Source of the DNA: Colwellia sp. | Lineage (GTDB): Bacteria; Pseudomonadota; Gammaproteobacteria; Enterobacterales; Alteromonadaceae | Assembly (NCBI GenBank): GCA_013215655.1 | Contig: JABSOX010000053.1 | Coordinates: 1 to 39,932, forward strand | Length of the DNA stretch: 39,932 nt | Reading direction: 5' to 3' | In this document: one piece after another, positions 1-39,932 of the stretch | Layout: each line of letters opens with the position of its first letter | Numbering within the stretch: the first letter of the stretch is position 1 | Translations under genes and position numbers: made by a program | Notes under the pieces: model-generated | What the model saw: the letters and a program-made list of their open reading frames with translations, nothing else | Databases searched by the model: none | Told to the model about the DNA's origin: nothing

Positions 1-132
1 GAAGCTATGGGACCTGTGCGGATCAGTGAAGTTGAAGCGGCCCAAAAAGAAATATTATCGGTTGCCCGTCGATTGTCTGATGCTGGCGAAATTATGTTGG
101 GTGGTGCTGGTGGTGGTGATGAATTCTTATAA
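1..132 (+). CDS. fliG: Flagellar motor switch protein FliG, C-terminal fragment
   Basis: The first 132 bases read open in frame 1 and end at TAA, giving the last 43 residues of FliG. The visible tail contains GPVRISEVEAAQKEIL and ends in an Asp-Glu-Phe-Leu tail, which is typical of the FliG C-terminal domain. FliG sits in the C-ring, contacts the MS-ring protein FliF and carries the torque helix facing the stators. Only the end is present because the window starts inside the gene. fliH follows after 20 bases, the conserved fliF-fliG-fliH order. The stop is natural and nothing looks broken. Confidence 0.88.
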   Translation, partial: EAMGPVRISEVEAAQKEILSVARRLSDAGEIMLGGAGGGDEFL

Positions 133-152
133 ATCTATTTATAAAGTGAAAT

Positions 153-947
153 ATGAAAGATCTTAATATTAAAGCAGAAGATACATTGATTTCTGAGGAG
201 CAAGAAAGCTTAGATTTATGGGCGCTACCTTCTATTGATGTTGAAAAATCAGATGAAGACGATAAAACGAATGCTTTAGGGAAAAAAAGTACTTGGCGAT
301 ATGAACCACCAGAAGAAACTGAAGTTGAAGAAGTTACACCACTAACGGCTGAAGAAATTGAAGATATTCGTCAAGCCGCTTTTGATGAAGGTTTTAATCA
401 AGGCAAAGACGATGGTTTTGCTAAAGGTCATGAAGAAGGGAAAATTTCAGGTCATGAAGAAGGTTTAAAGCTTGGTCATGACGAAGGTATTGAAACAGGT
501 CTCGCTCAAGGCAAAGAAACGATAGATAAACTGTCGGCAGATTGGCAGTCATTAGTATCACAATTACACGAACCGTTGAAGATAGTAGAAAAGAATACCG
601 AACAGCAATTATTACATTTGGTTGTGAAATTAACTGAAGCAGTTACTCTACAAGAAGCAAAAATTAATCCTGATATTATAACTTCAGCCATTGGTATGGG
701 GATTAAAGCTTTACCTAGTCAAGAGGCGAAAACACAAATTTTGATACATCCTGATGATATCAAGCGTGTTGAGCAACAATTTGGCGAGGAATATATTCAA
801 GAGCAAGGTTGGCGATTATTAGCTGCACCACAGCTTGACCCCGGTAGCTGCCAAATCGAAAACAGTACATCTAATATTGATTTAAGCGTAAAATCTCGCC
901 TCAAAGAGGTTTTGGAATCATTTTTGCAAGATGCCTTACATCAGTAA
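153..947 (+). CDS. fliH: Flagellar export ATPase regulator FliH
   Basis: 264 residues. FliH dimerises, binds the export ATPase FliI and docks it on the C-ring, restraining its activity. The N-terminal ~70 residues are acidic and probably disordered. Residues 80-120 form an unbroken ladder with Gly at every fourth position (80, 84, 88 and so on to 120), preceded by Ala76: the AxxxG/GxxxG helix-packing repeat characteristic of FliH. The remaining ~140 residues look like the conserved FliH/YscL C-terminal domain (FliI and FliN contacts). The gene lies between fliG and fliI, 40 bases before fliI. Assignment rests on the repeat, size and position. The glycine ladder is longer than I expect for the family. 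Confidence 0.95.
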   Translation: MKDLNIKAEDTLISEEQESLDLWALPSIDVEKSDEDDKTNALGKKSTWRYEPPEETEVEEVTPLTAEEIEDIRQAAFDEGFNQGKDDGFAKGHEEGKISGHEEGLKLGHDEGIETGLAQGKETIDKLSADWQSLVSQLHEPLKIVEKNTEQQLLHLVVKLTEAVTLQEAKINPDIITSAIGMGIKALPSQEAKTQILIHPDDIKRVEQQFGEEYIQEQGWRLLAAPQLDPGSCQIENSTSNIDLSVKSRLKEVLESFLQDALHQ

Positions 948-987
948 GTATTTAGTCAAAAAAGGTTAAAAGTGTCAAAAAATTATT

Positions 988-2394
988 ATGCCTGATAGTG
1001 AAAACCACAGTAGTGAAAGTCACAGTAATGAAAACTTAAATAACAGACTAAAAAATTGTCAGTCGTTTATTCATTCCCACAAAACATCAGTGGCAGGACG
1101 ATTAGTGCGTGTTGTTGGTTTAACACTTGAAGCTGTTGGTGTTAAAGCACAAGTCGGCAGCCAGTGTTTAGTTGAAACAACACAAGGTGATCTTATCGCT
1201 GAAGTGATTGGTTTTGAACAAGACAAAACTTACCTAATGCCTGAACAAAGTTTGCAAGGTGTATTACCGGGGGCTCGCGTAGTACCGCTGTCAACCAAAG
1301 CACGTTTACCTTTTTCTATGGATTTATTAGGTCGAGTGATTGATGGTGTTGGTAAGCCTATTGATGGTAAAGGGCCAATTAAAGCTGATGATGATTATCA
1401 TTATGACAGTAAACCCATAAACCCTTTATTACGTCGTGCTATTACTGAGCCATTGGATGTTGGTGTACGCTCTATTAATAGTTTTTTAACTGTAGGTATT
1501 GGGCAGCGGATGGGACTTTTTGCTGGCTCAGGTGTTGGTAAAAGTGTTTTGTTAGGTATGATGACCAAAGGCACAAATGCAGATGTTATTGTGGTGGGTC
1601 TTATTGGTGAGCGTGGTCGAGAAGTTAAAGAATTTATTGATGAAATTCTTGGCGAAGAAGGACGAAAGAAAGCTGTTGTTGTCGCCGCCCCAGCAGATAA
1701 CTCTCCATTAATGAGACTCAAAGGCTGTGAAACAGCGGTACAAATTAGTGAATACTTTCGTGATCAAGGCCTCAATGTTTTATTGCTTATCGACTCAATT
1801 ACACGTTATGCACAAGCGCAACGTGAAATAGCGCTTGCTGTGGGTGAACCTCCTGCAACCAAAGGATATCCACCTTCGGTATTTTCTAAGTTACCACAAC
1901 TTGTTGAACGCGCTGGCAATGGTTGTGATGGTCAAGGCTCTATTACCGCATTTTTTACGGTCTTAACCGAAGGGGATGATTTACAAGACCCCATTGCTGA
2001 TGCCGCGCGGGCAATACTTGATGGTCATATTGTTCTATCACGAGATTTAGCTGATTCAGGTCATTACCCTGCGGTTGATATTGAAGGTTCGATAAGTCGG
2101 GTGATGCCAATGGTAACCAGTGAAGAGCATCAAAATTTAGCACGTGAACTTAAACAAGTTTATTCATTATATCAGCAAAACAAAGACTTAATTGCGATTG
2201 GCGCATACACTAAAGGTAATGATCCACGTATTGACCAAGCAATTAATTTACTACCCGTTATAAACTTCTTTTTACAACAAAAAATGACGGAAGTTATCCC
2301 TTATGATCAAAGTTTGACACAACTTCAAGAAATCTTGGCGGCGGCGCAAGCACATGCTCAGCAAAATCAGCCTAATCAACAAGCTCAGCAATAA
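988..2394 (+). CDS. fliI: Flagellum-specific export ATPase FliI
   Basis: 468 residues, close to the 440-460 usual for FliI. This F1-beta-like hexameric ATPase works at the base of the flagellar type III export apparatus. The Walker A loop AGSGVGKS is at residues 179-186 and the Walker B strand LLLID ends at Asp269. Segments such as [13 protein letters not shown] and the Q-rich extreme C-terminus fit flagellar rather than F-type ATPases. The N-terminal ~30 residues are Ser/Asn/His-rich and weakly conserved. It sits between fliH (40-base gap) and fliJ (33-base gap), its usual export partners. Confidence 0.97.
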
Positions 2395-2427
2395 TATGTT
2401 TTTTCTGTCTGTTAATAAGGAATTGTC

Positions 2428-2871
2428 ATGTCATTAAAGCAACTCAATACCCTATACAAATATGAGAAAGATAAAGAAAATAAAGCGGCACAACAATTAC
2501 AAGCGGCAGAATTAGATTATCAACAAAATATTCAGCGTTTAGACAGTGTCAGCGATTATCGGCTTGAATATATGAAACGTCTTAATCAACGTTCAATTAA
2601 GGGCATTGATAGTATTACCTTTAGTCATTTTCATGCGTTTATTGCGAAATTGGATAATGCCTCAGAACAAATGAGTATCGCTGTTGAACAAGCCAAAGCG
2701 CTTGTTGTCCAAAGAAAAAAACAATGGTTAGCACAAAGGCAAAAAATTCAAGCAGTTGAACTGCTTAGAGATAAAAAATCAAAAGCAATAGCCACTCTTG
2801 CCGATAAACGAGAACAAAAAATGTTTGACGAAATGGCAACTCAACAATTTGTTCGCCGTCAGCGTTCATAA
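2428..2871 (+). CDS. fliJ: Flagellar export chaperone/stalk FliJ
   Basis: 147 residues, the normal FliJ length. FliJ is an antiparallel coiled coil that penetrates the FliI hexamer like the gamma subunit of F1-ATPase and contacts FlhA to activate the export gate. The translation is nearly all predicted helix, rich in Lys, Gln, Glu and Ala with heptad-like spacing. It opens with MSLKQLNTLYKYEKDKENKA and ends in a basic tail (QQFVRRQRS). An AAGGA ribosome site precedes the ATG. It follows fliI directly and is the last gene before a sigma-54-type promoter. Family members are poorly conserved, so the call leans on position and coiled-coil character. Confidence 0.9.
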   Translation: MSLKQLNTLYKYEKDKENKAAQQLQAAELDYQQNIQRLDSVSDYRLEYMKRLNQRSIKGIDSITFSHFHAFIAKLDNASEQMSIAVEQAKALVVQRKKQWLAQRQKIQAVELLRDKKSKAIATLADKREQKMFDEMATQQFVRRQRS

Positions 2872-2945
2872 CTATTATTGTCGTAAATAAAAGTTGTCAT
2901 AATTAATAGCTGCTTTATTCAATAAGTTTTAAAAGAATTAAAGCT

Positions 2946-2961
2946 TGGAACAGCTCTTGCT
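2946..2961 (+). promoter_or_regulatory. Candidate sigma-54 promoter for the fliK operon
   Basis: TGGAACagctcTTGCT matches the sigma-54 consensus TGGCAC-N5-TTGCW, with exact GG-N10-GC spacing (GG at 2947-2948, GC at 2959-2960). It lies in the 143-base gap between fliJ and fliK and would start transcription near 2972, about 43 bases before fliK. In Vibrio and Pseudomonas the fliK-flhB block is driven by RpoN with a FlrC/FleR-type activator, so position and motif agree. No enhancer sites were identified. Confidence 0.72.
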
Positions 2962-3014
2962 TCATAAAAGACTAACTTGTTTTAATAATCATTAAAAGAC
3001 CTGTAGGAATACTT

Positions 3015-4946
3015 ATGCCACATGTAAGTGTATTACCCATAGCAATACCTCAAGCCACTGATGCTAAAGTAATTAATCAATTAGGTTCAGAAAGTAACTC
3101 TGACGCAGATAGTACTTTTTCTGATTTAGTTGAACAACATTATCTTGATGATAATAGCGGCAAAGAGGCAAAAAATGACGGTCATGGTAGTAATAACAAT
3201 ACTTCTGCACAGCCAAATGTAAATAATAAAAATACTGAAGGCACATCGTCATCAGCTCAAAAAACAACAACAAACAATGATAATAAAGTGAGTGTCGGTG
3301 ATAAAACTGATGTTGTTGCTGAAGAAAATCCGGTTATTGAGCAAGTTGCTGTAACTAAAACTGAAAATATTAATCAAAAAAACAGCCAACAAGATGTTGC
3401 CGCGCAGTTGTTAAGTTTTATAACATCCTCCGATAAAATTCTTTTAGAGTCAGAAAAACCCGGTGATTTATTAACGGCTACAAAACCATTAGATAAAGAG
3501 CAAACTTTAGAGTCTCTAATTCAAAGTAACTTATTTTCAGAAAAAAATATTGACGGTGAACAGGCTGCAAAAGTTTTAGTTGCAGAAAGTGCAGCTAAGA
3601 ATAATGAACCAAATTCAGAGAAGTTAACTGCAGAACAACTTTTAATACAATTAACAATGTTAAAAGATAATCAAAAACTATCAGCAAGTGATGTTGAACT
3701 AAGTGAAGACCCGTTAAAAATTGCAAGTGATAAGTTAATGGCTGATAACAAGTTAATGACCGGAGGCGAAACATTAGCCGCTAACAATAAACTATCATCG
3801 ATATCGGCAACAAATAATCAAACACTAGCAGAATCAGTAAATAAAGTAATGAGTAGTGAGTTAACTGCTGAAGAATTGATTAGTGAAGCAGAACAAGTCG
3901 CTCTTGAAGCGGAGAGTGATGGTGAACTTATTGCAGCTAAGGGAGCTAATGACTCTGAGACTGTAGATAAAAAACCGGCAGATAAAAAGATAGGACTAAT
4001 CGATAAAAATGGTGATAGAAGTCTTGCGCAGTTATCAACATTATCTGTAGATAAGCTGAGTGGAGAAAAAGAAGCAGGACAAGAAAAATCTAGTGATAAA
4101 AATATCAATATTGCTATTAATGCATCTGCTAACGCAAGTTCGGATAAATCGATTGTATTGAATGAAAACAGTCAAAGCGGTGGACGAACAATTAACCAGT
4201 CAACAGCAAGTTTTATGGAACAAAATAATAGCGCTGATCAACAACAAAAATCACCAGGTGGTCAAACAAATGCAGCCAATGAAGAGTTGAGCATAGCAAT
4301 TGATGAAAATGAGCAAAATATTGTAGGTGCTAAAAAACAAGCAATCGTTGCTAATACCGATAAGATGAATCTTAATCCGGTGGCAGAATCAGTTTTATCT
4401 CGAGCGATAATACCTGAAAGTGAAGGCATACGAGCGAGTCAAAATTTTGAAGCCATAATGAGTAATATGACGAGTGAGCTATCACAATCACAAAAGTCAT
4501 CGGTTGCTTTGCAAAATGAAAGCATAGCGATATATAAAAAAGATTTTGCCAATGCGGTTAAAGATAAAGTGATGATTATGATTAACCAAAAAATTCAGCG
4601 AATTGAAATACAGTTAGACCCTGCTGAATTGGGTAGCATGAACATTCGCATTAATTTACAAAACGAGCAAGCTGTAGTGAGTTTTATAGTGCAAAATCAG
4701 CAAGCTAAAGAGGCTGTTGAAGAAAACATGGATAAACTAAAAAATATGCTCGCAGAAAGCGGTGTTGATGTTGGTGATGCAAATGTTGAACAACAAGATC
4801 AACAAGCAGCGAATAATGAAGAACAAAATGCTCAAAGTAGAAATGCTAAAAACGGTACACAAGAAGATGATGTTGAACAAGGTCTTGAGATAAATCCATC
4901 TAAACTGGTCAAAGCTTCGTCAACAGGCGTCGATTATTACGCATAA
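3015..4946 (+). CDS. fliK: Flagellar hook-length control protein FliK
   Basis: 643 residues, far longer than enteric FliK (about 400) but within the range of marine gammaproteobacteria. FliK is exported as a molecular ruler and its C-terminal domain switches FlhB specificity from hook to filament. Residues 1 to ~490 are low-complexity, rich in Asn, Ser, Glu and Ala, and probably disordered. The C-terminal hook-control domain (about 510-600) contains the signature IEIQLDPAELGSMNIRI beginning near residue 530. A Q/N-rich tail follows. GTAGGAAT precedes the ATG. The gene is first in the fliK-flhB operon, behind a sigma-54 site, and is followed by a 356-base gap holding a MITE-like repeat. Confidence 0.94.
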   Translation: MPHVSVLPIAIPQATDAKVINQLGSESNSDADSTFSDLVEQHYLDDNSGKEAKNDGHGSNNNTSAQPNVNNKNTEGTSSSAQKTTTNNDNKVSVGDKTDVVAEENPVIEQVAVTKTENINQKNSQQDVAAQLLSFITSSDKILLESEKPGDLLTATKPLDKEQTLESLIQSNLFSEKNIDGEQAAKVLVAESAAKNNEPNSEKLTAEQLLIQLTMLKDNQKLSASDVELSEDPLKIASDKLMADNKLMTGGETLAANNKLSSISATNNQTLAESVNKVMSSELTAEELISEAEQVALEAESDGELIAAKGANDSETVDKKPADKKIGLIDKNGDRSLAQLSTLSVDKLSGEKEAGQEKSSDKNINIAINASANASSDKSIVLNENSQSGGRTINQSTASFMEQNNSADQQQKSPGGQTNAANEELSIAIDENEQNIVGAKKQAIVANTDKMNLNPVAESVLSRAIIPESEGIRASQNFEAIMSNMTSELSQSQKSSVALQNESIAIYKKDFANAVKDKVMIMINQKIQRIEIQLDPAELGSMNIRINLQNEQAVVSFIVQNQQAKEAVEENMDKLKNMLAESGVDVGDANVEQQDQQAANNEEQNAQSRNAKNGTQEDDVEQGLEINPSKLVKASSTGVDYYA

Positions 4947-4952
4947 TCAGTA

Positions 4953-5217
4953 TATACCCGTGATACTTCAAAATACGGATTTCAGGATGACTGAGCAATT
5001 AATGATCAAGGTGCATATTTTATTCATGGTTGTTCCCTTAATCATATAGGCAGCGATGAGCATTATTTGCTCAGTCATCCCCAAAGGGCTGGTTTATAAA
5101 CACTTTATGCAGCGCCATTGATATTGACAAGGGAGTAACCATTATCTTCAATCAATATCTTGCCTAAAGTGTTTATAATTCCAGCTGAAACCGACATTTT
5201 GAGGTAACACGGGTATA
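4953..5217 (+). repeat. MITE-like element, copy 1 (265 bp)
   Basis: This occupies most of the 356-base non-coding gap between fliK and fliL. The ends are inverted repeats starting TATACCCGTG; the left 32 bases (4954-4985) match the reverse complement of the right end at 26 of 32 positions. Nested palindromes lie inside: a 14-bp pair at 4985-4998/5067-5080, a 14-bp pair at 5094-5107/5165-5178 and an 8-bp pair at 5120-5127/5152-5159. There is no ORF of note, so the element is non-autonomous. A related, shorter copy lies at 25537-25700. Flanks show at most a TA duplication. Confidence 0.75.
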
Positions 5218-5302
5218 AATAAGTATAAATTTAAAGAAAAGACGTTGGCTGGGTATCTATTCAAGGATATAGTTAGCAATTGAAATAAATTAAGGGCAGA
5301 TC

Positions 5303-5854
5303 ATGGCAGAGGATAAAGAAAACGAGCTAGAGTTGGACAGCTCTGGCGGTAAAAAGAAAAAAATGATCATGATTATCGCTGTGGTTGCTATTTTGGCCAT
5401 TGGTGGTGGCGCTGCATTCTTTTTTATGGGTTCAAGTGATAATGCTCCTTCTGCGTCAGCAACTGACGCGTCAGGTGATGGTGAAGAAGGTGGCGTTAGT
5501 GAAGGTGGTCAAGAATCTACCAGTGTTGGTGTTGGTAGCGCTATTTATGTTCCTATGCCACGTGCTTTTCGCTTTAATGTGCCGGGCGCATCACGAGATA
5601 GATTTGTTGAAATTCGAGTACAATTATTAGTTAGGGGTGGTGATAATGAAGAAGCCGCTCGCAAACATGTTCCTTTAATTGAAAGTACTTTGTTATCTGT
5701 TTTTTCATTAGCAAATGCGGATGACTTAGCAACAAGTGCAGGTAAAACTTCACTTAAACAAGATGCCTTGGCTGAAGTGCAAAAAACGATGGCTGATATT
5801 GAAGGTAGTAAAGTGATAGAGAAAGTATTGTTTACTGGCTTTGTTATGCAATGA
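5303..5854 (+). CDS. fliL: Flagellar basal body-associated protein FliL
   Basis: 183 residues. FliL is a bitopic inner-membrane protein forming rings around stator units; it supports torque and stator activation. The N-terminus is short, acidic then basic (GGKKKK at about 15-20), followed by one membrane segment at about 21-42. A Gly/Ser/Glu-rich linker leads to a periplasmic SPFH-like domain from about residue 75, starting IYVPMPRAFRFN. The C-terminus ends VLFTGFVMQ, the usual FliL ending. TAAGGGCAG precedes the ATG. fliM follows after 52 bases. The MITE-like element upstream separates it from fliK, so transcription either reads through that repeat or starts within the gap. Confidence 0.94.
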   Translation: MAEDKENELELDSSGGKKKKMIMIIAVVAILAIGGGAAFFFMGSSDNAPSASATDASGDGEEGGVSEGGQESTSVGVGSAIYVPMPRAFRFNVPGASRDRFVEIRVQLLVRGGDNEEAARKHVPLIESTLLSVFSLANADDLATSAGKTSLKQDALAEVQKTMADIEGSKVIEKVLFTGFVMQ

Positions 5855-5906
5855 AACAATGGCAATTGGTTGAGCAACACTGATCATGATAATGAGAGAT
5901 TATTAA

Positions 5907-6977
5907 GTGAGTGATTTATTATCCCAAGACGAAATTGATGCGCTATTACATGGTGTCGACGATGTTGAAGAAGAGGAAATAGAAGAGGATTTTGCCGAAG
6001 AAGAAGGCGGCATGAGCGACTATGACTTTTCATCTCAAGATCGCATTGTTCGTGGTCGAATGCCTACGCTTGAAATGGTTAATGAGCGTTTTGCTCGTCA
6101 TATGCGCATTAGCTTATTTAATATGATGCGACGTACTGCTGAAGTGTCAATAAACGGCATACAAATGATTAAGTTTGGTGAGTATGTACACACCTTATTT
6201 GTACCGACAAGCTTGAATATGGTGCGTTTTCGTCCGTTAAAAGGGACGGCACTGATCACCATGGAAGCACGACTGGTGTTTATTTTAGTTGATAACTTTT
6301 TTGGCGGCGATGGTCGTTACCACGCAAAAATTGAAGGTCGAGAATTTACACCAACTGAACGACGTATCATTCAAATGCTACTTAAATTAATTTTTGAAGA
6401 TTATAAAGAAGCTTGGTCACCGGTGATGGACGTATCTTTTGAATATCTCGATTCTGAAGTTAACCCCGCGATGGCCAACATTGTTAGTCCAACGGAAGTT
6501 GTTGTTATCAGTTCATTTCATATTGAATTGGATGGCGGTGGCGGTGATTTTCATATTGCTTTACCTTATTCAATGTTAGAGCCTATTCGTGAGTTACTTG
6601 ATGCGGGTGTGCAAAGTGATAAAGAAGATACCGACATGCGTTGGTCAAAAGCACTTCGTGATGAAATTATGGATGTGCCCGTTGAACTTTCCACTAAGTT
6701 TTTAGAAGTTGATATACCGTTATCACAAATTATGGAACTTAAAGTGGGAGATATTATTCCCATCGAAGTACCCGAGTTTGTTACCGTTTTAATTGAACAA
6801 TTACCGAGCTTTAGAGCAAAGCTTGGTAAGAGCCGAGATAACGTCGCATTAAAAATAGTATCAAAAATAAAACGTCCTGAGTCGGTCAAAAATGAACTGA
6901 CGATATTAACTAAAGGAGGTAAGCGCTTAGACAGTGATGGCGACTTACATCTTTTAGAAGTGGATTTAGATTATTAA
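5907..6977 (+). CDS. fliM: Flagellar motor switch protein FliM
   Basis: 356 residues with a GTG start. FliM forms the middle of the C-ring and receives phosphorylated CheY. The CheY-docking peptide is intact at the extreme N-terminus (LLSQDEIDALLHG, residues 4-16), which fixes the start codon. An acidic linker leads to the CheC-like middle domain (about 45-230) containing a recognisable GGDGR stretch near residue 134. A SpoA/FliN-like domain at about 250-330 contains LSQIMELKVGDIIPIE. The gene follows fliL and precedes fliN. Length and domain order are standard. Confidence 0.97.
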   Translation: MSDLLSQDEIDALLHGVDDVEEEEIEEDFAEEEGGMSDYDFSSQDRIVRGRMPTLEMVNERFARHMRISLFNMMRRTAEVSINGIQMIKFGEYVHTLFVPTSLNMVRFRPLKGTALITMEARLVFILVDNFFGGDGRYHAKIEGREFTPTERRIIQMLLKLIFEDYKEAWSPVMDVSFEYLDSEVNPAMANIVSPTEVVVISSFHIELDGGGGDFHIALPYSMLEPIRELLDAGVQSDKEDTDMRWSKALRDEIMDVPVELSTKFLEVDIPLSQIMELKVGDIIPIEVPEFVTVLIEQLPSFRAKLGKSRDNVALKIVSKIKRPESVKNELTILTKGGKRLDSDGDLHLLEVDLDY

Positions 6978-7007
6978 TAAAGTTGCGACACATATTTATC
7001 ATTATTT

Positions 7008-7039
7008 TTTGATTGAGAGTATTAAAAGGTTCAATCAAA
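7008..7039 (+). other. Intra-operon hairpin between fliM and fliN
   Basis: TTTGATTGA at 7008-7016 pairs perfectly with TCAATCAAA at 7031-7039 across a 14-base loop in the 99-base fliM-fliN gap. It is AT-rich and lacks a following T-run, so it is more likely an mRNA processing or stability element than a full terminator. The functional role is inferred. Confidence 0.4.
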
Positions 7040-7076
7040 TAAAGTTTTAACAAGTATTACATAGGTTGAGGTCAGC

Positions 7077-7466
7077 ATGAGCGATGACAATGAAGATTTA
7101 GGAATGTGGGATGAGGCAATGGATGAACAGGCTGCCTCTGAAGCCGAAGCTGAAACTGTTGAATTAGATGAGCTAGAAGAAGAAGCACCAATAACAGGAG
7201 CAGAAAAGCGTAAGCTTGATGCTATTTTAGATATACCTGTTACCATTTCTATGGAAGTGGGTCGCAGTCATATCAGTATTCGTAATTTATTGCAGCTTAA
7301 CCAAGGCTCGGTTGTTGAATTAGATCGTGTTGCTGGTGAGTCGCTAGATGTGATGGTTAACGGTACCTTGATTGCTCATGGTGAAGTTGTGGTAGTAAAT
7401 GATAAATTTGGTATTCGTTTAACTGACGTTATCAGCCAAATTGAACGAATCAAAAAACTTAAATAA
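7077..7466 (+). CDS. fliN: Flagellar motor switch protein FliN
   Basis: 129 residues. FliN forms the bottom of the C-ring and is a docking point for FliH-FliI. An acidic N-terminal extension (residues 1-45, rich in Asp, Glu and Ala) precedes the SpoA domain. Within that domain, LDIPVTISMEVGRSHISIRN, GSVVELDRVAGESLDV and the closing FGIRLTDVIS are classic FliN signatures. TTGAGGTCAGC provides a ribosome site before the ATG. fliO follows after 23 bases. Length is typical of gammaproteobacterial FliN. Confidence 0.96.
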   Translation: MSDDNEDLGMWDEAMDEQAASEAEAETVELDELEEEAPITGAEKRKLDAILDIPVTISMEVGRSHISIRNLLQLNQGSVVELDRVAGESLDVMVNGTLIAHGEVVVVNDKFGIRLTDVISQIERIKKLK

Positions 7467-7489
7467 GAAAGAGATAACATGGAGATAAT

Positions 7490-7924
7490 ATGCGCTTATT
7501 GATTGCTTCATATTTGCTGCTTTTCTCTTTGAGCACCTTTGCCCAAGAAGAGTTAGTCCAAGTCGGTAAACATGTTACTGCAAATACAGATTCTGCAACA
7601 ATGATCCTTTCATTGTTAATGGTGGTCGTGCTTATTATTGCTTGTGCTATGTTGTTAAAAAAGTTTCAAATAACTCAGCAAAATGTTTCTGGCTTAAAAA
7701 TTGTCACCAGCTTATCACTAGGGACAAAAGAGCGTATCGTCGTTGTACAAGTTGCAGACAAGCAATTATTACTTGGCGTTACTGCTCAGCAAATTACTAT
7801 ACTCGATAATTTAGAAAAACCTTTAGACTTAAAAAGTAATACTCCAGCGGAGTTGGGTAAGTCATTTAAATCCCTACTCGGTAATAAAATAACTAAAAAT
7901 ACCACAACAAAAAAACAAGCATAA
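7490..7924 (+). CDS. fliO: Flagellar export gate assembly protein FliO
   Basis: 144 residues. FliO is a small bitopic membrane protein that scaffolds FliP assembly in the export gate. A cleavable-looking signal sequence lies at residues 1-18 (ending STFA), followed by a transmembrane segment at about 37-57 and a cytoplasmic domain containing [19 protein letters not shown] and [13 protein letters not shown], the family's core beta strands. It lies between fliN and fliP, with a 4-base gap before fliP. FliO is the most divergent export protein, so position supports the call strongly. Confidence 0.92.
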
Positions 7925-7928
7925 TAAA

Positions 7929-8735
7929 ATGCATAATCAAACGAAAAAGCAAACAAAGAAAAAAGTAATAACTAGCAAATTAACGTTTTTGATCCTTTTA
8001 GCTATATCGCTGTTAACCATTAGCGGCTTTACTTACGCTGCTGAAGATTTAGGCATGTCAGCTCTTAAGTTAACAACAAACCCTGATGGCAGCCAAGAAT
8101 ATTCAATAACACTGCAAATCTTAATTTTTATGACTGCGCTGAGCTTTATTCCCGCTGCAGTTATTATGATGACCTCCTTCACGCGTATTATTGTTATTAT
8201 GGCAATATTACGGCAAGCAATGGGGCTACAACAATCGCCATCAAATCAAGTCATTGTTGGTTTAACCTTATTTATGACCTTGTTTATTATGACGCCTGTC
8301 TATAATGAAATAAATGCGCGAGCCATTCAGCCTTATTTACAAGAGCAACTGACTTCGATTGAAGCGATAGATAAAGCAAAAGTACCTCTACGGGCTTTTA
8401 TGCTTGAACAAACGCGAATTAAAGACCTTGATACTTTAGCGAGCATGGCAGGTATTGAAGCCGTTGATCAACCCACAGATCTGCCCATGACTGTTATCAT
8501 TCCTGCTTTTGTCATAAGTGAGTTAAAAACAGCTTTCCAAATAGGATTTATGCTGTTTATCCCTTTTCTTATTATCGATTTGGTAGTCGCCAGTATTTTG
8601 ATGGCAATGGGGATGATGATGTTATCACCAATGATCGTTTCATTACCTTTTAAATTGATGTTATTTGTATTGGTGGACGGTTGGAATTTAGTGATTGGTA
8701 CTATTGCTAACAGCTATGGTATGGGAGCTGGCTAA
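7929..8735 (+). CDS. fliP: Flagellar export gate protein FliP
   Basis: 268 residues, slightly longer than enteric FliP (245). Five FliP copies with FliQ and FliR make the helical export pore. A basic N-terminus and hydrophobic signal peptide (about 18-38, ending TYA before AEDL) are followed by four membrane helices. The family signature [19 protein letters not shown] falls in the first mature membrane region, and [20 protein letters not shown] marks the later one. The stop overlaps the fliQ start by one base (TAATG), suggesting translational coupling. Confidence 0.97.
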
Positions 8736-9004
8736 TGGGTCCTGAAGTATTTATTGATATATTAAGCGATGCTTTATTTTTAGTAATACTTCTTGTTTCC
8801 GCTATTATTATTCCAAGTTTATGTATGGGTTTAATTGTTGCAGTCTTTCAGGCCGCAACGTCTATTAATGAACAAACCTTAAGTTTTTTACCCCGTTTGA
8901 TTGTTACCTTATTATCACTTATTTTTGGTGGGCATTGGCTATTGCAAAAAATTATGGATTTTACTCTCCGTTTAATCGAGAGTATTCCTAGTGTGGTGAG
9001 CTAA
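8735..9004 (+). CDS. fliQ: Flagellar export gate protein FliQ
   Basis: 89 residues, the standard FliQ length, with two membrane hairpin helices at about 15-40 and 52-75. FliQ packs around the FliP-FliR core of the export gate. The sequence VAVFQAATSINEQTLSFLPR between the helices is the conserved family loop. It shares one base with fliP upstream and one base with fliR downstream (TAATG junctions), so the three gate proteins are probably translated as a coupled unit. Confidence 0.97.
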   Translation: MGPEVFIDILSDALFLVILLVSAIIIPSLCMGLIVAVFQAATSINEQTLSFLPRLIVTLLSLIFGGHWLLQKIMDFTLRLIESIPSVVS

Positions 9005-9786
9005 TGGAATTCTCTGAATCCGTTATTAATCAATTTATGGCTGATTTTATTTTACCTTTTACTCGTGTTTCTGCATTAATCATGACCATGATTGGCTTTA
9101 GCTCTAAAACAATTCCCGCTAAAATAAAATTAGGTTTGTGTGTTTTATTTACTGTCGCCATCATGCCGGCAATACCACCAACACAAGTTGGCAACTTATT
9201 TAGTCTTGCCACCGTATTTTTAATTCTTGAACAGATGTTAATTGGTCTGATGATAGGTTTTGTCACTATTATGGTGGTTAATACCTTTACACTTGCTGGA
9301 CAGGTTATTGCGATGCAAACAGGTCTAGGTTTTGCCTCATTAGTTGATCCTGCCAGTGGTATGAATGTACCCGCTGTTGGCCAGTTTTTTCTAATTCTTT
9401 CAACACTTATCTTTTGGACGATGGACGGTCATTTAACTTATCTACAATTTATTGTCGCCAGTTTTGATCTTATTCCTATTCCCTCAACAGGGTTAGATAG
9501 CGCAATATATAAGGAAATTGTTGAATGGGGCGGTTGGATGTTTGCTACTGCATTGTCATTAGCTTTAGCGCCGGTTACTGCGATGTTATTGATTAACTTT
9601 TCTTTTGGGGTAATGACCCGAGCAGCGCCACAGTTGAACATTTTTGCGATAGGTTTTCCTATAACTATGTGTACTGGATTATTGATCATGTGGTTAACCT
9701 TAGGGAATTTTTATACGCACTTTCTACTTCAGTGGGATAGAGCATTAAGTTTTACTTGTCATGTTATTGGCTGTGGAGTGCCTTAA
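9004..9786 (+). CDS. fliR: Flagellar export gate protein FliR
   Basis: 260 residues, typical for FliR. A single copy closes the FliP5-FliQ4-FliR1 export gate. The translation is almost wholly hydrophobic with about six membrane segments. Conserved features include GQVIAMQTGLGFASLVDPASG in the middle and a C-terminal PQLNIFAIGFPI stretch. It overlaps fliQ by one base at its start. Its stop codon abuts the flhB ATG directly (TAA then ATG), in keeping with a tightly packed operon. Confidence 0.97.
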   Translation: MEFSESVINQFMADFILPFTRVSALIMTMIGFSSKTIPAKIKLGLCVLFTVAIMPAIPPTQVGNLFSLATVFLILEQMLIGLMIGFVTIMVVNTFTLAGQVIAMQTGLGFASLVDPASGMNVPAVGQFFLILSTLIFWTMDGHLTYLQFIVASFDLIPIPSTGLDSAIYKEIVEWGGWMFATALSLALAPVTAMLLINFSFGVMTRAAPQLNIFAIGFPITMCTGLLIMWLTLGNFYTHFLLQWDRALSFTCHVIGCGVP

Positions 9787-10917
9787 ATGGCTGAGTCTGA
9801 TAGTGGTGAAAAAACCGAAGAGCCGACGGCAAAAAAACTTTCCGATGCTAGAAAAAAAGGACAAATAGCGCGTTCAAAAGATTTAGGCACGATGTTTGTT
9901 CTTGTTGGTAGCGCATTAGCGATGATGCTAATGGGTAGTTCTTTAGTTGCGGCACTAAAAAGCATGATGTCGCGCTTATTTAGTCTCAATCGAGAAGAAA
10001 CTCGAGATGTTCATGCCTTATACAATGTCTTAAATGGCGCTGTTATGGAATTGATCACACCGATATTGTGGATTTTTGCCATTATTATGCTGGCAGCCTT
10101 TGTTGGCAATACCTTACTGGGTGGGATGAGCTGGTCGTGGGAAGCGATGGCACCCAAAGCCAGTAAATTATCTCCGATGGCAGGTTTTAAACGCATGTTT
10201 GGTGTAAAAGCTGTGGTTGAATTGGTTAAGTCCATTTTAAAGTTTTTTGTGGTTTTTATTGTTGCCTATTTATTACTGACCAGTCTGTTTACGGAAATAT
10301 TAAGTTTAAGCCAAGAAACCATTCCTACAAATTTTGAGCATGCTGTAAATTTATTATTGTGGATGTTTTTAGCTTTAGCCTTATCTATAGGTATTATCGT
10401 TGCAATCGATGCGCCTTATCAGGTCTGGGATCATGCTCGTCAGTTAAAAATGAGCAAACAAGAAATTAAAGACGAAATGAAAAATACCGAGGGTAGTCCA
10501 GAAATTAAAGGACGTATTCGCCAGGCACAATATGACATGTCGCAGCGACGTATGATGCAAGATGTGCCAGAGTCTGATGTTGTTATTACCAATCCCACAC
10601 ACTTTTCTGTAGCCCTTAAATATGACACTGTTCAAGGTGGTGCACCGATGATGGTGGCAAAAGGTATGGATGAAATGGCGCTACACATTAGGAAAATAGC
10701 CAAAGAACATAATGTTGAAATTGTACAATCACCGGCCTTAACTCGCTCTCTTTATTACACCGCAGAAGTGAATGAAGAAATACCTGAAGAACTATTTGCT
10801 GCGGTTGCACAAGTACTGGCATTTATATTTCAGCTTAATGAACATAAAAAAGGTCGTGCTAAACGTCCTACTCCCATCGCTAAAAACTTGCCTATTCCTG
10901 AAGAATTCAAATATTAA
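9787..10917 (+). CDS. flhB: Flagellar export switch protein FlhB
   Basis: 376 residues. FlhB wraps the export gate and switches substrate class by autocleavage. The N-terminus opens AESDSGEKTEEPTAKKL, the conserved lead-in. Four membrane helices span about residues 30-210. A basic linker and the autocleavage motif NPTH at residues 269-272 (within VVITNPTHFSVALKYD) follow. A basic C-terminal tail extends past the cleavage domain. It begins immediately after fliR. It is the last gene of the fliK operon, because a sigma-54-type promoter follows before flhA. Confidence 0.97.
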   Translation: MAESDSGEKTEEPTAKKLSDARKKGQIARSKDLGTMFVLVGSALAMMLMGSSLVAALKSMMSRLFSLNREETRDVHALYNVLNGAVMELITPILWIFAIIMLAAFVGNTLLGGMSWSWEAMAPKASKLSPMAGFKRMFGVKAVVELVKSILKFFVVFIVAYLLLTSLFTEILSLSQETIPTNFEHAVNLLLWMFLALALSIGIIVAIDAPYQVWDHARQLKMSKQEIKDEMKNTEGSPEIKGRIRQAQYDMSQRRMMQDVPESDVVITNPTHFSVALKYDTVQGGAPMMVAKGMDEMALHIRKIAKEHNVEIVQSPALTRSLYYTAEVNEEIPEELFAAVAQVLAFIFQLNEHKKGRAKRPTPIAKNLPIPEEFKY

Positions 10918-10933
10918 ATTTATTTACAGTAAT

Positions 10934-10949
10934 TGGTCTGCTTATTGCT
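10934..10949 (+). promoter_or_regulatory. Candidate sigma-54 promoter for the flhA operon
   Basis: TGGTCTgcttaTTGCT has the obligatory GG-N10-GC geometry (GG at 10935-10936, GC at 10947-10948) and a perfect TTGCT -12 element; the -24 half is TGGTCT rather than TGGCAC. It lies in the 73-base flhB-flhA gap and would start RNA about 30 bases before the flhA ATG. RpoN control of an flhA-flhF-flhG-fliA transcript is known in Vibrio, which supports the reading. Confidence 0.65.
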
Positions 10950-10990
10950 CTAGCTAAGGTATGTGTCAAAAAATTATCGTAGTAAACTAG

Positions 10991-13090
10991 ATGTCTGTAG
11001 CTGTTCTTGATCAAATAAAACAAATGAAATTGAGCCATTTTAAAGGAGTAGGAACTCCTTTATTAGTGATGGCGGCACTAGGTATGGTTATTTTACCTAT
11101 GCCTGCATATTTACTCGATATTTTGTTTTCATTTAATATTGCGCTCTCGTTAGTTGTATTACTTATTACTGTTTATACGCTAAAACCCCTTGATTTTGGT
11201 TCTTTTCCTGCAGTCATACTTATTGCAACTATTTTACGTTTAGCACTTAACGTGGCTAGTACACGCGTGGTTTTACTTGAAGGGCATAATGGTCCTGATG
11301 CCGCGGGTAAAGTTATCGAAGCGTTTGGCTCGGTTGTTATTGGCGGCAATTATGCGGTTGGTCTTGTCGTCTTCCTTATTTTAATCATTATTAACTTTGT
11401 CGTGGTTACTAAAGGTGCTGGGCGTATCGCAGAAGTGACTGCACGTTTTACACTAGATGCTATGCCGGGTAAACAAATGGCTATTGATGCTGATTTGAAT
11501 GCTGGTTTTATAACGGCAGACGAAGCGAGAGAACGCCGTATTGAAGTGACCAGTGAAGCCGATTTTTACGGCTCAATGGATGGTGCCAGTAAATTTGTAA
11601 AAGGTGATGCGATTGCTGGAATATTAATACTTTTTATTAATATTATCGGCGGCTTAATTATTGGTATGGTGCAACATGACTTAACCTTTGATAATGCGGT
11701 TGAAATATATACCTTATTAACTATCGGTGATGGATTAGTTGCACAGATACCGGGGTTATTATTATCGGTTGGTACAGCGATTGTTGTTACCCGTCAAAAT
11801 ACCTCACAAGACATGGGTGAGCAAGTCAGCAGTCAGCTAGGGCAAGACAAATCTCTATATATTACCGCGGCCATCATGTTTATTATGGGTATTATTCCCG
11901 GCATGCCACATTTTGCATTTTTAACTTTTGCAACAGTAATTGGCGGCGGTACTTTTTTAAATAGTAAATTAAAAGTGGCTAAGGCCGTAGAAATTGCGGA
12001 ACAAGAACAAGTTGAAGAAGTCGAAAATCAACAACAAGAAGCTGAAGTTAAAGATTTAAGCTGGGATGATGTAAACCATGTTGACATCATTGGCTTAGAA
12101 ATTGGTTATCGCTTAATTCCCTTGGTTGATAAAACACAAGGCGGCGAATTACTTAATCGTATTAAAGGAGTGCGTAAAAAGCTATCACAAGAATTTGGCT
12201 TCTTGGTTCCAGCAGTTCATATCCGTGATAATTTAGATTTAGATCCCAATACCTATCAAATATCTTTGATGGGCGTAACTGTTGGCGAGGCTGAAATTCG
12301 TCATGACCATGAACTTGCCATAAATCCCGGACAAGTATTTGGTAAGTTAGAGGGGATCGAAACTAAAGACCCTGCTTTTGGATTAGACGCTATTTGGATT
12401 AATCAAAGTCAGCGGGAACATGCACAATCTTTAGGTTATACCGTCGTTGATAGTGCTACGGTATTAGCAACACACTTAAGTCAAATATTAACGAACAATG
12501 CTGCACAATTGTTAGGTCATGAAGAAGTACAAAACTTACTAGATATACTCGCTAAAACCTATCCTAAGCTTGTTGAAGGCTTGATACCTGATATCTTAAC
12601 TTTAGGTTGTATAGTGAAAGTATTACAAAATTTGATGAATGAAGGTGTACCTGTTCGTGACATGCGTAGCATCGTGCAAACATTGGTTGAATATGGCCCT
12701 AAGAGTCAAGACCCTGAAATATTAACAGCTGCCGTGCGCATCACTTTACGTAAATTCATTGTGCAAGAACTTGTTGGCCCTGCAAAAGAAGTCCCTGTCA
12801 TAACTTTGTCACCTGAACTGGAACAGATGTTGCATCAGTCAATGCAGATGGCTGGAGATGATGGCGCAGGTATTGAACCCGGTTTAGCAGAACGTTTACA
12901 AGGTTCATTAACTGATGGGGCTCAGCAGCAAGAATTAGCTGGTGATACACCTGTTTTATTAACGTCAGGAATTTTACGTTCGGTATTAGCTAAATTTGTA
13001 AAATACACGATCCCAAGCCTACGGGTTATTTCTTATCAAGAAATACCTGATGATAAACAAATTAAAATCGTTAGCGCCATAGGGCAATAA
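10991..13090 (+). CDS. flhA: Flagellar export gate protein FlhA
   Basis: 699 residues, the usual FlhA size. FlhA forms a nonameric ring under the export gate, binding chaperone-substrate complexes and coupling export to proton flow. The N-terminal half has about eight membrane helices. The FHIPEP-family signature RLALNVASTRVVLLEGH is at about residues 85-100 and the conserved cytoplasmic loop VTARFTLDAMPGKQMAID follows. A Glu/Gln-rich linker (about 335-355) leads to the cytoplasmic ring domain, ending ISYQEIPDDKQIKIVSAIGQ. No clear Shine-Dalgarno precedes the ATG. flhF follows after 122 bases. Confidence 0.97.
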   Translation: MSVAVLDQIKQMKLSHFKGVGTPLLVMAALGMVILPMPAYLLDILFSFNIALSLVVLLITVYTLKPLDFGSFPAVILIATILRLALNVASTRVVLLEGHNGPDAAGKVIEAFGSVVIGGNYAVGLVVFLILIIINFVVVTKGAGRIAEVTARFTLDAMPGKQMAIDADLNAGFITADEARERRIEVTSEADFYGSMDGASKFVKGDAIAGILILFINIIGGLIIGMVQHDLTFDNAVEIYTLLTIGDGLVAQIPGLLLSVGTAIVVTRQNTSQDMGEQVSSQLGQDKSLYITAAIMFIMGIIPGMPHFAFLTFATVIGGGTFLNSKLKVAKAVEIAEQEQVEEVENQQQEAEVKDLSWDDVNHVDIIGLEIGYRLIPLVDKTQGGELLNRIKGVRKKLSQEFGFLVPAVHIRDNLDLDPNTYQISLMGVTVGEAEIRHDHELAINPGQVFGKLEGIETKDPAFGLDAIWINQSQREHAQSLGYTVVDSATVLATHLSQILTNNAAQLLGHEEVQNLLDILAKTYPKLVEGLIPDILTLGCIVKVLQNLMNEGVPVRDMRSIVQTLVEYGPKSQDPEILTAAVRITLRKFIVQELVGPAKEVPVITLSPELEQMLHQSMQMAGDDGAGIEPGLAERLQGSLTDGAQQQELAGDTPVLLTSGILRSVLAKFVKYTIPSLRVISYQEIPDDKQIKIVSAIGQ

Positions 13091-13171
13091 CTACTTATTA
13101 AGTAATGACCTAATAAATAAACGCCTACAAAAGTAGTTTGTTTCGATGAGAAATAAATAGGCTTAAATTAA

Positions 13172-13216
13172 ATGGCAGATGTACTAACACTGAAAATGAT
13201 AAGGGGTTGTCCGTGA
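13172..13216 (+). CDS. Possible 14-codon leader ORF overlapping the flhF start
   Basis: ATG at 13172 opens a 14-residue frame (MADVLTLKMIRGCP) whose TGA overlaps the chosen flhF GTG in a GTGA junction. It fills the end of the flhA-flhF gap. The four-base overlap is typical of translational coupling, and the flhF Shine-Dalgarno lies inside the mini-ORF. Its own ribosome site is poor, and such a short frame can occur by chance, so it is listed as tentative. Confidence 0.25.
   Translation: MADVLTLKMIRGCP
13201..13206 (+). promoter_or_regulatory. Ribosome binding site that decides the flhF start
   Basis: AAGGGG lies 6 bases before GTG 13213 but directly abuts the alternative TTG at 13207. Spacing therefore favours the GTG, giving the conserved FlhF beginning MKIRRF. 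Confidence 0.7.
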
Positions 13217-14766
13217 AAATTAGACGCTTTGTAGCCAAAGATATGAAAAATGCACTTGCTCAAATTAAAGAGGAATTGGGTGCTGATGCCGTGATCATGT
13301 CAAATAAAAAAATCCCTGAAGGTGTTGAAATTATGGCTGCTATTGATTACAGCCAAGCAACGTCGAAAGTTGAGCCAGAGCAAGCTATACCTAGTAGTAG
13401 TACTCATCAAAATAATAATATAAAAAGTTCAGGGCTTAGCCGCAATATAGAAAATGATGTTGTACAGTTAGGGCACCAGCCATCAACAATTACACAAGCA
13501 ATTACCCAACAGTTAAGTGATTCCAAAGTTGCACCATCAGATAGTTTAGCAGCATTATTAAAACGTCAGATCCAACATGATCCGGTTAAACCTCAACAAA
13601 TAGCAAATAATGCAGCACCAACAGTTAAACAATCACCTGAGAATATTGAGCAACAATTTAAAAACTTTACCGAGCGTCTATTAAGCTCATCAATCGACGG
13701 TAATGCTGCTGAGCAAATAACTCCTGAAACACTAGAAACTAATAATCAAGCTGTACACTCTGAATTGCATCATGGTCTTAAAAATATGCAACAGCCCCAA
13801 ATTAACTCTGCGGTAAATACTGAGTCTGTATCATCGATTGAATTCGAAAATATGCAGAAAGAAATGAATTCAATTCGAAAATTATTAGAACATCAAATGT
13901 CAGGGTTGATGTGGCAAGACATGGCACAAAAAGATCCACAAAAAGCGGTGCTGATTAACCGTTTAATGGCGCTGGGTTTAACGGAACAAATTGCCGATCA
14001 AATTTCTGGTTATATTCCTCCACAACTTAATGAAGAAGACGCATGGTTACAAGCGAAGCAGTTTATTAGCCAACAAATTAATACCACCAATAATGATATT
14101 ATTCATCGTGGTGGTGTAGTTGCTCTTGTTGGGCCAACAGGTGTTGGTAAAACAACAACTATCGCTAAATTGGCTGCTAGATTTGCGCAAATACATGGTG
14201 CCGACCAAGTGGCATTAATATCAACAGATAGCTTTAGAATTGCTGGTTTTGAACAATTATCAACTTATGGTCGTATTATTGGTTGCCAAGTTAAACTAGC
14301 AAATGATGCACAAGCATTAGATGCTTTGATTCAACAGTTTTCTCAGAAGAAACTTATTTTAATCGATACCGCTGGCATGGGACAACGTGATATGCGTCTT
14401 GCAAAACACCTAACAACACTTATCTCAAATGCACGAGTAAGAATTAGAAGTTACTTGGTTTTATCTGCAAATACTCAGCAACGGGTAATGCAAGAGAATG
14501 TTGAACGCTTCAAAAAAATACCTTTAGCGGGATGTATCTATACAAAATTGGATGAAAGCTTAAGTATTGGTGAAATACTATCTACATCAATTCAAAATGG
14601 TTTGCCGATTGGGTATCTTACTGATGGACAAAGAGTTCCCGAAGATATTAAAGTTGCAAATGCCGAAAAATTAGTTACGCTTGCTGATAGAATGGCGAAA
14701 AAAACAAGCCATATTAATCCAACATCATGGCGACCAATGCCAGTAACTTCAGCGTCAGTTGCTTAA
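13213..14766 (+). CDS. flhF: Polar flagellar placement GTPase FlhF
   Basis: 517 residues from GTG 13213. FlhF is an SRP-family GTPase that marks the pole where the flagellum is built. The conserved opening MKIRRFVAKDMKNALAQIKE and IMSNKKIPEGVEIMAA define the B domain; a TTG two codons upstream is open but badly spaced from the ribosome site. A long Gln/Asn/Ser-rich region (about 60-225) is variable. The NG GTPase domain fills the C-terminal half: P-loop GPTGVGKTTT at 307-316, DTAG at 385-388 and TKLDE near 450. flhG follows after 182 bases, the usual partner that limits FlhF. Confidence 0.94.
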   Translation: MKIRRFVAKDMKNALAQIKEELGADAVIMSNKKIPEGVEIMAAIDYSQATSKVEPEQAIPSSSTHQNNNIKSSGLSRNIENDVVQLGHQPSTITQAITQQLSDSKVAPSDSLAALLKRQIQHDPVKPQQIANNAAPTVKQSPENIEQQFKNFTERLLSSSIDGNAAEQITPETLETNNQAVHSELHHGLKNMQQPQINSAVNTESVSSIEFENMQKEMNSIRKLLEHQMSGLMWQDMAQKDPQKAVLINRLMALGLTEQIADQISGYIPPQLNEEDAWLQAKQFISQQINTTNNDIIHRGGVVALVGPTGVGKTTTIAKLAARFAQIHGADQVALISTDSFRIAGFEQLSTYGRIIGCQVKLANDAQALDALIQQFSQKKLILIDTAGMGQRDMRLAKHLTTLISNARVRIRSYLVLSANTQQRVMQENVERFKKIPLAGCIYTKLDESLSIGEILSTSIQNGLPIGYLTDGQRVPEDIKVANAEKLVTLADRMAKKTSHINPTSWRPMPVTSASVA

Positions 14767-14866
14767 GCTGTGAGGTTTTTTGATCCGATTAGATGAGTTT
14801 ATCAAGGCAACAGTTAGATAGTTTTTGGTACATTATCACTTTAGATGCAATATTCTGTAAAACTAA

Positions 14867-14896
14867 CTGATTGTATTGATAAAAATAGCTTATAAT
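14867..14896 (+). promoter_or_regulatory. Possible sigma-70 promoter upstream of flhG
   Basis: The 182-base flhF-flhG gap contains a perfect -10 hexamer TATAAT at 14891-14896. The best -35 is CTGATT at 14867-14872, an 18-base spacer, matching only three of six consensus positions. It could give flhG-fliA and the chemotaxis genes RpoN-independent basal expression. AT-rich sequence makes chance matches common. Confidence 0.33.
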
Positions 14897-14948
14897 AAAA
14901 TCATGCCTATATTTGGCAGTTTTTTGCTGGAAAATGAGAAAAATATAA

Positions 14949-15791
14949 ATGATAGATCAAGCGAGTGGCTTAAGAAAAATGCAAAACTCACAACAAATTA
15001 AAGTCATAGCTGTTTCAGGTGGTAAAGGCGGCGTTGGCAAAACGAATGTCTCTTTAAATACTGCAATCGCTTTAGCGCAACTTGGAAAAAGCGTTTTAGT
15101 ACTTGATGCTGATTTAGGCTTGGCAAATGTTGATGTGATGTTAGGGCTTAGAGTTCAGCGTAATTTATCTCATGTATTATCAGGCGAATGTGAACTTGAT
15201 GATATTATTATCGAGGGTCCAGCGGGTATGAAAATTATACCGGCAACATCGGGTACTCAATCAATGGTTGACTTAACTCCAGCAGAGCATGCAGGTTTAA
15301 TACGTGCGTTTAGTGATATGCAAACACAATTTGATGTATTAATTGTTGATACAGCCGCAGGTATTTCTGACATGGTACTTAGCTTTTGTAGAGCCTCACA
15401 AGATGTGATGTTAGTTGTTTGTGATGAACCCACCTCAATTACTGACTGCTACGCATTAATGAAATTATTGAGTCGTGATCACGGTATTTTTAAGTTTAAA
15501 GTCGTTGCCAATATGGTACGCAGCCCTGGAGAGGGGCAACAATTATTTGGCAAGTTATCCAAAGTTAGTGACAGGTTCTTAGATGTTGCCTTAGATTTAG
15601 TGGGTGTAGTGCCTTATGACGAAAATATTAGAAAAGCTGTTCGCAAGCAAAAAGCCATTGTTGAAGCATTTCCTGACTCTCCAGCCTCAAAAGCGTTTAA
15701 AAATCTAGCAAAAAAAATAATTAAGTGGCCAATCCCTCATCGGGCATCGGGTCACTTAGAATTTTTCATCGAACAGTTGTTAGATAATTAA
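14949..15791 (+). CDS. flhG: Flagellar number regulator FlhG (FleN/YlxH)
   Basis: 280 residues, MinD/ParA family ATPase. FlhG restrains FlhF and, in polar flagellates, the master activator FlrA/FleQ, keeping flagellar number at one or a few. The N-terminal DQASGLR (residues 3-9) is an exact match to the DQAxxLR helix that stimulates FlhF GTPase activity. The deviant Walker A KGGVGKT is at 26-32, followed by DADLGLANVDVMLGL and DTAAGI (switch regions). The C-terminal end is probably a membrane-binding amphipathic helix (HLEFFIEQLLDN). Upstream lies a candidate sigma-70 promoter; fliA follows after 37 bases. Confidence 0.95.
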   Translation: MIDQASGLRKMQNSQQIKVIAVSGGKGGVGKTNVSLNTAIALAQLGKSVLVLDADLGLANVDVMLGLRVQRNLSHVLSGECELDDIIIEGPAGMKIIPATSGTQSMVDLTPAEHAGLIRAFSDMQTQFDVLIVDTAAGISDMVLSFCRASQDVMLVVCDEPTSITDCYALMKLLSRDHGIFKFKVVANMVRSPGEGQQLFGKLSKVSDRFLDVALDLVGVVPYDENIRKAVRKQKAIVEAFPDSPASKAFKNLAKKIIKWPIPHRASGHLEFFIEQLLDN

Positions 15792-15828
15792 CAATTCAGC
15801 AATTCAACACAGTAATGAGTGAACAAGA

Positions 15829-16548
15829 GTGGTAAAAGCAAACGCTTATAGTGTTCATAATGATAAATCAGCTTTACTAGAGCAACATACTGTTTTAGTA
15901 AAACGTATTGCTTATCATTTACTGGCAAGACTGCCAGCAAGCGTGCTGGTAGACGACCTTATCCAATCAGGCATGATTGGTCTTTTAGAAGCCTCAAATA
16001 ATTTTGATAGTACTAAAGGTGCAAGTTTTGAAACCTTTGCTGGAATTCGTATTCGCGGTGCTATGCTTGACGAAATACGCCGTGGTGATTGGACGCCACG
16101 TTCTGTACATAAAAATAGTCGTATGGTCAGTGACGCAATAAAAACGCTGGAAGCAGAGCTTGGTAGAGATGTTACTGATACAGAAGTTGCAGATAAACTT
16201 GATATTCCTTTAAATGAATACCATCATATACTTAACGAAGTGAGTACGGGCAAAATTATAGGTATTGAAGATCTGGGTATAAGCGAAGATTCTATCAGTA
16301 GTTATGCAGATACAAACAATAATGACCCGTATCAAAATATTGAAGAGATTGTATTTAAAAAGTCGTTAACTGAGTGCATTTCTACTTTACCAGAGCGTGA
16401 AGGTTTAGTACTGTCACTATACTACGATGAAGAATTAAATTTACGTGAAATTGGCGAAGTACTTGATGTTAGTGAGTCAAGAGTTAGCCAAATACACAGT
16501 CAGGCAATGCATCGCTTAAAAGCACGTATGCAATCCTGGAAAAGTTAA
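15829..16548 (+). CDS. fliA: Flagellar sigma factor FliA (sigma-28)
   Basis: 239 residues from a GTG, the normal FliA length. FliA directs RNA polymerase to late flagellar and chemotaxis promoters and is held inactive by FlgM until the hook is finished. Region 2 includes VLVDDLIQSGMIGLLEA and GASFETFAGIRIRGAMLDEI with RRGDW, diagnostic of sigma-28. Region 4 includes LPEREGLVLSLYYDEELNLREIG and the helix-turn-helix SESRVSQIHSQAM. The ribosome site is weak (AAGAG close to the GTG). A six-codon frame at 15815-15835 overlaps the start and could couple translation, though this may be chance. Confidence 0.96.
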   Translation: MVKANAYSVHNDKSALLEQHTVLVKRIAYHLLARLPASVLVDDLIQSGMIGLLEASNNFDSTKGASFETFAGIRIRGAMLDEIRRGDWTPRSVHKNSRMVSDAIKTLEAELGRDVTDTEVADKLDIPLNEYHHILNEVSTGKIIGIEDLGISEDSISSYADTNNNDPYQNIEEIVFKKSLTECISTLPEREGLVLSLYYDEELNLREIGEVLDVSESRVSQIHSQAMHRLKARMQSWKS

Positions 16549-16588
16549 GTAGAATATAGATAGTTAATTTTTTTTGAATGTTCTCACC

Positions 16589-16594
16589 GGAGGG
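16589..16594 (+). promoter_or_regulatory. Strong ribosome binding site that decides the cheY start
   Basis: GGAGGG sits four bases before TTG 16599. An upstream in-frame ATG at 16578 would place this near-perfect Shine-Dalgarno inside the coding sequence and add seven residues absent from CheY proteins. The TTG is the better start. Confidence 0.82.
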
Positions 16595-16598
16595 TGCC

Positions 16599-16982
16599 TT
16601 GGATAAAAATATAAAAGTGCTTGTTGTTGATGATTTCTCAACTATGAGACGTATAGTGAAGAATTTACTGCGTGATTTGGGATTTACCAATATTTCTGAA
16701 GCTGATGATGGTAGTACCGCATTACCTATGCTTCAAGGTGGAGACTTTGAATTTGTTGTAACAGATTGGAACATGCCTGGAATGCAAGGTATCGATTTGT
16801 TAAAAGCAATTCGTGCTGATGCAAGTTTGTCTCATATACCCGTTTTAATGGTAACAGCAGAAGCGAAAAAAGAGCAGATCATAATGGCAGCTCAGGCAGG
16901 TGTAAATGGCTATATTGTTAAACCATTTACAGCAGCAACGCTTAAAACTAAGCTTGAAAAAATCTTTGAACGTTTAGGCTAA
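16599..16982 (+). CDS. cheY: Chemotaxis response regulator CheY
   Basis: 127 residues from a TTG start chosen by the GGAGGG site and by the conserved opening [18 protein letters not shown]. CheY, when phosphorylated by CheA, binds FliM to switch rotor direction. All active-site residues are present: acidic pair Asp11-Asp12, phospho-acceptor Asp56 (TDWNMPG), Thr86 (VTAEAK) and Lys108 (IVKPF). It is a single receiver domain with no output domain. It lies between fliA (50 bases) and cheZ (40 bases) in the classic fliA-cheY-cheZ-cheA order. Confidence 0.97.
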
Positions 16983-17022
16983 TTATAAATAACACATTAG
17001 CCTTAAATGTGGGGATTATTGC

Positions 17023-17766
17023 ATGAGTAATACGTCTGGTGTGCATGTTTCGCTGAAACAAGCAAAGCAGCTGGTTGAGTATTTAGAAGCAGGTCAACAA
17101 GAAGACGCTGACGACTTAATCGCTGATATTCAAAATCCAATTAATACTGAATTATTTGCAGAAATAGGTAAATTAACCCGTCAACTTCATGACTCGTTAA
17201 TGAATTTTCAAGTTGATTCACGATTAAGTGATCTAGCAACTGCTGATATCCCCGATGCAAAAGAGCGTTTAAATTACGTGATTAGCCGCACGGAAGAGGC
17301 GGCAAATAAAACTATGGATGCTGTAGAAGCTATTTTTCCTGTGGTTGATAAGATTCAAAAACAAGTGAAAGAAGTTAATCCATTGTGGTCTAAGCTTATG
17401 CATAATGAACTAAATATGGATGAGTTCAAGGCGTTATGTATTGATATAGATGCACTGTTGGAAACAACAGGTGTTGAAACTGATCAAATGAAAACGCTAA
17501 TGACCGATGTTTTAATGGCACAAGATTTTCAAGACTTAACCGGGCAAGTTATCCGAAAAGTTATTGATCTTGTGGTAGAAGTTGAAGAAGGGTTAATCAA
17601 TATGCTCACTGCATTTGGTATTACTTCAAATGCAAGTACAGAAAAATCACTGCCGAAGGTTGGTGACAACCTTGTTGAAGGGCCCATAGTCAATACTGAA
17701 GAAAGGTCTGATGTCGTTAATAATCAAGACGATGTTGATGACCTTTTATCAAGTCTAGGATTTTAA
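17023..17766 (+). CDS. cheZ: CheY-P phosphatase CheZ
   Basis: 247 residues; enteric CheZ is 214. CheZ dimerises as a long four-helix bundle and speeds dephosphorylation of CheY-P. The catalytic segment QDFQDLTGQVIRKVIDL carries the conserved glutamine and is nearly identical to the enteric motif. The extreme C-terminus DDVDDLLSSLGF is the CheY-tethering peptide, separated from the bundle by a disordered linker of about 40 residues. TGGGGATTATTGC precedes the ATG. It is 13 bases from cheA, so the two are probably co-translated. Confidence 0.96.
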   Translation: MSNTSGVHVSLKQAKQLVEYLEAGQQEDADDLIADIQNPINTELFAEIGKLTRQLHDSLMNFQVDSRLSDLATADIPDAKERLNYVISRTEEAANKTMDAVEAIFPVVDKIQKQVKEVNPLWSKLMHNELNMDEFKALCIDIDALLETTGVETDQMKTLMTDVLMAQDFQDLTGQVIRKVIDLVVEVEEGLINMLTAFGITSNASTEKSLPKVGDNLVEGPIVNTEERSDVVNNQDDVDDLLSSLGF

Positions 17767-17779
17767 TAGGAGTTGTTGG

Positions 17780-19909
17780 ATGTCATTTGAGCAAGATGAA
17801 GAAATTCTTCAGGATTTTCTGATTGAAGCGGGTGAAATACTTGAGTTATTATCAGAGCAACTTGTCGAACTTGAAAACGATCCAGATAATGCAGATTTAC
17901 TTAATGCAATATTTAGAGGTTTTCATACGGTAAAAGGTGGTGCTGGTTTTCTTGCATTAAAGGACCTTGTTGATGTTTGTCATGGTGCTGAAAATATATT
18001 TGATTTATTAAGAAATAATCAACGCTCAGTAACATCATCACTGATGGATGTTATTTTACAAGCAACCGATTCTATTAATGAAATGTTTGCTTTGGTGCAA
18101 GCGGGTGAACCTTTGCAACCAGCCCCTGCTGAATTAATTGCAGAATTAAATCGTTTAAGTGTGCCTGAAGGCGAAGAAAGTGCAGCACCTGGCGCTGTAG
18201 AGCCAGCAGCATCTTCACCTGAAGTTCAAAGTGCTTCATCAAGTGATGAAATGAGCGAAGATGAATTTGAACGGTTATTGGATGAATTACATGGCAGTGG
18301 CGGTGCAGCAAGTGTACCTGCAAAAGCGACTGAATCTACTCCAGCAGCAAACCCTGCATCAACCAATAGTAACGATATTTCTGATGAAGAATTTGAGTCT
18401 TTATTAGATGAATTACATGGCCAAGGGGCATTCTCTCCCGAAGTTAATAGCGCGCCAGCAGCAAGTGGGGCAGCTTCTTCTAATGAAATTGATGATGATG
18501 AATTTGAAAATCTGCTTGATGAGCTTCATGGCCGGGGTAAAGGGCCAAAAACTCAAGCAACGCCAGCTCAGCCTCAAGCCTCAGCTCCTGTAACGCCAGC
18601 TCCTGCAGCTAAAAAACCAGCACCTAAAGCTCCAGCTAAACCAGCTCCTGCAGCTAAGAAAGCAGTAGCTAAACCTGCCGCAAAAGATAAAAAAACGCCA
18701 ACTCCAGCCGTACAAGGTGAAACTACAGTACGTGTAGACACTAAACGACTTGATCAAATAATGAATATGGTTGGTGAATTAGTCTTGGTTCGTAATCGGC
18801 TAACAAGTTTGGGTATGACCAAAGATGATGAAGACCTAACCAAAGCAGTATCGAATCTTGATGCGGTAACTACTGATTTGCAAGGCGCGGTAATGAAAAC
18901 GCGTATGCAACCTATTAAAAAGGTGTTTGGGCGCTTTCCTCGAGTTGTTCGTGACTTAGCTCGTAGTTTAAAGAAAGAAATTAAACTTGTTCTTGAAGGT
19001 GAAGAAACAGATTTAGATAAAAATCTAGTTGAAGCGCTTGCCGACCCACTTGTACATTTAGTCAGAAACTCTGTTGATCATGGTATTGAAGAACCAGATG
19101 CTCGTGAAGCGATGGGAAAACCAAGAGAAGGTACTGTTGTTCTTGCTGCTTCACAAGAGGGCGATCATATATTACTGACCATTCGAGATGATGGTGCAGG
19201 TATGAATCCTGATAAATTAAAAGATATTGCGATCAGTCGAGGTGTGCTTGATGCTGATGCGGCTGCACGTATGTCTGACCGTGAGGCTTTTAGTCTGATT
19301 TTTGCTCCAGGATTCTCTACTAAAACAGAAATATCTGAAGTATCAGGCCGTGGCGTTGGTATGGATGTGGTTAAAACTAAGATCACTCAGCTCAACGGTA
19401 CAGTAAATATTGATTCTGAAATGGGTGTAGGTACTGTTTTAGAAATAAAAGTACCGCTGACGTTAGCAATATTACCGACTCTGATGGTTGTTGTTGGCAA
19501 ACAAACATTTGCATTACCTTTGGCGGGTGTAAATGAAATATTCCATTTAGATTTGACTAATACCAATAATGTCGATGGTCAGTTAACAATAATTGTTCGT
19601 GAAAAAGCGATCCCACTTTTCTATCTTGATCAATGGTTAGTAAGAAATTACGTTGAGAAGCCAAGAGATTCAGGACATGTCGTTATTGTCCAAGTAGGAA
19701 CTCAGCAGATAGGGTTTGTTGTTGATAGCTTAATTGGTCAAGAAGAGGTTGTTATTAAGCCACTTGACCGTTTATTACATGGTACACCAGGTATGGCAGG
19801 GGCAACAATAACCAGTGACGGCGGTATTGCATTGATTATTGATGTACCTAATATGTTGAAATACTACGCAAAAAAATCAGCGGTTAATAAGAAACTACGC
19901 TCAAAATAA
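17780..19909 (+). CDS. cheA: Chemotaxis histidine kinase CheA with triple acidic repeat
   Basis: 709 residues. CheA phosphorylates CheY and CheB in the chemoreceptor array. The HPt domain carries His49 (FRGFHTVKGGAGF). A normal P2 domain is not evident; residues 155-253 hold three copies of DEFExLLDELHG (at 161-172, 203-214 and 240-251), then a Pro/Ala/Lys-rich linker to about 310. P3 dimerisation follows (LDQIMNMVGELVLVRNRL). P4 has HLVRNSVDHGIEEP, DDGAGMN and GRGVGMDVVKTKI. The C-terminus is a CheW-like P5. In Vibrio the P1-P3 segment is the LID that binds ParC/ParP, and both genes are present here at 22801-24400. AGGAGTT precedes the ATG. Confidence 0.96.
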   Translation: MSFEQDEEILQDFLIEAGEILELLSEQLVELENDPDNADLLNAIFRGFHTVKGGAGFLALKDLVDVCHGAENIFDLLRNNQRSVTSSLMDVILQATDSINEMFALVQAGEPLQPAPAELIAELNRLSVPEGEESAAPGAVEPAASSPEVQSASSSDEMSEDEFERLLDELHGSGGAASVPAKATESTPAANPASTNSNDISDEEFESLLDELHGQGAFSPEVNSAPAASGAASSNEIDDDEFENLLDELHGRGKGPKTQATPAQPQASAPVTPAPAAKKPAPKAPAKPAPAAKKAVAKPAAKDKKTPTPAVQGETTVRVDTKRLDQIMNMVGELVLVRNRLTSLGMTKDDEDLTKAVSNLDAVTTDLQGAVMKTRMQPIKKVFGRFPRVVRDLARSLKKEIKLVLEGEETDLDKNLVEALADPLVHLVRNSVDHGIEEPDAREAMGKPREGTVVLAASQEGDHILLTIRDDGAGMNPDKLKDIAISRGVLDADAAARMSDREAFSLIFAPGFSTKTEISEVSGRGVGMDVVKTKITQLNGTVNIDSEMGVGTVLEIKVPLTLAILPTLMVVVGKQTFALPLAGVNEIFHLDLTNTNNVDGQLTIIVREKAIPLFYLDQWLVRNYVEKPRDSGHVVIVQVGTQQIGFVVDSLIGQEEVVIKPLDRLLHGTPGMAGATITSDGGIALIIDVPNMLKYYAKKSAVNKKLRSK
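18242..18532 (+). repeat. Triple protein repeat region within cheA
   Basis: Three degenerate copies, each coding about 18 residues ending DELHG, start at 18242, 18368 and 18479. Cores are MSEDEFERLLDELHG, ISDEEFESLLDELHG and IDDDEFENLLDELHG, with spacers of 24 and 19 residues rich in Ala, Ser and Pro. Spacers differ while cores are kept, indicating selection on the motif rather than a recent DNA duplication. Confidence 0.85.
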
Positions 19910-19920
19910 AGAGAGAGTAA

Positions 19921-21111
19921 ATGGCCTATAAGGTATTGGTTGTTGATGATTCAAGTTTTTTTCGACGCCGTGTAACGGACATTTTAAATAATGATCCTAA
20001 ATTAACTGTAATTGATGTCGCAGTAAACGGTATTGATGCTGTTGAAAAAGCGAAAACCTTAAAGCCTGATGTGATCACCATGGACATCGAAATGCCGCTT
20101 CTTAATGGAATTGAAGCGGTAAAGCAGATTATGGCGAATTCACCAACCGCGATATTAATGTTTTCATCATTAACCCATCAAGGGGCAAAAGCAACATTAG
20201 ATGCATTAGATGCTGGTGCTTTAGATTTTCTTCCTAAAAAATTCAATGAAATTGCCAAAACCACCGAAGATGCTGGTGCATTATTACGTCAACGTGTATT
20301 GCAAATAGCACGAAAAAGCGGTGTTGGCATGCGTAAACTACAGAGTACGCTAAGTAGCGAAAGCCGCTTTTCACCTCAGAAACATGTTTCACCTCTGCAA
20401 CCGATTAAACGCCCGGTTACATTAACTTCAGCATTACAAAAAAGAACACTTCTTGACAGTAAAACGAGTTCAATATTATCAAAAGAAATAATAAAAGAAA
20501 TACCAAAACAACTTAAACGTAGCTCAGGTAAAAAATATAAACTGCTGGCGATAGGTACATCTACTGGTGGTCCTGTTGCTCTACAAAAAATATTAACTCA
20601 GCTTCCTGCTGACTTTCCGTTGCCTATTATACTTGTGCAACATATGCCAGCAACGTTCACTCATGCTTTTGCCAATCGATTAAATTCTTTGTGCAAAATA
20701 TCAGTAAAAGAAGCAAGTGATGGAGACATATTAAAACCTGGCTGTGCTTATTTAGCTCCGGGAGGATGTCAAATGATACTTGATGGCACGGAAAGTCACG
20801 CAAAATTAAAAGTACTTGAAGATACTTCAACACGCATTGCTTTTAAACCGAGTGTTGATGTGAGTTTTGGTTCAGCCGCAAAAATTTATAAAGGCTCCGT
20901 ATTAGGAATCATACTCACGGGTATGGGCTCTGATGGTAAAGAGGGCGCAAGAATGCTAAAAAATACGGGTGCAACCATATGGGCGCAAGATGAAGAATCG
21001 TGTGTAGTTTATGGTATGCCACAAGCAGTAGCTAAAGCTGGTATTTCAGAGTTGTCTTTATCCATTAATGAAATAACACCATCAATTTTAAAGGAAATTG
21101 CACATGGATAA
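19921..21111 (+). CDS. cheB: Chemoreceptor methylesterase/deamidase CheB
   Basis: 396 residues, longer than enteric CheB (349) because of an extended linker. CheB, activated by CheA, removes methyl groups from chemoreceptors for adaptation. The receiver domain holds Asp9-Asp10 and the acceptor Asp55 ([11 protein letters not shown]). A basic, Ser-rich linker spans about 140-200. The C-terminal esterase carries the triad Ser214 (GTSTGG), His241 (VQHMPATFT) and Asp338 (GMGSDGKEG). AGAGAGTAA precedes the ATG, 11 bases after cheA. Its end overlaps the motC start by eight bases. No cheR is in the window. Confidence 0.96.
21091..21096 (+). promoter_or_regulatory. Ribosome binding site that decides the motC start
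   Basis: AAGGAA inside the end of cheB lies seven bases before ATG 21104. A TTG two codons earlier (21098) would be only one base from this site, so the ATG is preferred. Confidence 0.65.
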
Positions 21112-21850
21112 GCTGAGTATTATTGGTATCTCAATTGCGATACTGGCTATTTATGTTGGCTTTAGTTTAGATGGCGGTTCAGTATCTGCTTTACTTGAGC
21201 TTCCTGCTTTTCTTATTGTTTTTGGCGGAACGCTAGGCGCCGTAATGTTGCAGTCATCGCAACAACAATTTTTACACGCCATGTCTTTACTTAAATGGAT
21301 TATATATCCGCCGAAATATGATGTTGATGAAGGTATTGAGTCAATGACCTCTTGGGCTGAGCAGGCGCGTGAGTCAGGTTATTTAGTTTTAGAAAATATC
21401 GCTATTGAAGAACGAGAGCCTTATGTTAATAAAGCGCTAAATTCACTTGTCGATGGTATTGATATACATGATTTTAGAGCATCACTAGAGTTAGATTTAG
21501 ATATTTATCGTGAGCACAATTTGCGCTCTGCTCATATATTTGAATCCATGGGTGGATATAGCCCAACGATTGGGATATTGGGTGCGGTATTAGGGCTTAT
21601 TCATGCGATGACAAACTTAAGTGATCCCACTATGTTAGGGCAAGGTATTGCCACTGCTTTTGTTGCCACTATCTATGGGGTTGGATTTGCGAACTTATTA
21701 TATTTACCGATAGCAAATAAAATAAAGGCGATTGTCCATAAACAGACCATGTATAGAGAGATGATCGCCGAAGGGTTAATTGGCATAGCTAACGCTGAAA
21801 ACCCTTATGCTATTCGTAATCGATTATCGGCATTTAGGTTAGAACAGTGA
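21104..21850 (+). CDS. motC: Flagellar stator subunit MotC (MotA family)
   Basis: 248 residues from ATG 21104. MotA-family proteins form the pentameric ion-conducting ring of the stator that pushes on FliG. Four membrane helices are visible: about 4-21 and 27-47, then two after a large cytoplasmic loop, at about 150-170 ([16 protein letters not shown], with the conserved Pro-Thr) and 178-200. Basic/acidic loop residues for FliG contact lie between. Placement directly after cheB and before a MotB homologue matches motC-motD of Pseudomonas rather than the stand-alone motAB/pomAB pair. The start overlaps cheB; the end overlaps motD by four bases (GTGA). Confidence 0.9.
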
Positions 21851-22710
21851 GACGTGTTCGTAGTCGTCGACATCAGGTAGAACATGACGATGTGCATCGT
21901 TGGTTAGTCTCTTATGCTGATTACATGACGCTACTTTTTGCTTTGTTTGTCGTTTTGTATGCAATGGCGATGGTTAACGAAAAGCAGTTTGAATCGGTTA
22001 CCGACTCGCTTGGGCGTGTATTTCAGGCAGATAAAGATAAACCTAAAAATCTGGGTCATGGTGATGATATTTTGTCGGTGAATACCTCAAATACCAGTGA
22101 GATCCTGTACGGAAATAAAGTCTTAGATGCAACGGGACCCGAATTAGTTGATAGCGATATCAATCTGTCTAATGTGTCTGATAGTGAAATAGGGACTAAT
22201 TTATCTTCAATTCAATCCGAATTACATACGGCATTATATGATTTAGTTGAGTCTGGTTTTGCCCGATTACAAATCGATGGTGACTGGCTTGAAATTGAAT
22301 TAAATAGCGGCTTTTTATTTCCAAGTGGCTCATCATCGGCAACCAATGCAGCTAAAGAGGTGATGGCGGTAATATATGGAGTCGTTGGCAAGACCAGTAA
22401 TTTTATTCGTATCAGAGGCTATACTGATAACCAACCGATAAGTAATGAGTTTTTTTCCTCAAATTGGGAGTTATCAGTTTATAGAGCGACGGCTATTCTA
22501 CGTATTTTGGAATCATTAAATACCTCTCCGGCTAGAATGGCAATTGAGGCATATGGTGAATATTACCCTATAGCAGATAATAGCAGTGTAGAAGGTCGAG
22601 CAAAAAATCGCCGAGTTGTTATCGCAATTTCAAAATACGGATTAGAAAGCGAAAATTTATTGAAAATATCAGAGGCAGAAAAGCTTAAAGAAAAAGTTGA
22701 ATCAAACTAG
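21847..22710 (+). CDS. motD: Flagellar stator subunit MotD (MotB family)
   Basis: 287 residues from GTG 21847, overlapping the motC stop as GTGA. MotB-family proteins anchor the stator to peptidoglycan and carry the ion-binding Asp. A basic cytoplasmic N-terminus precedes one membrane helix (about 22-42) with Asp25 in YADYMTLLFALF, the equivalent of the essential MotB Asp. A plug and linker region (about 45-120) leads to an OmpA-like peptidoglycan-binding domain with IRGYTDNQPIS and GRAKNRRVVIAI. The family's use of protons versus sodium cannot be read confidently from the sequence. A 90-base gap follows before parC. Confidence 0.91.
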   Translation: MRRVRSRRHQVEHDDVHRWLVSYADYMTLLFALFVVLYAMAMVNEKQFESVTDSLGRVFQADKDKPKNLGHGDDILSVNTSNTSEILYGNKVLDATGPELVDSDINLSNVSDSEIGTNLSSIQSELHTALYDLVESGFARLQIDGDWLEIELNSGFLFPSGSSSATNAAKEVMAVIYGVVGKTSNFIRIRGYTDNQPISNEFFSSNWELSVYRATAILRILESLNTSPARMAIEAYGEYYPIADNSSVEGRAKNRRVVIAISKYGLESENLLKISEAEKLKEKVESN

Positions 22711-22800
22711 TTAGCTCGTGATATTAACATCAAACACGCCATGTAGTGGCATGTATAAAGATGCGCATCAGCTTTATTAAAACATAAATAGGATTATCTT

Positions 22801-23577
22801 TTGGTTGTTTGGACGGTTGCAAATCAAAAAGGTGGTGTTGGTAAAACCACTACCACTATTGCCCTAGGTGGCTTATTGGCTGAACAAGGCCATCGAGTAT
22901 TGCTTGTGGATACTGATCCCCATGCATCATTAAGTTATTATTTTGGTATAGAATCTGAAGACCTTGAGCTAAGTGTTTATAATCTATTTGTTACAGTTTC
23001 AACAAAAGAACAAATATTGCAAAGTTTATGTCCAACTCAATATGAAAACATTGATATATTACCTGCAACGATGGGCTTAGCTACGTTAGACCGCTCGTTA
23101 GGCACTAAAGGTGGCATGGGCTTAGTTCTTAAAAAAGCAATGAACTTATTAGTAAATGAATACGACTATGTTCTCATGGATTGTCCGCCGGTATTAGGTG
23201 TTTTAATGGTTAATGCCTTAGCGGCTTCGGATCGTATTATTGTGCCAATGCAGACTGAATTTCTGGCGCTTAAAGGCTTAGATCGTATGATGAAAACAAT
23301 GGAAATAATGCAAGGCGAACAAACAAAGCCATTCAAATATACGATTGTGCCAACTATGTTTGATAAGCGAACTAAAGCCTCAATATTAACATACCGTAAA
23401 TTACAAGAATTATATCGTGAAAAAGTATGGCCGGGTGTAATTCCTATTGATACCAATTTTAGAAATGCGAGTGCAGCGAGTAAAGTGCCATCGGACTATT
23501 CAGCTTCATCTCGAGGTGTTTTTGCCTATAAAAAATTATTAGAGTTTTTGTTTGAAATGCAGAGAAAGGAAAAGTAA
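22801..23577 (+). CDS. parC: ParA-like polar array partition ATPase ParC
   Basis: 258 residues from a TTG (MVVWTVANQKGGVGKTTTT), with AGGATT ahead of it. The deviant Walker A lies at residues 10-17, VDTDPHASLSYYFG supplies the Walker A' region and DCPPVLGVLMVNAL the switch. It belongs to the ParA/MinD superfamily; the location between motD and a CheW-domain gene identifies the ParC type that positions chemosensory arrays at the cell pole in Vibrio and Pseudomonas. It is unrelated to topoisomerase IV subunit ParC despite the shared name. The stop is five bases before parP, and parP's ribosome site lies within it. Confidence 0.87.
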   Translation: MVVWTVANQKGGVGKTTTTIALGGLLAEQGHRVLLVDTDPHASLSYYFGIESEDLELSVYNLFVTVSTKEQILQSLCPTQYENIDILPATMGLATLDRSLGTKGGMGLVLKKAMNLLVNEYDYVLMDCPPVLGVLMVNALAASDRIIVPMQTEFLALKGLDRMMKTMEIMQGEQTKPFKYTIVPTMFDKRTKASILTYRKLQELYREKVWPGVIPIDTNFRNASAASKVPSDYSASSRGVFAYKKLLEFLFEMQRKEK

Positions 23578-23581
23578 ATCT

Positions 23582-24400
23582 ATGAGTGACTCCTTACCTG
23601 CAAGTAAAAAATTGATGCAAAACTACTTATCTGAATTATTAACGGAAGATATAGTTGAACCGAAATTATCACCTTTAAATGAGACTAAAGAAAAAGATAA
23701 GTTAGAGAAATTATTACAAAAGGTCAGTGTTACTGAGCAGCATGATGAAAAAGCAGCTGATGTTATTGTTTCGCGTAAATCCTTACAAAAAACTACTCAG
23801 CAAGTTACTCAGCCAGCTTCTCCGCAAGTAATAGCAAAACAAACAAAAGTTAAAACAGCGATTAAGCAAGTCGATAAAGCTGAACCTAAGCTAGAGACTC
23901 GGAAAAGCCAAGGCGAAATATTAGTTAAGGTAGAGAAAGATTATCGAAAAGCGAGCTTTCAAGCGATGTTTTTTGATGTTGCTGGTTTAGTTATTGCGGT
24001 ACCTCTTGTTGAGCTTGGCGGAATTCATAATGTTGATTCAACAACACGTTTATTGGGCAAACCACAGTGGTTCAAAGGTGTTATGGTACACCGAGAAGAA
24101 AACATTAATGTGGTTGATACTGCTCAGTGGGTAATGCCGGAAAAGTGCAATGAATCACTAGTTGAATCGCTTGATTATCAATATGTTATAATGTTAAGTA
24201 ATAGCTCATGGGGATTACTGGCTGAGAACCTTGTTGATACTGTTACGCTCGAGCCTGAAGATGTTAAGTGGCTTGATGCACCTTCAAAAAGACCATGGTT
24301 AGCAGGTCTTGTGAAAGAGCGAATGTGTGCACTACTTGACGTTGAACAGCTTATTCAATTACTAAATGACGGTATGAATATTGAACAAATTGAAAGCTAA
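23582..24400 (+). CDS. parP: CheW-domain polar array protein ParP
   Basis: 272 residues from ATG 23582; an upstream TTG frame (23552) lies inside parC and is not preferred. ParP links ParC to CheA/MCP arrays and stops CheA dissociating from the pole. Residues 1-120 are charged, Gln/Lys/Thr-rich and likely disordered, fitting the ParC-binding tail. Residues from about 125 form a CheW-like (AIF) domain: FFDVAGLVIAVPLVELGGIH, GVMVHREENINVVDTAQWV and LLDVEQLIQLL. AAAGGA precedes the ATG at 11 bases. It sits between parC and cheW. The name follows from neighbours and domain. Confidence 0.85.
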   Translation: MSDSLPASKKLMQNYLSELLTEDIVEPKLSPLNETKEKDKLEKLLQKVSVTEQHDEKAADVIVSRKSLQKTTQQVTQPASPQVIAKQTKVKTAIKQVDKAEPKLETRKSQGEILVKVEKDYRKASFQAMFFDVAGLVIAVPLVELGGIHNVDSTTRLLGKPQWFKGVMVHREENINVVDTAQWVMPEKCNESLVESLDYQYVIMLSNSSWGLLAENLVDTVTLEPEDVKWLDAPSKRPWLAGLVKERMCALLDVEQLIQLLNDGMNIEQIES

Positions 24401-24485
24401 ATCTAAAGTCAAAAGTTGAAATTAACCAATATATTGTTAATAGACAGTATATTTTGAAAAAATGATTTATTAAGGGGCGAGCAGT

Positions 24486-24980
24486 ATGTCTGATGAAAGA
24501 CGAAATGCAAGTGATAAAGTAGATGACAATGACGAAGTACTACAATGGGTTACATTCAAACTAGATAGTGAAACTTACGGCATAAACGTTATGCAAGTAC
24601 AAGAAGTTTTACGTTATAGTGAAATAGCACCCGTTCCTGGTGCGCCGACGTATGTATTAGGTATTATTAATTTACGTGGTAACGTTGTTACTGTTATCGA
24701 TACTCGTACTCGTTTTGGTCTTGAAACATCGGAAGTTACTGATAATACCCGAGTGGTAATTATTGAGTCAGAAAAACAAGTTATTGGTATTTTAGTTGAT
24801 AGTGTTGCTGAAGTTGTGTATTTGCGCGCATCTGAAATTGATGTTGCACCAAATGTTGGTAATGACGAGAGCGCTAAATTTATTCAAGGTGTTTCAAATA
24901 AAGATGGTCAGTTATTGATTTTAGTTGATTTGAATGAATTGCTTGCAGATGACGAATGGGATGAGATTAAACAGTTTTAA
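24486..24980 (+). CDS. cheW: Chemotaxis coupling protein CheW
   Basis: 164 residues, the usual CheW length. CheW bridges chemoreceptors and CheA in the hexagonal array. Signature stretches are LQWVTFKLDSETYGINVMQV, YVLGIINLRGNVVTVIDTR and IGILVDSVAEVVYL, the typical two-barrel fold. A strong AAGGGGCGAG lies nine bases before the ATG. It is 85 bases after parP, followed by a hairpin terminator candidate and a DUF2802 gene, so cheW probably closes the main chemotaxis transcript. Confidence 0.97.
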   Translation: MSDERRNASDKVDDNDEVLQWVTFKLDSETYGINVMQVQEVLRYSEIAPVPGAPTYVLGIINLRGNVVTVIDTRTRFGLETSEVTDNTRVVIIESEKQVIGILVDSVAEVVYLRASEIDVAPNVGNDESAKFIQGVSNKDGQLLILVDLNELLADDEWDEIKQF

Positions 24981-25031
24981 ATTAAATTATAGTAAGTTAA
25001 TTTAATTAGAAATTATCAAATAAGATATTTA

Positions 25032-25054
25032 AAAGCCTGCATTGCAGGCTTTCT
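25032..25054 (+). terminator. Hairpin terminator after cheW
   Basis: AAAGCCTGC at 25032-25040 pairs perfectly with GCAGGCTTT at 25044-25052 around an ATT loop, running into TTTCT. Stem strength and a short T-run support an intrinsic terminator between cheW and the DUF2802 gene. It ends only 15 bases before that gene's start, so it could also be an attenuator. Confidence 0.62.
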
Positions 25055-25069
25055 ATTGCAAGGTTGTTT

Positions 25070-25534
25070 ATGTCAGTAATGTATATCACATGGTTATTAG
25101 GGATTTTGTCTCTATTCACTTTGGTGGTTGTAATAGTATTATTTCGCCAAAATAAAAAATTGAGATTGAGCGTAAACCATATAGAAAATAATGCTCAAAC
25201 AAATGATATTTTAGTTACACAATTACAGGACTCTTTGACTGACTTATCAAAAATAACAGAGCAACAAAAACTAGCTCATGATGAGCAGCATAATGAACAT
25301 GCCCAAGTGAGTAAACAATTAGAATACCGTATAAAAACATTGCTACAACAACTAACCCAACAACAAGAGATCTTCGAACAATTTCAAAATCAACAGCCCG
25401 AAGACAAATTATATAGTCGAGCATTTAAACTGGCAGAATTAGGGGCCGATATTGAAGAGATCATGCGGGAGTGTGAAATTCCGCGAGCTGAAGCCGATAT
25501 GTTAATGTCAATGCATCAAAAGCGCATACGATAA
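25070..25534 (+). CDS. DUF2802 family protein of chemotaxis clusters
   Basis: 154 residues from ATG 25070 (GCAAGG just upstream; a TTG at 25064 is less well spaced). One membrane helix lies at about 5-25, followed by a long polar coiled-coil region rich in Gln, Asp and His. The C-terminal module contains AFKLAELGADIEEIMRECEI and AEADMLMSMHQKRIR, the DUF2802 region, with a helix-turn-helix-like look. Genes of this family follow cheW in Pseudomonas and related bacteria; their biochemical role is not known to me. It is separated from cheW by a hairpin and followed by a MITE-like element. Confidence 0.8.
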   Translation: MSVMYITWLLGILSLFTLVVVIVLFRQNKKLRLSVNHIENNAQTNDILVTQLQDSLTDLSKITEQQKLAHDEQHNEHAQVSKQLEYRIKTLLQQLTQQQEIFEQFQNQQPEDKLYSRAFKLAELGADIEEIMRECEIPRAEADMLMSMHQKRIR

Positions 25535-25536
25535 CC

Positions 25537-25700
25537 TATACCCGTTCCATTTGAAGATGCTCCCTTCGGGCAAGCCGAGAAAGACTCATCTCCTGCGTTA
25601 TTGATTTCGACAATATAATAACTATTATCTTCAATCAATGCCTTGTACCTGATCCTTTCTCGACCTGCTGAAATCTGTATCTTCAAGTGGAGCGGGAATG
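25537..25700 (+). repeat. MITE-like element, copy 2 (164 bp)
   Basis: It starts 3 bases after the DUF2802 stop. The ends are inverted repeats (TATACCCGTTCC at left; the right end reads CATTCCCGCTCC as reverse complement). The reverse complement of the right end matches the left end of copy 1 (4954-4985) at 24 of 32 positions. A 16-base identical internal block ATTATCTTCAATCAAT lies exactly 61 bases from the right end in both copies. CGAGAAAG at 25576-25583 pairs with CTTTCTCG at 25655-25662. Copy 2 lacks about 100 bases of the left-central part. Confidence 0.75.
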
Positions 25701-25713
25701 TTAGCTAAAAAAT

Positions 25714-25741
25714 CTTACACTTTTCTTACATCTATCTTCAT
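25714..25741 (+). promoter_or_regulatory. Triple 11-bp direct repeat upstream of mlaA
   Basis: CTTACA at 25714, CTTACA at 25725 and CTTCAT at 25736 recur at exactly one helical turn (11 bases). This geometry is typical of OmpR/PhoB-family response-regulator boxes, and the half-site resembles the CTTAA-type sites of PmrA/QseB regulators. A possible -10 (GATAAA or TAAACT, about 25750-25757) follows at the right distance for activator replacement of a -35. No regulator gene is in the window. Confidence 0.45.
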
Positions 25742-25821
25742 TTTTCCGTGATAAACTGCGCGCATAAAAAGTGCAAAAAAAATCAGTATGTTCATTAGCA
25801 AAAGTTCAGGAAACTCTCTTC

Positions 25822-26622
25822 GTGAAAAAAAATAACTGCCAAGCAACTACCGTAAGTAAGTATTTACTTGTAGTAATACTCTCTATATTTTTATCTGCAT
25901 GTTCAACAACCTCATCTATTGATGACGAAGAGGTTGGTGATCCTAAAGATCCACTTGAATCCATTAATCGTCCCCTTTGGACATTCTCTTGGGATTACGC
26001 CGATAAATATGTATTTAAACCAACAGCACAGGCATATGCTGATTATATGCCCGCAGGTGCTCGCTCAGGATTATATAACGTCGCTTTAAATTTAAATGAG
26101 CCTTCAGCTGTCGTGAATAGCTTATTGCAAGCTGAATTTACTGATGCCGCCAAAAGTGCGGGCCGATTTTTATTAAATTCAACTATTGGTTTATTAGGTA
26201 TATTTGATCCTGCTAGTGACTTTGGTCTTGAGCGCAAACATGAAGAATTTGGTGAAGTCTTAGGCAAATATGGCGTTGGTGACGGACCTTATCTTGTAGT
26301 CTTAGGTCCAAGCTCTGTGCGTGAAGAGGTTGGCGATTATGTTGATAAATATTATTGGCCACTGGCTTTTATTGATTTTTGGCCAAACTTACTTCGAGTT
26401 GCGGTGATAGGCCTAGAGACTCGCGTGGCATTAGCAGATCAAGAGATGCTTATTTCAGATTCTATCGATTCATATGAGTTTGTGAAAACAGCCTATTTCC
26501 AAAATATGAATTACAAAGTTTATGATGGTAATCCGCCAATTGAAATCAATGCAGAAGAAGAAGCTGAGTTAGACGCTTTTCTTGATGAGATCGACGAAGA
26601 ATTTGATGATGAATTAGAATAA
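25822..26622 (+). CDS. mlaA: Phospholipid asymmetry lipoprotein MlaA (VacJ)
   Basis: 266 residues from GTG 25822, preferred because AGGAA lies nine bases upstream and the product then begins with a normal lipoprotein signal: basic start, hydrophobic core and lipobox LSAC ending at Cys27, followed by Ser (outer-membrane sorting). An open frame extends to 25771. MlaA removes misplaced phospholipids from the outer leaflet with the Mla pathway. Family marks are DPLESINRPLWTFSWDYADK, NLNEPSAVVNSLLQAEF and GPYLVVLGPSSVREEVGDY. The C-terminus is strongly acidic. Upstream is an 11-bp repeat cluster. No mlaFEDCB genes are present, as usual for mlaA. Confidence 0.93.
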   Translation: MKKNNCQATTVSKYLLVVILSIFLSACSTTSSIDDEEVGDPKDPLESINRPLWTFSWDYADKYVFKPTAQAYADYMPAGARSGLYNVALNLNEPSAVVNSLLQAEFTDAAKSAGRFLLNSTIGLLGIFDPASDFGLERKHEEFGEVLGKYGVGDGPYLVVLGPSSVREEVGDYVDKYYWPLAFIDFWPNLLRVAVIGLETRVALADQEMLISDSIDSYEFVKTAYFQNMNYKVYDGNPPIEINAEEEAELDAFLDEIDEEFDDELE

Positions 26623-26724
26623 GCACAAGGTGTTAAGCAGGGTTGTCGACTAAATTGTCAGGTATAGAACCTAGCTGTCTAAAGTGCTAAACTCCACGCA
26701 CAAAAAATTTACATCTTTGTTATT

Positions 26725-26759
26725 AGATTAATTATCATCACTAAGTTGATAATTAATCT
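26725..26759 (+). other. 13-bp palindrome between mlaA and the SLBB export gene
   Basis: AGATTAATTATCA at 26725-26737 pairs perfectly with TGATAATTAATCT at 26747-26759 (9-base loop), followed by TTATTTTTATAG. The T-rich tail suggests an intrinsic terminator for mlaA. However, the stem has only two G-C pairs and lies 27 bases before the next ATG, so it could instead be an operator for a dimeric regulator. Confidence 0.55.
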
Positions 26760-26786
26760 TTATTTTTATAGGGAATATCATTTTAA

Positions 26787-29531
26787 ATGAAAAAATTCAT
26801 TGTTCAATTTTCTGCCATATTATTTTTTGTATGTGCGACGTTTAATCTACAAGCTGCACAGCTTCCAAGTAATATCTCTCCTCAGCAGCTTGAACAATTT
26901 AAAAAATTAGCGCCTGCGCAACAAAAATCATTAGCACAAAGTATGGGCATTGATATTCGAACTATTCAGGCTCAACTTAATAAATCAAAATCTACAGGCG
27001 CAGATGAAGAACAACAATTACAGCAATATTATCCTCGAGGAACTGAATTTGATGAGTTAGGTAACCCTATATTACCAGATGACTTCTTAGAAGAAGAGGA
27101 AGATGACGGTGAACCTAAACCATTTGGTTACGATGTCTTTGCCAATGCTCCAATGACATTTGCTCCAACTATGGATATTGCCATTCCCGACGATTACGTA
27201 GTGGGTTCTGGTGATACCTTAAGTATTCAAATGTTTGGCAAAGAAAATCAAGACCATGAACTCACGGTATCTCGTGAAGGAAAAGTGGTTATTCCTGAGT
27301 TAGGACCATTCTCTGTATCTGGCTTGACCTTTGTTGAAATGAAAAAGTCGTTACGTAGTGCCATTAAAAATAAAGTATTGGGTGTTGATGTTGTTATTAC
27401 CCTTTCTCAATTAAGGGCAATGCGGGTATTTGTTTTAGGCGATGCTTATAAACCTGGACCATATGTACTTAGTGCACTATCAAGTATTACTCATGCACTT
27501 TTTTCTGCAGGCGGTATTAATGACATTGGTTCATTACGAAATATCCAATTAAAGCGTGCCGGCAAGCTTGTTACTACCCTAGATTTATATGACTTACTTA
27601 TTAAAGGTGATTCATCAAATGATTTAATGCTTAAATCTGGCGATGTTATTTTTGTAGCACCTGTAGGCGAACGTGTCACCATTGCAGGTGAAGTAAGACG
27701 CCCAGCCATTTATGAATTAGGCAATAATGAAAATTTTGAAGCGATTATTAAAATGGCGGGTGGCTTACTACCTTCTTCATACCCATCATCAACGGTAGTA
27801 GAACGTTATAATCAACAGAACTTAAGATCATTACTTAATATTGATTTATCAAAAGCTGAATATTTAAACCAATCAGTAAAAAATGGCGATTATGTTCGTG
27901 TAATGAAAACATCTGAGTTATTTGATCAATCGGTCACGGTTATTGGTGCGGTGTCACGCCCAGGTAAATATCAATGGCAAGCAGGACAAAGAGTTACCGA
28001 TTTACTACCCGATATAAATGCATACCTTTTGAATAATGCCGACCTCATGTATAGCGTTATTGTTAGACAAAAAGATGTTGGACGTAACATTGAAGTTCTA
28101 CAATTTGGATTGTTCAATGCTATTTCCGATGTAAATTCAGCGGATAACTTGTTATTACAACCTCAAGATAAAATTTTAGTTTTCTCTAATGTCGAAGTGC
28201 CTAGTATCGATATAACAACGCTTGATAGTTTAGCGTGGACTAGAGAAGAGCTGCTTGAAAAAGAAAAAGAAAAAGCTGAAAGTGATTATGAAGACCGACT
28301 CTTTTGGGCTAAATATGGTGAAGATGCGGAAGCAGTTAATATCTATCAAGAGCAAGATCTTGCTGATGAGACATTAAAGTTAGCGGCACAATCATTAGAA
28401 GAGTTGACTGATACTCGAGAAAGAGAACTTGATGTTGATGAACTTGGACTTTTTTCGCGAAAACGTTTATTAATACCTGTTATTCAGCAACTTACTCGTC
28501 AAGCTGCTTTTGGACAACCGCTACAGATTGTTGAAGTGGCGGGGGCGGTTAAGTTTCCAGGAGTATACCCATTAACAGCAAATAGCCAAGTAAAAAGCTT
28601 AGTGCTCGCTGCGGGCGGCTTATTAGAGTCTGCTTATTTAACTAAAGCTGAAGTTACACGATCCAGTGTTGACCAATTTAAAGCAAAACAATTGTTAGTG
28701 AATATTAACTTGCAACAAGCACTTAATGAAGATGTTGTGGCAAATATAAGCCTACAAAGTAAAGACAGATTGAATATTCATCATATCCCTGCATGGCAAG
28801 AAAACCATATTATTGAATTACGTGGTGAATTTCTATTTCCGGGTAAATATACTATTAAGCGTGGCGAAACATTGGCAGAACTTATCGTTCGTGTCGGCGG
28901 TTTCACAGAATTTGCTTATACGGACTCATCTTTCTTTACAAGAAAGGGCTTAAAGCAATTAGAATTGCAAAATATTATTAAAGTATCTGAGAACTTACGT
29001 AGTGAAATTGCTTCAAAAAGTTTAACGCAAGATGGTAGCTCACAAGGCATTGATTATGCACAGGCTAAACTTTTACTCGCCGACTTAACTAAAGTAACAC
29101 CGGTAGGTCGTTTAGTCGTTGATGTACCACGCATTATGTCTGATGAAAGCTTTGATGTTACTTTAGAAGATGGTGATATGCTGTATATCCCAGCTAAACA
29201 AAATTCAGTCAATGTTATAGGACAAGTGCAAGTCGCGACTTCTCACATATATCAAACGGGTTTATCCGCTTTTGATTATGTTAATTTAAGTGGAGGCGCT
29301 AAAAAGCAAGCGGATGATGGTCGTATTTATGTTATTAAGGCCAATGGTGCGGTAGAAATCCCTAATAACGGTAATTGGTTTTCACAAAATAATGGTGAAT
29401 TAGAACCTGGAGATACTGTAGTAGTACCGCTTGATTCTTATTACATGGAAGATTTAACCTTATGGACATCAGTTACACAAATCGTTTATAACGCTGCTAT
29501 TGCAATGAAAGCAGTAGGGATTTTCAATTAA
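26787..29531 (+). CDS. Multi-SLBB polysaccharide export outer-membrane protein (Wza-related)
   Basis: 914 residues, over twice the size of Wza (about 380). A signal peptide ends near residue 23 (LQAA before QLPS) with no lipobox cysteine, unlike Wza. A Poly_export domain begins near 133 (DYVVGSGDTLSIQMFG). About six SLBB repeats start near 212, 297, 383, 581, 675 and 808; cores such as VTIAGEVRRPAIYEL, VEVAGAVKFPGVYPL and IELRGEFLFPGKYTI recur. An acidic helical insert (about 475-575) separates repeats three and four. The C-terminal part includes a short hydrophobic end. It presumably exports a capsule or exopolysaccharide; a WecA-type gene follows. The symbol is withheld because wza and others differ in architecture. 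Confidence 0.88.
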   Translation: MKKFIVQFSAILFFVCATFNLQAAQLPSNISPQQLEQFKKLAPAQQKSLAQSMGIDIRTIQAQLNKSKSTGADEEQQLQQYYPRGTEFDELGNPILPDDFLEEEEDDGEPKPFGYDVFANAPMTFAPTMDIAIPDDYVVGSGDTLSIQMFGKENQDHELTVSREGKVVIPELGPFSVSGLTFVEMKKSLRSAIKNKVLGVDVVITLSQLRAMRVFVLGDAYKPGPYVLSALSSITHALFSAGGINDIGSLRNIQLKRAGKLVTTLDLYDLLIKGDSSNDLMLKSGDVIFVAPVGERVTIAGEVRRPAIYELGNNENFEAIIKMAGGLLPSSYPSSTVVERYNQQNLRSLLNIDLSKAEYLNQSVKNGDYVRVMKTSELFDQSVTVIGAVSRPGKYQWQAGQRVTDLLPDINAYLLNNADLMYSVIVRQKDVGRNIEVLQFGLFNAISDVNSADNLLLQPQDKILVFSNVEVPSIDITTLDSLAWTREELLEKEKEKAESDYEDRLFWAKYGEDAEAVNIYQEQDLADETLKLAAQSLEELTDTRERELDVDELGLFSRKRLLIPVIQQLTRQAAFGQPLQIVEVAGAVKFPGVYPLTANSQVKSLVLAAGGLLESAYLTKAEVTRSSVDQFKAKQLLVNINLQQALNEDVVANISLQSKDRLNIHHIPAWQENHIIELRGEFLFPGKYTIKRGETLAELIVRVGGFTEFAYTDSSFFTRKGLKQLELQNIIKVSENLRSEIASKSLTQDGSSQGIDYAQAKLLLADLTKVTPVGRLVVDVPRIMSDESFDVTLEDGDMLYIPAKQNSVNVIGQVQVATSHIYQTGLSAFDYVNLSGGAKKQADDGRIYVIKANGAVEIPNNGNWFSQNNGELEPGDTVVVPLDSYYMEDLTLWTSVTQIVYNAAIAMKAVGIFN

Positions 29532-29571
29532 ATCGATTTAATCTGTTTGAAGTGTTAACAAATCGTCAATT

Positions 29572-29603
29572 TTAGCCAGTATCTAGCGTTTAATACTGGC
29601 TAA
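29572..29603 (+). terminator. Hairpin after the SLBB export gene
   Basis: TTAGCCAGTAT at 29572-29582 pairs perfectly with ATACTGGCTAA at 29593-29603 across a 10-base loop, 41 bases after the stop. The 11-bp stem is good but the downstream T-run is weak (CTTGC), so termination is probable rather than clear. A TATAAT at 29620-29625 follows and could belong to a wecA promoter, though no -35 fits well. Confidence 0.45.
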
Positions 29604-29726
29604 CTTGCAAATACGTGTTTATAATAAGCGCGTTTATGAAGTTGAATATTGAAAATTTATTAAATTTAAATTTGTCAAAGACTTATCAGCTTTTGGTTTT
29701 GTGTTCTGTTGATTGGTGTCTTTTGA

Positions 29727-30779
29727 ATGGTTTTTCTCATACCCGCTTTATGTGTCGCTTTTTTTGCATCAATTTTTACTATTAAGGTATTATTACCTTT
29801 AGCTCCTCAAATCGGTCTTATTGACCTTCCAACAGAAAGAAAAAACCACGACGGTGCCATACCTCTAATTGGTGGTATTTCAATATTTACTGGGGTTTTA
29901 ATTGCTTCAACATTATTTATTGAACAAAGCCAGTTATTAAACTTATACCTTATATCATCTGCATTATTGGTCTTTATTGGCACTATGGATGATATTTATG
30001 ACTTAAATGTTACTCCTCGTATTATTTTTCAAGGTATTGTCGCTACTATCATGGTTTTTGGTGGTGGTGTTTATATTAGTGAATTCGGAAATCTACTCGC
30101 CTTTGGAGAAATCAATATTGGTTTCTACGGTATGATTTTCACTATGCTTGCGTGTATTACGGCAATTAATGCATTCAATATGATTGACGGTATTGATGGT
30201 CTAGCTGGGTCGATGAGTATTATCACTATATTATCCGTAGCAATTTTGACTTTACTTGCTAATTCAAACAGCGATGTTTTATTACCTTTAATACTTGTCG
30301 TTGCCATTTTACCTTATTTATTTTATAACGTGAGTACACGTAATCCGCGTGGTAAAAAAATCTTTATGGGTGATGCCGGTAGCATGTTTATGGGCTTAAC
30401 GGTTATTTGGTTACTTACTTTAGGTACACAAGATACTGGCGAACAAGCCGCAGCATTTAGACCGGTTACCGCTTTGTGGATTATAGCTGTGCCATTAATG
30501 GATATGTTTGCCATTATGATCCGTCGTATTCGTAAAGGTGTTTCACCTTTTCTAGCCGACAATGGCCATTTACATCATATCTGTATGCGTTTAGGTTTAA
30601 GCTCAAGACAATCATTATGGGTTATTAGTGGTATTGCTATATTTTTTGCTAGCTTTGGTATTTTAGGTGAATATTTTAATATTCCCGAATGGTTGATGTT
30701 GTCAATATTTGCCATTGCTTTTATCGGTTATTCATTTGCTATCCAGCATGCTTGGAAGTTTATTAAAGCGTTTAGATAA
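29727..30779 (+). CDS. wecA: WecA-type undecaprenyl-phosphate HexNAc-1-P transferase
   Basis: 350 residues with about ten membrane helices; WecA of E. coli has 367. This family moves a sugar-1-phosphate from a UDP-sugar to undecaprenyl phosphate, the first lipid-linked step for O-antigen, enterobacterial common antigen or capsule. Catalytic motifs are present: Asp88-Asp89 and Asp92 (DDIYD), NMIDGIDGLAG at 151-161, Asp216 (GDAGSM) and the sugar-binding HLHH at 281-284 (the HIHH box of WecA rather than MraY). No clear ribosome site precedes the ATG. It follows the SLBB exporter, so the two may serve one polysaccharide. Substrate specificity is inferred. Confidence 0.88.
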   Translation: MVFLIPALCVAFFASIFTIKVLLPLAPQIGLIDLPTERKNHDGAIPLIGGISIFTGVLIASTLFIEQSQLLNLYLISSALLVFIGTMDDIYDLNVTPRIIFQGIVATIMVFGGGVYISEFGNLLAFGEINIGFYGMIFTMLACITAINAFNMIDGIDGLAGSMSIITILSVAILTLLANSNSDVLLPLILVVAILPYLFYNVSTRNPRGKKIFMGDAGSMFMGLTVIWLLTLGTQDTGEQAAAFRPVTALWIIAVPLMDMFAIMIRRIRKGVSPFLADNGHLHHICMRLGLSSRQSLWVISGIAIFFASFGILGEYFNIPEWLMLSIFAIAFIGYSFAIQHAWKFIKAFR

Positions 30780-30843
30780 TCATTCTATGATTGCAGATAT
30801 ATTTAATTGTTCGAAAATGTAACTAAGCCCCCTTTATCATTCG

Positions 30844-30863
30844 ACAGCTGATTTTTCAGCTGT
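30844..30863 (+). terminator. Hairpin between wecA and gspG
   Basis: ACAGCTGA at 30844-30851 and TCAGCTGT at 30856-30863 form a perfect 8-bp stem with a TTTT loop, 64 bases after wecA. The following sequence is only moderately T-rich (TAGACTCTTCTC). It probably terminates wecA before the secretion cluster, which starts at 30900. Confidence 0.5.
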
Positions 30864-30899
30864 TAGACTCTTCTCAAATCTAACTAATTGTCAATTATT

Positions 30900-31295
30900 A
30901 TGCGTAAATATAAAGGCTTTACGATGATCGAGTTACTCATCGTTATCGTAATCTTGGGTCTGTTGGCTTCACTTGTTGCTCCTAAATTTTTCTCTCAACT
31001 TGGCACCGCCGAACGCGGTATAGCATCTGCGCAAATGAATGCATTTGAAACAGCATTGGATACTTTTCGTTTGGACATGGGCAGCTATCCCGCAAATTTA
31101 GAAGAGTTACGTAAAAGTGATAAACCTCGTTGGGATGGTCCATATTTACCAAAAGCCGTGCCACTTGACCCTTGGGGAAATGCGTATGTTTATACAACCC
31201 CAGGTGAAGATGGTAACCCATATAAAATAATGTCATTTGCTTCTGATGGTAAAGCGGGTGGTATTGATAATAACGAAGATATAGTACATAAATAA
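30900..31295 (+). CDS. gspG: Type II secretion major pseudopilin GspG
   Basis: 131 residues from ATG 30900 (a TTG at 30888 is also open but would lengthen the leader). A short basic leader, MRKYKG, ends at the prepilin peptidase site, followed by FTMIELLIVIVILGLLASLV with Glu at +5. The C-terminal calcium-binding region is diagnostic of GspG rather than type IV pilins: LDPWGNAYVY, then SFASDGKAGGIDNNEDI. GspG polymerises into the pseudopilus that acts as a piston. The stop shares one base with gspE (TAATG). In canonical clusters gspG follows gspF; here it leads the operon. Confidence 0.93.
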   Translation: MRKYKGFTMIELLIVIVILGLLASLVAPKFFSQLGTAERGIASAQMNAFETALDTFRLDMGSYPANLEELRKSDKPRWDGPYLPKAVPLDPWGNAYVYTTPGEDGNPYKIMSFASDGKAGGIDNNEDIVHK

Positions 31296-32947
31296 TGCAA
31301 TTAGGTCAGCTGTTAGTAGAAGAGTTTCAAGTAAGCGAAGATGATTTAAAACGGGCTGAAAGTTATCAAAGCCGTTTTGGTGGTCGTCTTGATCAAGTAC
31401 TGGTTAATATGGGTAGTTTACCTGACGATCAAGTATCTGTACTTTATAGTAAATATCTCGATTTACCTTTGCTAGAACTTTTTCAATGGCAAGATGTTGA
31501 TCCCGTAAGTATAGATAGCCAAGACCTATCATTATTACTTGATAATAAATGGGTGCCTCTGGCTATTAATGGCAGTGCTTGGACATTTGCTTGTCGCTTC
31601 CCGCTCGAGTTACAAGTACAAGAATGGCTAGTGCAGAAAAATATTGATGCCGAGATTTTTATTGCCGATGACTCTGACCTGCAATTATTAACTAATAAAT
31701 ACGAACAACTGAGCGCTTTAGATGATGGGCAAGAATTTGTTGGTAACGAAGAAGAGCGTCTTAGAGAACTAGCCACTGAAGCGCCAACCGTAAACTTACT
31801 TAATTCACTCATTTCTCGTGCTTTACGACAAGGCGCGTCTGATATGCATCTCGAACCTTATAATGGTCGATATCGTGCACGCTTTAGAGTTGATGGAGTA
31901 TTGCATGAAGCGGAAATATTATCTCCTCGAATGCAATTACCCATTGTAACTCGTCTCAAAATACTTGCTGGTATGGACATCGCTGAAAAACGCCGTCCCC
32001 AAGATGGCAAAATTGAAATGAAAATATCTAATCAAGAATTAGATATTCGTGTTTCTGCCTTACCACTAAACGATGGTGAGTCGATGGTATTGCGTTTTCT
32101 ACGCAAAGATAATGTGCAATATGATATGTCGGTATTGGGTTTGTCTGGCGATATTGAAACCATGATCCGTGAAGATATAAAAACCACCGCTGGTGTGGTT
32201 TTATTAACGGGTCCTACCGGTTCAGGTAAAACCACAACACTTTATACTTTTTTAAATGCGCTTAATAATGATGACGTTAAAATAATTACCTTAGAAGATC
32301 CTGTTGAGTATCAATTACCCGGTATCAATCAAGTACAAGTGAATAGTGATATTGGCTTCGACTTTGCTGCAGGTTTACGCAGTATTGTTCGTCAAGATCC
32401 CGATATTATTATGTTGGGTGAAATTCGCGATAAAGAAACCGCCCAAATTGCCCTGCAATCTGCATTAACGGGTCATCTGGTTTTTTCTACAGTCCATACT
32501 AATGATGCGGCAAGTGCTTATACACGTTTACTCGACTTAGGTGTCGAAGAGTTCTTACTCAACGCGGCTCTTGTTTCTATTGTTGCCCAACGGCTTGCGC
32601 GTAAAATATGTACTCAGTGCGCTGAACCACACCCTGAGGCAGCTAAACTCATAGAAAAATATCAATTACAGCTCCTTGCCGATAAATTTGAATTACCTGC
32701 GATAAAATTAATGCACGGTAAAGGCTGTGAACATTGTTCAAATTCCGGATATAAAGGTCGTATGGCGGTTATCGAATATTTACGTTGTGATGATGAAATC
32801 AAGGCAATGCCTAAAGATTCTGACTTTATTCCAAAAGCCAAAAAACATAATGCTCAAATGCAGCGACGAACTTTGTTAGAAGATGGTTTTTATAAAGCTA
32901 TATTAGGGCAAACCACGATTGATGAAGTTGTACGGATAGCCGGCTAA
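31295..32947 (+). CDS. gspE: Type II secretion ATPase GspE
   Basis: 550 residues. GspE powers pseudopilus assembly from the inner face of the membrane. An N-terminal MshEN/T2SSE_N-like domain (about 1-150) is followed by the ATPase core: Walker A GPTGSGKT at 306-313, DPVEYQLPGINQVQVN (Asp box) and RQDPDIIMLGEIRD (Walker B), with FSTVHTNDAA (His box). Tetracysteine zinc motif CxxC-n-CxxC lies at 439/442 and 478/481. It is a PilB/GspE-type assembly ATPase; the N-terminal half is divergent. The gene is coupled to gspG upstream and gspF downstream by TAATG overlaps. Confidence 0.93.
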   Translation: MQLGQLLVEEFQVSEDDLKRAESYQSRFGGRLDQVLVNMGSLPDDQVSVLYSKYLDLPLLELFQWQDVDPVSIDSQDLSLLLDNKWVPLAINGSAWTFACRFPLELQVQEWLVQKNIDAEIFIADDSDLQLLTNKYEQLSALDDGQEFVGNEEERLRELATEAPTVNLLNSLISRALRQGASDMHLEPYNGRYRARFRVDGVLHEAEILSPRMQLPIVTRLKILAGMDIAEKRRPQDGKIEMKISNQELDIRVSALPLNDGESMVLRFLRKDNVQYDMSVLGLSGDIETMIREDIKTTAGVVLLTGPTGSGKTTTLYTFLNALNNDDVKIITLEDPVEYQLPGINQVQVNSDIGFDFAAGLRSIVRQDPDIIMLGEIRDKETAQIALQSALTGHLVFSTVHTNDAASAYTRLLDLGVEEFLLNAALVSIVAQRLARKICTQCAEPHPEAAKLIEKYQLQLLADKFELPAIKLMHGKGCEHCSNSGYKGRMAVIEYLRCDDEIKAMPKDSDFIPKAKKHNAQMQRRTLLEDGFYKAILGQTTIDEVVRIAG

Positions 32948-34149
32948 TGGCAGTATTTACGTATAAAGCCTACGATAGTTCGGGTGGTAAAGTTGAAGGT
33001 CAACTAGAAGCAAACGATAAAGCTTTTGCATTTATCGAACTCAAAAAACAAGGGCTGATGCCATCTGAAGTTGAAGAATTGGCGGCGGCACAGAATAGCG
33101 TCTTTAGTTTTAATCAGAAAGTCTCTCTATCTGACTTAGAGTTTTTAACAGCAGAGCTCAGTTTATTACTAGAGTCTGGGGTTAGAATTGATCGCGGTAT
33201 CGACATCATCAAAAAAACCAAGGCTAAACCCGCCTTAGCAAAATTGTTAAATGATATAAGTAGAAACCTTAAAAAAGGTCGAAGTTTAGCGGAGTCATTC
33301 AAAAAACATGATGATATATTTGACCCACTTTATTGTAATTTAATTGAACTAGGTGAAGCTTCAGGAAATTTAAGTGAAATTTTTGACAGTTTAGCCAAAG
33401 ATCTTAAATTTCGTCGTGCGTTACAAAGAAAAATTGTTAGTTCATTAGCTTATCCTTCAGTGATCTTTTTTGTTTGTTTATTAAGTATCTTTTTTATTTT
33501 TAACTTTATAATTCCTAAGATGTCTTCGATGTTTGAAGGAGCAGACAATTTACCTTGGTATACCACTGCAATGCTGTCAACCAGTGAATGGATGATCCAA
33601 TATCAAGGGTTATTAGTCATTGGTATTGTCGCCGCTATTTTTGGTTTAGTCGCGGCAACCAAGCGGCCAGCGTTTGTTAAATGGTGGCAAAATGTCAGCT
33701 TAAAGTTACCTATTATCAAAACAGCGGTGATCACGGTTGAACGTATTCGCTTTAATAGCGGTTTAGCAATGATGATAAAGGCAGGAGTGCAGATTGATCG
33801 AGCTATTGGTTTATCGGCAGGCAATATTAAGAACCAACATCTAAAACGTGAAATAGATATTGTTAAAACGAAGATAAAAGGCGGTAGTGCTTTAACACCC
33901 GCATTAAAACAGACATCTCTTTATCCTGATTTTTATATCTCTTTACTCGAAGTGGGTGAAGAATCAGGTAACCTCGAACGAGTATTTGACGAAATTGCTA
34001 ATCGCTCACGACAAGAATTTGAAAGTTGGACAGAGAGCATGACCACGATGTTAGAGCCTTTAATGATCTTGTTTATGGGCGGCTTTGTTGGTGGCGTAGT
34101 GGTAATGATGCTACTGAGTATGGTTTCTATGAATGAAATTGGTTTTTAA
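32947..34149 (+). CDS. gspF: Type II secretion inner-membrane platform protein GspF
   Basis: 400 residues, the usual GspF/PilC length. GspF is the polytopic platform that links the ATPase to pseudopilin assembly. The duplicated T2SSF domain is clear: helical halves at about 65-190 and 270-390, with membrane segments near 165-190, 215-240 and 365-390. Repeat signatures include LTAELSLLLESGVRIDRGID, NLIELGEASGNLSEIFD and LLEVGEESGNLERVFDEIA. One base overlaps gspE. A 153-base gap containing a hairpin repeat follows before gspH, unlike the tight packing of the pseudopilin genes. Confidence 0.94.
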   Translation: MAVFTYKAYDSSGGKVEGQLEANDKAFAFIELKKQGLMPSEVEELAAAQNSVFSFNQKVSLSDLEFLTAELSLLLESGVRIDRGIDIIKKTKAKPALAKLLNDISRNLKKGRSLAESFKKHDDIFDPLYCNLIELGEASGNLSEIFDSLAKDLKFRRALQRKIVSSLAYPSVIFFVCLLSIFFIFNFIIPKMSSMFEGADNLPWYTTAMLSTSEWMIQYQGLLVIGIVAAIFGLVAATKRPAFVKWWQNVSLKLPIIKTAVITVERIRFNSGLAMMIKAGVQIDRAIGLSAGNIKNQHLKREIDIVKTKIKGGSALTPALKQTSLYPDFYISLLEVGEESGNLERVFDEIANRSRQEFESWTESMTTMLEPLMILFMGGFVGGVVVMMLLSMVSMNEIGF

Positions 34150-34185
34150 CAGAAGTTCTTCAAATCAAATAATATGTCATTGTAG

Positions 34186-34252
34186 GTCGAAGTTTGCCTA
34201 CATGGATGTAGGTACTTAGGTTATGTCGGGAACTAATAACCTGTACTTCGAC
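34186..34252 (+). repeat. Nested hairpin repeat between gspF and gspH
   Basis: GTCGAAGT at 34186-34193 pairs with ACTTCGAC at 34245-34252, and inside it AGGTTAT at 34218-34224 pairs with ATAACCT at 34236-34242. The 153-base gap has no ORF. It resembles a REP-like element and may terminate or stabilise the gspG-E-F transcript. Confidence 0.5.
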
Positions 34253-34302
34253 AAGTTTATAAATCCACGATGCGAGACAAGTACGGACTTTTAATAAGAT
34301 AA

Positions 34303-34824
34303 ATGAGCAATTCAATTTTTCGACAGACTAAAAGCAATCAAGGCTTCACCTTAATCGAACTAATGATCGTGATGTCTATCATCGCTTTGGTGATGTCGTT
34401 AGTAGGACCTATGACTATTCAGGGTTACGAAAAAATTCAAGCTAAAGAAGAGCAAATGACCTTGCAAAACTGGATGAAGGGTAATAGCTATCGCAGTTTT
34501 GCCACCAGTAAACCGGGAGTTATCACTTTGCAACAGAGCTCTGTTGTCTTTCGTTATCAATTAAACAAAGTCAACCAGGTCAACTCATCCAATACTCAAA
34601 ATACCAGCCAGTATCAATATGATGCAGTGTCGCAAGAGCCGAGCCTCAGCCAAGAAGAAAGTCCAATAATATCTGACTTGGAATTTCAATTCCTAACATT
34701 CACACCACAAACATTCGAAGTGAATACTTTTGGTTTGATCAAACCAACGACCATGACCGTATTGGTTAACGGCAAAGAACGAACCATTGATCTCGGTAAA
34801 AGAATTAACGGTAGCAATAAATGA
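34303..34824 (+). CDS. gspH: Minor pseudopilin GspH-like
   Basis: 173 residues. A 15-residue leader ends Gln-Gly before FTLIELMIVMSIIALVMSLV, the class III prepilin signal with Glu at +5. The rest is beta-rich, Gln/Ser-rich and weakly conserved, as for GspH. It is assigned to the GspH slot by order (before I, J, K) and size. GspH is a minor pseudopilin in the type II pseudopilus. The stop overlaps the gspI start (ATGA). Identity as H rather than another minor pseudopilin is an inference from position. Confidence 0.75.
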   Translation: MSNSIFRQTKSNQGFTLIELMIVMSIIALVMSLVGPMTIQGYEKIQAKEEQMTLQNWMKGNSYRSFATSKPGVITLQQSSVVFRYQLNKVNQVNSSNTQNTSQYQYDAVSQEPSLSQEESPIISDLEFQFLTFTPQTFEVNTFGLIKPTTMTVLVNGKERTIDLGKRINGSNK

Positions 34825-35288
34825 AAGCTATAAAGCGAACAAAAGGTTTCACCTTGTTAGAAGTACTGGTCGCTAGTGCCATTTTGTTTTCAACCATTGC
34901 CATTACCTCTGTAATTTTTAAGACTGCCTATGTCGCCTCAGAAAAAGCACAGAATAAAGTAGGCATAACCGCGGTTGTTCCTGCATTATTACCTATTATT
35001 CAACAAAGCATACGTGAACAAACGACTCAATTTGCAGATGAGCTAACCGGCAATGGCATCATTTGGGGGATTCATTACCGATGGCAAGCGCATGTAATTG
35101 CATTTAAATCACCGGCTGATAAATTTGATGTAGATACAACTCGCATGGAAAGTTATACAAAAAGATATAAAAAGTGGTCAGTTAATCTAGAGCTTTCAGA
35201 TAGTCATCAAGTAGAAACTAGCAAGCTCCCCAATTTCAATAAAGGTTTAGCTTATCAATATCATGAGCTTAGCTGGGTGACGCAATGA
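34821..35288 (+). CDS. gspI: Minor pseudopilin GspI-like
   Basis: 155 residues. The leader MKAIKRTKG ends before FTLLEVLVASAILFSTIAIT, with Glu at +5; the LLEVLVA core is typical of GspI. GspI with GspJ and GspK forms the tip complex that starts the pseudopilus. It is longer than usual for GspI (about 120-130) because of a C-terminal region rich in Tyr, Lys and Trp. Four-base ATGA overlaps join it to gspH and gspJ, implying coupled, matched translation of the tip proteins. Confidence 0.78.
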   Translation: MKAIKRTKGFTLLEVLVASAILFSTIAITSVIFKTAYVASEKAQNKVGITAVVPALLPIIQQSIREQTTQFADELTGNGIIWGIHYRWQAHVIAFKSPADKFDVDTTRMESYTKRYKKWSVNLELSDSHQVETSKLPNFNKGLAYQYHELSWVTQ

Positions 35289-36016
35289 TTAAAAAACTAA
35301 AGCAACGGAGCTTTTTTCACAGCCATCAAAGTGTAAAGGCTCAACATGGTTTTACGTTAATCGAACTGTTGATAGTGACTACTATCCTTAGCTTACTGAT
35401 GTTCACGGGCAGTTATACTTATAGTTTATTCACTAATAAATGGCAGGACGAACTAGGACAGTTTAATCAAGTTAATCAACAAGCAATGAGTTTTCATCGT
35501 ATTCAAACCATACTCACTAACATCATTCCTTACGCGATTTTAAAAGATAACAATCAACCCGCTTTTTTCTTTATTGGTGGTGAAGATAGTTTGTTAGCAA
35601 TTACTCATGATGGTCTTTTTGCAACCGATGCTGCTGAAATATTTCGATTATCTACCACTAAAGATACAAATGGTAAGTCATCTTTGTTATATCAAGCAAA
35701 GTCTTTGGCAATGGGTAATATTTTAACTGAATCTCAAAGCGTGGAATTTGACCATCAATTGGTATTGGCAACGCAGTTTGACGGTATTACATTTAACTAC
35801 TATGGCTGGTCTTCCTATCAAGATAAAAGGAATTATAGTTTAGAAAACCTTGTTGGTGAACATCAATGGTACAAAAAATTTTCAGGTTTAGACAAACAGC
35901 TGATCCCAGAGAAAGTTGAAATAATTTTAACTAAAGCTGACGAAAAGATGACCATTTTAGTTAATCTCGACAATAATACCGAGCGTTGGTTGTCTTCATA
36001 CTTCAATGAAGGTTAA
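35285..36016 (+). CDS. gspJ: Minor pseudopilin GspJ-like
   Basis: 243 residues. The prepilin leader is long, 22 residues ending His-Gly, before FTLIELLIVTTILSLLMFTG with Glu at +5. Downstream is a beta-rich domain of about 200 residues, in the size range of GspJ. GspJ binds GspI and GspK at the pseudopilus tip. The start overlaps gspI by ATGA. The basic, His/Gln-rich leader is longer than the roughly 6-10 residues usual in type II pseudopilins. The assignment rests on size, order and leader. Confidence 0.78.
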   Translation: MIKKLKQRSFFHSHQSVKAQHGFTLIELLIVTTILSLLMFTGSYTYSLFTNKWQDELGQFNQVNQQAMSFHRIQTILTNIIPYAILKDNNQPAFFFIGGEDSLLAITHDGLFATDAAEIFRLSTTKDTNGKSSLLYQAKSLAMGNILTESQSVEFDHQLVLATQFDGITFNYYGWSSYQDKRNYSLENLVGEHQWYKKFSGLDKQLIPEKVEIILTKADEKMTILVNLDNNTERWLSSYFNEG

Positions 36017-36020
36017 TGCT

Positions 36021-37232
36021 ATGAAAGTGAATGATAAAAGTAGTATGACAGCATCAATTAGTAAGTTGCACATTAGTAGTGAAGGTCGAAGAGATAGAAA
36101 AAGCATACTTAAGTTAGCCTCATTAACAAAACAAGGCGGTATTGCACTCATTCAAATACTGATCATTGTTGCTATATTAACTACCGTTGCACTATATATT
36201 TCAAAATCTGCTAAACAGCAAGTACAAATGGCACAATGGGCGGTTGACCGAACCTACGCTGCAGTATCTGTGCATAGTGCAGAAGCCGATGTGCTGTTTG
36301 AAATGCTCACTAGTACTTGGGGAGCGAATACTATCGCCAGTTTGACAACAAGTGAAGAGGTTGGCACTGAATTCGATTTTAGCCATATACTTAACTCAGA
36401 CATAGGCTCAGGAATCAGTGAAGACAGTAGGCAACAAGCCAATAATAATCAGTCATTATTGGTACAAAATACTCCGGCTCAAAACGAAACATTCACTAAC
36501 ATAAATAACCAACAACTAACCGTTATTGCTGTACCATGGAATTTATACAACCAAGCCTTTCAATTAAATAACAAAGTCACTGTACAACTGCAAGACCAAG
36601 CAGGGTTAATTAATTTACATCACCCAGCCGTTGGAATTGTCGCTGACAGACTGCGTTACCAAGGCTTAAGTAGTGATGAAGCGCTACGTGCCCAAGCTAC
36701 CTTGTTAGATTGGCAAGATGGTGATAGTATTCGTCGAAATTATGGCGCTGAGAGTGACAAGAATACCCGTAATCATGTAATGCCAGACAAACGTGAATGG
36801 TTGTTGCAAAAAACGATAACCGCCGAACAATTGCAGTTGATTACTGATGACTTTACGCTTTATGGTGCAGGACATTTAAATTTATTGACTAGTCCTAAAA
36901 GTATTTTAGCGTCGCTAAGTAATGATGCTGTGGCAGATGAAATTGTTAAACGCCGAGAGCAATATGCTCAGCAAATGCATTTGGGTATTGATCCGTTAAC
37001 GGGCCAGTTTCAATCAAATGATAATAATAGTGATGTAAACAAACAACAGCTTGTACAATTGATGCGTATTTCGGATGAAGTTGATGTTTATTTTGTGCCG
37101 AGCCGCACCTTAAAAATAACCTTAATTGCTGAGCAAGGTGAAGCGAGAGTAAAAAAACAAGTGATTGTTAAATTCACTCCCCATACACAGAGTGTTTATT
37201 TACCTTTTAATATTATGCAAACAAAAGGATAA
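36021..37232 (+). CDS. gspK: Minor pseudopilin GspK-like, long leader
   Basis: 403 residues from ATG 36021 (GAAGG eight bases upstream); an in-frame ATG at 36006 lies inside gspJ. After an unusually long 40-residue basic leader ending Gly-Gly comes IALIQILIIVAILTTVALYI, where +5 is Gln: GspK characteristically lacks the +5 Glu. The globular part carries the GspK marks LQDQAGLINLHHPAVG and TLLDWQDGDS. GspK caps the pseudopilus tip. A 109-base gap with a 31-bp repeat follows before gspL. The start is the least certain point; an even longer leader is possible. Confidence 0.85.
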   Translation: MKVNDKSSMTASISKLHISSEGRRDRKSILKLASLTKQGGIALIQILIIVAILTTVALYISKSAKQQVQMAQWAVDRTYAAVSVHSAEADVLFEMLTSTWGANTIASLTTSEEVGTEFDFSHILNSDIGSGISEDSRQQANNNQSLLVQNTPAQNETFTNINNQQLTVIAVPWNLYNQAFQLNNKVTVQLQDQAGLINLHHPAVGIVADRLRYQGLSSDEALRAQATLLDWQDGDSIRRNYGAESDKNTRNHVMPDKREWLLQKTITAEQLQLITDDFTLYGAGHLNLLTSPKSILASLSNDAVADEIVKRREQYAQQMHLGIDPLTGQFQSNDNNSDVNKQQLVQLMRISDEVDVYFVPSRTLKITLIAEQGEARVKKQVIVKFTPHTQSVYLPFNIMQTKG

Positions 37233-37239
37233 AACGCAG

Positions 37240-37270
37240 GTCGACACGAACGAAGTGAGGTTTGACAAAA
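37240..37270 (+). repeat. 31-bp repeat after gspK (copy A)
   Basis: It begins GTCGACACGAACGAAGTGAG and ends TTTGACAAAA, eight bases after the gspK stop. It matches 26 of 31 bases with the segment at 39851-39881, which sits in the same position after the last gene of the cluster. The ends can pair partly (GTCGA with TTGAC), and CAC..GTG pair inside. Confidence 0.7.
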
Positions 37271-37341
37271 TGTGAACCAAAGAAATGGTTTAAATTTAGC
37301 ACCAAAAGCAGCAAAACAAGAGTATAAAGAATAATAATATT

Positions 37342-38679
37342 ATGACAAAAGCTTCAACTAACGTATTTCATCAACGTTATCAAAAATTACTGTGTAAAAT
37401 AACGGGGTATTACGCAAATAATATCTTATATCGCTTTGTTTATGCTGAGTCAGGTATAAGGTTAATGCCTGCTTCGTTAGATGCTTTTGCTCCATACTTG
37501 TTAATTATTGCTAAACCTTACTATCAAGAACAATTAAAAAACTATCCTATTGAAAACAAAAAAGAGCTAAAAAAATTATTAGCGTTAGAGTTTTCTCAAA
37601 CTCAGTTTATTTACAATATTATCCCTTCTAATACATCACTCGGTGATAAGCATAATGATGCTCAGAGCCGGGTTAATATTTGGCAGTTAGATAAAAATGA
37701 TCTCAAAGCTAAAATACCTAGTGTAAAAGTTATACTGCCCGAATCATTTTTATTGGCATTAACGCTGGATAATAATCAAATATTACAACAAGATTGTTTA
37801 AGTCCTAGTGATGACCTGTCTAATAAAAAGCAAAATCAACCACAAAGTCAAACAAAAAAATTGTTTGTTGCTGCAGCAAATAAGGCCACAGTTTCTGCGT
37901 TAAATAGCCCGTTAATAAACAACTTTGAACGTTTTTGTCATAGTTTAGGGTTAAGTTATGACGTAAAGGAAAACTCTGTAGCAGAATCTTCGGTTTATCA
38001 AGAGTCTACTGCCGAGCAATTATCTGAAAGACTAATAAACGGCTTAAGTAAATGTCCTCTTAGCTTATCTACTAATTTCTTAGTCCAAGAAACCAAGAAA
38101 AAAGACACACCCATAGTAAAAGCGATAGCGCTTCCTATTGTGGCAGTTTTTACTATTTATTTAGGTATAACTTCGGCTTGGCTATATTGGCAGCAGCAGA
38201 GTTTAATGTCAGAAGTAGCGGCGCAAAAGACGGATGTAAATCAAGCATTACAAATACAAGAACAGTTTATTGCTTATCAACAACAATTTGCACTACTAGA
38301 TGACTTTTCAAATCAACAGCAGGCAAGGTCTTTATTTTGGATAATATGGTCAGAACTTATTGAAGATGCTCAAATTAGTACCATACGTTATATCAATAAT
38401 CGCTATGTATTAATTGGGAAAACAAATAAAGTCGCTAAAGTCAAAGACGAAGATAAAGACAACGTAGTGGCTGATCCAACAGAGAAACCCGCGAGTATCA
38501 TTTTTAAAGCGACGGCTTATCTTGAAAAATTAATTCAACAGCCAGGAGTAATAGACGCCAAGTTTGATTCTTCAGTGCGAATATCCAAAACCCATGAAAG
38601 CTTCACTATTAGTTTTTTAATTGACGCTAGCGTGCTCAATAGTCATTTATTGGCCGACAATAATAAAGGCAGCAAATAA
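37342..38679 (+). CDS. gspL: GspL-like secretion assembly platform protein
   Basis: 445 residues. GspL recruits GspE to the membrane and pairs with GspM. A cytoplasmic N-terminal domain (about 1-265, including a Gln/Asn/Lys-rich stretch near 160-175) is followed by one membrane helix at about 268-290 (IALPIVAVFTIYLGITSAWL) and a periplasmic region with a short coiled coil and a ferredoxin-like end. This is the GspL layout, but sequence resemblance is weak by eye, so position between K and M carries the call. The stop overlaps gspM by one base (TAATG). A MshI/PilM-PilN relation is an alternative. Confidence 0.7.
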   Translation: MTKASTNVFHQRYQKLLCKITGYYANNILYRFVYAESGIRLMPASLDAFAPYLLIIAKPYYQEQLKNYPIENKKELKKLLALEFSQTQFIYNIIPSNTSLGDKHNDAQSRVNIWQLDKNDLKAKIPSVKVILPESFLLALTLDNNQILQQDCLSPSDDLSNKKQNQPQSQTKKLFVAAANKATVSALNSPLINNFERFCHSLGLSYDVKENSVAESSVYQESTAEQLSERLINGLSKCPLSLSTNFLVQETKKKDTPIVKAIALPIVAVFTIYLGITSAWLYWQQQSLMSEVAAQKTDVNQALQIQEQFIAYQQQFALLDDFSNQQQARSLFWIIWSELIEDAQISTIRYINNRYVLIGKTNKVAKVKDEDKDNVVADPTEKPASIIFKATAYLEKLIQQPGVIDAKFDSSVRISKTHESFTISFLIDASVLNSHLLADNNKGSK

Positions 38680-39248
38680 TGGCTTCATTGAAACAGCAAC
38701 TTCAACAACACAGCAACGCATTATTGTTAATTAGCGCTTTAATTGTAGTGAAATTCATTGTCATGCCCACTGTTCAATGGCAAGACGATACACTAGTGAG
38801 TAATGCATTACTTGAAAAACGCTTAAACAAATCAGCATTTGCCATAGATAAAAAAACACAAATGCAGCAAAGTCTGGCTCAATCAACCAATCAACTTAAA
38901 AAAATACAACAATTGACTTTTGATCATCAGGCAACGAATCGATTTCAGTTAAATCAGCAAAAGTACTTTGAAAAATTATTTGAAGAGTTCCAAATAGAAA
39001 TTACACAATTGGTGTGGCAAGCGGCAATTCCTCGTAATCAGTGGCTGCTCACTCAGTATGAAGTGAAATTACGCATTAAGGGGGCACTTGTTAACTTACA
39101 GAAATTGCAGGCGGCACTTGAAAGTCAACCGCAATGGTTTGCTAGTAATAGCTTTAATTATCGGTTAGAAAAACTTCGTAAAAACAATCTTGGCAAAGTG
39201 ACGGGTCGAATGAGTATCACTATGTATATGCAACAAGAAAGTAAATAA
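38679..39248 (+). CDS. gspM: GspM-like secretion assembly platform protein
   Basis: 189 residues. A short cytoplasmic tail and one membrane helix at about 13-30 (ALLLISALIVVKFIVMPTV) lead into a helical coiled-coil segment (about 40-95) and a small alpha/beta domain ending MSITMYMQQESK. This layout is shared by GspM, PilO and MshJ. It overlaps the gspL-like gene by one base, which matches the L-M pairing in type II systems. Assignment is by topology and location; PilO/MshJ-type identity is the alternative. Confidence 0.68.
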   Translation: MASLKQQLQQHSNALLLISALIVVKFIVMPTVQWQDDTLVSNALLEKRLNKSAFAIDKKTQMQQSLAQSTNQLKKIQQLTFDHQATNRFQLNQQKYFEKLFEEFQIEITQLVWQAAIPRNQWLLTQYEVKLRIKGALVNLQKLQAALESQPQWFASNSFNYRLEKLRKNNLGKVTGRMSITMYMQQESK

Positions 39249-39263
39249 AGAGTAAAGTAAATT

Positions 39264-39845
39264 ATGATAAAACCCATTACTCTGATCACACTAGCATTAA
39301 GCCTACTCTATATCGTTATTGATTTTACGGGACGCTTTCTTATAGATGGTCAACAATCAAATAATACCATGGCAAATTTAACCATTAACGATCAGCTGCA
39401 ATTACCGCAATTAAATGCCGTTCAGCAATTAAAACTGACTAATGCCTATGGTTATTATCAACAAGATGAAAAAAAGATAAAAGTTGTTGAAAAGGTGATT
39501 GGCTTAACCGATGAGCAAAAACTGGCGCAGCAAGGTGAATTAACTGAATTTTACGATGGCGATTGGCGATATCGCTTAATCGCCATTATATCTCCTGATG
39601 GTAGTGAGCAAGCCTTAAAATCACCGATGGCGTTATTATCAGCTCGAAATGTTAAAGATACCGCAGCTAAGTCTAGCCAAAATAATAACAAAGATGCCAA
39701 GTCAAAGAAACTGACGAAAATTAGCCATGGTGCCAAATTAGGCTTGTATGACGTGACTATTACTAATACCAAACAAGTAAGTTTTCAGTTGAAACAAAGA
39801 AAAATAACCCTGTTAATGTATAAACCTAAAAATAAAAACGCTTAA
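39264..39845 (+). CDS. Small bitopic protein in the GspC/PilP/MshK position
   Basis: 193 residues with one N-terminal membrane helix (about 4-22) and a polar periplasmic domain ending in beta strands (LGLYDVTITNTKQVSFQL) plus a Lys/Asn-rich tail. I do not recognise the family with confidence. Its place right after the GspM-like gene and its topology match GspC, PilP or MshK, inner-membrane proteins that contact the secretin. Residues 135-152 are Ser/Asn/Lys-rich and linker-like. A GAGTAAAG ribosome site precedes the ATG. The predicted secretin would lie past the window edge. Confidence 0.55.
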   Translation: MIKPITLITLALSLLYIVIDFTGRFLIDGQQSNNTMANLTINDQLQLPQLNAVQQLKLTNAYGYYQQDEKKIKVVEKVIGLTDEQKLAQQGELTEFYDGDWRYRLIAIISPDGSEQALKSPMALLSARNVKDTAAKSSQNNNKDAKSKKLTKISHGAKLGLYDVTITNTKQVSFQLKQRKITLLMYKPKNKNA

Positions 39846-39850
39846 TTGGT

Positions 39851-39881
39851 GTCGATACAAACGCAGTGAGGCTCGACAAAA
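39851..39881 (+). repeat. 31-bp repeat after the last gene (copy B)
   Basis: It begins GTCGATACAAACGCAGTGAG and ends CTCGACAAAA, six bases after the stop. The termini GTCGA and TCGAC are perfectly inverted. It differs from copy A (37240-37270) at only five positions. Confidence 0.7.
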
Positions 39882-39900
39882 AAGAATAAAGATAAATAAA

Positions 39901-39932
39901 CAAGAACAAACAAGAACAAACAAGAACAAACA
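39901..39932 (+). repeat. Decamer tandem repeat at the right edge
   Basis: CAAGAACAAA repeats exactly three times from 39901 and a fourth copy begins at 39931, cut by the window end. Purine-rich flanking sequence precedes it. The full copy number cannot be read here. Confidence 0.85.

Follow-up and report, generated by a model that had tools for sequence, protein, structure and literature searches.

A second type II secretion cluster in Colwellia sp., very probably dedicated to an Slr4-family S-layer protein

A secretion-like cluster led by gspG

The window, by which we mean the whole stretch of 39,932 nucleotides analysed, is the entire contig C115 of a Colwellia sp. genome. Ten open reading frames on the same strand (30900-39845) form a type II secretion-like cluster in the order G-E-F-H-I-J-K-L-M-N (Table 1), and the contig ends 87 bases past the last of them. 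Six of the nine gene junctions overlap or share one base, and the remaining three gaps measure 15-153 bases. This confirms on one strand all the frames of an earlier sequence-only reading, which had described ten co-directional genes with G leading and D absent from the window. Relatives on unbroken contigs usually show the order G-E-F-H-I-J-K-(L-M-N)-D, with D placed after H in two loci (L077 and L078), and because the same order recurs among them the arrangement is not a matter of chance.

Table 1. Features of the cluster, the contig end and the adjoining contig C123
Feature	Position	Strand	Evidence
gspG, major pseudopilin	30900..31295	+	TIGR01710 126.6 bits (cut-off 88.85); PF08334 E 1.8e-27
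gspE, assembly ATPase with N-terminal MshEN-type domain	31295..32947	+	PF00437 E 1.4e-123; PF05157 E 1.4e-8
gspF, inner-membrane platform	32947..34149	+	PF00482 E 7.9e-55; TIGR02120 305 bits (below cut-off 424)
gspH-like minor pseudopilin	34303..34824	+	N_methyl motif; relatives BLAST-match at same position
gspI-like minor pseudopilin	34821..35288	+	N_methyl motif; relatives BLAST-match at same position
gspJ-like minor pseudopilin	35285..36016	+	N_methyl motif; relatives BLAST-match at same position
gspK-like minor pseudopilin	36006..37232	+	NF037980 (E 3.8e-6) and PF21687 (E 9e-4), each under its cut-off
gspL-position protein	37342..38679	+	ORF of 318-427 aa at this position in 45/46 clade loci tried
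gspM-position protein	38679..39248	+	Best profile match is the Aeromonas SpsM-position protein, hhalign 87%
gspN/C-position protein (MshK/PilP-like)	39264..39845	+	hhalign profile comparison
Intergenic repeat at contig end	39846..39932	+	Same repeat ends contig C123
Secretin gene (C123)	L005:17586-19604	-	PF00263 E 4e-40
Slr4 gene (C123), directly after secretin	L005:15510-17264	-	PF19526 E 4e-24, cut-off passed

The G protein, whose start was taken as the ATG at 30900, passes the GspG equivalog cut-off and also matches Pfam T2SSG, and this full-length family match fits a putative calcium-binding C-terminus. GspE holds Walker A, Walker B and two CxxC motifs and lies above the Pfam cut-off for PF00437, as GspF does for PF00482, yet GspE scores 510 bits against the GspE equivalog cut-off of 630; with equivalog scores below cut-off, both GspE and GspF appear divergent. 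No Pfam or NCBIfam model matched L, M or N above cut-off, so we named them by position, size and profile comparison. By hhalign against single-sequence targets, the M and N profiles match the corresponding parts of the Aeromonas Sps system (L166), while the L-position protein matched nothing and showed no detectable homology to GspL; the N profile reached 87% with Aeromonas Sps orf2, 80% with the genome's own MshK-position protein and 2% with canonical GspC.

Secretin and Slr4 gene beyond the contig end

The suggestion that a secretin may follow at once was borne out on contig C123, which, when reversed, begins with the repeat that ends the window and continues with a lipoprotein secretin, followed by a protein that has a signal peptide and matches Pfam Slr4. 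A 22-base word of the repeat, taken from the window end, has three exact sites in the genome, one at the C115 end and two at the C123 end, and with one mismatch it has six further sites, one at the C123 end and another 92 bases short of the C28 end. The join of the two contigs is based on the repeat, gene order and orientation, not on reads; in relatives the secretin and the cluster lie on the same contig. All 16 aligned secretins have the lipobox Cys22, and the N-terminus of the Slr4 product looks like a signal peptide when read by eye.

Relation to the canonical type II system and the MSHA pilus

Counting the type II loci of the genome revealed a separate system on contig C71, which has homologous D, E, F and G but differs from the window cluster in running in the canonical order C-D-E-F-G-H-I-J-K-L-M. 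Its E shares 44% identity with the window E over 405 residues, and its N-terminal part could not be aligned to MshEN. In the phylogeny the window ATPase falls within a 52-row clade (SH-aLRT 100; 100/100 in a 32-row subsample), apart from canonical GspE. AU tests, with groups chosen only after inspection of the tree, gave p 0.013 against joining this clade to the C71 GspE and did not reject its union with the genome's own MshE, a single long branch (p 0.19); strict clades of the Slr4-type E with Aeromonas SpsE (p 0.008) and with Acidovorax E (p 0.045) were rejected. A class-wide draw for E at E <= 1e-130 gave at least 1/369, the own genome only among the candidates scored, a lower bound with three candidates scored per genome. 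Plasmid carriage was also considered and rejected, a tblastn of E against plasmids at E <= 1e-100 returning two records of 37-39% identity.

The sequence-only reading had further compared the end of the cluster to that of the MSHA pilus. This held in part, as shown by the N profile and its match to the own MshK-position protein, but Sps orf2 matches better, and the ending is not special to MSHA because E-F-G-...-D loci with the secretin last occur commonly in Xanthomonadales, Pseudomonas and Methylococcaceae as well. One could still propose that the cluster encodes an MSHA-like type IV pilus variant instead of a secretion system, given the MshK-like N protein, the MshEN domain of E and the AU test that does not reject joining the clade to the own MshE. 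We consider this highly improbable: the cluster's major pilin scores above cut-off as a GspG equivalog, resemblance to the MSHA set is limited to the MshK-like N-position protein, a secreted S-layer protein accompanies the cluster, and the genome already has a locus on contig C90 that we take, from its gene order, to be of MSHA type.

The MshEN domain also raises the question of cyclic di-GMP, whose binding motif has R9, G40 and Q61 among its key residues according to the available account (PMC5013675). Across the 52 clade rows G40 and Q61 are never present and position 9 is R or K in only six, and the window GspE keeps 8 of 14 scored motif positions. Since the binding residues are lost, c-di-GMP control of export through this domain was rejected for the clade.

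Slr4 as the probable cargo and its known counterparts

An Slr4-type protein stands beside the cluster in 49 of the 51 other clade loci, after D in 45 and before G in four, versus 1 of 87 loci outside the clade, the sole exception being an Aeromonas locus. L077, with its displaced D, has no Slr4-type neighbour, and the sequence of L078 ends at D. Among 118 genomes of the family, 36 carry Slr4 and 35 of these also carry this secretin (E <= 1e-60), which is absent at that threshold from G081. Conversely, 16 of 51 secretin-bearing genomes lack an Slr4 Pfam match: nine lie outside the ATPase clade, six hold a divergent relative and one (G106) was not taken in. An Slr4-like subfamily invisible to Pfam takes the cargo role in seven loci, and a subfamily termed GTEACF shares the C-terminal ~115 residues with Slr4. 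Slr4 and the secretin were both absent from all three same-genus genomes listed.

This near-constant neighbour allows a cargo to be named. Together with the secretin, the separate canonical system and the separate ATPase clade, it upholds the earlier idea of a second, dedicated machine, and we think it very probable that the cluster, the C123 secretin and the Slr4 gene make up a second T2SS exporting one abundant cargo, an Slr4-family S-layer protein, although the transport itself is inferred from gene context. A general second T2SS with several cargoes, where Slr4 is one of them or a mere neighbour, would agree with the related secretin-last loci that have no Slr4, but appears unlikely as the neighbour type hardly varies within the clade, including the four loci where Slr4 precedes G.

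Cells secrete S-layer proteins in very large quantities. In the dedicated system, Slr4 would cross the inner membrane by Sec and be taken up in the periplasm by a complex of M, N and the secretin; GspE, working on GspF, would then build a GspG pseudopilus that pushes it through the secretin, and the exported protein would assemble into a surface lattice. The secretin, a lipoprotein, may need no separate pilotin to get to the outer membrane, and the pseudopilins could be processed by the one prepilin peptidase detected in the genome, near pilB. A T2SS tied to one cargo type in about 50 loci is a good system for the long-standing question of how type II substrates are recognised.

The pairing of Slr4 with a T2SS is not new and was already described in marine bacteria by Ali et al. 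(2020), who report Slr4 as the protein of the Pseudoalteromonas tunicata S-layer, the loss of the S-layer in an slr4 mutant and Colwellia among the carriers (PMC7821379). As here, that account places T2S genes G, E, F, K and D directly upstream of slr4 and a Sec signal on the cargo; we saw no essential difference, except that an array of repeats between N and D divides our locus between two contigs. The Aeromonas Sps system is an older parallel, where the S-layer of A. salmonicida is said to require a clustered T2SS (PMC10765051, citing Noonan and Trust 1995). Sps/VapA is likewise described as a dedicated T2SS ending in M-orf2-D-S-layer gene, among polysaccharide genes (PMC4413209), but E leads with G after F, and SpsE does not belong to the Slr4 ATPase clade and, unlike it, keeps the c-di-GMP motif by eye. 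What we add is the homology of Slr4 to the protein in the VapA position, together with the Pfam-unseen subfamily and the clade-wide loss of c-di-GMP-binding residues.

Only tentatively do we suggest that a single lineage of S-layer export, its machine and cargo co-inherited, branched into the Slr4-type loci and Aeromonas Sps/VapA, and that the cargo's C-terminal ~115 residues serve as an export or lattice-assembly handle; we lowered our confidence slightly because a direct comparison of the GTEACF profile with the Aeromonas protein gave a match of only 11%. The relationship of Slr4 to the protein in the Aeromonas S-layer position would let results from either system be tested in the other. PDB sequence searches gave one match, at E 0.99, for the own Slr4 and none for the Aeromonas protein, and a single-sequence structure model of the R. 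baltica cargo (L083) was discarded at a mean pLDDT of 32.

A third arrangement is the NpdA-linked T2SS described from Paracidovorax and its kin, where the gsp cluster ends in D followed by a secreted protein of ~500 aa (PMC10765051). The Acidovorax locus (L108/L167) has a 501-aa candidate NpdA after D, and in the phylogeny its ATPase falls in the region of Xanthomonadales and Pseudomonas loci. This protein was rejected as an Slr4 homologue, as no Slr4 profile matched it; plain BLAST against the own Slr4 gave 21% at E 0.002.

The Cluster, its Secretin and the S-Layer Gene

The 5.56 Mb genome is assembled into 161 contigs, of which the window is the whole of one (C115). A cluster of ten co-directional genes with G, E and F families and minor pseudopilins had been described there from the sequence alone, and this description is accurate. 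GspG scores over its equivalog cut-off in family searches. GspE and GspF belong to their families yet fall short of the corresponding cut-offs, the prepilin motif is present in H, I and J, and K matches GspK below cut-off; L, M and N gave no family match.

Four secretins were detected in the genome. The one on contig C71 lies within the gene run C-D-E-F-G-H-I-J-K-L-M, where D, E and G were identified by family search and the remaining genes named by position; those on C104 and C90 we take to be PilQ and MshL, respectively, judging from their neighbours. The fourth, a lipoprotein starting 281 bases from the end of contig C123 and reading inward, is probably the secretin suspected to follow the last gene of the window, as the two contig ends share a repeat word. 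This word, AACGCAGTGAGGCTCGACAAAA (the final bases of the window), occurs exactly at three places in the genome, once at the C115 end and twice at the C123 end; one mismatch adds six further places, among them one at the C123 end and one 92 bases from the end of contig C28, pointing out of it. The C123 end is a tandem array (65-78 base), and the assembly was probably broken between C115 and C123 by an array of repeats lying between N and D. In most relatives the N-position gene is followed by D on a single contig; in L077 and L078, D is placed after H.

The ORF after the C123 secretin spans 584 codons, with a likely start 13 codons in and a signal-peptide-like N-terminal start, and matches Slr4 in Pfam (PF19526, E 4e-24). 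In Pseudoalteromonas tunicata, Slr4 forms the S-layer. Ali et al. (2020, PMC7821379) place its gene immediately after the T2S genes G, E, F, K and D, propose a dedicated T2SS for it and list Colwellia as a carrier; the AnnoView paper repeats this neighbourhood (PMC11094555). The cluster is therefore an instance of a known arrangement: it is real, the sequence-only reading of it was correct, and loci of its kind had been described before, which makes it another Slr4-type S-layer secretion locus. Our additions are modest, namely the Aeromonas link, a cargo subfamily missed by Pfam and the loss of a c-di-GMP site.

Past slr4, C123 carries sulfotransferase and glycosyltransferase genes, and polysaccharide surroundings of similar kind occur in some relatives. 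In four loci (L038, L046, L071, L080) the secretin is followed by two or more Slr4 paralogues; in L040 and L042 the Slr4 gene lies in two ORFs, through a broken gene or sequencing error.

Coordinates of features in the window and in compared loci
Feature	Location	Coordinates	Strand
Ten-gene cluster	window	30900-39845	+
SLBB/Wza-like export protein and WecA-like transferase (by eye), immediately upstream of gspG	window	26787-30779
Signal-peptide protein (566-567 aa), divergently upstream of E	L059	2776-4476	-
Same protein	L060	15345-17045	+
Same protein	L061	2608-4311	-
Aeromonas SpsE	L166	1503-3158

ATPase Clade and Cargo Association

In the sequence-only reading the cluster could be a second machine, which a GspE/GspG clade separate from the genome's main T2SS would support. 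In a 103-row ATPase tree (quick method) the window protein falls inside a separate 52-row clade (SH-aLRT 100), and an AU test rejected joining this clade with canonical GspE (p 0.013); joining it with the genome's own MshE, a single long branch, was not rejected (p 0.19). A careful tree of 59 of these rows plus Aeromonas SpsE supported the 32 sampled clade members at 100/100. The nearest outgroup (100/97) is a G-E-F...D locus of Candidatus Magnetominusculus (Nitrospirota; L103), with no Slr4-type match found in the fetched stretch, which ends ~2 kb past D.

Slr4 was found in 36 of 118 genomes drawn from the family and the C123-type secretin (E <= 1e-60) in 51, which include 35 of the 36 (exception G081); the three same-genus genomes listed held neither. 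Secretin or ATPase, rather than Slr4, was the criterion by which loci were selected. They came from 47 of the 51 secretin-bearing genomes; an order draw added nine loci with E from outside the family (at least 20 of 394 genomes with an E match at E <= 1e-140, three candidates being scored in each genome), and a further 80 named loci were chosen by secretin among the matches listed. Besides the window, 49 of 51 clade loci match the Slr4 HMM (45) or the subfamily HMM (11), some both, although the seeds (26 and 7 proteins) come from the same locus set and their own scores are not independent. The gene lies after D in 45 loci and before G in four. L077 and L078 gave no Slr4-type match, the contig of L078 ending at D. 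Outside the clade, one of 87 loci (86 distinct, L108 and L167 being the same place; several shortened by contig ends) matches: the Aeromonas locus.

The Aeromonas Sps Locus

The genus to which A. molluscorum 848 belongs was searched in 37 genomes, one of which (G856) matches E at <= 1e-106. Its locus, L166, runs ABC-2-type permease, E (551), F (399), G (144), H (123), further ORFs, M (198), orf2, D, a 465-aa protein and an ABC ATPase, the permease and ABC ATPase being named by eye. For E, F, G, H and M these lengths are identical to those in the A. hydrophila AH-1 table (PMC4413209); the remaining, mechanically called ORFs differ from it in length. Standing in the VapA position, the 465-aa protein reaches 56.7 bits against PF19526 (cut-off 25 bits, E 3e-15), and our local Slr4 HMM gives it 68 bits across almost all of its sequence (0/200 shuffles above 0). 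Homology between Slr4 and this protein is already implied by the Pfam model; the available portions of the Slr4 literature contain no statement of it, and a remark on position mentions Slr4 and VapA together (PMC10765051).

This locus is also the best match for window-type M and N profiles. A simple shared origin of the Slr4 and Aeromonas machines nevertheless appears disfavoured by the ATPase sequences, with SpsE grouping with the L059-L061 ATPases (100/98, careful tree) and a strict group of Slr4 clade plus SpsE rejected (AU test, p 0.008).

Divergent Cargo and Proposed Export

Seven loci (L051, L052, L055, L056, L057, L079, L083) encode a secreted protein of 571-653 aa with a mature start near AGTEACFE, its gene placed after D in L056, L079 and L083 and before G in the other four. 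Pfam scans of five (L056, L079, L051, L057, L083) gave no Slr4 hit, and PF19526 likewise had no match in G109 and G078, the genomes that carry the remaining two; near the C-terminus, 115 columns of the subfamily profile align with that of Slr4 (hhalign 98.5%, E 2.5e-15). Another divergent relative, in L068, is matched by the Slr4 HMM at E 7e-12 and has no Pfam hit. The L059-L061 protein, from three T2SS loci, had no match in a Pfam scan, aligns with Slr4 over 108 columns (hhalign 92.7%) and is possibly another S-layer family.

By analogy with T2SS, Slr4 would undergo Sec export and periplasmic uptake, and be driven out by a pseudopilus piston by way of the secretin. All 16 of the 16 aligned secretins share the lipobox cysteine, making self-targeting of the secretin to the outer membrane plausible. 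One prepilin peptidase was found in the genome, on contig C64, ~2 kb from an ATPase taken as PilB. The window ATPase retains Walker A, Walker B and two CxxC pairs and has lost the MshEN c-di-GMP residues, which XpsE likewise lacks (PMC5013675). Unlike the Slr4 clade, the Acidovorax L108 ATPase retains 13 of 14 scored MshEN positions and Aeromonas SpsE retains the motif by eye; judging from these residues, both systems might bind c-di-GMP.
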